A stretch of 64,000 nt of DNA from Pegea sp. RAD2-039 (lineage: Eukaryota; Chordata; Thaliacea; Salpida; Salpidae), in NCBI GenBank assembly GCA_034620365.1, contig JAQGEQ010000061.1:372001-436000 (forward strand), given 5' to 3'. Under the pieces are notes generated by a model that had not been told where the DNA came from, did not search any database, and worked only from the letters and a program-made list of their open reading frames with translations. Positions 1 through 64,000 of the stretch are shown in pieces. The number at the start of each line of letters is the position of its first letter. Positions within the stretch are counted from its first letter, which is position 1. Both the position numbers and the translations under genes were made by a program.

Positions 1-2154
1 ACATAATAAAATTATTAAAATAAATAAACAATTTAATAAATCTTTTCAAACAGTGAAACAAAACTATAACTAGACATAATTTCCATAAGATTTATTGTAT
101 TTTTTAGATAAAAATTAGTATTTTTATACGTTTTTCTGTTTCTTATCTATATCTAGAAAACAATTTAGTTGCTGTTATTGAATAATTAACAATTGAACGA
201 ATTTTCTATGAAGTTTTATAAAGAATATCATAAAGTACTTTTTGTTGTTTATTTATGTAACCCGGGAAAAAGCATCAAATATTTTATATTCTACTTATAT
301 TATTTATTTGAGTTTACTAAAAAACAAAAATTAAATAATGATTTTCGAATTATCAGTTAAAGAAAAAAAACTATGTTTAAAATTATAAATAATGTTTGAG
401 CAAATAACAAAGACTACTTTATAGAGTATATATTGAAACAAAAAGTTTTCATCTTAATTTTTTTAAATTTAAAGGTTAATTAGATCATTAAGCTTTTCGG
501 TATCAATTACAGATTTAAGGAGAAAGGAAGAAAATTTCAAATCGTGTTTATCGTATTGAAAAAGCTGCTTCGCTAATGAGTATTATTAAAGCAGTTGTTG
601 TAAGGTTTAATTTTTAATAATAAGCCTCTTTATGGTAAATCTTATTGCGTTATTTTCTAGCGGGAAAAAGCTTGTATAAATCAATTCAAAGTCCTATCAC
701 TGACAGTAAGACTAAAATATTTTTATGTTTAGAAAATATACAAACTCTCTGAATAGAAATAATTTGAACATTTTGGAAATAAAAATACTCTGATAAAAAA
801 AACAACATCATTTATTTATTTCAATCATATAGTTTATAGGGTTGTGTTTTCATTTTTATCCTTATCTGGTTTATTGTAATGTTTAATTTTGATATCATAA
901 TGTATATGGTAAAAAAGTTAAGTTATCTTTGACAAAATAAAAACTTGTCTAAAACTTTAAAAAAAATTCACAATTTTATTAATTTCACATAACTTTGTTT
1001 AACTGCTTCTTTTTTGAATTTTTATTTTACCAAAACGTTTTGGATTTACATATTCCGAATAGTATGTTTAATATAATCATTTCAATAATACAATTTGAAA
1101 TAGACATTTAAAAAATCTTTTTGGGATTAAAAAAACACTATTTTTTGTTTTTAAGCAAAAGCAATTAAAAAAAAAACAATAACAGTTAGTTTTTAAAAGC
1201 AAATAAAGCTATTTTGAATGTTGAATATGTAACTTATCTATTCTAAATTGAAAATTTCAATCAACAAAGCCTTGAAAAAGATTCATAATTAATGTCAGAA
1301 ATTTTTACTTATTTTTTATTAAACATTTTTTATAGGCTGCATTACAATATTTTTGTAACGATTTAAGCCTACAGTTTCTAATAGATTAAATTTTTAAATA
1401 AAGTTTGGTTTATGTTTTATTTTTAAGTATTTTATTAATATTTAATCAAAAGCTTGTTTTGAAATAAAAACAATCTTGTTTCAATTTTAAATTTGGCATA
1501 TGGCGTAAATTACAATCAAGTTATCATTTAAAAATTCTTTGAATTAGTTTTACATTTTATATTATTAAAACTAATGTTTAATCTGAATTTGACTCTATTG
1601 ATTAAATTTTTTTCTGATAATATGAAAATAGTTTAATGTTTCAAAATAAATATTTAAATAGACAACTTAGTTTTAGATTTTTATAGCTTACAAATAATCT
1701 TAGCTTTATTTATATTTTTTTAATTTAATGTTTATTTTATTGACAAATATACTTGAAATTATTTTGTTTTAGAAAATTAGATTTTTTTGCAAATAGACCT
1801 GCAGCAAGACAAAGTTTTAACTTTTGTTAAAATTAGATTAAAGTTTATAAGTTAAAAAAAAGAAGTTGTAAGCTTCAATACTTGTTCAAAGATTCAAAAC
1901 TATGAACTCATTATATATTCAATATTTAAAAAATGAATTTATAAGTCATCCTTTTATTTTTAAGTATAGTTTATAGGCATCAATATGTATGTCAATAAAC
2001 ATATTTTATAAAGGTTTTTGAATAATATGCAAAATAGCCTTTGTAAGCTTTCATCAAAAATAAAAGTCACTTTAATTTAAAATTTGATGAAATATTGAAT
2101 ATTTTAAATATATTTAAATTGTTTTTTTATACAGGTTTATAATTGTGTTAAAAG
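1..2154. other. AT-rich intergenic sequence, no gene seen
   Basis: Homopolymer-rich sequence full of stop codons in all frames. I see no coding stretch, RNA gene or organised repeat. The last 20 bases (2135-2154) follow a pyrimidine-rich 3' splice acceptor (AG at 2133-2134) and probably form the 5' leader of the EMC1 mRNA. Confidence 0.6.
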
Positions 2155-5100
2155 ATGTGTAGGTTCAGGCATTTATTACTTGCTTTAACTTTCACATTAC
2201 AGCTATTATATTCATGTGCTTTGTTTGAAGATCAAATCGGAAAATTTGATTGGAAGAAAGAGTTTATTGGAAAAGTTAGTTTAACTTTATTAGCCCATTT
2301 TCTAAATGAATAATTAGTTTAATATTGGTTATAATCACTTTAATGATATGATTAATAAAATAATGTTTTTTAGTTTATTTTACTTCATTGGATGTTTTGT
2401 TTTGATTAAAGTATTCATAATTTTTGATTACAAATTAAAAGTAATTTTTATGATTGTTCTCTCTTATGTTTTTAAAAACTTAAAGTTATTCTGGTAATAT
2501 TTTCATGATTATGATAATTTAACTTTTATTTAATTAACTATCAAGTCAACTAATTGGTCAGATTTTATGAATTAAAGTTTATGTTAAAGTTCTTTTTTTT
2601 AAATTCTTAAATGTAATGTATCTACTTTTTGTAAAATTAATTGAAAATTTCTTTAATTGTAGGTCAACCAGGTTCAGTTTGACAACCTTGTGTCAGTTAG
2701 TACATATGCTTATTTTTCAAGTGAGCAAAATGTTCTTGGGTGTATTAAAATGGAGCAAGGTGAAATTTTTAGGAGAAAAGTCATTAGTGAACAAGATGGC
2801 AAGGTAATTTCGAAATATACTTTTCTTATCACATCAACATTATGTTCAACTTCTACTTTCTATCAATTTGATATGAGCTTGAATTTTTCTTTGTTTGTTC
2901 TTTTTATAGATCAAAAGTCTATTATATTCTCAAGATGGTTTAATCGTAATTACTGAGAAGGGAATAGCACGAGTCTGGCATCCTAAATTGTCTGATCTTC
3001 AATGGGAAACTGATTATAGTGAATCCATTAATCACAAGTTAGAATAAAATCAAGATTTTTGTTTAACTTCTTGTGTAAATAACTTAACATCATTTAATCT
3101 TTAAAACTTATATTTCAGCTCAGACTTCACTGTTCTGGAAAGTGCATTAATTCATCAACACTACACGAAAAGCAATCTACTTGTTGTTCTATCATCTTAT
3201 GGCCTGCATAAGGCGGAAGTTTCCAGGTATCAATCGAAGCCATCTCATATTGTATCTGCCCCCTTGGAATTTGAGCAAATGCTACCTGACAGCCACAATC
3301 AAGTTTGTTTTTAATTCAAACCTTTCTTCTGTAGATGATCTTTTTCTGTTTCAGCTTTTTGTAGATTCGGCCAAACAACAGATTCTACATTTAAGTTTTG
3401 GATTATCAAATCGATTATCAGTCTGTGTACATGATACTAAAGATATGGAATTAATTTCTCATCGATTTGTTGATGTCACTTGGCTTGATTCCATAGCAAC
3501 AGTAAATCATTTTCGAAATTTTCATCTACAATTGATAAACGGAACTTGTTTTATAGACAGCTGTGCTTGAATCACAAGTTTTTGTTTTCACTGGTTCTGA
3601 AACCACTGCATTTTACATCGTCGATTTACAAAGTGCAAACGAACTGGCAACTGTTGATTATTCCAAACTAGATGTTTCATATCCTGTTCACAAACTAATC
3701 GTCAATAACAAGTATATTCCAGACTTTTCAAAATATTCATTTTTTAGTCTGACTTTTGGTATTTTGTCAAATGTTTTCAACTTCATTCGTCTTGTAGCTA
3801 CTATCTACTTTTTTAAAATTACTAATATTTTTATGACAGTAAAGACATCAATACACATGGAACTGTATTTGCAGTTTGGAGTGGTGGTAATCAGATTTCT
3901 TTGATATCTTATCAAGATAAATCCTTGAAGGTTTGTAAACCTTGACTATTTCAACAGAATTTGAAATCTTACAAAAATCATTTTTCTTTTTAAAAATATA
4001 TTAAAGAAAAATCTTCTTATAGAACATTTGGAGCAAAAAATTCGACTCAATTATAGATGTACAAATTCAAAAAGTTGGTTTTGAAACATGTTTGTTTATT
4101 ACATCAAAACAAGACAGAAAAATCGTGATCACTGCTGTAGATATCAAAGCTGGTGAGAAAATCTTTCAGTTGTTTATTTCATCAGCTGTTTATTTCATAG
4201 TAATTTTGCTTCAGGTGTTGAAAAACCTGAACTTGAAATCAAATACACGATGCCAGCTAAAATGGGCGAAGTGAACAAAGTGTACATCGAAATATTTCTT
4301 CGGAGAAAAACTCCGTTTGGTTTCAGGTTGAAAACGATTGAAGCTAATTGGTTAGCTGTACAGCTGCTTAATAATACAGAGCACTACTACAAGCTGAAGA
4401 TGATTCCATCACACTCGTAGAAAGTCCCAATAGAGCTATTTGGATGCGAGAGGAAAGTCTTGCATCGTTATCTGATGTACTGATGTTAGATCTTCCTCTA
4501 TCAGCTGCAGATGTCGAAATTGATGCAGAATTTGATGCTGCTTTACCTAAACAAATCACAATCTCAATTTTCGAAATGTTTATCAAAGTCAGCTGTTTCT
4601 ATTGACGTGAAAATGTGACTTCAAACTTAATTTCATCCACAGCGAGTAAAGGTTCAGTACCAGCAAGTGACTTCGTGGGCCAGGCAAGTTTGGTCTGACC
4701 TAAACAGTCTATCATCGAATCAAGGACAGACAACAGACCCTCTAATCCAGGTGTGTATCATTTTGTGTCTTCCTCGAATAAATCTGACTTTTTATAGGTC
4801 GCTGGATTCACAAGAGACCCTTTTTGTCTCCATAAGATGATTGTATCAGCTTCTGAAAGTGGAACAGTATTTGGTTTAGACAGTATCAACGGAGCTATCA
4901 TTTGGAAGTAAATTTCACGTTTTCTCCGTCGGATTAATTCTGCTACTAAATCTTTCATCACAGAAATTATCATCCTTCATTAAAAGCGAAAAAGATTCGA
5001 ATCTTCCTTCTAAGATCAACTGCTCATTATCCTAATCCACCAAAAGCTGTGATACTTGGTCTTTCACCAACTCAACAACCGGTTGTATTAGAATTCAATC

Positions 5101-7327
5101 CGATCACTGGAGCGTTTACTGATCTTTCGAGTGAGTCTTCTTAAATCTTCATCTTTCAACTGATCTTGTTAATCGATTGATGTTAACTTTTGGATGATTT
5201 TTGTTAAATTCCTGTTCATGACACAAGACTTCGATTTGTAACAAATGTTGTTCTGGTTTTGATCTTGTGTAGAGCTTAAAAAGTTGATTTAAACCAGCTG
5301 AGATGTAAAACTTGGTACTAATGATCAGAAGTAACAGATTTAAGAGAGTAAAGAAGCAGTTGATGTTGTTCCATCCTCTCTCATTTCCATTTTTATTTCT
5401 TTGTAAATATTTCATCTTTTTGATGCAAACTTTGTCGATCTTACAATTCTTCTAATCTTACTACTGCGGAACAACTTTTCGCAATCCTTTCAGCAAGCTG
5501 CTGGCATCGATTTGGCAACTTGACAATTGCTCACTACATCCCTACCCACTATTCAGCAAATAATTTCAATTTTCTCACAGATATCTACAATGACATAAAG
5601 AGTAGAATCATGCAAGCTTATCTGTTGCCTTACTCCGATGAAGATCATCTTAGACCTCTCGTTATGATTTCTGAAGATGTAAGACTCTTCAACAGATCAC
5701 ATCTTCATCTAACTACTTTTCAACAGCTACAAATTCGACTCTTACCTCATTCAATCAGTCTCGAGTCCCTCAGTCGTCATCAACTCTACTTTTATGACGT
5801 CAACAAGCAATCTGGAAGTGTTTCTGGTTACAAATTGACTGCATCTGGTAAAGCCAAGTACATCTGGAACTTTGTTGTTCCCGAAACACATCGGATTATT
5901 GCATTTGCCGGCAAATACCAAATGGAAAAGGTTTCGAAATCATTTATACCAACAACTAGTAACCACGGTTGCTTGCAGATTGACTCGATGGGACGACCGC
6001 TCGCTAATCGAAGCGTCAACTTCAAATATTTGAATCCGAATGTCGGAGCAGTCGTAAGTGAATCACTCGATGGTAATATGGAACAAAGCTCTCTGCTGCT
6101 TCATGTTTTTGATGGAATTACTGGAAAGGTGCAAACGTGAAAAGTGGTTGTAGTGCTGAGATGTTGTTTGTTTTTTCAGATTATTCATTCTCATATTCAT
6201 AAGCGTAGTGGAGGTCCTGTTCAGATCGTCAACTCGGAAAATTGGATTATTTATTCATACCGACATCTGAAGAACAGAAGAAATGAGATAATGGTTGGTG
6301 GCGGTGTTAATCTTTGATTTTCAGTTAGTACAAATTACTTAAGAACTCGTCTGATATCTTGATGGTAGCAAAGTCACTTTGTTAGCTTCGAAGCGCAATA
6401 AGTTGCTGACTGAAGTTTTGAGGCAAATTATTAATTGATTTCAGTCATTGGAGTTTTACGAGGGTGAGAAGCAAGTGAATGGAACTGTCTTCTCGTCTTA
6501 TCAAAACCGACCCCCACCCACTGTTTATCAACAAGCTTACATCATGCCAGCTCGTAAGTTGATGAATTTGATGAATCGAGAAATGATTTGAAGTTGACAG
6601 ATGTTGCTGCTATCGGTTTGTCGCGAACTGAAAAGTCGATCACTTCTCGTCAATTGATGTTTGGTTTAAGATCAGGATCTGTTATTGGTCTTTTGAGACG
6701 ATTCTTTGATCCAAGAAGACCTCTGCATCCAAAGGAGCAACACCGGTTCGTATTATTTTGTAGCTGAAGACATTTTATTGTATTTGAACCGTTTTCACTT
6801 CAACAACTTAGTAGCTTCTTTCGTGTATTTGTAAATAGCTTTATCAAATATCTTCAAATATTATTTCTACAACTTATTAAGATATTTTTTTATAAATTTG
6901 AAGATCTTTTGGAGAAAGTTAGAGATCACTTCTAACCCAAGTTTAAATACAATTTGTTTTTCAGTGAAGAAGGTTTAATTCCATATATGCCCGAAGTACC
7001 AATGGCAAATGAACTTATGTTATCTTATAATTTGACAATTGAAAAAATAAGAAGTATCTACACGTCACCAGCTGCATTAGAATCGACCAGCTTGGTGTTC
7101 GTCACTGGTCTGGATCTGTTCTTCACAGTGAGTCTTCAGTGACTTCCAAACCTCTTCAATAACTTTTCATTTGTCTGCAGAGAACTCAACCTTCTAAGAT
7201 GTTCGATGTTCTCAAAGATGATTTTGATCATGGATTCATCGCAACTGTGCTTATTGGGATGCTTGTTGTTGTCTTTATTACACGGAGATTAGCTCAAATG
7301 AAACAATTAAATAAAGCTTGGAAGTAG
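2155..7327 (+). CDS. EMC1: ER membrane protein complex subunit 1 (19 exons)
   Basis: EMC1 is the large lumenal subunit of the ER membrane protein complex, which inserts tail-anchored and multipass proteins into the ER membrane. Exons: 2155-2274, 2663-2803, 2910-3037, 3119-3302, 3355-3501, 3557-3711, 3840-3930, 4023-4152, 4215-4326, 4380-4587, 4643-4750, 4798-4907, 4964-5130, 5581-6128, 6180-6293, 6445-6553, 6601-6745, 6965-7127, 7181-7327. All phases join without a stop, giving 1008 aa (human about 993). A signal peptide (residues 1-22) is followed by FEDQIGKFDWKKEFIGK, typical of the EMC1 mature N terminus. Conserved blocks include MREESLA, VNSENWIIY and LIPYMPEV. A single membrane helix lies at about 978-994, followed by the basic tail ending LNKAWK, a hallmark of the family. 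Most introns are 47-60 nt. The exon 10 donor (GTCAGC at 4588) is weak but phase and homology support it. The family call is secure; individual junctions less so. Confidence 0.93.
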
Positions 7328-8555
7328 ACACGAGTTTCTGTTTGAAATTGTCGCCTGTTGATGTAACTTAGGAAATTCCACTTTTTGTTTCTTCATCTTT
7401 TACAGTGAACATCACACAATCACTAATCACAGAGTCGAGTACTTATTCAGTTTGAATATTTATTTATTTTACAGATTTGTTCTTTCTATAAGAAGTTTTT
7501 TCGAATTTTTTAATTCTTAAATTGGTGTAACAGAGCTCAAAGCATATTTGTATGAATGAGTGAAAGAATTAATTTCCTTCAATCTTAAAATCTTTGAAAG
7601 ATCTGAAATTATCTTTCTACGTCCCAACTTCTTTCCCCAACCCCCCTTTTCTCATTCGTTTCATCAATATTTTCGGTTTAATTTTGTAAAATCATTATTC
7701 TAATATTTTATTTATTAACTTGATGTTTGTGTATTAAAAAAATTTAATTAATTATTTTTACTTCATCATCAGTATCAGTACCGTGAGGTTGTGGGTGTCT
7801 CAGTTTTTCAAATTATTTGATGATTTATGAGATCAAAATTAAATGATTAATTTACATCCAAAACAATTTTAAATTATAATTTGAGATCTACTTTCAAACA
7901 TTTAGAAGTTTCTAATTTTGTTGTCGAGGTACATAAAGTTTAATAACCGATTGTGAAATGATATTCAACTTTTGTTCCAGTTTATTATAAACATTATTAA
8001 AATCTAATAATCGAAAAAGTTTGATAATTTTAATTTTATTTTAATCAAAAACTGAAATGTATTACAAATACAGTAAATTGAAATTAAAATCTTGTTTTCA
8101 ACGTTTTGTTAAAATCTTTTCAAAAAAAATAGTTTTAATTTGGAAATTTATTCGGATTTTAAGAAAACCAAATGTTTATCGTTTCATTTTTTATTATTAA
8201 ATTAACCATAAAAGCAATTCGACAAAAATATTTATTAAAAAAATGATTTAAATGCCGTTAAATTATTCCCTTAAACTTCAAAGTCTTAAGATCAGAAAGA
8301 TTGGATAGTTTGAAGCAATTTTTCAAATCTAAAATAACATTTTAACCGAAAAAATTTACTCAGAAACAATATAAGTTTAAATAAACAGTATTTGAACACC
8401 TGAGTATTTATAACTTTTTTATTATAAATTTATATTAATTTTTTTTATAAATTTTTATACGTTTTTGATAATTCTATTTATCTGCTGTTGTATGACAAAT
8501 AGAAAAGTAACTCGCTTCTTTTGAAGTGTTTCTCTGACAATTTGACGTTGAAACT
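7328..8555. other. intergenic sequence downstream of EMC1
   Basis: Holds the EMC1 3' UTR and an AT-rich spacer. There is no clear canonical AATAAA close to the stop. A C-rich and T-rich tract occurs near 7620-7665. No coding stretch or RNA gene was recognised. Confidence 0.4.
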
Positions 8556-8563
8556 TATATAAG
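8556..8563 (+). promoter_or_regulatory. candidate TATA box
   Basis: TATATAAG is a consensus TATA element. A TCATTC initiator-like sequence lies about 40 bases downstream (8596-8601), and the first ATG after it (8661) opens a reading frame that ends at a good splice donor. The arrangement looks like a core promoter for the exon at 8661, although an AT-rich genome produces TATA-like sequences by chance. Confidence 0.4.
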
Positions 8564-8660
8564 AAACAAACAAAAAGACAGATTTTTGAGAGATATCATT
8601 CAAAGTTGCTGAAGTCAACAACAACTAGTTTATCTTAATCCTTATTTCATCTTTGCAACT

Positions 8661-8754
8661 ATGTTACTTCAAAGCCAAAGTTTGAAAAATGTTCCAATTT
8701 CACTAAAAGGAAATGACATAAGAACAAATATTTGTAAAACTTATTCATTTGAAG
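8661..8754 (+). CDS. candidate first coding exon of an unidentified gene
   Basis: ATG at 8661 opens 31 codons plus one base (MLLQSQSLKNVPISLKG at the start), ending at the donor G|GTAAAG (8755). It follows a TATA box by about 100 bases. There is no signal peptide and I do not recognise the peptide. I could not find a convincing phase-matched second exon in the next 9 kb, so this may be a lone exon with a long intron, a pseudogene, or a chance frame. Codon composition is less A/T-skewed than the flanks, which favours coding. Confidence 0.3.
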
Positions 8755-10576
8755 GTAAAGTAATCAATAAGATTAATTTAAAACGTTTATTTCAAAGTTT
8801 AAAAGTTTACTTTCAGAAAACATGAATTTTTTTGAAAGAGTTTACAAAAAGAGTTTAAAAAATCAGAAAGTTTCAAGTTATATATGAAATTTTCAAATAA
8901 AACTTTTGTCTAATGATGTAATCTTAAACGTTCAGATTGAAAGTAAATCAAATAATTTCATAAACTTGTTGTTAGTTTGTGGAATTGTTGTAATTTATTA
9001 GAAAATACATGAAATTAATTTGGAAAAAAACCTATGAATTAAAGTGATTTATATTTTGAGTTTAATTGATTGAACAAAGTTAACAACAAAAGCTTGGTGA
9101 TCAGTCTGATAAGATTTTTTTAATATAACTGTTTAGTTACAAAATAATTTATTTTTAAAATTGTTTTTTTAAATTTCAGTTGAATAATTTTCTGATTAAA
9201 TGTTGTAAAAATATATGAAATATTAGTTTATATTAAAAATATAATACAAACTCAATCAAATATCAAGAAGCATAACTACTTTTGTATTTGTGTGGAAAGA
9301 TAATGTTTATAGGTTTATCCACATTATTAAAATACAATAAAAAATCTTTTTCAAGTATTTTAGGCATTTTTAAGTTTTTAAATTGAAAGAAAAGAATTTA
9401 TAAAGATTAACAATTCTATAGGAAATTAAATCCTTAAAAAATCTCTAAGATGATGCATAAATAAAAAAAAAGTCCAATTATCTTCTACTTAAACCATTTT
9501 AAATGATACAATGAACATTATCATAAATTCTTTTGGAAAAAGCATAAAATACCTGATAGAAATTTGGTAAAAAATGCAAAAACTGAAGGGCTATTCTTCA
9601 AAAGACAAATGGGTTAACCTGTAAGAGCTCTTTATACAACACAACAAGTTATTCACCAAAAATAAATTTCATTCAAATCAGTGGAAAAGCAAAACTTGTG
9701 ATAAAATCAGAAATTTTTCATCAAATTGTCAAATCTTATCATCAAATTGTATTTTTTAATATTTTATGTCTATCAGTATAATTTTTAATCTATAATTTTG
9801 TATCTTGTTTACACACTTTAAATATTTTTGTTTTTAAGATGAAAAAATCCTTTTATCATTATTCGTTGAAATTAAAACTTTTAAAATTATAAGTGATTGG
9901 TTAGTTATGTTCAAATATTTCAAGTTTGGTGTAACTAAAGTTCATCATAAAGCTTGACTGAAAGCTCATAATATCAAATGGAAGAAGCAAATAATCTGCT
10001 AGCAGTAAATAAATACAGCTCTTCAATGGCGTTTATTTTCTGCTTTCTAAAAATATTTTTTCATTTATGAAGATATTTCTAAGAAGTGATAATTATTAGC
10101 AAAAATGAAGTATACTGATTTAAGATTTAATCATTAAATTGAGACGCATTGAATCACTTAACATATTTCAATCTTATATTTAAATTCCAATTTAAAGGAA
10201 GTGATATTAATTAGTTCACAAAATTTGACAAATTTTAGTTTTGTATTTAATGTTTCAAATTTGAAAGCTTGCATAATACTTTTAAGATATTTGCTCTCAT
10301 GATGTAGATGAGTAGTTTTCAAACTCAGCAACGTTTGATGCTCAACCAGAGTTGTATACTTTTTTGAATATTTATTTTAAACAATTTTGATAAGATCTCA
10401 CTTGGAAAGATGATTTATGTCATTTTCTATTAAAAGCGACTTGATTGTTGCAAAATGACAAAAAACTTGATTAAAAAAGTGAGGGATTAACTTGGTACCT
10501 GGCAGTTGTTGTTTGTTGAAATCAAGTTCTGTCAAATAAAATTATTATATTTTTTACTGGTATTAAATGGGTTCAG

Positions 10577-10670
10577 TTATAAGGAATCCATTTTCAATTT
10601 GAATCAACTACATCAACAAACATTGTCGCAGCTCTTTCAACAGATTACTTCAGTCTGGCCTTATATAGTT
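10577..10670 (+). CDS. candidate internal exon, unknown protein
   Basis: Preceded by a TTCAG acceptor and followed by a strong GTATGT donor. It reads open in one frame (YKESIFNLNQLHQQ at the start, ending SVWPYIV), and that frame stays open to 10796 if not spliced. It would need an upstream exon ending in phase 2 and leaves in phase 0. The phase does not match the candidate exon at 8661. I do not recognise the sequence. Confidence 0.2.
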
Positions 10671-12564
10671 GTATGTGTTACTTTTGCACAAGTGTTTAAT
10701 AGAAGAACAAAACACTGTATGTCTGCAAGAAGTTATCGTTTCTACCTAATTACATCAGAACTAAGAAGTAACGGTTTATCTTTGAATGTTAAATAAGTCT
10801 TTCACATGATGTTAATTAATGAATATATTTTGCTGTTTTGAAAACGCTAGATAAATTAATGTAAATTTTACTGGTAATTTTTTAGTGAGTTCTTAGTAAT
10901 AAAAATACTTATCGCTTGGTGAAGATTATCTTTAAATTTACCAATCTCTTAATTTGTGTTTTTTATTGTATAACCAGTTTAAAATAATTAACATTTTATT
11001 AGATACTCAAGAAAAACAATTAAAATATCTGTAAAGGTGTTAATACTACAAATATCGAAAACAAGGTTTTATTTCTATAAAACCAATTAATCAATAAAAT
11101 ATTTTTCAAAAACTATTTTTATGGGATTAATATTTTGTGTTTAGAAGAATGTCAATAAATGAAGTCAGCGTTGAAATTCTGCTTAAGCTTTTAAAAATTA
11201 AATATTAAAAAAATTATTAAATTATTAAATCTGTATCAAATTATTATATGGAACTGTTTGGTAGCTTAATTTACAAGGTTGTCATAAAAATGTGAAATTT
11301 AAAATAAAATAAAAGTATTTTTATATTAAAATTCAAGAATTTCAAATTATAGCATGTTTTACATCATAAATAAAAACATGTTTTGTATTATGAAGTGTTC
11401 AATTATAATGAATAATTTATTTTCATATTTTATGCAACATTCAGTAGAATAAAAACAAAAAAAAAACATTAAATTTCTGTCATTAAATATTAAACTTTGT
11501 AATTTTTGATGTTTTTAATTTTTTTGTAAGTTAAGGTAGTGAAAACAAGAAGAAAACAACGAGTAAATTAAGATATTTTGTACAAATAGACATTCTGATT
11601 GTAAACTAACTAAAATCTTAAAGCAAAGAGTTCATTACACCAAATAATTAGATTTTTTAACTGGCTAAGAATATTTTAAAGTAAAAAGTTATTCAAAAAT
11701 ATTTTGCAAAAAATCAAGGATTTATTCAAATGACGAAATACTTGACTACTTTTATTCGATTAGCTTTTTTAATCTAAAAGCGTTTTGAGTACTTAACGCC
11801 GTAGTTTACTGAAGTAATACTTCAAATAGAATTTGGTTTTATAAAATTAATCACTGAAATAGAGTGGAACAGACAATAAATTCAATTCTAAATAATTTTG
11901 TGTTTGAAGTTTTTTTATCAAACTTAATGAGATGAAAAAACTAGTTTTTAAGTAAATATTTTGTATTTACATTTAATGTTATATGATACGAAGTATGAAT
12001 TAATAGTTCTAAAGTACTGTCTAGTTTTTGTAATAAAATGTAGTATTTAATTGTAACAAAAGGTCTAGTGTCTTGATTAAAACTATTGTGGTATATTACA
12101 ACAGTAGCACAGTTTTCATTTCATTTGTATAAGACACAGACAATTTCAGTAGATTTATTCAAATAGTTTTTAATCTCAACATTATTTTCTGTTATTTTTT
12201 ACGCATTTTTAAGAAAATGTTTACAGATAAATAACATTTTATCAGACTTCAGAAAAAGTAAAATTTAATGATAGATGTAATATTATGAATTCTATTAATT
12301 TTCTAGTTTTTTAAAGTTTTTATAAAACTAATAATTTTGTAGTTTATGGGTATCTTGTTATGTACATAAAGATTAAAAGAAATTTTTATAAAACTATCAA
12401 AGGTTTTAGTTAAAATTTAATTTTTTGTTTTAAAAACTTTGACTCAGTTAGTTTGAGCTTATTTTATCAGCTTAATTATTATTTTTCTATTAACTTAATT
12501 GTATAATTGTAAGATTAAAATTATTTTGCTTACAACTTTTCAAAATTACTTAGTAAGTAGATCA

Positions 12565-12723
12565 ATGTTTCGTAAAACATTAGGACTAAAAAAAAATAAA
12601 AACTTTTACAAAAAGAAAAATGAAGATAAAAAGAATAGGTTTATTAAAAAATGTTCTTTTGCCTCTATGAGAAGACAGATAACAAATGAAAATTTGGTGA
12701 AAATATTTAAGAAATCAAAATGA
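12565..12723 (+). CDS. small lysine-rich ORF, doubtful
   Basis: ATG-initiated, 52 codons, very basic (MFRKTLGLKKNKNFYKKK at the start) with one cysteine. A/T-rich sequence readily generates Lys/Asn codons, so this may be chance. No splice-linked partner exon or conserved motif was identified. Confidence 0.12.
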   Translation: MFRKTLGLKKNKNFYKKKNEDKKNRFIKKCSFASMRRQITNENLVKIFKKSK

Positions 12724-15700
12724 ATAGAAATATTTTGGTTTAAAACTTTCGATGTTAATATATTTTCTTTATCAAAAATTAGAAGTTAATGACGCAAATT
12801 AATTTATTTTATAAAACTATAGACTTGTTATATAAACCTATCAAATAATATTCAATATATATGAAATAATCATTCAAAAATTATGATCACAAAACAAAAA
12901 TGTCTTAGTAGATTTATACAAGTTGATCTTCCTAATTTCAAAACCAAATGATTTTTAAAATCTGCTGATGACATCGTATCTTGATTTATGCAATAAAAAT
13001 AAGCTATTTTTATAATCTTTACATAATCCTTTTACTTTACTCAACAAAAGGAAGTATGTACAGACGACACACAAAGAAAGAGCGACAGAAGGAAGAATAC
13101 GGCGATGGAAATTAAGTAAAAGTGGAATTTATATTTATTTTATCTATATTTTTATTTAAAGATGAAATTGATTTTTGTCACTTAAGTGGACAGGCTCGTT
13201 AATAAATAACCTAATGAGCGAAAGACAAATCCGACCACATTTCTTTTACAAAGGTGTGATATAATCCTTTTGAAAAACAAAACAATTTTATTGTCATTTT
13301 TAATGACTGTTTTAACAAATACGAAAGTGTCTAATTGAAAACAGAAGCAAGAAAACTAGCTTTTCATCAGAAAATATTTTTAGCGCTTTTAGTGGATAAA
13401 GTAGACGAACGATTTCAAAATCATTGATAACTACAATTTTCAGGTTTGAAACTTTAGAAAGATCAATCAATGTCTAACATTTGATTAAACATTTAAACTT
13501 ATAACATATTTCATCATTTACTTCTAAAGATTACAATATTTCACAAAAATCGAGTTTTTATCTTTTTGATTTTACATTCAATCCATCATTATGATTTACA
13601 AATTTTAATAATGTCTGTACTAAAAACGAGGCTATACTTGAAGCTTTTCTATTTGATGATTACGACTCATATTCGAATTTAAAGCAGTTAAGAAACTCAA
13701 TAGAGTATTTATTATAAAGGATTTTGAATAAAAACTGAAGCTACCGGTTTAATAAAACTTCTATAATTTGATAACCAGTTTCAGGATCGAAAAACATAAG
13801 ATGATTTCACGGGTTATTCTATAAGATTGCTTAAGGGGAGCCTTGTTCTTAGTTGCTAGTTTTTACTTTTTTATTTTGAATCGCTTACAAATATCTAACC
13901 GATAAATTTCAAATTTTCTTTAATTTGTTGAGTTAGAATTTTTCTAGCACAAATAAGACATTGAGACGGTTGATCTTACTATCGATATACTTTCGATTTC
14001 ACTGATCATTAAAGAAGCTTTCTTTTGTCTAGATTCTAATGAAACTAAAAACAGTTTTTTATGAAATTATTTACGAAATTTCAAAATCGTATTCCTTACA
14101 GTTTATATAAATAATTCAAACTATTTTTAAGCAATTTAAACTCTACCTATTCAAGTATTTTTTACAATTTGTTGACTTTACATTCTTGTTGGGTTTCGGT
14201 GTTTTTAGGCTTAAAAAGACTTTTATTAACAAATACCAAAAAAATTTAATCCCAACTTGATCTTCTACTTGACAAAGCTTTTATTGAAAATTTAAAATAT
14301 AAGAATTACAAAAATCTTGATAATAACTGTAAGTGAATGTTAGTAAATAGACATCAGATATTTGTTGTCATCTATTGTAAGCAATATCAGAATTGTTTTT
14401 ACTAGTTAAATTAAATTTCAATCTGAATATTTCAGTGGATTATTCGTTTTATCAAAGTATTTACAACATAATGAAAGTTTTCAACAAATTTCAAACCTAG
14501 GATTTCGGTTTTGTGATTGTGATCATGCACAAAAATGATAAAAAGGAAGAACAGATTTTAGAGATTTATCAGTAAAAATTTTATCATCTTTTTCTGTGAA
14601 ACAAAATTTTTCTTTAGTAAGTTAACTAAATTTTGATCCTTGGTATAAAAGTTTTAAATAATTTAAATGAATATTCAAAAGATTAATTTTAAGAAGATTT
14701 ATCAATATTATCAAATAAATATTAAAAAGAAATTTGTACAAGCGCTTATTGTTATTTTATAAACATGTTGAAGTGAATTTTGTTGAACAACCTTCGTAGT
14801 TGATACATCAAAATATTTTGTAAATGAAATTTCATACACCTTACTTTCACAGCAATTTTATTTCTAATGTAGTATCAATACGCTGATATTTTAAAGTTTA
14901 AAGGTTCTAGTAGTCTATAAGAAACACTCTGAAATCAAAGGCTGCCTAAAATACCTTAAGTTGTACTTTGCAGCTTATCTAATAAAAATATTTCAAAATT
15001 CTCGGTTCATCAACTTTAGATTGCTTTTGGACTGATTCAAGTAACATTTGGTTGATAGACTTTGAAATTATTAACATTAATTTTTTTCATTTTTGTTACA
15101 AAGTAAATTTTCAATTTATTTAAATGAACAAAGAATATTTGTATTCATCACATTAACATTAACAACTAGTCGTACAACTATTTTAGTTTATTTTTTATTA
15201 AAACAAATATCTTATACTAACTTATGTTTTTTACCGACTGAGAGTAATTTAGATGGCTTAAAATTGTGGAAACCTAAACTATGAGCTTTAGATATTTTTG
15301 TAACTTAAAAGAAACAATTATAAAATGAAAAAAAAAAGTTTGGTTAAATATTTTTAGGACTTAAACATTACAACCCTGCAGCTTTACAGCTAATTTGATA
15401 TCTAATTTGTATAATAACTCACGGTTGGTCTAACGAGCACACTGTTTGACATTTAAAATAACTTACAAGCTAATATTTTTTAGATATTAATGCTAAATTG
15501 CTAGAAAAGAAATCAAGTACAGATAATTTAATAGGAAATAAATAAAAAAATGAGAGAAAGAGCAAGATATCTGTGAAAACACAGTAAAAATAAGTGTAAT
15601 TAAAGTTTAACTAAGTTTTTGCTCAAAAAGATTTGATAAAATAAAAATAGATAGACGACTAATGCATTCAAATTTTTTCTTTGACTAATTTTCATACAAA

Positions 15701-17289
15701 AATATTACTGAATGTCGTCAGTTAACTTAGAATAAATGGTTTTGACATTGTGGCCAAATAACGTCATTAACTTCAAAAGTAAGCGATAATCAAATTGTCA
15801 GTTAGTGTACCTTGTGTTTATTTAATCTTTTCATCAGAAGGTTTTGTTAAATTTAAAAGATTCTTTTAAAAATAGATCTAAAAATCTTAAAATTAGAATG
15901 AAAAATCAGACGATATTAACAAATAAAAAAGAAATATAATATTACAAAGAGAGTATTGATAATTCAGCTGTTTGTTTTTATTTAACATTGTTGTTTGTTG
16001 ATATGTTTATTTAAGAGTATGGTTACAGTAAGCAGCTTTATTATCAGGACATCAGCGAAAAAGATAGTGTAAAAAAAGAAAAAAAAACTTTATAAACTTT
16101 TGCTTTTAGATATTTAGCTTCATAAATTTAAATTTTCTTCGTTTACAAAACTGCAGAAACTGATTTGAAACGTTTTAGAAACTAAATACTGCTACTGGTG
16201 GTGGGTATGATAGTAAAATATTCAGTTCACTGAAAGTTTTTTTATTCTTTTATTCATTGTGGTTTTAATATTCAGGTTAGCAACAAATAGTTTCTAAAAG
16301 GCTACAAACATTTATCGGTTTTGTTAATTAGTTTATTTGTTTCAATATTTTTAAAATTAAAAATTGTAACTTTTTTGCAATTAACTTTTATTTGTATCAA
16401 GTTCAAATAAAATTGATTTAAGTTCGTAGCTTAAATTTACATTAAAATATTTTAATCAATTCTAATATGGATTTTTTACCGAAATTAGTAAGTTTACAAT
16501 CATAAACAGAATTGTTCAACTTTAATAATTAATTAATTTATTTTTATTACTAACAAAAATCTCAGCAATTATTGATATTTGGTATTAAATAATATCTTTG
16601 CTAGTTTTTTTTTTGCATGAGTTTTTGGTCATTACAAAAGTGTAGATGAAAGATGTGAAAAAATAAACAAAACGTTCAGAATATCGCCGGAAGCAATTTT
16701 GTTGTCTAATACGTGGGGTTGTATCAGAGGTTTTGTGGTTCTTTAAAATCTGTTCGCTTAACAGCTCAACTTATGACAAATTTCTCCAAATAATCTTTCA
16801 GAGCATTTGATTAGCTTCATTAGTTCAGTTTGATTTATTTTATGACTGAAGATAAAAAAGTAAAATTGGCATCGATGAAAATCGAATAATTTTGTAGCAT
16901 TTTTTAAAGCAAGAACATGACGACTGAAGTAAAATTGATATCGAAACTATTTCTAACTATTGATAAACTTGTTAGTAATAGCTTAATGCTCCAAGGTGAT
17001 CAATTTAAATTGTTTATATTTTCTTATTTGTTTTTCGAAGAATTGAACAAACTTAAATGGAATGTAGAAATATGAAATTGAAAAATAGCAAAGTCTGCAG
17101 TTTTTAGAGCAACAAAAAACTTTGCGGTAAAATTGAAACTAAACTAGATATTTCGTTTCCAGCTCAGAAATCAACCATTCTCAACATTTTATTTTTACAG
17201 GTGATGCAATTGACAATATCATGTAATAATCATTCAGTGCTCTACTATTAATATAAAGTAAATAATTACTATTACATAATTGAGATGAA

Positions 17290-20200
17290 ATGCGCGTTGT
17301 CCAGAACATTTTTGGAGTAATTGCACTAATAGTTTTAAGCAACTTGACAGTGACTCGTAGCAAGTTATTTTGTCAGCAACATGCGAAGCAAGATTCACTC
17401 ACATCTCGTGTTGGTGAGTCGTTAACTTAATTTTCGTCAATTTTTGATGATCTATTATTAATAATGTTAAAGCTTTTTTAAATCTTCATATCGCTTAGAG
17501 GCTTTGTATATACTATTTCACTTAAAGTAATATTTTTGGGGTTTTTGTGGTAATGTAACTTACGGTTTAAACGTTTAAGTTGAATTACGTTTGCTAGAAA
17601 CTCATGAAATGTAAGTCGAAAGTTATATAAATAAATATATTTTTTTAGGATTTTGACATTTATTTAATCTTAACTTTAGTTATAAAGCTCGATATTAACT
17701 TTAACATTATTTACAATTTTATTTACATTTGATATAAAAGTTAAAATTAAATTTTAAATTTAATTAAATCAAAGTGTTTTGAACAATTTTCTTGGGCGAC
17801 TTTCAAAACTCTTTTTTCAATCTTAAAGTTATTTTGTTGATCATTTTCATGTCTTTCTGAAAGCTCTTTTATAAAATAGTAAACAAAATGAAAATGATTT
17901 ATAATTCAAATTACTGATTGCTCGAATAGAACAACAAAGCTTCATAAAAAACCTTTAAAAAACAGTTTGAAGAAATAAATGTAATATATCAGTAATAATA
18001 CTTTAATAGTTTGTCATTCCAAAAAATATAACTAAAAATAAAAGCAACTAAACAAGAAGTTTCGTAATAAATTATATATAGTTTTTTTTTGAACATTTGA
18101 CTAACTATTATTTTCAAATTTGCGGTAAGCTATTAGAAATATTTAGAAAATAGACTTTTGCAGCTATCTTATATACAGTTGAATGAAATAAACTGGTTTT
18201 AAATACACATGAGAAATCCTCTATCATAAAAACTTGATAAAATCATATTTTATTCAGATTAAGAAATATTTATTAGTGTCTCATGACCAGTCTTATTAAA
18301 TTTAATCTTAATAATTTCTCTACTTAAATAAATTTGTTTCAAGCCGTTAAATGCCGGTAAAAAAACTAAAACTTATCTGTATATAAATAAAATAGAAAAA
18401 TAGATTGCAATATTTTTGTTAGCTTGCAGACTTAGAGCTTATATCTCTACATGCAATATAACATATTTATCTAAAAGTTTAACTTTAGTATTAACGTTAA
18501 CACAAGAAGTTATAAAAATATTATTTCACTTCTAAAACAGTGAAATCTGTTGTCAATCATACAAGTAAAGTCTGTAACAAGGTAAATACGTTGATTAAAT
18601 AATTTGATTTGTAAATATTTGAAATTAATTTTTGGGATTTTTAATTTAACTATTAAGACATTAAATTTCCTTTAGGATTGTTTCTTTCATCAAATCTGAG
18701 CCTTTCAAAGATAAATAAATTTCGTTCCGATCTGTGTTGCGGCAGAAGACCTTTTAGCTCATCTAATAAAATTTGTTGCTTTGGAAAAATTATATCAAAA
18801 ATAACAATGAGATGCTGTCCAGATGGTTCTTTTTTGCCTAAGGATAGCGTATGGTTAGTTTTTGATTTAAAACAGCTTTTAATGATTTAGATTGAAAAAA
18901 CGGTTTCGTATTTTAAGTATTTTAATGACTGACTTAATGACGATTTGGGCTCAATATTGAGCGCTTAAAAATTCTTCATTTTCACGAGAGTTTAAAGCTT
19001 CCTATTTTGAAAGTAAAGTAGGGTAAGCTGACATGTACAAACCATTATAAGACCCCTGGAAAATTTTCTAATACATCAAGTTTTAAAAACTTTTCATTAT
19101 TTGAATAATTTTTTTCAAGAAGCTATATTCTGCTCTTCGTATGAGTAAGACAAGATTTGTCTAAAAATGGTTTGTTTGTTGTCAAACATTGGTTCATTAA
19201 AACGTTTTTATTGTTTAAAAAAAATGTAGCGCGCTTTAAAAACTATTTTTAAAGAAATGATTAGAATTCAAGCGTTCAAGCGATCAATAAGATGAAGAAG
19301 AAACTAGTTGGAAAAGTAATGATAAGATTCTTTATCTTTGTAGTAGATGTCATCCTTCGTCTAAATGGGTTGTTAATCAAATCACAAAAATGGATTTTCT
19401 TGAACGCAAACACTTCCATTTGATAGAAGAATTGACTCTCTTACTCAAAGACACAAAAATGTAAGATTTGATTGTAGATAGGATGATATAAGAGCTGTTT
19501 ATCATGAATTTTAGAAGTTTTAAACCGATTTGTTTCTCGATAATGGTTTAACTGTTTCACTTTCAAGTTCGCTGTTTTTTTGTGATTAATTAAACTAATT
19601 TTTATTGTAACTTTTTATCGGCTTCAATTTATTATTAAATATGTTTAAAAAGTATTTTTCTCAATTATTTTGCTGTCAAGAAGGTTTAAGAACTTAAAAT
19701 ACTTGAAATCAAATTAAATTGAAAAGTTCAAATAATTAAGTTACTTCATCAGTAAATTGATAAGGAATGGAAAAAATATTATTCAAATAGATCCAAGGTG
19801 CCATAATAATTGTTTTAATAATTTAAATATATTCAAAACAACTCTCTAAAAGTGAATACTCAAAAAGAGTTTAAGATATGAATTAAAAAATAAAAGTTAA
19901 AATATTTCAATAAATTATAAATCGATAATTTTTAAGGAGACTTGATGATCTTCAAAACGAAATTATTAGGATGGATGCAAAAGCTCAACATTTTTATGAT
20001 CTATTCTTTCAAATGACAGGAATTGAAAGAACAGACTCTGAAGAAGCCGAACAAATAATTGATCTGGTAAAAATGCTTATATTTAATTTAAAAAAATTTA
20101 AAACATATCAAGCAAACATTATCACAAAAATATCGAATAATTATTAATTATAATATAATTAACTTGAATATAATGCTATTAAAATTAATACTATTAAAGC

Positions 20201-23014
20201 TATTACCAGTGATTGGCTAATTATAGGGTAACTTATTAATTACAATTTAATAATAATTAGTATAACTTTGGGTCATAAACGACATTTTTTGAAAGAGAAA
20301 TTAACAAATATAAACTCCTAATTTATCTTAAATATTTACAACTTTGAGAATTTTCAATTTTTATCTTAAAAGATCAACGCCTTGTCTAAAGTGGCTTTAA
20401 TTCAGATTATTAGAATTTCTCATGTAATGCTAACTACTTGAATAATTCCCAAAAGTTGTAGAGATTACGATCTTGGCAAAAAGTGTAGCTTGGTAGAAAT
20501 AGAAAATGTCAACTTCAAACTATTACATATTGTTGAAGATATCTATATTCTATTTCTGCATTTGTTTAGATAAAGTTTCAAAACTCGTTTGAAAAGGAAG
20601 ATGAATTAACTACAGAAAAATATGTTTCTGATGTCAACTACAACCCTAGAGTCAGTCTATCTGGTAATAAGGTAAGATCAATGTGATAAGCGCAATATAA
20701 ACAATTTCTTTACACCTGAATGAGATAACAAGAATAAAAAATGTTTTGTTTTTCACAAAAATATTTGATAAATTTTACAAATAACCGATTTATGGTTAGT
20801 AAATATCTAAACTGATTATAAAAATTTGATCTTACAAACACCAATAAAAAGCTGTGATTATTGATATTTAAATATGAACTAAACTAAATCAAATTTGATG
20901 TTCGTTTATTTTTTCTTCATCATAAGATCTATATATAGAATACTTAGAATAACAGAATTGTTTCAAATTCAAATATTTATTAAAACACTTAATGTTCTTT
21001 ATAGCTCATAAGCTTCATTTTATTGCAAAAATATCTATAAAAAAAGTAAATTTGTTATTAAGAAAGTATTTCATTTCTTTATAAAAACACTTTTTCGGTT
21101 TTTGCGTTTTAAATTTAAAGTTTGAAATTAAATACCATCATTCGAACAACTATATTTGATTTACCAGAAGTAAAAAGTAACATAACTTCATTCTTGAACA
21201 AGCCAAATAGTTTAAATAGCTCTTAAAAGAAAACGAACAACATTTTGTAAAAGTTGAACATTTAGTTTTTCTTTTTATTTTCTGCCCAAATTATACCAAT
21301 AAACCCACAATTTTAGATAAGAAATAACTTGTTCTTTTTTTAAAATAAATTGATTTTACAACCCAGAATTTTGTTAGATTGTAAGTTTTAAAAATTGGCA
21401 GATAAAAAAATTTTTAAGTAAAATTGTAAACTACAAATTAGAAATTATATTTTAAATAAAAATTATATAAAAATTACTTTATAATCTTTATTAAATAATA
21501 ATTGCTTAGCAATCTCATCTACATAGTTTTTAATTTTAAACCAATTAAAAAATAAATTGGAATATACTAAACAAAATCAAATTTATTAAATTTGAAAAAC
21601 TATTAGTTAGCAAATCTAAAAAATTTTTAAATAAATATGGACAAAATATTTATTTTTCTGAACAAAACTGTATTTTTATTCAATATGTTGGTTTAATATT
21701 TATATACTTTCAGAGTTACAAATCTTTAAACTGAAAAAAAGTTTGCGAATCATTATCACGAGTTGAAAAATTGTTCAATTGAATTGTACCAATCCTGACC
21801 AGTATTGTAATTTCAAAATAATATTTCTGTAACCTTTTGACTTCAGTACAACTTGTTAATAAGTTTATAAAATCTTGTAATTTATTTGTTATTTAAAGAT
21901 AAGAAGTAATTCTAAAAATATTTTCATTATATTTTCATAGTAAATAAAATTAATAGCTTTACAAGAAGAGCCTATCGCTTATCATTTAAGATTATCTTAG
22001 ATTTCAAACCAATTAAATATCAATCTCTTTTAAGTTTAAATTAGGATTTAACTCTGAATTTATTAACAATTTCTTTATTTGTTTTATTGGTAAGTTGTTT
22101 TAACACTGCAACGATTTCATCATAAAAGATTAGAAAAGATAAAAGACTGATATGTCTTCAAAGTTAAAATAGATAGTAATTAATTTCTAGTTTGATTTCT
22201 ATATACGTTGAATGGAAATATTTAACTTAACTGCAAACATAGGAGAAAATGAAAGTAGCAAAACCAGATAATCAAGATTAAGATCAAGTATTTAGACAAT
22301 AACGTGAAGATGAACTTAAATGAGGTAAAATATCTTCAAAATTTACTTTTTCAGATACAACAGGATCGAAAATTTGTTAATATGGATAATTCGAATGAAA
22401 AAAGTATTGAAATGTTGGTTTTAGAGCGTGAAGTTATATTGAGTGAGCTGAAAACTAAGCATTGGGAATTGAACGCGATTCATAAGGTGTTGATAAATGA
22501 AAAAGAGATTTATGATATAGCTGCAAACGATCGTCTTCTGCTGGCTAACTTTCGAGGAATCTTTGACGAGTTAATGACTTTAGTGATTGAAATGGAAACT
22601 GCTCTTCGTCAAGAATACCCTGAGTATACACGAATTGTTCGAGGTAGAAATGAAACGCAATCCGACGATGAAAAATATGCAGAAAGTCTCGAAGATTTAA
22701 GGATGCAGTTAAGACAGCGGTTAGCGGAAGACCCGATGGGTTTATCAGTAAACTCATCTGTTGATGATCCAAAGTATGATAGTCATCAAAAGAAGAATGA
22801 GTCACATACGAGACTCTGTGATTTTTCAGCATGGATTAAATATCTTGCTAGCTATGAGAGTCGTATATCAGCTATTGGACAAGATATAAGACACTTTCAA
22901 CAAGCTTTCTCGGATCGCAAAAGTGTTGAAAAAGGTGAAATCAAAACAATAGATCAGTTACAACGTTCAATTAAGCAAAACTTTTTAGTCGAACGATATC
23001 ATCGTCGGTTTTGA
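17290..23014 (+). CDS. secreted galaxin-like di-cysteine / coiled-coil protein, copy A (6 exons)
   Basis: Exons 17290-17413, 18676-18853, 19344-19460, 19937-20066, 20570-20671 and 22355-23014 join in phases 1, 2, 2, 0, 0 to give 436 aa. Residues 1-24 form a signal peptide (core FGVIALIVLSN), so the product is probably secreted. Residues 62-103 hold the cysteine block: CCGRRPF (62), ICCFGK (75), RCCPDG (88), then CRC at 101-103 split by an intron. The CC pairs recur every 13 residues. CCG-x-PF plus evenly spaced CC pairs resembles the di-cysteine repeats of galaxins (secreted matrix proteins known from coral skeleton); that similarity is by motif only. From about 115 to the end the protein is heptad-rich and charged, predicted coiled coil, with an acidic C-terminal half. 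A related gene (35084-29881) faces it. Function unknown; extracellular structural or adhesive roles are inference. Confidence 0.75.
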
Positions 23015-23060
23015 CATGTCATTGATCATGTTAGTCTTATTTCATCATTTCCTATGACTC

Positions 23061-23066
23061 ATTAAA
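23061..23066 (+). terminator. candidate polyadenylation signal (ATTAAA) of copy A
   Basis: ATTAAA lies 47 bases after the stop codon of the gene ending at 23014. It is the commonest variant signal and well placed, but such hexamers are frequent here. Confidence 0.3.
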
Positions 23067-26000
23067 CCTAAAATTACTTTCACTGGTGGCCACCAGGCTT
23101 CAGGCGTTAATTACGTAAATTAATCTCATAAAAGAGCTAACTTGGTAAAAAAAGATTATGACTCAGCATCTTTACTTATAAGAATCAACTAAGATGGCGT
23201 TTCTGCGATTAAGGTACTTACTACTTTCATTAACATTGCAAAGATAAAATATTTTTTTGAATTTTTTCTAAAAATTCTTATTTGTAATATTATGTCTTTT
23301 GGGTAATAACTTTTATCGCCAATTTTTCATCTAAGGTTTATCAAAATAAACAATAGACTCAGTAATTTGAAAAAAAGAGCTTTAGGCAAAGCATTTAACT
23401 AAACCTCGAATATAAAGTTCATTTCTTTTGTATTGATAAAAACTTTATCATATTTCTTATTCAACTGCTTTACATCATTTTCAAACCTTTCTATTGTCTG
23501 TTTCCCATTTCCAGCCTTTATTCAGATTATTCTGCTTTATTATCTTATATCGTCATTTAATCACGCAAACGCAATGTTTTGATGCTTTGTTTGTTTGTTT
23601 CATTTTATATATTTATTAATATCTAACTATTAAACTATTTGACAAATTATTCTGGGATATCGTAAAATCGTTCTAACATACTAACCGAATTTATTGAGTG
23701 AGTCAAAAGAGTTTGAAAAACTTTAGAAGTTTCCAATACTTTTCTTCAATGTTTAATTACATCATTAAAAAGGACTTTCAAATACAATATACTTGATAGA
23801 CTTTTCTTAACTTTCTAAAATAGGTTTCTAGTAATGACTTGTTGCAGATTTTAAGATCGCTATCAATAAACTTTCTTGTACATAAATTTTTTTATGGTCT
23901 GATAGCTTAGTAACTTGAACACTTAGAAAACTAGCAGAAAGCTTGTATAAGTATCAAAACTATTTTAGTATTAAAAATAGAATCCTGAAAACTTGATGTC
24001 ATTTGAAACATGAAATTCCACAACGAGTACTAAACGAAAATATTGTTTTATTTTACTTCTGATCTTTAAGTTTAAGAGTAGATGAACTGGATTTAATGAG
24101 CAAGCGATCTACAATTATTATTCTAAAAACCATTATTCTTATTTCAGACTAATCATGTAAGCTTTGGATTTAATTCTACAACTTTAAATATTAAACGTTT
24201 ATCTAATTTTTACTATGAAATGAACAAAGTATGTTTTGTAAATTGCTCATTTAATTGTTACTGATTGTATGCAAAATTATAAACAGCATCTAATGACCTA
24301 AACTGTAAGACAATATCTATTCTTTCAAATATGTAAACTTTTCTAACATCATCTGTATGATCGAGAAACAATAAAAATGTGTGCTTAGTAAGGTTCAAAA
24401 ATATTTCTGACTCTTGATAATTACAGAATTATTCTGAATATTAGTTGAAAATATACAAAATTTAACATATCATAAAAATATTTTGAAATCGACAAAATCT
24501 TGGTAAATTACATTAAAAGTAGAAACACAAGATGAAATTTTCATATAATCTTTTTACATATATTAAAGTAAAATTTCAGTGCGATAAAACCAATATTTTA
24601 GCAATAGTAGTTTTTTCAAACAACGGTTGCTTTGAAATTTGAACTAAATTGATGAAAAACATTTCTTATCTTTTTTGTTTCTTAGTTTCTAATCAATTGT
24701 CATTCATTGAAAGTTCTTTGACAAATGTAAACTAGATTTTCTTAGTGATAAATCATGCATTTAACTTCGAACAAAATTTACTTTTATTGAGACTTAAACA
24801 ACTCTTGAAAAGCAAAATTTGAAGTTCTTTGAAGATATCAGAATGCGATCATACTACAACTTCGTAGCCACAGTTCTATAAAGTCCGATTAATCACTTTT
24901 TAAAACAAAAGATTTCTTTTTATGTTCAATTTTTGTTTTAAATAAAGGTTTCAGAATTTTCAAATTATCAAAATTATCAGATTTTAACTTTTTATTTAAA
25001 CGATAACTTCTAACTACTTTTGATTTTCTAGAAATATTTTAGGCTTGTTTAGAAGTAGCCACAAATATATTAGTTTAGATACAAAATAGCAACCCTGGTC
25101 AATATCAACTTACTTATCAATTAATTTTTTCTTAAAAAATATTTTTGTGGCTTCAACGTTTTTCAAACCTCAAATTTCTTTATAATTTAATTTAAAAAGA
25201 AAATATCGAAACACTAGTTCTCAAGTGAACTGAAACCTTTTGTGTAAGTCATAAGTTGCTTAATTTTCTCATAAGTCACATATAAACTTAATTCAGCATT
25301 TTTGAGAATTAATTTTAGAAATGATTATTGAACAAAAAAGACGCGAAATAAAAACCACTATGAACACGGTTCAGAAACCTAAACAAAGCTTTTCCAAATA
25401 CTCCTTATAACTATAAATAATCAAATGGTTTTATAAAGCAGCTTAGATACATCTATTTTTCATGAAAGCTGAACTTTATAATTTTGTTGAGTTTACAGTA
25501 AAAAGTAAACTAAGAAAAGCTTGATGTCTTTTTGACCTAAAACCAATCCAGTATAGTTAACAGTACTATTAAATTCAAATTTAAAATACAAGTACACCAA
25601 ACAAATTTATAAGTAGATAACAGTATGCATGGATACTTGTTGATAAATTGTAAAAAAATATAACAAAAAATACTCAGTTTTATTATTAGAAACCTCAGCA
25701 CAAGTAGCTAAAACTGATTAAAGTGAACTTAAGTTTGGATCTTCAATCAAAAGCGTTTAAAAATCATAAAAAAATCTCGTACAGTTGGCTTTGACGGTGA
25801 ATGGCGATAAAAAACATTGGAATACAAACAGTTGATACGAGATTTGTTTAAAAGGTTTGAATTTACTATACCATCTTAAAAACCCATTTTGGCTTAAATG
25901 TGCTGAAATGGAGCTTTTGTAAACTGGAGTTTTTAAATGATAAATTCGTTCTAACGGTTATCGCTTTAAATAAAATTCATTTATTTGTTTAAAAGTTAAA

Positions 26001-29000
26001 ATCCTAATTCTTAAATTGTATTTACTATTACTCAGTTGTGTATTCAGATTATTTACTTTAATTTTTAGATTTAAATTACTTAATTTTGAATAAATGAGTA
26101 ATTAAATGATTCATTGTTAATAATGATTCTTAAAGTCAAGTTAAATGGTATAAAACAAGCAAATGTTTATAAAGTGATGATAAAATACAATAAACTTGTG
26201 TAACCAAGTATCCGTACCTCACTTAATGACTAAAATAAACATATACAAAGGTAAGAGATTTACTAAAAATTGCAATTATAACAGTTAAGGAGTTTTACCT
26301 AAGCGTAGACTACCGTTTTGTGGGTCTGGGCCTTTTTGATCGTGTGCTTGAAAACCTTGGTGAACAGAATTATATATCTAAATTGAAGACAAAGTGTTTT
26401 TATAAAAAGGTCTTTTATACACCAATATATAGTTTAGTAGTTCAGGTCTAAGGTATAAGTCGTCTTCACTCCACCTAGAGGTGGCAGCAGTACCTAATAG
26501 AAAAAATATATATAACTTAATATTTATCAAAATATTTGGTATGAAAATGGCAAGATTCCTATTTGAGTAGATGCTATGATAGGTGATGCATGTAAGTTTC
26601 CTTTACCTGTTTTTTTACATTGATAAAATCTTTTTCAGTGCAACTGTAAACAACCCAGATGCTTTTTTACACTTAAATGAACAACTAACTACATAAAACT
26701 AATGTAAAGTTAGCAGTTCGATTTTCATTCAGTATCTAAAGACTTTTACGTTTTTGAAACTTTAATCTCGAGTTGAGAACCACTAATTTCGACTTTTATT
26801 TCAAACTTGATGTAATTGTGTGTAAAAGTGTTTTTATTTAATGTATTTTGGTTCTATTTGAATATTTTAAAACATCATAACAATCAACACTTTGTTATTA
26901 TATGAAGGATTCCTAAATTTATATCAAATATTCCTTGCTACAACCAATAATATTCTTCTTCATTTTTAATTCCGAGCATTTGTTCTGTTCAGGGACAATG
27001 TTTCTTAAACTTAAAAAGCTCTCAAGAAACTAAGGTTTGTTGTGAAAAAGTAGCAACTCTTAACTGCCATTAGTGGTGAAATAATTTAACTAAGTTTTTA
27101 ACAACTGACAATTTCACTTCGAAGTATTTTTATTGGAAGTTCTTTTATTAAAAATAACTGAATTTTTCACCCAAGTGAAAAATGCTTACTCGTTGTTTAG
27201 TTTACCAATTTACTCATTTATAAAGAAAGTGACAAATACTGAATAACAACTAAGCTTGAAAAGTTTGCAAAATTATAATTATACAAAGTTTCAAGTTATT
27301 AATTTTTATAAAACAATTGTCTAATGCAAAAAATATTTGATATTAAAGAGCTCTGTAATGACAATTCTTTAAACTAGGACTAAATTAGTTCTTATTGTTC
27401 AGTCGATGGTTGAAGCTTTATCTTATTTCAAAATAAAAAGCTTAATTAAATATAAAGAGTAACAAATATTTTTTTTAACTTTTAAATGTTTAGTAATTAT
27501 TATGTGGAAGGTAAAGATAATCTAAAGTTATTACCATCAAAACCTCTTTAAAGAAGCTTTATATTTGGTTTTATCTGCAGTGCTTCTGCAACTTTTGTAC
27601 TAATTTATTTTGCACTAATGATAATTGTTCCCCTACTTGAAAAAATGGTATTTTTTACGGTGGTTAGAAAATATTTATAAATTTTATCTCTAGATTTTAT
27701 TTTTTGTTTTTTAGTTTATCTTTGTATAAACTTGACAAGCTTAAAAAAGTTTATTTTTTTATTTTTTAAGTTAATTTGTAAAAAGATTTAAAAACATGTA
27801 TTTTGAGCTTACTCATTGTTGCAGCTCTCATTAGCAACTTGTTAAAGATGACTAAAAAAATCTTATTTGCTACTTACCAAACCTTTTGTTAAACAGTAGA
27901 ATACTACATCACTTCTTTACATATAAATCTTTTGAATTTAATCATTAAATGAATAATCTTTTCGTTATTTAACGAAAATTTTGTTGTAGCTTAAAAGTGT
28001 TCGGCTTTGTCGTAAGATTAAAAAAAAATAACTTCAAGTTCTTTCTTATTGAAACTAATATAGAAGTTTTAAAGTAAAATCTTTAGATAAAGATAAAAGC
28101 AACACAGTAACTCCAAAATTAGTAGTGCAATTACTGACAAGTTTTGACAACCAATTTTGATAAAAATGACTTAAAATGTTTTATTTCACCAAAAAACTAA
28201 GTGAAACAAATTTCTTGAACTATTTGTTAAGTAAAGTTAAAATAATATCTTAAAGTTAAAATCAGAATTAAACGATTTCTTCAATTGAAATGTTTGACAA
28301 TTTAGATATTTCTTATGAAACGTTTAAAACATTAAAACATGAAAAGTAGAAATTGTAACCAACAGCATAACATAGGTATAAGTAAGTATTGATAAAATTA
28401 CTATACGGTCATTAAAGATATTCCTTACAAAGATAAGACGTTTTACTATAATATTCTGTATACAAAATAATAATTGTAGGCTCGTGTACAAAATATTCTA
28501 TATTACATTACTATATCTTTTTCTTAAAGAAAATTAACGTACAAAGTTGAACTTTGTTTAATGCTTGCCGGTATAAATGCAATGAAAACCGATGAAATAA
28601 GACAAAGGAGGTTGAATGAATACAAACCTAACTTTGAAAGAAATGAAAAAAAAGTATTAAAAAATTTTAATGATTAAAGTATGTGTGATAATATCTGATA
28701 TCATTAGCTTAAAGTTCAAAATAAACGTAGTTGGTGATTTTTGCAAAAATTTCAAGTTGAACAAGTAAGTTCATTTTTAGTACATTAAAAGGTTTGTACA
28801 AATATTTTATTCAAACTTATTTATGAAAAGCTTTTAGAGCTTTCTTCAAAAAGTGAAATTTGTATTGGCTGGCCACAAATTTAGCAGTTTTATTATAAAG
28901 TATTTTTTACAAACATTTAAAACAATCTTCAACTAAATCATGAACCACATTTTAGTAGTTCATCTTCTTTATGATTTCATAACTTTTAAATTTATAAAGA

Positions 29001-29880
29001 TATTATTATTCTGAGCTTAACAATTTATAAAAGTTTAAAATTCACTCAACTCTAGTACCACGTTTGCTATTTATTCGTATGCATTCTTTTATGTTAAGTC
29101 GTCTAATTTATTAGATACCGTAAAGATACGAGCTTCAATTACTTTGTAAGATGTGCAGATTTCGGTTTTGTTTGGATAAAAACTATATATAGTGCAAAGC
29201 ATAAAGATTAGGATAAGCTTATCTCCATATAATTTTAGGCTTGTTATATAAAATCTAATATAAGATACAGATAATAAATAGATAGAATAGATTAATGCAA
29301 GAACGTTTTGTAAAGAATACAAAAGTTAAGTTTAGATAAAAAGATTTAAAAACCTTTAACAAAAACCTAGATTTAGAAGACAACAACTGCTAGTAACATT
29401 TGGTTAAAAACTTTAACAATCTATACTTTCAGCAGCTTATTTAGTCTTTACATTTTTCATCTTTGTTAAGTGTATAACTATTTGTAAATAAGAAAGTGAT
29501 TTTAAATGTTTTGTAAAAGCTACAAAAGTTTTCTTATCAAACGTTAAAAGTATTGCTTATGTAGATCAAGCATTTCTATTTTTAATCTAAAGATATAAAA
29601 TGATTTTAAATGATTAAAAAACATTTTTATATCTTAATTAATATAAGTGTACAATTGTTTGGAAAGTTTTCATGAAAAAAAACGAAAACTAAAAAAAAAC
29701 TTGAATAACGAAAAGTTTGTATCGATAGAAAAATAAAATGAAAAAATAAAGTAACCAAGAAGAGGTTAGTGTTTTCTAAATTAAATATCAACAAATACTG
29801 AAAAAAGAAATGAAATTTATCAAAAATAGAGGTGATACAACTATTACAAAAAGCCTTAGAAAAATGTTAACAATAAATTG
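23067..29880. other. spacer between the two convergent galaxin-like genes
   Basis: About 6.8 kb of AT-rich sequence. One unusual open stretch of 70 codons without an ATG (26239-26451, plus strand) carries the only locally GC-richer segment and is discussed in the findings. A small palindromic patch GGTGGCCACC occurs near 23086-23095. No third gene copy or transposon was recognised. Confidence 0.4.
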
Positions 29881-32800
29881 CTATTGGTAAAAATGTAGGA
29901 TTGTTTTGAAAACATAGATATTTGACAGTTTACTAAAATCTTTTGTTGACAAGATATCTGATTTGGCAATTGATATTCTTTCTTCAATGAGTTTTAGAAA
30001 AAGTTCCCAAGAAGAAAAGTTACAGTTATAAATGCTAATAACTTCTATGAATAAACTTTCAAAGTCTTCATTTGCTTCGTATTGTGTCTCGTCTGCTTCT
30101 TCTTTGAGTGAATTAAGTAAAAGTATCTTTAAATATTCTGACGTAAAACTGTTTTGTGTCTCATTAGTCATTGCAAGTATTTCATTAGTTGAGAAAGAAA
30201 AATTTAGCATCTTTGTTTCTTCTGCAAATGTCTTTTCCATTTGAGTCACCAATGTTAGCTTGTTGTCTAGTATTCCATGTAGATGTTCAATTAGTTTGAT
30301 ATCATTGTTGATAATTGAAAGTGTTGAACGAACGTTTTTCAAATGGTTATTAAATCGTCTGAGAATTAGTTTTTTATCTGATATCTTTTCCAATATTTTC
30401 TCTCTTTTTAGGACCAACTTCTTCATTATTTTTACATTTCCTTCGTCTCTTAGATTCACTTGAATTTCTTGAGTTATCTGTCAGAAATAAATATGATTGA
30501 TTTATAGCTTCCTACTTTTGATTAGTTTTAATAAAGCAGTTAGTAAAGTTAAACTGCTAAAAATTGTTGAGCAAAATATTTAAAAGACATTAAGAATGTT
30601 TTGACAGATATAACTTATACGATAGCGTATTGTCAACTTTTGTATACAAACAATCTAGATGTTTACAAAAAAAAATGAAAAAATGATTATCTTAAAAAAA
30701 ATCCTTTTTATTGATATGTTTAGAAAATTCACAAACATTTTTCTCATGTTACTTATCACAAAACAATAAAGAAGATATTTTACAAAAGATGTTTTGTCCT
30801 ATGTTAAAATGAATAAATTAAAAAGGTTTAAGATTTCTATAACCTTATTGAAAAGCTTTTGTATCATTCTAGTGGTAGAAATATACTTATAAAAACTAAA
30901 GTTAAAGGTTTATAAACAAAATAAAGTTTAAATTAGATAAATTTTTTTTGTTTTATTTTTTGAAGTTCAGAATTTTCTTTTATAAACTCTATAAACTTTT
31001 TCATAATAATTTAACTCAATTATAGATAAACTTATTATTTTAACCATATAAATTCAAATAATTTTGTACATTTAGAAAACAAGCCAATTTTTGATGTTTG
31101 ATTTTTATTAGGTTTCTGCTGCAAAATAAGGTATAGTTTTTTTAACTTAACTTTGTTAAAGTTTTATGAAATATATTTTATCATTTTGTTTTCAGTTCAT
31201 ACCTTATTTAAGTAACTGTGATCTTCAAAGAACAAGAATTGAAAGTGAAGATTTACTATCTAAAATTCGTTATAATTTAAAGATTTATTCTTATTAGTGT
31301 TAAAATATTTTTAGGTAAAAACTAAAATGAAACAAAAGTCTGTTTTCACTCTTTGCATAAAATTATTTTAATCAGATAAGGTATAATTTAATTAAAACTT
31401 GTAGATAGAAAAAGTTGTAAACAAATCTTATAGTAATCTCCAGAAAAAATAGTTTAACGTTAAACTTGTTTCTCTTTAAACACATTAGCAGTTCAACGAG
31501 TGATAATTCAACTTCAGTTGTAAAACGTTTTCAATCTACAATAAGTATAGAAAATAAGTCAATTCAAAATTGATATCTAAAAGTATCTGACATTTTATGT
31601 ACATTTTAGTATTTTGACATTTAATTTTTAATTGAGGAGTTTTAACAGATTTTCATTCTAATTAGTAGATAAATCTATTTCAGATTATTACTTCGTCAAA
31701 GATAAGATATAAATTCGTTTAATTGCATATACAGTTATTAGTTATTACATAATATCTAGAATTTTCTGTTTAATGCTTGATAAAACCGATTGGTAAAAAT
31801 ACAAGTTATATATCTATATAATTAATTTTCCTAGCTACTGTTTGAAAGTAATTCTTTTAAAGAAATGCACTTTTCAAAACAAAAGTTTTAAAAATCAAAA
31901 AACCCTTCTTCAAACATAAAGTTTTTCTTAATTTAATCTGAAAAATGTTGAACTTCGAGCTTTAAATTTTAAGCTTTAAATGGTATCTAGTTATTGTGGA
32001 AACTTAAAAATGACATGTACCAAAAACAAGCTTTACTGATAAAACTTTAAGCGATTCATTTTAATAAAAATATTCAATATTAGCTTTTAGATTTGGATTT
32101 TTTATCATGAGTTGTAACAAGTATTATTTCACAAGCGTGACATTTTACAAGAATGTATAGAATTTTAATTTTTCTATTATTTCTTTTATTATTTTCCTAA
32201 TGATAAATAAATTTTCAGATTTCATAAAAGTTCAGATTAAATACTTTTTCCGGAAAATTGAGAAAAAGCTTTAAATATTTTATTCATTTATTCAATGCAT
32301 GACTGCGAATTACAAAACCAACATCTCTTAGCGAACAAAAAGCAAATAATATGAGCAAAAAGATAACTGAAAGGTCTTAAGTAAATGCACTACTTGTATT
32401 TGAAAATTATAATAACTTAAAAATTTTAGTTGATAATACAATTGATATTAGTTAACAATCTGATTATATTTATTAAGTGATAATTTATATATGGGAAGTA
32501 TAAACTGAGTGGTTGACCGACATTCAGTTAACTTTTTCTAATTTTTTGCTTGATCCGTACCTAATGTTCTTATAATTTTAGAAAAAATAGAACTATTTAA
32601 TAAAAAATTTTAAATATTATTACATTTTGTTGAAAATATTTTGAACAAGTTTGTTTAAGCAATACAACAAAACTTACATTTACATAAATACTAATTTTAA
32701 TCATTAAACATGTGAGATTACTATAAGATTAACAAAAAAACATATCCTAAACCATGTGAAGTAACAAATCTTCATCATTTATTTTTTATTTTGGTTTTAA

Positions 32801-35084
32801 ACGGTTTAATTTAGCATCAAAAATTACTTGAATCATAATCTGTTACTGATAACAAAAATTAATTATTTCATTTATTTCAAGAAAAAGAAAGTCAAAATTT
32901 TTTATAGTTCTTGATTAAACCATGTATGTTTGTATAATCCTCTATCTAAGCATACACCTGCTCATTATGTTGCTAAATAGGCTTTGATCTAAATATGATT
33001 TAACGGAGTTGCAGAATATGATTTATGTTTACAAAACATAGAAATGTAACAGTTTTGTAATAAAAACCTATAATAAAAGATATTGGAATAAGTAAAGATA
33101 AATATCAACTAAAAGAAACACTACAAATTGTAAAGTTACAAGTTACAAGACTTTTATAAGTCAATAAAAAGATTTATTAGACACTTACAAGTACTTGGAG
33201 CCCTCTCGACCATTTCATGGTTGATCTGAGACCACGGAGTCTTTGAGGTAAAGTATTTTTCAACGCTTCTTTTAAAGAACTCATTTGTTTTTTAACTCCA
33301 TTCATTCTATTTTCATTTTCATTCAAAAAGATTATCTGATGAAGCAAGGCTGTACGTGTATGAATTGCAAATATAGTTTTATTGATATATTAACACAAAA
33401 ACTTGATGTAAACATTTGTTTTGTTTCTTAGTAAATAAGATTCACAAGAGATAATCGTTTGTTTATAAATTATGAATTTTGCTTGAAGTTTATTAAATCT
33501 GAAACTCATCATAAAATTGATTACAAATAACTGCTCACACAATTAATTTTCATTTTAAACTTAAAAAGTTTTTTGTGTTTATTTGAAAAACTTACTAGCT
33601 TAAATATATAATCAACTTCATCAGGATCAACTCTTATTGAATCATCCACCAACACTATCACCTCTTTGTATAAGTCTCTAGTAGTTTTCTCCATCGTTTC
33701 GATTTCTTCTTGTAGCTGAATAATTGGGCTACAATAAAAAGATTTGTTTAAAAAATTGAAAGTTTTAGGTGGTTTTAATATTTTGAAGCTTATTTTTTTA
33801 ATCGTTTCAAACGTTAAAAAATTTCGGTTAATTAATTAATAATTAAATTTAAAATTTATATTTAAGTTAAGACTAAAAAAATCAGTTTTCATTATAACTT
33901 TTTTTAATGTTTCTAATTTCTATAACTTTACTCAAAGGTGACCCGGTTTAAAAAAAAACTTATCATTTGTTCATACATAGAGAAAGTTTATTCAAATTAC
34001 ATTAATTTTGTTGAAAAGTACATTTCACTGTAAAGTAAACTTTGAAAAACCTTAAAAAGTAAATATATCATAAGAAGGTAAATATTTTAATCATCTTGTA
34101 TTCAAACTAAACTTCATTTAAATAAGTTTTTAATTGCACGTTATCTGAAACAGTTTCACTAAAAATTTCAGACTTTTATGCAGATTTCCGTAAATTGAAA
34201 GTATTTGGTCGATTATCTATTTCAACTTTTCTATAATTTCCAGGATTAGTGATTTTGAAATCAATTTCTGTGAATCTGTAGCGATTTTTAACACTTTTTA
34301 ATTCGATCATAGCTTAAAAGAAATAACCATAAAAAATACTTACTTTTCTAAATTACTAATAATATCTTTTAAGTCTCTTTCAATATCATTAAGCTGATTC
34401 TCTAATGAGCTGATTCTTATAATCTGATCTTTAACCCAGCTTGATGCAGGATTACATAAACTAAAATGTAAAATAAGTTTGTTAAATATTGTGCAGAGTA
34501 ACACTAAAAATGAGTAAAAATAACAAAATAGGAATTAGTGTTTAATTTCTTAAATAGTTATTCGTTAAAAGTTACAACTTTATAACCATTTAATTACTAA
34601 TCATACATTTACCAGACACTATCTATTGGTACAATTGTTCCATCAAGACAGCATTTAAACAAATCTTTTTTCAATACTTTGCCCATGCAACATAATCCAT
34701 GATTAGAACTAAATGGTTTTCTACCACAACACAAGTTTGGTTTTTCATATTGTCCTGTAAAATCGTTTTTATAAACTTTGGGGTATAAATATTAATGTTA
34801 ATTTTGAGATTTTTCTTATTCTAATAATTTGTTTATAAAATCTGTAATAAATTTTAGCAATTTAGAATACATTAAATGAATGTTTTTAAATATATTTACC
34901 ATTAATAATTACTACTAGTTAAAATGTGTGTATCAATCAACAAACGTTTAGAAGGTCTTGGTAATTTATTTGATGGTCTTTTGATTCGGCATGGTAATTC
35001 GTCATCCCTTACATTAATGGAAAGGTTATGAACTGCAGCGAAAGTTAAAAAAAATACCAGCTGAACATTCCATCTTATCAACAT
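29881..35084 (-). CDS. secreted galaxin-like di-cysteine / coiled-coil protein, copy B (6 exons)
   Basis: Minus-strand exons 35084-34913, 34754-34613, 34460-34344, 33728-33596, 33335-33189 and 30477-29881 give 435 aa in the same phase series (1, 2, 2, 0, 0) as the plus-strand copy at 17290-23014. Residues 1-22 form a signal peptide (VQLVFFLTFAAVHNL). A basic proline-rich segment (about 33-47) lies before the cysteine block CCGRKPF (66), LCCMGK (79), KCCLDG (92), CLC (105-107), again one CC pair every 13 residues. Both copies continue with C-x-P-x-S-x-W-V and then a long coiled-coil tail. Exon 3 is exactly 117 nt in both genes. For exon 1, two donors four bases or less apart keep the phase; GTAATT at 34912 fits better. 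The tails have diverged strongly. Likely an old inverted duplicate that is still under selection, since all six exons are open. Function unknown. Confidence 0.74.
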
Positions 35085-36680
35085 TTTACTTTCAAAAGTT
35101 TGATGTGAAACTGAAACTAAAACCTCATTACCACAACTTTTGTCTCAATTACTTATTTCATACACTTTTAACTATTTGAGTACCCACAGAGATAATCGTC
35201 TGTAAAAAATCGTTTTTATTAAAATTGTAGATTATTATGATGTTTATCAAATATTGCAACATTTAAACGATAGTTGCAGAAAAGGGTTTTATGGCTTCGT
35301 AGAAAAAGTTAACCTTAAACTAAAAATAAATGATTCATTGTTAAAGAAGATTATACTATTCACAGAAGCTTGCTGTTATAATAAAACATATATGAAGAAA
35401 GATCGTATGGAATGATTACTGTTAAAGTAAAATCATTAAATGAAAAGTCAACCTAACTCATGTAACCTTAAGCGTAGCATACTTCATTCGTCAGAAAACA
35501 CAATAAAAATGTTGAACTAAACATTAGTAAAGTTAGTTGGAAAAATGGTCGTTAAAAAATAAATAGAATTGACAATATTGGTTAGATATAATAGAATGAT
35601 TAGCAAAACTTGGCTAATACTAAATTTAATTCTAAATCAAACAGAGAGTGCTTGCTGATAAAGAGCTTTTACTCCTTATGGTAAACCGCCTGTTTTGATA
35701 ATCTATATACTCTCTAGAAAAACCAGACTATCAAATTAAATATTTTTATTAAACTTTTTAAGTTCTTAAAATGATAAATGACTTTGGAAAAATTTTACAA
35801 AATTTTTAAATTTTTCAAAATTAAAACTCGTCATCTACAAAAGCTTAAAAATTAAAAAGTTAATTTTATAAAAGTAACATTTTTGCTTTCTAAATATTTC
35901 AATTTTGTGATAATTAACATATGATGAGTAAATAGAAATGAAAAAAATTATTCTAAGATCTCAGTTCAGCAGCTTTTATCAGTTATTTTAATTTGGAAGT
36001 CGTTTTTGAAACTCATAAAAGCTTCAACTGGATCTCTCTCAAATTTATATTTGTGTTTAGTTTAAAGTTTATAAAGTAATTTTTTAGCAATTTATATATA
36101 TTTGTACTTATCTTTTAAAAAACAAAGTTTATAGAAAACTTTTCTTAATTATTGAGTAAAACTTTTACACTAAATTCATTTTATAAAAACATGATTCGGT
36201 AATCAACTTTCGAAAAGACAAGCTGTTAGCTTTTCATACACAAATCATCTTAGCAGCAACCAAGCTAAAAATAAGTGTAAAGGCTTAAAGACATTGTTAC
36301 AAATAAACTAAATCACCTGAGGGTTTAGTATTGACTTCCTTAGAGAAAAACGGGATACAGTTCGAGAAGACAAGTAAAGAAAAAGGAAATAATGTTAAAG
36401 GTTAAAGAAAAAAACGTTTTGATAAGTTTCTGGTTAACTTTGTGTTTAGATTTACTGGTAATTTTTAAATTTCATTTGACGTATACGATAAAAACTTTGT
36501 CTAAGGTTTTGGTTTCTGTGTGAACGGTTTTAAAACCTCTTTTTCAAATTTGATTGAAACTTCATTTCTACTGAATAGATAGTTTTAAAAGTATTTAAAA
36601 GACGAAGAAAATAAAGTTTAAATTAACTGTGAAATAATACTAGCAACTAGTTGATATAAATTCATAAGACTTTATAATTA

Positions 36681-36770
36681 TATTATTTATATAAATAGAT
36701 CTTTTTATTATTTATATACACAAATATTTTTATTATTTATATAAACAAATATTTTTATTATTTGTATAGA
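36681..36770. repeat. short AT-rich tandem repeat, about 25-bp unit
   Basis: About 3.5 copies of a 25-27-bp unit, TTATTTATATAaACAAATA followed by TTTTTA. The second and third copies differ at one or two positions and the first is more diverged (AGATC in place of CAAATA). Minisatellite-like, with no coding potential. Confidence 0.6.
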
Positions 36771-38286
36771 TTTTTTGCAATCAGACATATATCTTTATCA
36801 AAAATAATTATCAGGTTAAATAAAATTTAAGGTAAAATTTAGATTAAAAAATTAGGAAGGTTATGCAAATAAAAGAATTATAAGCTTTTACCATTAGTAG
36901 AGACTGAACTTGAAGAGAAGTAATTAAATTTGACCTATAAAAGATATTTATACAATTTATTTCATTGTTATACTCAAAACACAAAATTTCTTAAAGAAAA
37001 TTAGTTTCAAACCTCAATTGCTAATAAAGTTACTGATAAATTTTAATAATAGAAATAATTATCTTATAAGATATTTCTATTATCTTTAGGTTTAGATTAT
37101 TTTTGCAATTATTACTACTTACCTTTGAAATATTCCATGGCTAAACAAACTCAGCTTTCTACAATTACAACTCAATTTAATTTATACTACAATTGAAATT
37201 AAACACTAATTAGAGAAAACCATTGAAATTGGTGCCAATCTAAAACGAAGCGGTTTAATATTGAAGATATTTCAGAAATTGACTTTGATATATAGCCTTG
37301 TACTACAACCCCGTGCGCTTTCACTCGCTGAAACTTATGAACTACCTTCTTTTTTTTTTAAAAAAAGGTCTTACTAAAAAGGTAGCAAACTGTTTATGAT
37401 AAGTGCCACAGTTAAATAACATTCAACAACTTTGTTTAATTTAATTCAAAATATTTTTGAAATCAAACTAGAAATTAAAAAGAGTCTGTTGATTTGTTTG
37501 TAAAATTATTTTAAATAAAAGTATTTTGAAGAATTATTTTAAATACAGTCTTTATTTATTCTAACTTATAGATAGCTAATCTATTTGAAAAAAAAAAACT
37601 TTTTTTAATAAAATCTAACTTCTTAGGTATTTTCTTAAATAATCTAATATATATATATATTCTTACTTTTTGTTTTTCTATTACAAATTTAATTGCTGTG
37701 AAAAGCTTATGTAGATGCTTTTGTATACTCAATTCGTAATTATTCACATTAAAATCGGTTTATCATTAAATAAGTGATTTAAAATTAGACTTTGGTAATA
37801 GATAAAAGATTTATTAAACTATAACTAATAATCTAATAATGCTCCTAAAAACTGAATATATAAACCCTTTAATGAATTATTAAAATATCTACTAAGAGCT
37901 GGTCCTAAAAATCTTGGTGTTTGATAAAAGTTAATAAGAGAAAAAAAAGTTTATTTTTTCACTCCATAGTTGCTATTGGTGATAGAAACTTGATATCAAA
38001 ATAGTTAAATTGCTTTACTTGTATAACAAGCTAACAATTATTCTTGGATTAGATTATAAAATATTTCGTTCTGACATTAACAATGATCAGGCTAATGATG
38101 CAAATAGTGTACATCTGAAATAAACCGATATATTTCATCTGATGTTTTAATTGAAGCATGAATTTTCTGTAAAAAAAATTTGAAAAAATATTTTTTTCAA
38201 ACTAAAAAAAATTTTAAAAATGTGTCAAGAACTTATTGACGTTTAATCTTAATGCTAATCTAACTGGTTAAAATCTAGTAAAATTA

Positions 38287-38436
38287 CCCATGCAGCAGGG
38301 CTAAACTAACGCAAACAAAGTTTACAGAGAAGCAAAAGGACTGATGCGGCTACATCTAGTAGGCGTCGCAGGAGCTGCCAGAACGACACTGAGTCTAGTG
38401 ACTCCCTAAGAGGCCTTAACTCACTAAGCATGTAAC
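38287..38436. other. isolated GC-rich island, possible SINE or structured RNA
   Basis: About 150 bases of clearly higher GC and complexity in a spacer of roughly 25% GC. It has no open frame over the whole length. A perfect stem GAGTC-TAGT-GACTC sits at 38391-38404. No tRNA fold or A/B-box tRNA promoter was convincing. Most likely a SINE or other repeat fragment, or a non-coding RNA. Confidence 0.3.
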
Positions 38437-41400
38437 ATTTTTACTTCTGCAGAAATCTTTAATTTATCTTTAATAACAAAAAGCATACCAAATATTCTCG
38501 GAAATACTTATTATTGGTTAAAACTATTTACAGATTATTTCATCAAATAAATAAATCAAAATGAAATAAGCGGAACTCTTTAAGCTAAAAGTTAATCCAA
38601 AATGTTAGCACTGTTTGTTTTATAAACTGTTATAAAACTGATCACTTATTAATTATGTTGTAAATTAGACGAAACTTATTTTCACTAATTAAATACTTTC
38701 TTATTGCTTTGTACTGGATAAGCCAGTAATTCAACTCTATATTTGCATCGTCAACATTCTACTTATTTCAATAATAGATTTTTTAAGTTTTTCATTTCTT
38801 TTATTGATTTTCTATATAATTACATCATAATTAAAACTAGTATGTGATTTAAACATAAACTTTAAGATTGATGTTTTTAGCTCCAACAATTTTATGTTTA
38901 GTTATAAAAGACATCTTTTTAAAAAGATTTAAATGTACTTTGTAAACTAACATGTACTAAAAAAAAACTTTGAAAAATATACAAAATATAAACTATTGCT
39001 ATAACCATTATATATTAATGTTTAATCACAAAAATACTGCATGGTTAATCAATAGAACTTTGAAATATAGCTCAATACATGTCATTAAATTCTCAACTTT
39101 AACTTTTAGTGAAAAATATTTCTATTGTCTATTTTTAATCATTTATTAACAACAATATTTGTTTTAAGTTTGAGGGTTGGACATTATACAATAAGCATTA
39201 TCAACTTAACCTCGTGTCACATTACCTTAAGATCTCCTACAACAGTAATAACAACAGAAAATTTTAGCTATGAAAATCCCAGAATCCTAGATACTAGAAA
39301 GTGTTTCCACTTCAAATGACAGTTAATAATTATATGTTAAATAAAATAGTTGATGCTTTAATAAAAATTGATGTTAATCATTTTCTAAGCTTCACTAAAA
39401 CTTCAATTGAAGCTATAATTTAGAAGAAAAAAATGTTATTGGTAAATTAAAATTGATAAAACTAATTATTTATTGTTCAACAAAGTTCTTTTAGGTTTCT
39501 AAAAATCAGAAAATTTTTGAATAACAAAAATGTCAAGTATTTTGAGCTTCTGTCAAAACAAGCTTAGTTAATTAACTTTAATAGTTGGTGGTTTTAGCAA
39601 AAATAATTTAATCATCTGATAAATCAAACTTCAAATAACCAACTTTTTATCAGTTTTATTTGATTTGCTTAATCGAAAATAATAGATTTTTTCTAGATGT
39701 AACTTTAATATTTTGTTGAATTTTGGTAACCCTTATTTACTGCTGCATTTTAAGAGTATCACTTTTTAATTCTGGCTACACACTAAGACAAAAAAGTTAA
39801 TTCTGATTTTTAATCACAATCTAAGATGGTCATGCAAGAACTAAATAAACAAACAGTAAAATATTCTAATGCTAATCTGATTAAATTATTAAATAAAAAA
39901 CAATCTGTTTCATAAGTTTCTGCTTAGCTAAATTTCAAACTTCATAGATAGATTATAAGATAAAATTTAGTTAAAAATATGTAAAATAATTTTGTAGATT
40001 TCTAATAAAAAATACTTTTGATGCTTAAGTCAAAAGTAATTATCGACAAATATTTATAATGCATTTTTCAATTAAGGTAAAAGTTAAAGTTTTATTTATT
40101 GCTTTATACGTTTTTCATTAAAAAGTGATTTTAGTGAAGTTAATTTAAAAAATTGTCATGATGCGTTATAAAAAGATAAAGTAAATTATGGCTCAAGTTA
40201 TAAAAGTATTATCTGCAGGGATCAGGTATTTTTGAACTCAAAAGTTTAATAAGAGGTTGAAAAGCATCCAAAAATTTGTTTATTTTGATGCATATGTAAA
40301 ATATGCTGATAAAAGTATTATGATAATAACTTGAAGCTGAGTACTTCTAACATATGATTGATATCTAACAATATCTTTTTAAATTTACTAGAATGAAGAA
40401 ATCTTAATTAAAACTTATAAAATTAAAATTATGTAAAATTAAGTTAATGTTTAAGAAATATTTTAATATTCTACGAAATACTAATAACACTTATTTCTAT
40501 AAAAATCAAAATTAAAGTGGATAATGTTTTCATATTTTGTTTAATTTGATATTTTCCAAATTATAAATATTATTAATATTAGTACCTAAAACAGTTGATA
40601 TAAGGTTTCAAAAGTTTTCATGTTTCAATAAAAATAATTCAAATAAAAAAATATAGGTTCAAAGGTTTAAAATAAGTTTTTTAATATAAAAATGTTTCTT
40701 ATCAAACATAGTCATTTATATAATAACAAATTTTATGTATCCAAGTTTGCTGAACAAGTTTTTAACGACCTGTTATATTTTATTCTATTTAGTTTTTACT
40801 CATTATAGATAGATTTAAATAAATGTTACCATATTTACTGAATATTTAATTTCTTTGTTTTAATTGTTGTAGTAATTTAAATTATTTAATAAAAAGAGCA
40901 ACTTTGAGTACAAACAAAAAGTAGTGTGTAGTTTGAGTCGAAAAAGTAAGATCTTTATTTTAAGTGTCCTTATCTTTTCAATAAAACTGTGAAAGCAGTT
41001 AGTTTTAGTTATTACGAAGAAATTAAATGATTTGACGGTTTTATTTAATAAATAATCGTAATATGTGCATTGAAAATAACTCTATATAAAGATTTATTAT
41101 AATATTAATTGCGTATGAAACAAACAGTACTTAACACAAAACAAAACTGTACAGAAAGATCCTATTATAGCATATGCTTGTCTATGTTTCTGTTCAGCGA
41201 CAATTACGTATGCGGCAGGAACAATCAAGCAAACTGAAATTTCAAGCAACTAAATAAAACGTTTTTCCTTTACTGAATTGATATTTATGTCTTTAAATTA
41301 ATATCTTTTAAGTAGAGGTAAGGCTTTTATAACATTTAACAGGTTTATGTAAAGCTCAAACTTTAGAAAACAAATGAGAAGACACAAATAGTTGCAAATC

Positions 41401-43181
41401 TCCCTTGACAATAGTCTACAGTGTATCTGTGTTGAATCAGTAAATTTATGAAAAAATAATATTTAATCTAATTTTTAGTGACTGTCAGTTAAAAATCTGT
41501 TTTTATAATTAATATCCGGAATTAAGTAAAATTATTCAATTGTTCACAATTTTCTATCAAATTATATATTGTGAAATATGATAAGCTTAACTTACAAAGC
41601 AATGAAATTGATAATCAAAACTTAAATGAAAAAAGCAAATGTAGAATATAAATCTTTTGAAAGATTTAAAAGTTATACTTTTCTAAGAAGATAAGGCCAA
41701 AATTGTATCCGTTTGTCATCTTGTATTGATTTTACGCAACTATCAGTATAGATTAAACTTCTTAAAAATGAGATAAAGAAATGAGATTTGATATTTTGAT
41801 AACAAGGTAAGTATGAAATTTATATATTTACCAAAATCAATGAAATATAACATTTTCTAAGATATCGTTGAAATTACTAAGAAATTTTCTTGTATAATAA
41901 AATACAAAAAAGTCAACTACCAAAACAAACTGAGTGAAGCAAGTTGTATGGGAATAAAAGATTAAACGATTTTAGGTCAAATACTTTTTTACTTAACTTT
42001 GCAGTACAATAAAAAATTTATTACTTTTTATTCATTACAAATTTTAGTTTTAAACTCAAATTAAAAGATATAATCTTAATTAAAATGCTTCGGATTTCCA
42101 GATTTTGTCTGTAAGTCTATTCAACTCAAGCTTCATAAAATTACAAGACTTGTCTGACTACTTTAAAGATTTCACGTTTAATTTAACTTGTCGGGTGTGT
42201 TGCCATCAAAGAATGGTCTTTGTTTCAAAATCCATCAAAATATTAACAAAACAAAATATTTATGACTTTTTACAAGAAGTATTTCAATAATTAAACAGAA
42301 TTTATGAAAGAACAGGGTGGTGTAAAGCTTTTAAACTTTTTTCAAATGGGTTTTGATAATTTGAAAAGATTCACTGAAAAATCAGATAGATCTTTATTAT
42401 ATGTCCAATCTGAAAAAAAATTGCATCTTTTTTTCTTAAACTAACTTCTATAATGATAATGACTTTATTTATTCAATTTTATAGCTACTTCAAAAGTCAG
42501 AAAACTCATTTAAAATTCAATTTAAATAATTGAAGTAAATTTTATACTGTGAAATGGAGTGCCTGGGTGTATAAGTTTTAAGTTCTATTTCATTTGCTTT
42601 ATTTTAGCGCAGTTGTTATTATTTAGTTTAAATTAAAAAGTAGTTTACTTATCTCAAGTAAGTTTAGTTTGTCTCACTTTTAAATATTATCACTAAACTT
42701 AATAAACTGGCTGCTATGAAAAAATAAGATCTGAATAGAAGTCCGTTCAAACTACCAAAATTCAGTTTTGTTATGCATTATTCATGCTGGAAGGCGAATG
42801 CTATAAGAGCAAAATTTACAGAATAAAATTTGTTGGTATATGAACAATTAATAAGAGTTTGAATTAGAGCAACTAAAAACAATTTTATTTGCAAAATATA
42901 AAGCTTAAAATTGTATAACTTAAATAAACTACAAATATTAGAATGCAATTACAAAAGTTTGTTTTAAGTTGAATATCAACATTTATGATATGCTTAAACA
43001 AGACTCCTTTAAAACAATTAATGGGAAATTACTTACTCTGGAAACATAATTATATTTTTCAAATCTGTTTACAACAACTAATGTCTAAAATGAGTTAAAA
43101 TTTGATATTCAAATTGAATAGAGCATGCTTTCTCAATCGAACAATACATTGAACCATTCGCAAAAATTGATTTTAGAAAAT

Positions 43182-46100
43182 TTAGTTTTGTTCTTTGAAA
43201 TTATCGATCCATATTATCAACTGTGGTTCAACAACATCATGATTACGACAAGATATATCAGTCATATCCATATCTAAAAGGCTAACTCCATTTGCTCCTC
43301 CAGTAGCTATGAAACGCTCGTACCTGTAAATAACAGCATCTTCATTTAAAACAAAGATGCTTTTAGATAGTTCTAATGATCTGTGGTTTACTGATTTCTT
43401 TCACTAAGTATAAAAGCATCAATAATAAACGACTAAAAATTCAATAAAATATTTAGTGCAAAATATTTCACAAGAGTTGAACCTAAGTAGATCATCAAAG
43501 TTAATAAATGTTTGAGCGATATCACATAAAAGGTAAAATAGTTTTAGAATCGTTTAATGCAAGTGCTTTTACCATCCACTTATTGCTAAATTATTTTTAT
43601 TTTTTCTCCAAAAAACATCCGAAGAGTTTTCATAAAATTCTAAACCTTCCATAGTTTGTATTTCGCCAGAATCCACATCTACAGCAAGTGCTTCTCCTAA
43701 AAAAATTACACTAATCAGATAATCAGCTTTTCAGATAACTTAAGCTAGCAATTATCAAACAACATAAGAGTTAACAAACCAAGTCGTCTAGAAAGGAAAT
43801 AAATGATTGTTGAAGAAGAATCATTTGGTTTTTCTCTAAAGTCGACATCAGAAATTTCAAAATTCGTTCTTAAAGCCTTTGGAAAAAAATAAAAATGAAT
43901 ATTTAAACAGGAATAACTCATCGGTTTTATAAACTTTTAAACTATTCTTTAAATCGATGATAAAACAAGTTGTCAAGTTCAAATTTATTGTTTAAAATCG
44001 AAATCAGCAAAAAAGTTTCAATTAATAAAAATTAACGAAAATATTTTTCAATATTTTGAACTAACCAAAGATAAAAACAGCTTTCCATCATAAGTAGAAA
44101 CGAAAATGTTTGCTGTTTTCAAATGTTGGTTAACTTGTACCACATAATGGCCTGTTGGACTTATATATTCTTGATCATATAGCTTATCTGCTTAAAAAAA
44201 TAAGTTGAAGATATATCTAAACTTTTATTAAATGTAAAGCTCTTTTGTTAAACAGTTTATGAAACAAATTTTAAACTAAATTGTATCAATTACCTTTATC
44301 TGAAGTCGATATCAGAACTTCACTTTCATAGTCAATAGATAAATTTTCAACGACATTATCACTTCCATTAACACAACTGATGTCAATAAAACCTCCAATG
44401 GGGCGATAAAAAAGATTACTCGGTGAGCAGTTATAATGAGCAAGATAAATGGGTTCTTCTTCGTATTCAAGAGTTTCCAAATTTAATTTTATAATTTTCT
44501 AAAAAAAATAAACAAAGTTTAAGTAGAATTATCAAATTTGAAACTTGAATTACCTGATCTTCTTTGTCAAGTATAAAGCTGTGCTTCAATTGGGCCTTAT
44601 AAACGTTTGGAGGTAAATAAAAAAGATTAGAAACTTTAAAAGCAGTTGACTGAGATGATGGAAATCTAACTGCTGAATGAAAACCAGAAACTGTCGCCAC
44701 TGAAATTACTAGAATCGCTGAATCAGACTCTGGGTCGTTGTTCATATAGCAAAGAACAAAAATCTAAAAATCAATTAGAAGTTAGATCAAAAGTGAGAAT
44801 TAATTGTATTAGCTTTGTAGAAATAGAAGGGAGAGCTAACGAATATAATTGAAGCTTGTAGATAGCTGAAAACATTTAGATATTTAAGCTTACTGAAAAA
44901 TGATTTTAGATATAATTTCTTCAAACTAGTAGTTCAAACTTAAAATAAAAGTATTAAGTAGATATAAAGCTAAGTCTTTCATCCATTCAGTTTATACTCG
45001 AATGAAAAAATTCAATTATTTTACAAATAGTTAAATATATTTTAATTATTCTTCCTAACATTAATATGAAAAAAATTACAAACTAAAAGTGTTGTAGTGA
45101 AAAATAGTTTATCTTTAAATACAACATTAAATATTAAAACAAAATTAAAATATTACTGAAATATTATTGAAATAGCAATACAATTGTAATAAAATATATG
45201 ATTGTACCCACAACATTAAAAAAATTAGATAAAATTTACTTGGTCAAGAGGTTCATGATAATACAAAGCTGACGGTAATGGGTCGGTAGTTATCACTTCA
45301 TCTAAGGACCTTGTTTTTATGTCTATCACAATCAATCGATTTTCTGTTGGTTGGGCCACATATAAGTTTCTTTGGCCCGCTTGGACGGAATCTGACCAAC
45401 TACATTTTCTAACTCCTTCAGTCTTACACATTCCACAAAGCTTGTTCTATTATTAGAATAGTTGTAAAAATTCAAAAAGTATGCAAATAAGTAAATTTAA
45501 AAGTTGCTACTACTGTAGTAAATAATTCAGATAAAAGATATATCAGATTTTTAATATTTGCAGATACCTTTGCTACATTTTTAGATAAGCCTTAGAAGTA
45601 ATCTTATTTTGTTGTTGTCTTGACTCGACAAGTAAAAGATCATATCTTTGATTTTAATCTTTTGTAGTTTGGGTTCAAATAAAAATTAGAAAAATCGATT
45701 GATTAGATTTTTTGCATTAAAAAAATAATTAAATTCTGAAAACATTAATGAGTTTTTAGACAGCTTTACATTTAGATAAAAATAGTTCTAAAATGATGAG
45801 CTTTAATTGTAGCTAGTTTTGAAATGAAGTTTTTCTTTGTATCTAAAAATATATAAGTAATAAAAGAGGCTAGTTAAAATATTGAAAGTAGTGAAAATTA
45901 TATCAAAATATTATATTTAAAGTTGTAGAGTTTTTGCAGGTACAGATTTAAATAAGCTTAGTAATTACTTGTCTCAGTAATCCTGGTACTGAATCACTTG
46001 CAGAAATTGTTTCAACAGCTATACAACTCTGCGGCTCAATCATGCTAATCCCATATAAATGGAAGATGTAAAAAACAGAGCGATTAATCCCTAAAGATGA

Positions 46101-49100
46101 ATCTGTAGTTTTGTGAATAAGTTAAAGTAAGAGTTTATTGGAGACGTAATTGCCTCTGTCTGAAGTGAAGTCATTGACAAATAAATCCATATTTGCTTGC
46201 GTTTGTTCAACTTCATTAACACCTACACAAGTGTAAGATGCACTGTCTTCATAGCTGACTTCATTGATATGAAAATGCTTCCCATTATCTAAAATTGTTC
46301 GAATTTTATCAAAAAGCTTAGATGATCTTAAATACTGAGTTAATTTGTCCAACGAAAGCTAAATTTTAGATTTTTCATAAACTACGAAAACTTTAGTCAA
46401 ATATGAACTTTAAGTCAGTTACCAAGTATGAGGTAGTTATCATTTTCACTTCGGCTAAATGCTTTGCCATTTTTCAGCCATTGAATATGTGGAAATGGAA
46501 TTCCAGTAGCATGACATTTAATGGTAACGCTCTCACCAGCAATTGCATTAATAGAGGAAGGATATATCTATTAACATTCTCATGTTGAGATGACATCACA
46601 AATAAAAGCACTTAATGTAATTACAGCTTGTTAGTCTGATTTTACAAAACTACCGTCAGCTTAGTAATAGAATTATTATATACAATGATTGTAAGAAATA
46701 CTACTAATATAGTCTCCCATTATTACCACTGGTATGTTTTTTGAATTGATTTTGGTTAAAATTTTAAGTAACTCTATTTAGATAGTGAATATTTTTTAGA
46801 TTAATGAATATATCATCAAGTTTTGGCAATTTGTTACACAGTGTCATGATGTTAGTTTGATTCGGGACTTCAAAGTACTTAAAAATAAATTAGACAGTTT
46901 AAAATTAGTTACCTCAACTATTGGCTTAGTAAAAATAGAAAGAATAATAGTTTGGAAAAGCTCAGGATGTTTGCGTGAGTGGCATGAAAAATTCCCAGCA
47001 TGAAAGAGATTAATTCGTTCGATAATAAGTACTCTTTCACTAACCTGTAAAATAACAATAAACCATTGGGGGCTTAAGCTAGAGAAGCTCAAAACAAATA
47101 TTTCAGATATCTACTTACAGTATATTGATGGTTAGTATTATTAGCATCTATTAATCGACCGTAACGCTTCCAAATTGGATGAGATTCACCTTGTATTCCA
47201 CACTCTATGGCTGTTGTTTCATGTTGTAGTGCTGACATCTTAACTAAAATATCTTCCCGGGCTAACTGAAGGACAGTGATGTCTGCAAAAGAAATCTCTT
47301 GAATTATTTATTTCGAACATCAATGACTAAACTAAAGTCTGACTTGCGCCTGCAAATGAGTTGAAGTAAAAACGTTCTGTTCTATATTTTCAAACATTAA
47401 ACACTTATTTTTAAGTGCAGTAATTTAATTTAGTTGGTTTTATTTCTAATCAAGAGTAATACAGGTTTTTGGATATGGTTCAAAATCTTTTAATGATAAT
47501 ATTAAAATTAAATTGATTTTATATTAAGCCCTTGAAAAATTTTGATCTAAAATTTCGATCAAAGTGAAGTAAAGACTAAGATTCTTCAAAATTATGAAAA
47601 TAATTGCATCTAGCAGCTTTCGGAACATTTAACTTTGACATGAGCTGTATGAATCATAGAAAATTGCTTTTAATATTTTTTATCAAAATTTCAATTCTAA
47701 AAATGATGATTACATAAGATATTTAATAAAAACCAGTTAAAAATCAACTCAAAGTATTATCTAAGATGTTTATTGTAAATTTGAAACCATTCAAAAGTTT
47801 CTGTGAATTTGGAAAATTTAGATTTTTTTAAACATTTGAAGATTAACTTACTGAATATTGTAAAAAATTCATGTAAATTTAATGCATTGTCACGATTTGA
47901 ATCAGCAAAATGCAGAAGATGAAACAGTGTACAAGGTGGTTGAAACAGAATTTCATCTGAACCAAGAATGTTTGCCATGTTCGAATACTTCAAAAAAAAT
48001 CATTCTGTAGGTCCACAAAAATGTTTTTAATAAACTAAATATTTCTAATTACTTGAAATATATCTTTATTTCCAACTAACTGATCTCCATCAGTATCAAG
48101 AGCTTTGAAAATTCTTTTGATGATATCTTCCCTATCATCATTTGTTAAAATATTTTCTTCGAATCCACTTAAAGCCTGAATCTGGTAATCTCCGCTTAAG
48201 TTCACCATCATGTCTCGAGGATTTATTCTGTTTACATCATCTCGAACCACTTCTTGATTCACACTTTTGTTATAGATTTTTATGAGCGCATCCAATAAAT
48301 TATTAAATTGGTTTTTTTCGCAGCGAGTTCCTAAAAACAGATTCTCGGTTTTTAGCGAAACTTGCAACCGTTAATATCGATCAACAAACTTTTGTAGAAA
48401 CAATCCATGTGTCGAGCATCGAATATATCTTTTTTGGTTAGACAAGCCATTCTGTGCATCTCGCAGTGATTACGGTAAAAATGATCATCAGTTCCACAAA
48501 GAGGCTATCGAGAAAAATTAAAGAATTATTTTGGGGTTAACCGGTAAAGGTTCAACATTTTTGATTTAATCTAAAATAATAATTTCATAAATGATTGATT
48601 CCTTTATTATTTTTTTATTTTTAGTGCTTTATGAATACACTTAACAATTGTGAAGGAAATTATTAAAAATCTGAAAAGAAAATTTAAAAATCTAAATCTA
48701 TTAAAATAGATATTATCTTTAAAGATTAAAGAATTATCTTACTTCTTAAAATACTCACAATGTATTTTTTACACTTATTGAAAACACTTTCTCAGATAAG
48801 CTAAGTCAGAAATCTTTTATTTGTTACAAAGACACTGAGTATCATTAAAATATTGATGAGCAACAGCAGAATATAAAAGGTTTTAAACAAACTTTTTCAG
48901 TAGGTTTGCAATGGCCACGACAGATACATGAGGCCCGGCCATTAGCGGAGATTTGGCATTTTTCTCCTGGACTACAGTGCATATATAAACAAACATTCAC
49001 TTTCGCATTTTGAGAAGAGGAAAACAGAGTTTCATGTGTAATCTTTTTCCTTGAACTTGAATAGCTCTGAAAAATAATCATGAATTGATATAAGGACTCA

Positions 49101-49935
49101 AACCATTTAATTTCAACTTTGTTGAAAACAAAACTTGTTCTAGAAATATTTCTTAGAAAAGTTTATTTATAAATAGATGTTATGTCCTGTTTTTCACAAA
49201 AAAAGATCTTTTCAATTATTCATTTCTCATTTTATTTAGTTTTTTTTTCTGAGTTTTTTATGTATAGTAAAAAGTTTTATGTTTTTATTAACCCCAGAAT
49301 TTATATTTCATTTTTTATCTATTTCAATGACTTAAAATAAATTAGTTAAATGTAGATTTTAAATAATTTAATAAAAAATAATAGTAAGAAATATTTCAAT
49401 AGAAGTTTTTCTCTAGATTAAAATTAATATTTCAAAGGCTGGTTTCTTTGACTTTTCATAACTTTTGAATTTTATTTTTATTGATTTTTGTAGTCATTGG
49501 GCTTGTAAGAAACCGTAATTCATAGAAACTCAATTTTTAAAGTCATAAAACCTGAAAATTTCACTTTAAACACTATTTTGTTTAAGCTAAAAATATATTA
49601 CAGTATTTTAAAGACATCTAGAAACTTGTTTAAAATTTTCTGATTCAAAAATTTCATTTCATTAAATTTCTAATTCAATTTAACTTTTTTCAAATTCGTT
49701 AAAACTAATAGTTTTTCAACTTTTTATTTACTAAAAAATACAAATTTTGAATTAAAAACGTTTTAAAAAGACAAAAGCAACAACTACTGACTCTATTATT
49801 TCTTTCTCTTGCAGTTCTGCGATCAAATGAATGAAGATTTGAACGTTGTTTTCCTAAGCCCTGAAGTCCATAAGAAAGTTGAGATACAGATACGAGCAAA
49901 GTAAAAATTACTGCACTAAACATGTTTCTTTTCAT
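43182..49935 (-). CDS. FSTL4/FSTL5: follistatin-like 4/5 secreted protein (17 exons)
   Basis: Exons: 49935-49792, 49066-48893, 48504-48390, 48330-48053, 47987-47852, 47282-47119, 47044-46913, 46567-46423, 46288-46154, 46102-45969, 45446-45240, 44763-44554, 44498-44294, 44190-44066, 43876-43780, 43696-43573, 43323-43182; 888 aa (human FSTL4/5 about 845). Domains: signal peptide 1-23 (SAVIFTLLVSVSQLSYG); follistatin/Kazal 74-140 (C-x3-C-x5-C pattern, PLCGTDDHFY, NHCEMHR); EF-hand 1 about 220-231 (DTDGDQLVGNKD, Asp at position 12); EF-hand 2 about 264-275 (DSNRDNALNLHE, canonical); Ig domains about 283-375 and 382-470 (YTC-type Cys in SYEDSASYTC); then the FSTL4/5 C-terminal repeat region, recognisable from NLYVAQPTENRLIVIDI and DPLPSALYY. 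Probably an extracellular calcium-binding signalling modulator. The exon 9 donor appears to be GC rather than GT (46153), and the exon 10 start could also be 46090. The family call is firm. Confidence 0.9.
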
Positions 49936-50954
49936 TCTAATTTGAATAAATTAGTTTGAAGTTCAGTTTAATTGTGCAATCTAAAAAACACATAGTAGCA
50001 ATTAGTCTTATTTTTCAATTGCACCAAAACTAGCTGCTATAAAACGATAATTTTAACATCGTGAAAACCAAGTTGAAGAAAATCTCTTATCTTTATTAAA
50101 TTAATCTTTCACTGAAACTTTTTTATCAGACAACTTTAACGTCATTCAATCATTCTTATTGATACTAAAATAATCTTCCTGTCATTTTATCAGTAAGACA
50201 TTTAAAAGAAGTTTTTTTTTAATAATTTAAACTAATTTATCACTAATTAAAGTTTGGAAGTTTATAAAAATAGTGTAACTTTTAATCTAGGTTAAATTTA
50301 AACTTCTTTTTTAAGCTAGAGGCTTTTTGATATACAAAGTTGCAGAAACATTAAGATCATAAGACTTCATAAAAAGCTGGTTTAGCTCATAAATAACCTT
50401 GAAAACAAAAGATAATTTTTCTTACAATTTTGCTTGATAAGAAAATTTAGTTCTGGATTTGAAGCAAAATTAGCAGACTCTATTAGAGTGACTTTATAAG
50501 AAATACTTCTACATTATACTGCTACCTAGCGAAAGAAAATCTGATACGGTAGATACTTTTTTACACAAATAGTTGTAGGGGGATTTTAAAGGAAAGCAAA
50601 GTGATGTTAAATATTTAATAATTGAAAATCGAAACTACTTTAATAAATTTATTTTTGACTTGAATTAAAGACCAATGGAAGAGATGAATCTATCTCAAGT
50701 AATTACTTTTGTGTATCAATTAGTAAACGTATTCTAATCATCTTGAGAACATGAAAATTTACATAAATATTCAAATAAGTATTTACATGGTCCAAACTCA
50801 TAAGATACAAATAAAAGGCGCATACTAACCTACAAAGGTGCAAAAATAAAGAAAATGTAAAACTGGAATATTGAAACGTTATGATATTTCACCACAGATC
50901 AACTTGGATTAGTTTGTTTGGAGCTCAATCGATTATATAATTATATTCCTCACA
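49936..50954. other. intergenic, upstream of the follistatin-like gene
   Basis: Contains the probable 5' leader of the follistatin-like mRNA: a TTTTTTAG acceptor (AG at 49982-49981) leaves 45 bases before the ATG. Otherwise AT-rich with nothing recognised. Confidence 0.4.
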
Positions 50955-51515
50955 AAAAGGAAAGTTCTTCATCAGCTTGCCCCTTTTGACAAATACCATC
51001 ATCCTCATACCAGCATCAACAGCAAGAGACTTAGGTCCTTACAGTACTTTAAGCATCTGGGTAGCATTGTATCATTTGATGCTAACCTTGATAGAGAAGC
51101 CGACAATAGATTAGTAATGGCAAACAGAGTTGACTACAAAAGCTCAAAACCGAAACAAAAGTTAACCTGTACAGAGCTGTCGTTCTGACTGCATTTCTGT
51201 ACGGATCCAAATCTTAGGTCTTATAAGGTCGTTATTTGTAACTTTTGGATGGTTTCTCTTGAAAAATAAACGCATGAAATGGTGAATTTCGTCTTTCATA
51301 CCATTGTACTAAATGGATAAGTTACCCAGCATTGAAATAGGGTTCACAAAATACAGACTTTGTTGGGTCAGTCATATCTTAAGAAGGAAGAATAACTAAC
51401 TGTTTACATAAAATCGCATTACGTAGCAAGCTAACATCTGGCTGTAGAAACAGAGGTGCTTCAACAAAGAGGTACAAAGATGCTGTAAAATCCTTATTGG
51501 AATAGCTGGGCATAC
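50955..51515 (+). mobile_element. decayed LINE (non-LTR retrotransposon) 3' reverse-transcriptase fragment
   Basis: Plus-strand conceptual frames give KVLHQLAP, then YFKHLGSIVSFDANLDREADN (split over 51045-51120), then a VYRAV..LYGS-like stretch and finally a WVGHI.RR segment with a GxxxxGASTKRYKD-like block near 51430-51480. This order is the C-terminal part of RT proteins of CR1/RTE-like LINEs (YLGS motif, then the C-terminal domain). Stops and frameshifts interrupt it, and no endonuclease or catalytic YxDD core is present upstream. It is a dead 5'-truncated copy. Confidence 0.7.
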
Positions 51516-52397
51516 GACAAATTTAGCTCTTTCTACTTGCAGTAGATCATGCAGTATGAAAAAGTTTTATCGATAGTTTGTTAACATCGAAGCATATTTG
51601 TGCCGTCGCTGCAAACAAAAGAAGATGACCCATGATTGGACTGAAACCAGAGGAGGTAGTGATCACCTTTTGAAAGTGACCTAATAGTTCAACGAGCTCA
51701 TAATATGATTTTTTTCCATTTTCCAAAAATAGTTTTGAAGTCATTAATATCGACCTTTTTAGTTTGAAATCTAAAATATCATTGTGATGCATCTATATCA
51801 TTCCTGTATCGTCTTATTGTTATTTAAGTCCATAAGTACCAACAACAAGTCTATGTGCTATCTATAATTTTATTGATAGTGGCTTTCCTTCTTCTAGCCA
51901 TCTACCTTTTATCTCAACATAAAAATTTTCTTCAAACTTTTTGTGTTAGAGTTTCAATCTGGTTCTCAGAGTAATTATTTAGTCCATATTAAATTTTTCA
52001 AACATTTTTAAAATATGGAAAGAACTATTATCTGACTAGTGGTTAAGAATTGATAAAATAACAGCTAGCATTCATTCGTATAGCTTTTATATTACAAGAG
52101 AAGTGATAACTAAATTACTGATGGAAATGAAATATGGGTAAGTACATTGCCTCATTTAATAAACACGTGTTGTCACAACACGAATGCACCAGAAAGAAAT
52201 TTAAACTGAAACCAATTGTTTGAATATTGCAATGACTCAAAGATTACTAAATCAAATGAAGGTTTTCAATTTACAAAGTTTTGAAGTAAGTTTTAATTGA
52301 CTAAAATTTAAAAAAATTGAATTTTATATATTGACAATGGAAACCATAAAACGAAATTGTATAGTAAAAACAAATTATTAATTATTTTTGTTAATTT
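51516..52397. other. spacer between LINE fragment and AMD1
   Basis: The first few hundred bases may still belong to the LINE 3' end. The open minus-strand stretch at 51547-51792 overlaps that tail and looks like an antisense shadow. The remainder is AT-rich with nothing recognised. Confidence 0.3.
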
Positions 52398-52403
52398 TTT
52401 ATT
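52398..52403 (-). terminator. candidate polyadenylation signal of AMD1
   Basis: AATAAA on the minus strand, about 53 bases after the AMD1 stop. Position fits an mRNA 3' end. Confidence 0.45.
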
Positions 52404-52455
52404 TTGCGCTGAACATAAAAGATTCAACAAAAATGAAAAAAACTTCATTACAGAA

Positions 52456-54576
52456 TTATTCAAGTTCGTAATCAGAGAAAAATAAAGTATAATTTTCCAT
52501 GTGAGCCAGCTGGGTGTTTAGGCGTTTAAATCCAAATACTTTTGGACCTTGACCTTTAATCCAGGGTTCAGAGTTAACCTTTGAATCCTATAAAGACAAA
52601 ATCTCAAATAAACAAACGAATAACGACATGAAACATAAATTAAGTTGTGCAAATTGTACTTATTACAATTACCTTATTCCAAAAAAAAGTCAAACAAAAG
52701 TTATTTGGTTTGAAAGTTTGCAAGACATCCTGTACGAGTTGATCGTAATTCTGTTTATCTACATTAGTTTCAAAACTAACATAAGAAAAGGTTTTTTCTG
52801 GTGTGATATGGATGGTCCAGTATTGCTCCTGAAAAATATCGTTCAATTTACATGCTATTTACGATTACAACTGTTCATCTGCAAACTTACATCTCCTAAA
52901 ATTCCATTCATGGAATATCCACAAGGTGAAAAAAGAAATGAATTGATGTTGGAGTTTGGAATCAACTTTTCGATTCCAGTATTCTGAAAATTAAAATATT
53001 TACAAAATAGAAACACAAACGTATATGGTTTGTAAATGATTAAAACAAATCAACAATTTCAATAAAAACTTGCTTTTGTCACATCTTCAGAGGTTTGAAT
53101 CTTTCCTGTTACAAGATGATTTTGATGAAAGTTTGCCATTACATCAGGATCAAGATCTGTCATTAGAATCTCTAAGGTTTGATCCGGACGATTAACACCA
53201 ATAAAAGAGGGATTTTTTGAAGAGTTTAGAGTCCATAAATACCAACAAGAATCTGTCAAACTGCCTAGACAGTAAGCACTTCCAGCTATTTGTCAAAACA
53301 GTTTTTAATTTAATAAAGCATTGACTAGTCCAATGAAGCAATATTACCTGGCAGAATATTTTCCAAAAAAACAACTTCATTCTCAAAAGTAGTATGCGGA
53401 AAAGGTTGTTGTTCAGGATTTTTAAATTTTCTTCTAGAGTAAAAACAATCCTGATAAGAGAGGAACAAAAATGTAAAACAAACTTAAAGATGGATAAAAT
53501 AAACCACAAAGAAAGTACTTTGCAAATATACAATAAATGTTAAATAGTTATACCAAAAAAGTAATTACAAATAAAGTTAATTCTAATCATTTATTGTGAT
53601 CTTTTAAGTATATATATTTTTAATCATCTACAGCCTAATATTTAAAGTTAATCACTTACTGCTACTATATCTAAGTCACATTCGGTTTTAGCCAACTCAA
53701 TAATTTGTTCCAATGACTGCAGGCACAGAGTAGTTCCACAAGTTTTTAAAATAACTCTTTCTTTTGATACAAAGAGGCTAGATTCACTATAAAAACAAGT
53801 TAAATAAGTTTATATCTTGGAACAAAACATACATGAATAACTTTATTTATCAAAAATAAATTAACCAATAAGAACTATATACAAAGACATAATTGATAAA
53901 TAGTATTTTAGATATGATAATCAACATTAAATATAAAAACTCATTCTTAATTTAAGATTTAATTTAAAAATCAACTTCAAAAATCTATAAAAAAAACATT
54001 TAAAAAAGCCAAACTTCAATATTAGTTTATATATTCATTTAAATTAAACTTCAACTTTGAAAGATTTTTTAATGATTTATATATAAATAAATTTATATAC
54101 TTTATTTATGTATAACATTATTTTCATAAAACCATAATTTTATTTCTAAATATGAAGAAGAATATTAACCTTAATATATAAGCCACTTGACAACTATTTC
54201 TAGTAGAATCTATGATTTGACATTCAACTGCATCCAGCACTCTTTCCCATGTTGAACTGAAAACAAATAATTACTAATTATTAACAACTAAAAATAAAAG
54301 TAATTAATATCAATTAAAAGTAAAATTCTAGAAATATATTTATAATACTTGAAGTTATTGGAGATAAAACAAAATTTGATAGCTTGAAAATCAATTTAAA
54401 AAAAATAAAATATCTCAAACAGAATTGTTTTTTGAAAACTTTCAATTGTATATCTAATTGTAAATAAAATATTACCGGGAAATTCTTCTTAAATCGCCAT
54501 CACTATTTTCAGAACTTTTAAACCAAATTTCAAGTAACTTTTCAACACCTTCAAAAAAATTATCAGCTGCCATCAT
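52456..54576 (-). CDS. AMD1: S-adenosylmethionine decarboxylase proenzyme (8 exons)
   Basis: Makes decarboxylated S-adenosylmethionine, the aminopropyl donor for spermidine and spermine, in the cytosol. Exons 54576-54476, 54256-54170, 53786-53660, 53450-53348, 53285-53074, 52983-52891, 52828-52673, 52587-52456 give 336 aa (human 334). N terminus [19 protein letters not shown]; the first of two tandem ATGs follows an in-frame stop, and either could start. The autocatalytic cleavage site SESS is intact (Glu64-Ser65), so the pyruvoyl group can form from Ser65. Catalytic Cys79 (KTCGTTL), the PCGYSMNG loop (Ser234) and His248 (YWTIHIT) are present, as is [16 protein letters not shown]. Intron 5 seems to begin with GC (AAA|GCAAGT at 53073): every GT alternative breaks the frame or deletes conserved residues. 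Very likely functional. Confidence 0.95.
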
Positions 54577-56010
54577 CAAAAAGAATCATTTAAATTTAAA
54601 TGATTAAATTAATAATAACACAAATCTGAACCGCACTGAACTTATCAATTCATCCAAATAGTAGCACTATGAGCACCAAAAGCAAACCTTTTTAAGTTAT
54701 TTTAGAAATGCTACAAAAACACACTTTACATAATTTGGTACTTTACATAAGATTAAGTAACATTTTTCATCAAGACAAATAATCGATGTTCTGACGATCC
54801 AAATCATTTTATGTGAGTATATTGAGATATTAATTTTAGAAAAATATTGTTTGAACAGTTAATTCGGTTGTTTGATAAAGTTATTACATTCAAACCTATT
54901 TCTTGTGAGTTTATTTATCATTTCTTATATTTCTAAGATTAAAATATATTTCCTTTTTTTTTAGCTGATTAAATCTTAGTCTTAGTTTATTGCTTCTAAG
55001 TCCGATCTGCAAATTTATTCGAGTTTACGAAGGTACTAATTGAGCCATTCACATTTACTAATTTTAGGGATACAGTCTTACTTTTCAATATATTTTCCTC
55101 TTGTGTAAGGTTGAAAAACCTTTTTTAGCGTAAACTGAAATTATTATTGATAAGTTTTAATAAAAGCTAACACTAACAAGGGGAAAGCCAAGAAAAATTA
55201 TTCCTTAGTTAGTTTAAACTTGTTATTACATGAAATCATTCAATTCATCCTTAAGGTATGACTAATATGAAGTTGTATGTAAAATAGTACTTTGATTGGG
55301 GTTTTTATCAAACAGTCTGCAAACGTTTAAGTAATCTCAAAATAAGTTTAAAATAAAAAAGACTAATAAATGGTGTGTTACCGTTGTTGTTTTTTCATTT
55401 TCACGTTTGTTTTATAGGCTCATTTTACTCAAGTGCTTGAAATTAAGTTGAAAACTTTAATTTGTAATACCAGTAAATCAAGTGTAATTAGTAGAACACA
55501 AAAACTGAACTATTATAGCAGTTTGTTAGATATAGCGCTTTACCCATAAGTTTATGGTGTTTTCACCACCTGAAATTAGACTATTGTTGGTTGGGAAACT
55601 TTAAAAATAAATATAGATAATTGATTAGCTTTTTACCTAAGTAAGCACCACTTCTGAAATTTAAACTAAGTTTATTGAAATTTTTGTTACAACTTAACTT
55701 GTAGCTGAGCTTAGTTATTCTGAAAATGTTTGGTCAAACTATTTGTCAAAATATCTATCAAATCTCTCTTGGTCTTCGTTTAAAAATTAGAAAAGATAAT
55801 GAAAGGTTTATTTTAGTAAAAAAAATAGTTTGTTGTTGTGTAACAAAAGTATCAAAAAATTGAATAAATATAATTTCTGCTTATAAACTGCAAACCATTT
55901 TATTACAACTCAGTCACATATTTAGTAAAATGCAAGACATATAACTGATTGAATCTTATATAGTCGATCTAAGGTGAACCACAAACAGACTAATATTTTT
56001 AAGAAGAATT
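54577..56010. other. intergenic between AMD1 and the short-chain dehydrogenase
   Basis: Includes the AMD1 5' leader (possible acceptor AG at 54627-54626) and an AT-rich spacer. I see no coding stretch, RNA gene or repeat. Confidence 0.45.
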
Positions 56011-56016
56011 TTTATT
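56011..56016 (-). terminator. candidate polyadenylation signal of the SDR gene
   Basis: AATAAA on the minus strand starts only 7 bases after the TAA stop (56026-56024). If used, the 3' UTR would be very short, as in other compact invertebrate genes. Confidence 0.5.
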
Positions 56017-56023
56017 CAATCAA

Positions 56024-57791
56024 TTATCTCAATCCAACGAGCTTTTCACTGATCTTCCACAATTGAGCACACATCTTTTTATCAAGAGCCATTGAATGAG
56101 AATCAGTTTTGGTAACATCTTTGCAATTAATAAAGTAGCGCCCGGTTTTATTTTCAACCTCTGATCCTATTGCACAATACAAAATAGTTTGAGCCCCTTC
56201 AATCGGAGTTTTGCCAAAGAAATATAAAACTTCTGCTATCCATTTGATGTAAGTTGGTGAATCCTTCAAGATATTTGTTCTGACTACGCCTGGGCACATT
56301 GAATTGACTACAATGCTAGATGATTCGACTCTGAAAATATTTCTTAGAGTGAAAAGCAAGAGTCGTTGTAAATGTTATAAATATGAAAGAAAAGTCAAAC
56401 TATTCAAACTAAATTTAAAAGAAAAATACTTTCATTTCTTGTTTAGACTACTTAAATACTGCCTAAATGCTCTCACCTTCTAGCAAGCTCGTTTGTGAAC
56501 ATCTGAATCAAAAGTTTTGAATGAGCATAGATCATGCCAGGAAGCTGATAATCAGAAATCTTCTGGAGTTTTGTTTGGAAGACGATTTGATCAGGAGTTA
56601 GACATTCAAGATCGAACTTAGAGCTCTTGTGATAGAAGGATGAAACGTTGACAATGCGTGCTCCAGCAGTAGCTTTCTTCATCCAATCTAAAACATCAGT
56701 CAAATGTTTTTTAGCTTTTCTCAAATAACAATTGGTTTCAAATTTTATATTTAAAATTTTTTTAGACCTAAGTTTATCTATTTATAATCAAATTAGTTTA
56801 ACTTTATTAGTTAAACTTTAGTTGTTTCCAAACGGCCATAAATGGTTTTTATCGTTTACCTAACAACATGTTAGTTAGAAGAAAATGTCCAAAGTAGTTA
56901 GTAGCTAAAGTAACTTCTAGATTATCTGAGGTACGTCCGAAAGGAATCTGTGAAACTCCTGCGTTGTTGATTAAAATATCTACCCTTCAAGTACATGAAA
57001 GAACAGATTAGTCGAAACCGCGATAATTGCATTTGTCATATCTTTTATTAACCTAGTTTGTGCCTTAAAATTTTGTTAAGCATTTATTGTAACTATTTTG
57101 TTTATAAGGGGAACATTTAGTCTTAAATAAAGTTTTCAAAAGTGCTCATCTTTAGTAAAATGTAAACTTTATTTTAAAGTTATCATAACATTGCTACATC
57201 AAATAAACAATTTTATACTTTTCTTCGCATCGTTGAATATCGAAACAGAAGTCTCTGACAGAATGGAGGTTACTGGTATCAACTACTTTCACGATTACTT
57301 CATTTTCATCTTTTCCGGTTTCTTTCAAGATTCTTTGCTTAGATTCATTTGCTCGTTCTCTTGAGCGACACGCTAGAATTACCCTCGCGTTTCTTCTGAC
57401 GAATTCAGCAGCTGCTGCTTCACCAATTCCTAGCAAGCAAAAAGTAACTCTAATTTATAAAACAAATTAGCTGAAGACAACTATCAGCTGTTAAATGAAG
57501 TTGAATATTTGTCTAAGTCAGTTGATAGACTGAAGGTTTATTCATAATTAAAAGCTTCAGACAGAAGCGAGTTTACGAAAAAGGTTAAACAGCTTTTAAA
57601 AATATCTTAAAATAGCGATGACGATATTGTCTGGCAATCAAGGTACCTGAATTAGCTCCAGTTATTACCACAACCTTTCCTTTAAGATCAAGTTCTTCAT
57701 TGAAAGTGACCCAAGAGCTTCGTAAGTAATATTTATAAGCTAATATAGCTGCTAAAATTGAAACTAACACAGCTGCAACTACTTCCAGCAT
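56024..57791 (-). CDS. membrane-anchored short-chain dehydrogenase, retinol dehydrogenase 11-14 type (5 exons)
   Basis: NAD(P)-dependent oxidoreductase of the classical SDR fold, closest in layout to the vertebrate RDH11-RDH14 group, which reduces or oxidises retinoids and other lipid aldehydes at the ER or mitochondrial membrane. Exons 57791-57647, 57429-57219, 56984-56860, 56687-56477, 56330-56024 give 332 aa, the usual family length. Features in order: N-terminal membrane helix (about 3-22, VVAAVLVSILAAILA), cofactor-binding TGANSGIG, NNAG (in ILINNAGV), VNVSS with the catalytic Ser, YxxxK catalytic pair in YAHSK, and MCPGVVRTNI after it. All essential residues are intact. The substrate cannot be read from sequence, hence no symbol. 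The reading frame stays open far upstream of this ATG (to 58115), but a good acceptor (AG at 57804-57803) 11 bases before the ATG argues that translation starts at 57791. Confidence 0.9.
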
Positions 57792-60239
57792 TTTTAAAGA
57801 ACCTGTATATGAAAAAAAGTCTCTTATACATAATTCAAATATGCAGCAATAAGCTCTAAGATAGGCTTGTTTGATATTTGTTATTTTTGACTTTCTAAAA
57901 TTACCTCTAAATAAATAAACCTTACGCAAGGATAAATATAAATAAACTAAGACTGAAAGACTTTTAAGTAAACAGACTATAAAAAAAAAACTGAAACTTT
58001 CTCTTTTAGTTTGATAATGATTTTTTTTTTCTGTTAATTCATTTGTTAATAGAAAATTTAGTAAATAGTCTTCAAATTCAGACATTGCCATGTCGGAGTC
58101 GCTGGCGTTGTTCAAAAAGAAGTTGAACCGTTATAATATTGCCAACACTGCCATTTCTAAACTGTGATTATTTTCTCTTTTTTATAGTAATAACATTATA
58201 TATATATATTATATGCTTTGAGTGCTATCGAAATACCATGTGTTACATCTTTTTCTTTCTATATTTTTGACTAAATAGATGTTATTTGTGAGAATGTGTG
58301 TTAGCGAGAGGTACTTTCTTCAGGTACCCTCCTTCGCATTTATTGTAATAAATAAATAAATAAAAATGCAATAAAAAGTTATGGCTTGTTTTAACGTTTA
58401 AGTTTAACAATAAAAATCCAGCGAAACAAATTGTTAAAATTATTAAATATACAAAGTTAAACAATCTTTATTAGATAACATTTTATTTTAGATGCAATAA
58501 TAATTAAAATTTTCAACCTGTACTATTATACTGAAATAATGCAAAACAAATATATAATATCTTATAGCTGTTAAAACTGTCATATAGAAGTCTTGATTTT
58601 TATTTTGTTTTTTTATCATCTATAAAATATTTACTAATAAGTTCAAAATCATGAATTGCATGATTTAGGATGTAGTATGTCAATAAATTTAGAAAACATC
58701 TAAAAATTTAGATACTTATTAACTAAATGTAAATAAATAGCTTTCATTTCTAAATGTTGCTTTTATCGTTAAAATAGATTTATTTAAGAAGTAAACTTTT
58801 CAGACAAAGTTATTAAAAAATAAACTTTAAAAAAATTTTTTTTATTTTAAGCAATTTGTATAAATTTTAAAAACGTTTAAATTTGAAACAGCAAACTGCA
58901 AATAAAATTTTTAAAGAAAGAAAAATGATGAGATTACTAGATCATTAAAATATACATTTTTGATTAAGAAAGATTTAAAACTACACTTTCAACAAATTAT
59001 AAAACTATTAAAAAGCAAAGTACATTATAACTAAATTCAAATAAAAAATTTCAGAATTTACATGCACATAAACGATTATTTATTTGCTTGATGAAATAAT
59101 CATTCTGTTTTATGAAGTAATGTCTTCCGATTTAAATATCTTAAAGAATGAGACTAAATGTAAAAAGAAGTTTCAAGCGCTAATTTGCTGCATTTGTTCT
59201 TTCTTATGCATAATGATAGCTTTTACGAAGGGCAAATGATCATAATTTGTGGTTTTTTCTGAAAAAAGTCACGTTAACGTCTAACTTAATCTATTATTAG
59301 CCCATTCAGCTGAAGTTCAAATAAATCCTGAATGTCATTATATGATGATGCTCTGAAGTAAGTTTAAATTTTTTGTAATAAGCAAATTTAGAGCTTAAGT
59401 TATCTTCAGTAGTTCCAGCTGTTGAGAATTTCAGAAATTTTTATGAAGAGCTTCTCAATGGTTTTAGTTAACTGTAAGAGGTTTGATTGCTTTTAAAAAC
59501 ATCTCTGAAGTGCTACGGATTTGCATTTTTTGGTTTTGCGGAGTTAATTGTAGTTGTAATACCATTGTAAACATGTACGGCGATGTTGATAACGATCCAA
59601 TTTTTTGGTTGGGGAGAATGTGGTTTATTTGAACATAACAGAATAACCACCGCATATGAAAACGTCATTTGATGGCAGATATTCGCGCGCTTACTTATTT
59701 ATATGTTAATTTTTGTCGTCTACAGTTGTGTTAATCAATATTTATTGTTGTTGTAGAGCAAATTTATAATATAATAGCTTTCTTAAAGAGTTATTCTTGT
59801 TACACTATAAAATAGTTATTCTTCAAACAAAACTTTTATAAAAGTATATTTTTTCACTCAAATAAATTTTCAAAAGCAGATAGACAAAAAATTAGTTACT
59901 TTTGAAAATTTACACACATAGAACTTGTTGATATCAACAAATTAAACATCAGGCTAGATGAACATACAATTACAATTTACTTTGTTAGAACTTATATCTG
60001 CTAGAAATATTTCATATTTTCGAAAGTTGATTTGTAAATTAAATCAGTCATTCAACTTTTAATTTGAGAAAGATGTTTATTTATTGTGTTTTATTTTGGC
60101 TAACACAGCGATAAATATATCAACGATATGCACTATCCAAAACAAGCCTATGATCGAATAACAATCGTACATACAACAGTTACATTCAACACATTTAAGT
60201 CAGCGGTAAAATACTTTAATATTTTACATTTCGAATGTA
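57792..60239. other. intergenic with an open stretch and a (TA)n run
   Basis: Contains the open frame 58115-57792 just upstream of the SDR gene, including an ATG in a CCGACATGG context at 58091 (see findings). A (TA)n run lies at 58195-58214. A less AT-rich patch at about 59460-59700 has short open frames on both strands but no recognisable protein. Otherwise AT-rich with nothing seen. Confidence 0.35.
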
Positions 60240-61500
60240 TCACATTCTCCCGGACCTAATAATTGGGTTTCTTGAAAAAAACGCTTATATCTCTCCCGTC
60301 GCCGTTTGTGATTACTTCCGTCCTGCTCTTCCTCTCAGCGAGAAATCTTATTGAAAAAAATTGTTCTTATTGATCCGTGATTAGATCCAGTAGAGCCCGT
60401 TCTTTAGTCCGTGAGGTAGAATCTCTTCTTCTGCTTTACCTTTTTATCTGTTCTACCTCATAATAACTGGAGGGTCGGAATGCCTTTTCATTAAGTTGAG
60501 TAGAACACAAATACTCAGTTCTTGTCTTGGCCATCATCTCAGCTCTTCTCTTATTGCCTTTCCTATGCGGCTGCTTCCTAGATGACCAAATTTGAATATT
60601 ACACGAATAACTTTAATGTCATCTCTGTTTACATCTAAAACATTTGGCATGACAATTTTGTGTTTGTTTCCTGTTTTTAATGTTTACCACTAAATCATAT
60701 TATGGGCTCCCTAACTCAAGCACAACCGTCTTATGAGTTTTAAGGAAGTATCTTCCAGTAACCACCTCTACATTGAGGCCCTCCATGACAAACAGATTTA
60801 TAAATCTCTACTGTTTTTCTAATAGATGGAGGTTGACTTTGCGAAATTTATTTATTTTGCACATCTTAGATGGCAGAGCCATTTCCATCTTAAATGGATT
60901 TTGAATTTTGTGAACTTTCAAGTTCTGAGAAACCTTTCCACTTACCAAGCTCTTCAAGGATCCAGTATCTATAAGAGGTTTAAATACCTTACCCGCAATA
61001 GAGACATCCACCATCGCATGGTTCAACTTCCTGAAAAATTGAGTAATGGGCTAGTCTTTGCAGCACTCGCCATTCCTTGTCTCTCTGGATGTGTCTTAGG
61101 AGACCTCTTCTGAAAATGACAGGCTCGACTATAGTATCTCTTCTCTCAACATTTGAAACTTATACTCGAACCAGCTGGGCATCTTTTAAAATCATGAAGT
61201 TTACTACCTCCGCAATTTAAACAAACTCCTTTCATGGTTGCTACTGTTGGTTCCGCTTGGTCCTCCTCCTTGAGTTCCATCGAATTCACTACTTTTTCTG
61301 CAGCTTCAACCGATCTGCCAGCCCAAAGTATTGGTTGTTCCGCCGGGTATTCTCCAGTGTTACCACTTGGTTGAAGACTTCCTCCAACGTTAAATTTTCA
61401 CGCTTTAACAACCTTTGCCCGATATCTGATTAAGATAATCCATTTATAAACAAATCCCTGGTCATGCCATCCCTGCGTTCTGCTGCCGTGACACTCTTAG
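60240..61500 (-). mobile_element. degenerate Gypsy-like LTR retrotransposon fragment
   Basis: Read on the minus strand, about 61490-61130 is gag-like (RDGMTRDLFINGL, then a zinc knuckle C-x2-C-x5-H-x4-C at 61223-61179, one residue longer than the usual spacing). 61026-60808 encodes a retropepsin-type aspartic protease with LIDTGS. 60790-60700 gives GLNVEVVTGRYFLKTHK, resembling the LGMDFL segment at the protease end of Gypsy elements. Stops interrupt gag and the protease downstream region. Reverse transcriptase, RNase H and integrase are absent, so the element is internally deleted and inactive. 60300-60600 is the most GC-rich part and may be 3' non-coding or LTR sequence; I could not define paired LTRs or a target-site duplication. 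Confidence 0.7.
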
Positions 61501-62812
61501 AATCATAGTTCTTATTTTATATTCTTTTATATTTCTTTCTTTGCTTATCCAGTTATTTCTAAAATTTCATAATTCCTTGCTTTATTAGTGCTTGGTGAGA
61601 TCTTAGTTTAATTAGATATACCTCCAAAGCAACTTTATGAATCTAAACTGTGAATAAAGGACTTTTTCAAGAGCTATAAGCTGCCATTGAAGTAGTGTTT
61701 TTTCGTAAACTAATTAAAAAGTAGAATTTTTTCTCAATTATACTCTAGCAAGCAGCAAGTGACTGATGGAATATATAATAATAAAGATTTAATATATCTT
61801 TGCACCATCAACAGAAGCTTGTAATACTTAAGTTCATAATTTTTTATTATGTCTCTTTTACTACTTTCTTTTTGGTTTATTTACTTTCGAATGTAACAAA
61901 ATTAATTTTAGCGATTTCTCAATATTTGTAATGCTCAATAATACGCTTTTATATCAATTAGTTTTTTGGATAAAAACTTCACATGTTTAATCTTGATAGT
62001 ATAACTAGCTCTTTAAGAAAAAACAAAACTTTGAAATCATTTTTTAATTCTTAATTTAATTTCGCAAATATTTTCTAACTATTAACATCATTACTCGGAA
62101 ATATAAAATGAAAAATTTACTCAACATTCTCAACTAGCAGAAATTTCAAAGTTAACTTTTCAACAGAAAACTAATTAAACTTGAAGATTTATTTTCATCT
62201 CAAATGAAGGGGCTGTTATTAGTTGCTGAAGTTTATGTGAGTAAAAGCAAGAGGATAAGCCGATGAAAGCCTTTACTAAAGTAATCTTAAAATTTAGAGA
62301 ATATTTTCCAAATATTAAAAGTTAATGACAACAATTTATTTTTTTAACAATTTTATTCTTTCAATGCAAAACAGAAAATTAAATAAATTCCAAAAAAGTA
62401 TAATCCGATAAAATAATTATGTTTTTACCTCAACATCAACTTATAATTTATCTAAAGCCAAAAGCTAGCAATGAAAGATGTGTGCCTCCTTGCCAATTAT
62501 ATTTATTTTTTTTTTAATATCAAACAAACGACAATTTCCTAATAACCTTGAATCAATCAACCCTAATCACATAGCAAATACAGACCTTAACCAACTTAAT
62601 ATTTCCTGAATTGAAAGTTGTAGATAAAAACATTGAAAATATCCCATTATTAAGAGAAAATTGTCGAACAACCGACAAACCCAGGTAATAGTATTGAAAA
62701 GACCCACACAATTAAAACAAGACTAGTGAAAATAGATGCAGAAGAGATTGATAATCAGTATCGTTAGAAGCTTGTGAGTAAATGGGGTGTGTATGGATGG
62801 GGGAGAGTAGTT
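61501..62812. other. intergenic downstream of EIF3B
   Basis: AT-rich, with the EIF3B 3' UTR at its right end. No coding stretch, RNA gene or clear LTR was recognised, and no obvious AATAAA lies within the first 100 bases after the stop. Confidence 0.4.
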
Positions 62813-63957
62813 CTACTCCTTACTAGCTTCTACTACTTCAATATTTTCAGAGATCATGACTTCTACAATGATTTCAGTCCAGTCGTCCTCAACTTTGCTT
62901 TCTATCTCATCTGTATTTACTCCTGAAAGAAATGTTTCAGCTAATAGAAGATTCACAGAGATCGACTCACCATTACGAAGTTCACGACGATAAGGAGTAT
63001 TCTCTTGGTACTGAAGTGAGCACTTCTTACGGAACTCTCTGTAGTTGTCCATCAGACTTTTACGATGATCAAGTATCTTTTTAGATACTTTGCTTTGAAG
63101 AAGGCGATCTTTAACTTCAAACATTTTACTGTACTGTTTATTGTTCTTTTTGATTTTCTGTCAAATTTTCAACATTTTTGTTGGAATTTCATCAAAGTCG
63201 ATTGAAACCAACTTTTATTTGATTAGCTGACAGTAAGGTTGGTGGTCGAGGTCTCCACAGAACTTGAGATTGCTGTTCCTTTTCAATTTTCCTCAAAAGT
63301 CGTCCTTGAAAAGACCATATGAAGGATCCATGATCAGCCTGTCACCATAACAACTGAAGTTGGTCGAGAAAATGTGACGTCATACATACCCGCGGCATCC
63401 ACCAGTTAGCAGTGGTGATAACAAAGCGGCCAGTCGGGCACCATTCGATGGCACTGGCACCAGAGTGCTCGTTGGTATGCAGAATTCTCATGTCAGAGGT
63501 GTCCACGAACATCAACTTACCCGAGTTTCTATCAGTTTAAAAGATTAGTTTGAAAATTGGAATCCTTTGGAGGTACTAACGGTTCGAGAGATGCGAGGAC
63601 GAGAAACTGGCCAGCTGGTGACCAGAAGATATGACTGGAGGTGCTACGTTCCAACGTGGCTGTAAATGAAGTGATGACGAATGAGGTGGCAACGAGAGGT
63701 TGTCATAGTTACCGATTTGTTCAACTTTTCCGTTTTTAATTTCATAAAAACAGGGGGTAGTGTAACCAGATACGACGGTTTGTAGGCAGCAGAACTTGTT
63801 GCCATTTGGCTCCCATGCAAACGCTTGAACCTGCGAGATGTGAAGTAGATGGGAGCACAGGCAGCAGGGGAGAACTTACATGTTCCTGAAGCTCGATAAT
63901 ATCAACCGGAACCTGCTTCTCGTTGATATGAAATATTTCAAAGGTGGAAAAATGAAT
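62813..63957 (-). CDS. EIF3B: eukaryotic translation initiation factor 3 subunit B, C-terminal third (partial, continues past window edge)
   Basis: eIF3b is the scaffold and WD-repeat subunit of eIF3 on the 40S ribosome. Seven exons are inside the window: 63957-63880, 63830-63713, 63659-63581, 63528-63390, 63338-63213, 63157-62971, 62922-62813; 278 aa are visible, against about 814 in human. The rest lies beyond 64000, and 63958-64000 is intron. Recognition: STFEIFHINEKQVPVDIIEL, AFAWEPNGNKF, IFWSPAGQFLVLASL, FQGRLLRKIEK, LWRPRPPTLLS and the C-terminal KDRLLQSK...VNTDEIE helix region that binds partner eIF3 subunits. The last intron (62970-62923) is 48 nt, a multiple of three and free of stops, so genomic translation runs through it. 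Homology places VNTDEIE directly after LRNG, supporting removal of that intron. Confidence 0.93.
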
Positions 63958-64000
63958 CTGCAACAAACAAGTTGCACGTTGAAATGAAGATAAGGGCAGG

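Follow-up and report, generated by a model that had tools for sequence, protein, structure and literature searches.

A tail-to-tail pair of ancient paralogs predicted to encode secreted proteins in which a galaxin-like di-cysteine head is joined to a partly coiled-coil tail

In the accessible parts of two sources, galaxin-type di-cysteine proteins figure mainly as arrays of repeats in the skeletons of animals; galaxin-like proteins are found in those of corals, and calcarins in the spicules of sponges (PMC12419799, PMC2726143). Cnidarians without skeletons also have galaxin-like proteins, and hairpins have been described for both galaxins and calcarins (PMC12419799, in part). The available text of a review lists a galaxin among the antimicrobials of squid surface mucus (PMC8547416).

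The two genes described here, A and B, resemble the galaxin and galaxin-like proteins (PF24748) of the corals Galaxea and Acropora in having regular CC pairs and, as predicted from hydropathy, a secreted-type leader, with strands at the CC pairs of A and B predicted by a structure model. Neighboring paralogs, like the A/B pair, have also been reported for Acropora millepora (PMC12419799, in part). While galaxins are described as tandem repeats of ~30 residues (PMC2726143, in part), A and B each have one short block, and about three-quarters of each protein comes from exons 3 to 6, whose product is predicted to be a mostly helical tail containing a coiled coil. Acropora galaxin-like 1 and 2 (660 and 582 amino acids [aa]) are two-part secreted proteins, as A and B would be, and combine a di-cysteine part with a differently charged part. 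However, in the portion of the source that describes them, they have many repeats rather than one block, and their second part is an acidic domain rather than a coiled-coil tail (PMC2726143). The calcarins of Sycon ciliatum share with A and B di-cysteine hairpins (predicted for A and B) and single cysteines outside the CC array, but they contain 10 to 23 di-cysteines rather than 3 and, unlike A and B, are without recognizable domains save for a Reeler domain in one of them, as far as the accessible text of the source goes (PMC12419799). No description of a galaxin-like head joined to a coiled-coil tail was found in the open-access literature searched.

The window, i.e., the whole 64,000-nucleotide (nt) stretch analyzed (C259:372001-436000), belongs to a genome of 105.7 Mb in 387 contigs. 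A preliminary description had placed two convergent six-exon genes here. Both were recovered, gene A on the + strand (17290-23014) and gene B on the - strand (35084-29881), with GT-AG boundaries at 10 of 10 introns. The reported intron phases (1, 2, 2, 0, 0) and the 117-nt exon 3 were likewise reproduced in each gene. The reported length of 436 aa was obtained for A, whereas B, given earlier as 435 aa, is 424 aa in the model found. The features are as follows.

17290..17413, + strand: gene A exon 1, containing the start codon, a leader resembling a signal peptide (MRVVQNIFGVIALIVLSNLTVTRS...), and a single Cys (reading frame, GT donor in phase 1, hydropathy)
18676..18853, + strand: gene A exon 2, the galaxin-like block with CC pairs at 62-63, 75-76, and 88-89 (PF24748, 23.4 bits, E 6e-5)
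19344..19460, + strand: gene A exon 3 (117 nt), CxC at 101 and 103, then start of the coiled coil (gene model, copy comparison, coiled-coil score)
19937..20066, + strand: gene A exon 4, remainder of the coiled-coil stretch 121-162 (gene model, coiled-coil score)
20570..20671, + strand: gene A exon 5, a short linker (not significantly similar to B exon 5)
22355..23014, + strand: gene A exon 6, tail up to the stop, modeled as helical, sequon N316, Cys 372 (gene model, copy comparison, structure model)
23015..29880, no strand: spacer between the stop codons of A and B, 6866 nt, longest stop-to-stop frame 79 aa
29881..30477, - strand: gene B exon 6, tail to the stop, sequon N331, Cys 378 (gene model, alignment with A)
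33189..33335, - strand: gene B exon 5, linker exon (gene model)
33596..33728, - strand: gene B exon 4, continuation of the coiled-coil stretch (99-148 overall) (gene model, coiled-coil score)
34344..34460, - strand: gene B exon 3 (117 nt), CxC at 94 and 96 and start of the coiled coil (gene model, coiled-coil score)
34613..34754, - strand: gene B exon 2, the galaxin-like block with CC pairs at 55-56, 68-69, and 81-82 (PF24748, 21.9 bits, E 1.8e-4)
34946..35084, - strand: gene B exon 1, containing the start codon and a leader resembling a signal peptide (gene model, hydropathy)

In both genes, the intron between exons 2 and 3 splits the codon of the first CxC cysteine (Cys 101 in A, Cys 94 in B). 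The last exons are open over 660 nt (A) and 597 nt (B), for which base composition gives P values of ~3e-9 and ~2e-8 per single frame, uncorrected for how many frames there are. Judged by their sequence, A and B are real genes. The signal peptides proposed earlier are supported by hydropathy as the one line of evidence: both leaders are hydrophobic, and hydropathy in gene A exon 1 reaches 2.99 over 11 residues. No membrane span was found past the leader, where the top 19-residue hydropathy was 1.15 in A and 1.43 in B. Gene B exon 1 ends with a dibasic KR ahead of the cysteine block.

The head of each protein carries the arrangement CC-x11-CC-x11-CC-x11-C-x-C, with a period of 13 residues, exactly once. 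A loose form, CC-(8-20)-CC-(8-20)-CC, had only two occurrences in the six-frame translation of the window, one in each gene, and none in 20 mononucleotide shuffles. PF24748 (Galaxin_repeat) was the top Pfam match for both A and B. Thus, the profile search agreed with the earlier galaxin-like assignment as to the family, but both scores fell short of the curated cutoff of 28 bits, and we call the heads galaxin-like for this reason rather than filing them as galaxins. Tandem galaxin repeats of ~30 residues were not found in A or B; each has a single block of three CC pairs plus the CxC. Structure models of exon 2, built from a two-row alignment, ranged in mean pLDDT from 46 to 74 across five models. 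The best (74) predicts short strands at 16-19, 22-25, 29-31, and 37-39, with the second CC pair closing strand 16-19 and a two-residue turn leading into strand 22-25. This predicted layout recalls the published account of galaxin and calcarin hairpins (PMC12419799, in part). A search of PDB folds with the head model gave 31 matches at an E of ≤10 and none at an E of ≤0.001.

The subthreshold Pfam scores would also suit a chance cysteine framework that fits the profile without kinship to galaxin, as would a weak match of the CBP/p300 RING model to the same cysteines of gene A (E 0.086). We regard this as decidedly unlikely, because the two copies share PF24748 as their best match and because a head query of the genome, besides finding the sister gene at 1.4e-12, retrieved three further galaxin-like loci, albeit at just 0.012 to 0.09. 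Missing the cutoff is not peculiar to A and B either: when four other galaxin-like blocks of the genome were scanned singly, two passed 28 bits (30.4 and 29.5) and two missed it (20.6 for an exon on contig C35 and 26.1 for the block in the phospholipase gene, PLA2). In addition, the 13-residue CC spacing of A and B is the commonest spacing at 10 of 10 other galaxin-like loci (alone in 8, tied in 2), as counted over all six frames with some loci overlapping.

A and B are 31% identical in a global alignment and encode the same residue at 121 of 392 aligned codons. They had been called very different outside the cysteine block, which proved too strong. The likeness of exon 3 (score 55 against a shuffle maximum of 32) and exon 6 (145 against 63) exceeded all 500 shuffles, as did that of exon 2, and the exon 4 score of 34 was matched by 7/500. 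Exons 1 and 5 showed no recognizable likeness, with 181/500 and 288/500 shuffles scoring as high. Nine of 10 cysteines fall in common alignment columns. In the tail, sequon N316 of A aligns with N331 of B and Cys 372 with Cys 378, and this common sequon and cysteine fit transit of the secretory pathway. A second common sequon column falls within the leader, a place in which it has little significance.

The absence of significant A-B likeness in exons 1 and 5 is what might be expected if the gene models were mis-spliced and the true transcripts ended after exon 2 or began at exon 3. This is very improbable. Exon order, phases, and the 117-nt exon are identical in copies that share 31% of their residues, and the likeness runs through the boundary of exons 2 and 3 (DSVC-C-P-S-W) and persists in exons 3, 4, and 6. 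The exon order, intron phases, and tail homology of the paralog likewise argue against the possibility, raised in the preliminary description, that head and tail exons belong to separate genes.

Selection on the two copies was estimated by the NG86 method, a comparison that had been proposed earlier. Over the whole alignment, dN was 0.77 and dS was 2.45; since dS is saturated, the ratio is merely indicative. The corresponding values were 0.38 and 2.0 for the head and 0.85 and 2.35 for exon 6. The overall values and those of the head fit purifying selection. Together, exon likeness and dN/dS point to an old duplication in which constraint is strongest in the head and more than the head is held in common. 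By sequence comparison, A and B are thus ancient, divergent paralogs arranged tail to tail.

The earlier account of a long coiled-coil tail was borne out in part. A COILS-type score gave one predicted coiled-coil stretch per protein, at residues 121-162 in A and 99-148 in B (42 to 50 residues, exons 3 and 4), and the best window was reached by 7/1000 (A) and 1/1000 (B) tail shuffles. Exon 6 alone scored no better than shuffles (527/1000 and 605/1000 as high). Its structure model is mostly helical, with a mean pLDDT of 43.7, which made it too poor for a fold search. The predicted tail thus combines a coiled coil of modest length with a poorly modeled helical region and has a mildly acidic net charge of -11 in A and -6 in B.

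Database searches were conducted for relatives of A and B. A PDB sequence search found no clear relative of A (best E 0.09, the single match at an E of ≤1), and a search with an A/B profile gave 14 matches at an E of ≤1, the best at 0.12; these matches were judged to be coiled-coil or chance likeness. NCBIfam gave three weak matches, all far below the cutoff. Viral contigs were also scanned for relatives; three stretches fit a pattern, and none was confirmed.

Within the 105.7-Mb genome, queries with the A tail (339 aa) and with whole B retrieved at an E of ≤10 A and B alone, plus a weak match on contig C6 (E 0.057) that was taken as coiled-coil chance. The A tail reached the B tail only at 3.7e-5, via exon 6, and B exon 3 found itself alone, missing A exon 3; the tail searches are thus of limited sensitivity, and more divergent tails could be missed. 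The head has a different distribution. PF24748 gave 54 rows over the genome. Of these, the 21 on contig C113, one of them over the cutoff, were dropped as a minisatellite with a 14-residue unit of ~42 nt, two of its loci (L017 and L024) having been inspected. With this contig left out, matches over the cutoff, alone or with neighbors, lie on nine contigs besides that of the window, and sequence was inspected from six of the nine. One block shares an open frame with a PLA2 domain (PF00068, 96.5 bits), and another shares a frame with a Gly/Ser/Met repeat (L006). TSP1 and sushi exons lie near a third (L005), and an FN3 exon lies near a fourth (L007). These varied partners suggest that, in this genome, the block has been shuffled as an extracellular module. 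That one block is joined to a coiled-coil tail and that others lie within or close to exons for PLA2, sushi, TSP1, and FN3 supports the idea of a general extracellular module put to use in many settings.

The preliminary description did not recognize this architecture, and a galaxin-like head on a helical tail does appear to be unusual, yet a variation on a known theme. A short coiled coil beside cysteines is familiar from other secreted multidomain chains, the matrilins and COMP/thrombospondins, whose head domains differ from that of A and B. Neither family was among the Pfam and PDB matches of A and B.

Taken as a whole, the features make it somewhat probable that A and B are secreted oligomers that are rich in disulfides and belong to an extracellular matrix, a mucus, or a glue; we infer the secretion, oligomerization, disulfide pairing, glycosylation, and matrix role. 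The leader would direct the chain into the secretory pathway, and the three CC pairs would fold as a small beta-hairpin ladder of the galaxin type. The CxC directly after the ladder would sit at the mouth of the ~45-residue coiled coil, which would gather chains into a dimer or trimer, made of one protein or of A together with B and perhaps held fast by disulfides between chains. The helical and possibly N-glycosylated tail may bind partners or lengthen the rod. By analogy with the supposed role of galaxin blocks in skeletal matrices, the head could act as a cross-linkable knob. A more specific version is that A and B, each requiring the other, build a secreted heteromeric fiber or glue particular to their lineage, in which the heads cross-link and the coiled coils select A with B. 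We hold this to be unlikely as it stands, though if true it would represent a new use of the galaxin module, capping an oligomeric rod instead of forming a tandem array.

Other roles for such secreted proteins can be weighed against the same data. The squid mucus galaxin mentioned above, together with the better conserved head and faster-changing tail of the paralogs, would fit secreted defense or mucus proteins in which the head acts on microbes and the coiled coil merely raises avidity. An arms race, however, does not usually leave just two old copies with no sign of further expansion in the genome searches, and we consider a defense role quite unlikely. An organic matrix of a mineralized structure is suggested by the coral and sponge precedents. 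It is weakened by the galaxin-like proteins of skeleton-less cnidarians and by the features of A and B themselves, i.e., a lone short block instead of a long tandem array, and a tail that is just mildly acidic; we rate it decidedly unlikely. The reading of A and B as oligomeric proteins of the matrix, mucus, or glue kind is the one we prefer. As an old convergent pair, A and B would provide a compact example, open to testing, of domains that were fused and then kept over a long time.

The frames flanking the pair, read by eye, are presumably parts of EMC1 and of a retinol-dehydrogenase-like gene. Ten single frames around the pair were compared with Pfam, and none matched at the cutoff; one had weak EF-hand matches. 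No gene was evident to the eye in the spacer (23015-29880). Inverted repeats over the region numbered 99 pairs, and those among the 25 longest were short and AT rich. The longest (43 nt, 77%, AT rich) flanks the pair, with one arm lying 0.9 kb upstream of A and the other 0.8 kb upstream of B, and it was counted neither for nor against an inverted DNA duplication. A COX1 search gave no match, and families of nematode cuticle collagen and of arthropod cuticle had 0 matches, as they did in the control genomes, so that these two results exclude nothing. Introns and extracellular domains such as TSP1, sushi, and FN3 suggest that the genome, which is AT rich, is that of an animal. The GC content of the window is 26.5%, and a full-length eukaryotic 18S gene was found in the genome.

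Among the loci reached by a genome-wide scan with the Pfam PF24748 (Galaxin_repeat) profile are four that carry a galaxin-like di-cysteine block or match beside other sequence:

C15:1110355-1113603 (L008), PLA2/galaxin-like frame around locus positions 1501-1749
C264:364023-367088 (L005), TSP1, sushi and galaxin-like exons, all on one strand
C27:191268-194648 (L007), FN3 domain and galaxin-like match, on one strand
C47:720949-724215 (L006), galaxin-like block and repeat

In L008, a phospholipase A2 domain (96.5 bits) shares one uninterrupted 301-aa frame with a galaxin-like di-cysteine block, which in this frame scores 26.1 bits, below the curated cut-off of 28 bits; the frame also encodes a leader and a dibasic site. 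As predicted from this frame, the joining of phospholipase A2 to a galaxin-like block is an unusual fusion. In L005, the galaxin-like exons lie directly downstream of the TSP1 and sushi exons on the same strand. The L007 match has an FN3 domain nearby on the identical strand, and the two perhaps belong to a large multidomain protein. In L006, a long Gly/Ser/Met repeat, silk- or glue-like in appearance, comes after the block within one reading frame (1185 aa open) and reaches the locus end.

At two further loci the matches were rejected as false, since a minisatellite with a 14-residue unit (GKTVxYxAADVNVC) imitates the profile there, its reading frame uninterrupted for up to 771 codons:

C113:227916-235543 (L017, L024), long minisatellite

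Another minisatellite (about 1989-2367) lies amid tandem galaxin-like frames in L003, a locus with a GC content of 42%, in contrast with the AT-rich rest of the genome.

Two loci contain 18S rRNA sequence:

L040, 940-2730, full 18S rRNA gene
L041 (C125), 941-1715, minus strand, truncated 18S rRNA copy

The shortened copy is separate from the full gene and is surrounded by AT-rich DNA.
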